From contig JAUXAI010000073.1 of the NCBI GenBank assembly GCA_030619985.1, forward strand, positions 1 to 5,035: a DNA stretch of 5,035 nt, read 5' to 3'. The notes under the pieces are model-generated. The model did no database searches. It had not been told where the DNA came from and saw nothing but the letters and a program-made list of their open reading frames with translations. Below, piece after piece: positions 1-5,035 of the stretch. The translations under genes were made by a program, and so were the position numbers. Numbering within the stretch: position 1 is the first letter of the stretch; every line of letters starts with the position of its first letter. The stretch comes from a bacterium. GTDB lineage: Bacteria > UBP18 > UBA7526.

Positions 1-1
1 G

Positions 2-580
2 CTCACCGATATTCTCAAAGGGGTGATACTTAGGGGTACGGGCACCAGGGCCCAGGTTCCGGGCTATGAGGTAGCAGGAAAGACAGGCACCGCCCAGAAG
101 ATAGACCCTGGAACCGGGAGGTATAGCCAGGATAAGGCGGTAGCCTCCTTTCTCGGCTGGGTCCCAGCAGATGATCCCAGGATTCTCATCCTGGTAGTGG
201 TCGATGAGCCGAAGGGTCTTCCCTACGAAGGAAGAATAGTCCATTATGGAGGCCTGATCGCTGCCCCGGTATTTAGGGAGGTCGCCCAGAGAACCCTTCA
301 CTACCTGAACGTCCCTCCCGGGAAGGGTTCTGCTGGGGAGATTATAAGAGTGAACTTCTCTGACATGGATCTAAAGGTAAAAGAGATGGGGATTGAGGGA
401 AGAGAAAGGATGCCTGATCTAAAGAGCAAGAGTATGAGAGAGACATTTCGCATCTTGAGTAATTATGATTTGAAGCCAAACTTCATTGGTAGCGGTCGAG
501 TGATAAAGCAGAATCCTTCCCCTGGAGTTTCCTTAAAAGGGGTGAAGGAATGTACCGTCTGGTTTTCCTCTCAGAGTTGA
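2..580 (+). CDS. ftsI: Class B penicillin-binding protein (FtsI/PBP3-like transpeptidase), C-terminal part, with PASTA domain
   Basis: This is the 3' part of a peptidoglycan DD-transpeptidase that cross-links septal murein in the periplasm. The frame is open from base 2 and runs off the window start, so the GTG at 23 is an internal codon and not the start. The KTGTAQK motif at nt 80-100 is the third active-site box (KTG) of the penicillin-binding fold. The Ser-x-x-Lys and SxN boxes and the N-terminal membrane anchor lie upstream of the window. The transpeptidase fold ends near the segment HYLNVPP (nt 299-319). A short linker follows, then one PASTA domain (nt about 410-577) that starts MPDLKSKS and contains GSGRVIKQNPSPG. 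Its place directly before murE is the standard ftsI position in dcw clusters. A SpoVD-type sporulation paralogue has the same architecture and cannot be excluded from this fragment, but the position favours the division enzyme. Confidence 0.93.
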   Translation, partial: LTDILKGVILRGTGTRAQVPGYEVAGKTGTAQKIDPGTGRYSQDKAVASFLGWVPADDPRILILVVVDEPKGLPYEGRIVHYGGLIAAPVFREVAQRTLHYLNVPPGKGSAGEIIRVNFSDMDLKVKEMGIEGRERMPDLKSKSMRETFRILSNYDLKPNFIGSGRVIKQNPSPGVSLKGVKECTVWFSSQS

Positions 581-581
581 T

Positions 582-2048
582 ATGGTTCAATTAAACCAAT
601 TATTGGGCGCTCTAAAGGAAAAAGAAGTCTGTGGCTCCCAGGATATAGAGATTAAAAAGATTGCCTATGATTCGAAGGAGGTAAAGAGGAATTCACTCTT
701 TGTTGCTATTCCCGGCTTCCGGACAGATGGTCACCGCTTCATAAATGAAGCCCTTCTCAAGGGAGCACGGGCAGTAGTTACAGAGAAAAAAATCCCTTTA
801 GGAGAAGGGGTAACCGGGATTCGAGTGCCAGATACCAGAAAGGCCCTGGCCCTTTTGGCAGATAGATTCTATCATCACCCCTCAGGGAAAATTAGACTCA
901 TCGGGATTACGGGCACCAATGGGAAGACCACCACCTCCCATCTTATTGAGGCCATTTTGACCGCAGATAAGAGAGGCTGCGGCCTCCTGGGTACCATTGC
1001 CCACAAGATAGGCAGTAAAACCATCCCCGCCCAGATCACTACCCCGGAGTCACTCGATCTTCAGTCCCTGCTCAGTCAACTAGTGGAGAAAAAGATTAAA
1101 TACGCAGTGATGGAGGTCACAAGTCACTCCCTCCAGCTTTCCCGCATTGAAAATGTGCACTTCTCCATAGCGGTCTTCACCAATCTATCCATCGATCATC
1201 TCGACTTCCACCAGACAATAGAGAATTACTTAGAGGCGAAGACCAGGCTTTTTACCAGGCTGGCGAAGAGAGCCTTTGCCGTCATAAACATTGATGATCC
1301 CAAGAGTAATTACCTAAGGAAAAGAATCCCCTGTTCCATCTTAACCTATGGGATAGAGAAAAAGGCAGATGTCAGGGCAAGGAGGATAGACTTAAGTCTG
1401 GAAGGGAGTAGTTTTAAGGTGAAGACCCCGGGAGGGGAGCTGGATATCGACCTCTTCCTTCCTGGAGAGCATAACATCTACAATGCCTTAGCTGCCATTG
1501 GGGTCTCCTTCCTCTTGAAAATCCCTCCCGCTGCCATTAAGAAAGGCCTGGAGAGAATAAGGAATATACCGGGCAGGTTTGAGAGGATTGACGAGGGCCA
1601 GGACTTTTGGGTGATCGTTGACTATGCCCATACGGATGATGCTTTAGAGAAGGTGCTCTCCACCTGTCGGGAGTTGACAAAGGGAAGGGTAATCTTAGTC
1701 TTTGGCTGTGGAGGGGATCGGGATAGATCGAAGAGGCCCTTAATGGGTGAGACGGCAGCGCGACATAGCAACTATACCATAATCACCAATGATAATCCCA
1801 GGAGTGAGGAGTCTTTAAGTATTATCTCAAGCATTGAGGTGGGGATGAAGCGGGGGGGTGGTAGATATACTATCATCCTCGATCGGAAGGAGGCCATTAG
1901 GAAGGCAATAGAAGAGGCCGGTTCAGGAGACATAGTCTTAATCGCAGGAAAGGGGCATGAGACCGCCCAAACCATTGGAACCCAGGTTCTTCCCTTCGAC
2001 GATAGAGAAGTGGCTAGGAAGATCCTAAAAGAGCAAGAAATAAGTTAA
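582..2048 (+). CDS. murE: UDP-MurNAc-L-Ala-D-Glu:meso-diaminopimelate ligase MurE
   Basis: This cytoplasmic ATP-dependent ligase adds the third residue of the stem peptide to UDP-MurNAc-L-Ala-D-Glu. At 488 residues it is full length (E. coli has 495). The N-terminal UDP-binding domain covers about 1-105. The central ATPase domain has the P-loop GTNGKTTT (111-118), substrate-binding TTPE (153-156), and EAKTRLF with Lys220 as the expected carbamylated lysine. HNIYNALAA (297-305) and GRFE (331-334) lead into the C-terminal domain, which has DYAHTDDALE (347-356), DNPR (404-407) and GKGHE (456-460). DNPR with GKGHE is the signature for mDAP; lysine-adding MurE differs at this site. ATG 582 follows the PBP stop (578-580) by one base and has only a weak GAG (574-576) in front, so translation is probably coupled to the upstream gene. 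Odd: the last codons (ATA AGT TAA) lie inside a tandem repeat that continues into the gap. Confidence 0.98.
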   Translation: MVQLNQLLGALKEKEVCGSQDIEIKKIAYDSKEVKRNSLFVAIPGFRTDGHRFINEALLKGARAVVTEKKIPLGEGVTGIRVPDTRKALALLADRFYHHPSGKIRLIGITGTNGKTTTSHLIEAILTADKRGCGLLGTIAHKIGSKTIPAQITTPESLDLQSLLSQLVEKKIKYAVMEVTSHSLQLSRIENVHFSIAVFTNLSIDHLDFHQTIENYLEAKTRLFTRLAKRAFAVINIDDPKSNYLRKRIPCSILTYGIEKKADVRARRIDLSLEGSSFKVKTPGGELDIDLFLPGEHNIYNALAAIGVSFLLKIPPAAIKKGLERIRNIPGRFERIDEGQDFWVIVDYAHTDDALEKVLSTCRELTKGRVILVFGCGGDRDRSKRPLMGETAARHSNYTIITNDNPRSEESLSIISSIEVGMKRGGGRYTIILDRKEAIRKAIEEAGSGDIVLIAGKGHETAQTIGTQVLPFDDREVARKILKEQEIS

Positions 2049-2062
2049 TAAGCTGACAAGTT

Positions 2063-2092
2063 TCAGCCAGAGGCTGATCCGCCTTCGGCGGA
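2063..2092 (+). other. Two back-to-back 15-nt perfect hairpins with triloops
   Basis: Positions 2063-2077 form the stem TCAGCC/GGCTGA with loop AGA. Positions 2078-2092 form the stem TCCGCC/GGCGGA with loop TTC. Each has six perfect base pairs and a three-base loop, and they touch without a spacer. A third, weaker triloop hairpin follows at 2100-2118 (TTGATAAG/CTTGTTAA, loop TTT, two G-U pairs in RNA). No T-run follows directly, so this does not look like an intrinsic terminator. A role in mRNA stability or as a repeat core is possible but is inference. Confidence 0.75.
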
Positions 2093-2099
2093 GATAAGT

Positions 2100-2128
2100 T
2101 TGATAAGTTTCTTGTTAACTTGTATACT
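2100..2128 (+). promoter_or_regulatory. Candidate sigma70-type promoter for murF
   Basis: TTGATA (2100-2105) matches the -35 consensus TTGACA in five of six positions. After a 17-base spacer, TATACT (2123-2128) matches the -10 consensus TATAAT in five of six. Transcription would begin near 2135 and give a leader of about 28 bases before the murF ATG. The match is close to ideal, but both boxes are built from the AT-rich repeat words of this gap, so it may have arisen by chance. It is the only place in the window where I see a promoter of this quality between genes. Confidence 0.4.
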
Positions 2129-2162
2129 TATACCCTTGTTAACTTGTATCAAGAAGAGAGAG

Positions 2163-3548
2163 ATGGAGAAGCTAAAGGTTAGGGAATTAATAGAGGCTAC
2201 TGGAGGAAGACTGATCCAGGGAGATCTAAAGAGAGAGATCTCTGGGATTTCTACTGATAGCCGCAAGATAAAGAAGGATGAGCTATTCATCGCCCTAAAG
2301 GGACCGAGATATGATGGCCATGACTTCGTTCAAAAAGCGATCAAAAAAGACGCCTCTGGAATTTTGGTTTCTAAATTAGCAGGACGCCGCCGTCCGTCAC
2401 CCGGTACCATTTTAGTAAAGGATACTCTCAAGGCCCTGGGCCAGATCGCTAAATACTATCGGGAGAAGTTCGATCTACCAGTAGTTGCTGTGACCGGGTC
2501 AACGGGTAAGACGACCACCAAGGATATGATCGCCTCCATCCTCTCTTTAGAGCGCTCTGTCTTAAAGACCCAAGGGAACTTCAATAATGAGGTCGGGGTT
2601 CCCCTCACCCTATTTCGCCTTTCTCGGAAGCATGAGGTTGCCGTCTTAGAGCTGGGAATGAGCGCCTTAGGAGAGATCGGAAGACTCACCAGAATCTCCT
2701 CTCCCAGGATTGGGGTGATGACCAATGTGGGAGAGGTTCATTTACAGTATCTGGGCAATGTAGAGAGGGTGGCCTTAGCAAAGGCCGAGTTGGTGTATAC
2801 CCTGGGGAAGGACGATGTAGCCATCCTCAATATAGATGACCCCTATGTACGGGATATGAGGAAGAAAATAAGGGCAAGAATAGTCACCTATGGCATAAGG
2901 AGAAGGACCCAGGTCAGGGCCCAGAGAATTGAGAACCTAAAAGAGAAGGGAATGAGGTTTACCTTAAGGATAGAGAAGGAGGACTTCCCCCTTCACCTAA
3001 GATGTCTCGGTTATCACAATATATATAATGCCCTGGCGGCCGCCTCCGCTGCCCACGCCTTAAGCATGAAGAGAGAGATGATCCGAGAGGGGCTATCCCG
3101 GTTTCAACCCCTGGCAGGAAGGATGAGGATAATGAGGATGGGGGGTCTCACCATTCTTGACGATACCTACAACGCCTCTCCCAAGTCTTTTATTGCCGCC
3201 ATCGAGACCCTGAGAGACCTCTCTCCAAAGGGGAGGAAGATACTAGTGGCTGGAGACATGTTAGAACTAGGAGAAAGGGCTCTCCTAGCCCATAAAGAAA
3301 CCGGAATATATGTTGCTCATTCAGGAATAGATACCCTCATCACCTGTGGAAATCTGGCAGGATACATCGCCCAGGGAGCGATAGGGGCGGGAATGAAGGC
3401 AAAAAAGATAATCTCCTGCCGGAATAAAAAGGAGACTGGAGAGAGACTCTCCTCCCTCGCTAAAGAGGGGGACGCCATTCTCATTAAGGGCTCCCACGCC
3501 ACAGGAATGGAAAGAATCATAAAAAAGTTACGAGAGGTTTACGGTTAA
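2163..3548 (+). CDS. murF: UDP-MurNAc-tripeptide:D-Ala-D-Ala ligase MurF
   Basis: This cytoplasmic ligase joins D-Ala-D-Ala to UDP-MurNAc-tripeptide, the last cytosolic step of stem-peptide assembly. From ATG 2163 it is 461 residues, normal for the family. Motifs in order: TDSR (31-34) and GPRYDGHDF (47-55) in the UDP-substrate domain; P-loop GSTGKTTTK (112-120); NFNNEVGVP (139-147); ELGMSALGEI (163-172); NVGEVHL (188-194); HNIYNALAA (285-293); DDTYNASP (333-340); GDMLELG (364-370); IKGSHATGMER (441-451). The last motif is usually KGSR or KASR; here His replaces Arg. An in-frame TTG at 2100 would add 21 residues encoded by the repeat array. I reject it because MurF homologues begin near this ATG, which also has the purine-rich stretch AAGAAGAGAGAG immediately upstream. 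The final codons (GTT TAC GGT TAA) are themselves repeat words of the next gap. Confidence 0.97.
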   Translation: MEKLKVRELIEATGGRLIQGDLKREISGISTDSRKIKKDELFIALKGPRYDGHDFVQKAIKKDASGILVSKLAGRRRPSPGTILVKDTLKALGQIAKYYREKFDLPVVAVTGSTGKTTTKDMIASILSLERSVLKTQGNFNNEVGVPLTLFRLSRKHEVAVLELGMSALGEIGRLTRISSPRIGVMTNVGEVHLQYLGNVERVALAKAELVYTLGKDDVAILNIDDPYVRDMRKKIRARIVTYGIRRRTQVRAQRIENLKEKGMRFTLRIEKEDFPLHLRCLGYHNIYNALAAASAAHALSMKREMIREGLSRFQPLAGRMRIMRMGGLTILDDTYNASPKSFIAAIETLRDLSPKGRKILVAGDMLELGERALLAHKETGIYVAHSGIDTLITCGNLAGYIAQGAIGAGMKAKKIISCRNKKETGERLSSLAKEGDAILIKGSHATGMERIIKKLREVYG

Positions 3549-3609
3549 CGGTTTACGGTGTACGGTAAAAAAACGGTAAACAGCCCGAAGGGCGGGTAAA
3601 CAGTAAACG
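3537..3609 (+). repeat. Array of 7-base words with inverted copies and a GC hairpin, murF-mraY gap
   Basis: Four contiguous 7-base words of consensus GTTTACG lie at 3537, 3544, 3551 and 3558, with one change each in the second and fourth. An A-rich link (3565-3575) follows. The inverted word GTAAACA then appears at 3576, a GCCC/GGGC hairpin with loop GAA sits at 3583-3593, and two more inverted words follow at 3596 and 3603. The first copy and part of the second encode the last residues and stop of murF. The plan (direct words, hairpin core, inverted words) is like that of the murE-murF gap, but the word and its length differ. I see no other feature in this gap apart from the mraY ribosome binding site. 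Confidence 0.85.
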
Positions 3610-3621
3610 AATACCTGTCTT

Positions 3622-3630
3622 AAAGGAGGT
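3622..3630 (+). promoter_or_regulatory. Strong Shine-Dalgarno site of mraY
   Basis: AAAGGAGGT is a near-perfect complement of the 16S rRNA 3' end. GGAGG ends at 3629, five bases before the ATG at 3635. It fixes the mraY start and is much stronger than the sites before murE and murF, so mraY is probably translated independently of murF. Confidence 0.9.
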
Positions 3631-3634
3631 AAAG

Positions 3635-4735
3635 ATGCTCTATCAATTGCTCATTCGTTTTAAAGACTTACATATCGTCTTCAACGTCTTTCGCTATATC
3701 ACAGTGCGCGCCGGCCTTGCGGCCTTAACCGCTCTTTTAGCGAGCATTATCTTTGGGCCTCTGATCATCAAGAGATTGAAGAGACTAAGGATCTCCCAGA
3801 AAGCAGTAGAAGATGAGGAGTACCCTATCCTCTATCGTCTCCATCGGGAGAAGTCAGGCACCCCCACCATGGGTGGTCTTCTAATCCTGGGAGCTATCCT
3901 CCTCGCTTGTCTCTTATGGGCCGACCTGGGAAATAGGTTCGTCCAGCTCATACTCTTCGCCACTCTCTGGCTGGGAACCTTGGGCTTCATTGACGATCTC
4001 TTAAAGATTAAGAAGAAAAGCAGAGAGGGCCTGAGACCCCTGGTCAAGTTAGGGGGACAGATCGCCTTAGGATTCATAATCGGCCTCTATCTCTTTTGCC
4101 ACCCCTTAATCCCGGAGCATGGGACCTGTCTCACCGTTCCTTTCTTCAAGAACGTCCTCCCCGATCTGGGCTGGCTCTATATCCCCTTCGCCATATTAGT
4201 CATCGTGGCCTCCTCCAATGCAGTCAACCTGACCAATGGGCTGGATGGCCTGGCCATAGGAAGCCTCCTAATCGCGGGAGGAGCCTTTGCTGGACTCGCT
4301 TATGTCACCGGCCATAGTGGGATAGCGAAATACCTGAATATTTTGCATATGTCTGGAGCAGGAGAACTTACCATATTCTGCTCTGCCTTAGTAGGGGCGG
4401 GATTAGGATTTCTGTGGTTCAATGCCTATCCTGCCCAGGTAATTATGGGTGATACCGGCTCCTTGGCCCTAGGAGGAGCTCTGGGTACCATCGCCATTCT
4501 CATCAAGAAAGAGATCATCCTCTTGATCGTGGGAGGGCTTTTCGTCTTAGAGGCCCTCTCGGTCATCATCCAGGTAGCCTCCTATAAAATGCGCAAGAAG
4601 AGGGTCTTTCTCATGACCCCTCTTCATCATCACTTCGAGCTCTTAGGATGGAAGGAACCTAAGATAATAATTCGCTTCTGGATCATTGCCATCATCTTCG
4701 CCCTATTAAGCCTGGGAACCCTGAAGCTCAGGTAG
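3635..4735 (+). CDS. mraY: Phospho-MurNAc-pentapeptide transferase MraY
   Basis: This polytopic inner-membrane enzyme transfers phospho-MurNAc-pentapeptide from UDP to undecaprenyl phosphate, making lipid I. It has 366 residues (E. coli 360). FNVFRYITVRA (16-26) opens the first membrane helix as in E. coli MraY. GTPTMGG (75-81) and FIDDLLK (118-124) follow, with the Asp pair at 120-121. NAVNLTNGLDGLA is at 195-207. FNAYPAQVIMGDTGS (262-276) holds the catalytic Asp273, and TPLHHHFELLGW (328-339) has the family-specific His triplet. The HHH motif separates MraY from WecA/TagO relatives. Hydrophobic stretches are spread over the whole length, as expected for about ten helices. Odd: residue 201 is Asn where the family normally has Asp in NLTDGLDG; this site lies in the pocket known to contact nucleoside antibiotics in Aquifex MraY. 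The other catalytic residues are intact, so the enzyme is probably active. The start is set by the strong ribosome binding site. Confidence 0.98.
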   Translation: MLYQLLIRFKDLHIVFNVFRYITVRAGLAALTALLASIIFGPLIIKRLKRLRISQKAVEDEEYPILYRLHREKSGTPTMGGLLILGAILLACLLWADLGNRFVQLILFATLWLGTLGFIDDLLKIKKKSREGLRPLVKLGGQIALGFIIGLYLFCHPLIPEHGTCLTVPFFKNVLPDLGWLYIPFAILVIVASSNAVNLTNGLDGLAIGSLLIAGGAFAGLAYVTGHSGIAKYLNILHMSGAGELTIFCSALVGAGLGFLWFNAYPAQVIMGDTGSLALGGALGTIAILIKKEIILLIVGGLFVLEALSVIIQVASYKMRKKRVFLMTPLHHHFELLGWKEPKIIIRFWIIAIIFALLSLGTLKLR

Positions 4736-4745
4736 CAAAAGGGGA

Positions 4746-4828
4746 ACAAGGGTGATAAGGGTGACAAGGGTGGCAAGGGTTTTAACCCCCTGTTACCCCT
4801 GTGCCCCCTATTCCCCCTGTAACCCTTG
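4746..4828 (+). repeat. Inverted array of 9-base words, mraY-murD gap
   Basis: The left arm has four contiguous 9-base words of consensus ACAAGGGTG (4746, 4755, 4764, 4773), ending in GGGTTTTAACCC at the centre. The right arm has C-rich inverted words at 4783 (10 bases), 4793, 4802, 4811 and 4820, of consensus TNNCCCCTG. The outermost copies pair perfectly: CAAGGGT (4747-4753) with ACCCTTG (4822-4828). Inner copies have diverged to CCCC/CCCCC and pair only in part. The left arm is G-rich and the right arm C-rich, so the strand bias switches at the centre. No T-run follows, which argues against a terminator. Between the array and murD (4829-4865) I see only the murD ribosome binding site. Confidence 0.85.
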
Positions 4829-4865
4829 GGCCATCTGATTTCTATATTCTGATTATAAGGTGGTT

Positions 4866-5035
4866 ATGGAATTAAAAGGGAAGAGAGTTCTGGTAATTGG
4901 GATGGGCAGAGCCGGGGTAGCGGCCGTCAAACTTCTTGAAGCCCGAGGGGCAAGAGTAACCATTACTGATAAAAAGGGAAGGGAAGAACTAAAAGAAGCC
5001 TTTAGAGAACTTGAGGGGAGAAGGATAAGGATTGA
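4866..5035 (+). CDS. murD: UDP-MurNAc-L-Ala:D-glutamate ligase MurD, N-terminal part
   Basis: This cytoplasmic ligase adds D-Glu to UDP-MurNAc-L-Ala, the step before MurE. Only the first 56 codons are present; the gene runs off the window end in frame. The sequence [13 protein letters not shown] (8-20) is the Rossmann-like glycine-rich turn of MurD. ITDKK (33-37) follows, with Asp35 at the place of the uracil-contacting Asp35 of E. coli MurD. ATG 4866 is chosen because AAGG (4857-4860) lies five bases upstream and the homology begins right after it. The in-frame GTG at 4860 overlaps the Shine-Dalgarno and is less likely. Position after mraY is the normal dcw order, where ftsW and murG would be expected next. 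The ATPase and ligase domains are outside the window, so the call rests on the N-terminus and context. Confidence 0.92.

Follow-up and report, generated by a model that had tools for sequence, protein, structure and literature searches.

Why should three successive gaps between mur genes be laid out in the same way with unrelated sequences? The window analysed here (5,035 nt) is an entire single contig of a draft bacterial genome, G000 (1.25 Mb, 91 contigs, 83.65% complete). It carries, in this order, the 3′ end of a gene for a penicillin-binding protein with PASTA domain, murE, murF, mraY, and the start of murD (Table 1). Two genomes of the same genus (G001 and G002) and three of the same family (G003, G004, and G005) were used as relatives. 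A preliminary description of this DNA had reported that the murE-murF, murF-mraY, and mraY-murD gaps consist mostly of short tandem words followed by inverted copies of the same word, and the coordinates, the gene order, and the unit lengths (8, 7, and 9 bases) that it gave are correct.

Table 1. Genes and repeat features in the window
Feature	Coordinates	Strand	Remark
murE	582..2048	+	
murF	2163..3548	+	
mraY	3635..4735	+	
murD (start only, ATG at 4866)	4866..5035	+	from sequence; aligned with the G002 gene start
8-mer family element, words AAGTTRAY / inverted CTTGTNAA, occupying the murE-murF gap	2042..2151	+	start lies within the final murE codons and stop
Double GC hairpin module CAGCCAGAGGCTGATCCGCCTTCGGCGGA, nested in the 8-mer array, immediately 3′ of GTTT	2064..2092	+	
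7-mer family element: GGTNNAC words, A-run, inverted GTNNACC words; murF-mraY gap	3536..3608	+	encodes the MurF end VYG*
GCCC-GAA-GGGC triloop hairpin between the inverted words of the murF-mraY gap	3583..3593	+	
9-mer family element: A-arm CAAGGGTGA words, TTTTAA loop, B-arm CCCCTGTTA words; mraY-murD gap	4739..4828	+	

Each of the three sites indeed holds 3–5 tandem copies of a word of 7–9 bases. Compared with 500 dinucleotide shuffles, the tandem scores were significant in all three gaps (P = 0.008 for the 8-mer, 0.002 for the 7-mer, and 0.002 for the 9-mer, where 0.002 is the floor). However, the inverted copies stood up to the same comparison only in the 8-mer and 9-mer gaps (ungapped inverted-repeat scores, P = 0.024 and 0.002), and the score of the 7-mer gap was not significant (P = 0.12). 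The GC-rich triloop hairpins described for two of the gaps are present in murE-murF and murF-mraY. The murE-murF gap is a mosaic, in which a double-hairpin module, itself a repeat, sits within the 8-mer word array. In addition, the stop codons of murE and murF fall inside word arrays, and a heptamer encodes the last MurF residues (VYG). As RNA, all three gaps folded better than shuffled sequences (z = −4.5 for murE-murF, −2.3 for murF-mraY, and −2.8 for mraY-murD), and the searches of these gaps gave no terminator-like match and no match in Rfam.

The words are not private to the three gaps, and every word belongs to a dispersed family. A search of each gap against its own genome at a relaxed E-value returned 43 (8-mer), 37 (7-mer), and 23 (9-mer) match rows, which include the window itself and, for the 8-mer, mostly cover part of the element. 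The three families have distinct sets of copies. Thus, the view that the words are unrelated and are not copies of one mobile element was borne out, and a single mobile element common to all three gaps is ruled out by the different words and the separate copy sets.

Furthermore, arrays of this kind occur genome-wide. A de novo census found 187 tandem arrays in 225 gaps of the G000 stretches (2 in shuffled gaps) and 128 arrays in G002 (3 in shuffled gaps). Their periods were mostly 7 and 8, with some of 9 and 10, and over 20 distinct words were represented. Among gaps of 60–400 bp, tandem 6–12-mer arrays were present in 112 of 190 in G000 (59%, in stretches mostly selected by hits; 1 of 190 when shuffled) and in 119 of 236 in a blind sample of G002 (50%; 1 when shuffled). 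For gaps of the same size, the proportion was 57% in G004 (few contigs, most of them hit-selected) and 14–18% in G003. Four unrelated genomes together had arrays in 7 of 91 gaps (about 8%; shuffles about 1%), and coding segments used as a control had them in 3 of 182. In a small blind sample of G000 (two contigs, C42 and C46), only 6 of 24 gaps carried arrays, which indicates that array density varies along the genome. The arrays are positioned near the stop codon. They are equally frequent in divergent gaps, and convergent gaps hold them too. The scan of other gaps that the preliminary description had suggested therefore gave arrays far above shuffles, and a chance origin is excluded by the shuffles together with the coding controls. 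Meanwhile, its idea of one layout built from different sequences holds as a property of the genome.

The 9-mer family shows how its copies are related. They align end to end over ~90 bp as one colinear element with position-specific unit variants, and nearly all of them have the same unit order: A-arm CAAGGGTGA units, a TTTAAA loop, and B-arm triplets TTA, TAG or TGC, TTC, and TAA. Among 13 aligned copies, arm mismatches lie at fixed columns, namely 14/82, 28/68, 41/55 (in every copy with letters there), and 23/73 (in most). Moreover, within one element the two arms resemble each other less than do arms exchanged among copies of that family (permutation P = 0.98–0.9998). The word arm always precedes the inverse arm in the 8-mer, 7-mer, and 9-mer families and in the related AGTAACC families, and none of about 80 was reversed. 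The fixed mismatch columns and the low likeness of arms within an element point to copying of finished elements. Since copies differ from each other by 10–25%, no recent burst has been caught.

These observations bear on a second explanation, in which every gap formed its array on its own, a short word being multiplied by polymerase slippage and the inverted arm copied by fold-back (strand-switching). Some evidence agrees with it. In the coding region of cbiB/cobD, G000 and G001 have 21 nt more than G003 (3 × GTTTACG, in frame), so that the product reads ERKVYGKELN in G003 and VYGLRFTVYGKGLN in the other two; unit-level indels are also present between orthologous gaps. Slippage, which had been suggested as a generating process, is thus supported for the number of units. 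In addition, tandem 7-mers are common in many phyla, and, outside the family, the exact heptamer triple had no clear excess over its reversed control (8 versus 4 of 284 genomes), with a wide taxonomic scatter over many phyla in a scan of named genomes. These counts are not clearly above background, and we do not claim a vocabulary of words inherited across phyla. However, copies of one family have a common unit order and identical arm mismatches, their polarity is invariable, and a fresh fold-back predicts arms that are more alike within copies than between them, which is the opposite of what we found. Judged by arm similarity, a fold-back origin is rejected by the permutation, and the suggestion that strand-switching builds the inverted arms anew at every gene end was not supported by the permutation and the fixed mismatch columns. 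Independent generation in each gap is therefore unlikely as a whole.

Hairpin modules are nested in the word arrays. In the stretches of G000 and G002, the double hairpin CAGCCnnnGGCTGATCCGCCnnnGGCGGA was seen about 11 times; almost every occurrence immediately follows GTT or GTTT, and it is found within several different word arrays. Other GC hairpins stand between inverted words and differ between orthologues. GNA triloops, which are favoured in DNA hairpins, are over-represented in the hairpins of the gaps (15 of 65 triloops versus 1.4 of 18 in shuffles).

The same gaps were then compared among close relatives, as had also been proposed, and orthologous gaps often carried different families in different genomes. 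For example, the mraY-murD gap has the 9-mer element in G000 and G005, and three other kinds of sequence in G001, G002, and G003. In the murF-mraY gap, G000 has the 7-mer element with the GCCCGAAGGGC hairpin, and in G002 and G001 the gap holds AGTAACC words, the long inserts of the two being different; the triloop hairpin is replaced in relatives by other hairpins or longer inserts, while the right end of the gap (GTAAAC words before the mraY ribosome-binding site) is similar in all five genomes read there. Among 77 orthologous gaps of G000 and G002, 30 were homologous, 16 partly so, 26 had been replaced, and 4 differed by presence or absence. Both genomes had arrays in 15 of the 26 replaced gaps. 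Considering the 57 array-bearing gaps, 22 were clearly homologous and 23 had unrelated content in G002. This split into conserved and replaced gaps argues against mere fast drift. In addition, where G000 has one 9-mer copy (contig C29), the stop and start are separated in G002 by only a few bases. For 19 gaps, a genome of the G000 genus had an array and G003 had none, with median gap lengths of 173 and 56 bp, respectively.

The family content of the genomes is also patchy, which agrees with copied elements. With a sequence model of the 9-mer element, and with the rows on both strands of one place merged by hand, we counted about 13 full or nearly full places and 2 partial ones in G000, about 10 in G001, about 13 in G005, and few in G004; the model found none in G002 and G003.

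A third explanation is that the gaps carry selected mRNA structures (for stability, processing, or translational coupling or insulation), so that unrelated sequences meet one structural need. It agrees with the RNA folding of the three gaps, with the proximity of arrays to stop codons, and with the orientation of the 7-mer family, which follows transcription 16:1 in G000 and 9:1 in G002. However, the 9-mer (4:3) and 8-mer (1:6) families have no significant orientation bias, divergent gaps carry arrays just as often, many orthologous gaps of G003 have no arrays, and Rfam gave no match. Furthermore, we found no covariation in the 9-mer hairpin, where observed and shuffled values were equal among the 13 aligned copies. 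Selection for an mRNA structure between genes, as previously suggested, was thus not supported, given the lack of covariation in the 9-mer family and its presence in both orientations to genes, and we regard this explanation as improbable for the arrays in general. For the 7-mer family, an RNA-level or polarity effect may exist, given its strong sense bias.

We think that each gap probably holds a copy of a different family of REP/MITE-like, largely selfish, non-autonomous hairpin repeats with a putative mobilising enzyme. Such an element would be a non-coding unit of ~75–110 bp, with tandem words of 7–10 bases in one arm, inverted words in the other, and a short loop between them, often with a second GC hairpin. 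Finished elements would be copied to many gaps and, over genus-level time, the element of a gap would often be lost and another family would take its place; both steps can be demonstrated in the genomes compared. The number of units would then be altered by slippage or deletion between units, and new hairpin modules would nest in old ones, often at loops, as a few sites demonstrate. The elements may work as hairpins when the DNA is single-stranded or cruciform, moved by the putative enzyme, and they would presumably be tolerated because they begin at the stop codon and end shortly before the ribosome-binding site that follows. Several observations count against this explanation. A sense orientation as strong as that of the 7-mer family would not be predicted if the element were purely neutral and unoriented. 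When folded as single-stranded DNA, the 7-mer and 9-mer elements were, depending on the strand, modestly better than shuffles or not better at all. The 10–25% divergence among copies, the negative enzyme searches, and the lack of a clear target-site duplication for the word elements also weigh against it.

The enzyme was sought among three protein families only. Y1_Tnp (PF01797), RVT_1, and DDE_Tnp_1 gave no match at E 0.001 in the six genomes, five of which are less than 90% complete, and control genomes used for the Y1_Tnp search gave matches. A REP-RAYT system was rejected, as Y1_Tnp was not found in the six genomes, and the making of words by a reverse transcriptase or a telomerase-like enzyme was rejected, as RVT_1 was not found there. 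No clear target-site duplication was seen for the word elements, with one near-clean 9-mer site examined. Meanwhile, the CCCGCACCTTT element has a possible TTCA target-site duplication.

Several known repeats resemble these elements in part. REP and REPIN sequences are short, hairpin-forming, non-autonomous palindromes outside genes that occur as dispersed inverted pairs and are tied to RAYT transposases (PMC3116915, PMC3733652). The present elements are likewise dispersed extragenic hairpins with inverted pairs. However, the six genomes gave no Y1 transposase match, and each unit consists of tandem words over 75–110 bp. REP hairpins have the tag GTAG or CGTC at the foot; at this position, the nested double hairpin carries GTTT. 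Like MITEs, the elements are small, non-coding, and dispersed, have an inverted structure, and vary by presence or absence at orthologous sites (including one different element). Unlike those of MITEs, their long inverted parts are tandem words. The single near-clean 9-mer site showed no clear target-site duplication, and the search for a parental transposase, which covered DDE_Tnp_1, gave no match in the six genomes. The STRR or LSSR heptamers of cyanobacteria, Xanthomonas, and Beggiatoaceae (TAACTGA) are intergenic and of low copy number, in some cases enriched between co-directional genes, and some genomes have several words; the Beggiatoaceae heptamer forms 169 direct sets and one indirect set (PMC4679880, PMC4692102). 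An intergenic tandem unit of 7 bases is shared by our 7-mer family only, the other two gaps having 8-mers and 9-mers. In addition, those repeats are essentially direct, whereas here 8-, 9-, and 10-mers also occur, and inverted arms of fixed polarity lie within a defined element. A literature search for the literal words gave no match, and no mraY relative was found on viral contigs.

The closest precedent is the paired tandem-repeat sites of Geobacter metallireducens. There, multi-copy sites of several classes have 3–5 tandem 7–9-mers, mostly paired with opposite-strand copies at variable distance; the paired sites (classes 1–3) are predicted global regulator binding sites and were read by annotators as IHF/HU sites (PMC2700814). 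Several word classes and unit lengths in one genome, paired strands, and multiple copies are common to both systems. However, Geobacter is a different lineage, and by inspection its words (GTTGCTYN, TCTCCGTSY, MTYCTGA; PMC2700814) differ from the three families of the window. Moreover, more than 20 words occur here in over half of the larger gaps (in the hit-selected G000 stretches). Whole-element copying and the replacement of families between close relatives can also be demonstrated here.

This precedent raises a fourth explanation, namely that the arrays are protein-binding sites, for instance of IHF/HU-type nucleoid proteins, as proposed for Geobacter metallireducens. The layout has a direct parallel there (PMC2700814), and words with a fixed core and variable positions resemble spaced binding sites. 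However, a 1.25-Mb genome with over 20 distinct words would require many proteins, and the sites turn over completely between sister genomes. We consider this explanation very unlikely.

A broader form of the mobile-hairpin proposal is put forward only tentatively, and we regard it as rather doubtful. A class of mobile hairpins made of tandem words, and not of classical terminal repeats, would fill most gaps of a small genome, its families replacing one another gap by gap. The machinery that moves them would be distinct from RAYT, reverse transcriptase, and IS4-type transposase, and this class would also account for the paired repeats of Geobacter and for similar arrays in other phyla.

The question of a mobiliser dates back to the similar Geobacter repeats, and the six genomes provide a natural contrast for a mobilising gene, with G000, G002, and G004 rich in arrays and G003 poor. 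In some compact bacterial genomes, what lies in the gaps between genes may largely be debris of mobile hairpins, not regulatory sequence. If this is true, sequence conservation and the predictions of terminators and small RNAs in such gaps would need rethinking, and such elements could supply the stop codons and C-termini of genes.

The double GC hairpin module was found at about 11 places, nearly always immediately 3′ of GTT or GTTT, and the word arrays that host it are unrelated to one another. It has the appearance of a REP-like mobile module in its own right, one that favours a particular target.

In addition, G000 carries a second kind of element, bounded by CCCGCACCTTT...AAAGGTGCGGG, that is missing from its congener G002. 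The junction at this site is near-clean, and TTCA may be duplicated there. Meanwhile, in the murF-mraY gap of G001, also of this genus (stretch L094), words of the CAAATTAC/GTAATTTG type form a long hairpin that lies within a hairpin of AGTAACC words; the equivalent site of its sister G002 carries another insert, CCCCGTTAGA...TCTTACGGGG.

Within cbiB/cobD, the GTTTACG heptamer array is three units longer, in frame, in G000 than in G003 of the same family, and the protein gains seven residues through this expansion.

Coordinates of the compared features
Feature	Position	Compared with
Double GC hairpin module	window 2064-2092; L022:462, L027:4917, L029:839, L041:3153, L254:293	
GTTTACG array in cbiB/cobD	L246 (G000:C73:3483-4448)	L248 (G003:C25:6632-7558)
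CCCGCACCTTT...AAAGGTGCGGG element	L010:4106-4162 (G000)	L112:7506-7509 (G002)

In other phyla too (stretches L147, L164 from Desulfobacterales HSG2, L167 from Acidobacteria gp4, L162, and L168), heptamers form arrays accompanied by inverted copies, and some of these arrays are very long. In L167, a GTTTACG-type hairpin has AAAGCC/GGCTTT at both ends.

Arrays occupy 14-18% of the gaps in G003, far below its relatives, and its gaps are shorter than theirs (L271-L286). G003 and its relatives offer a natural contrast in the search for a mobilising gene.
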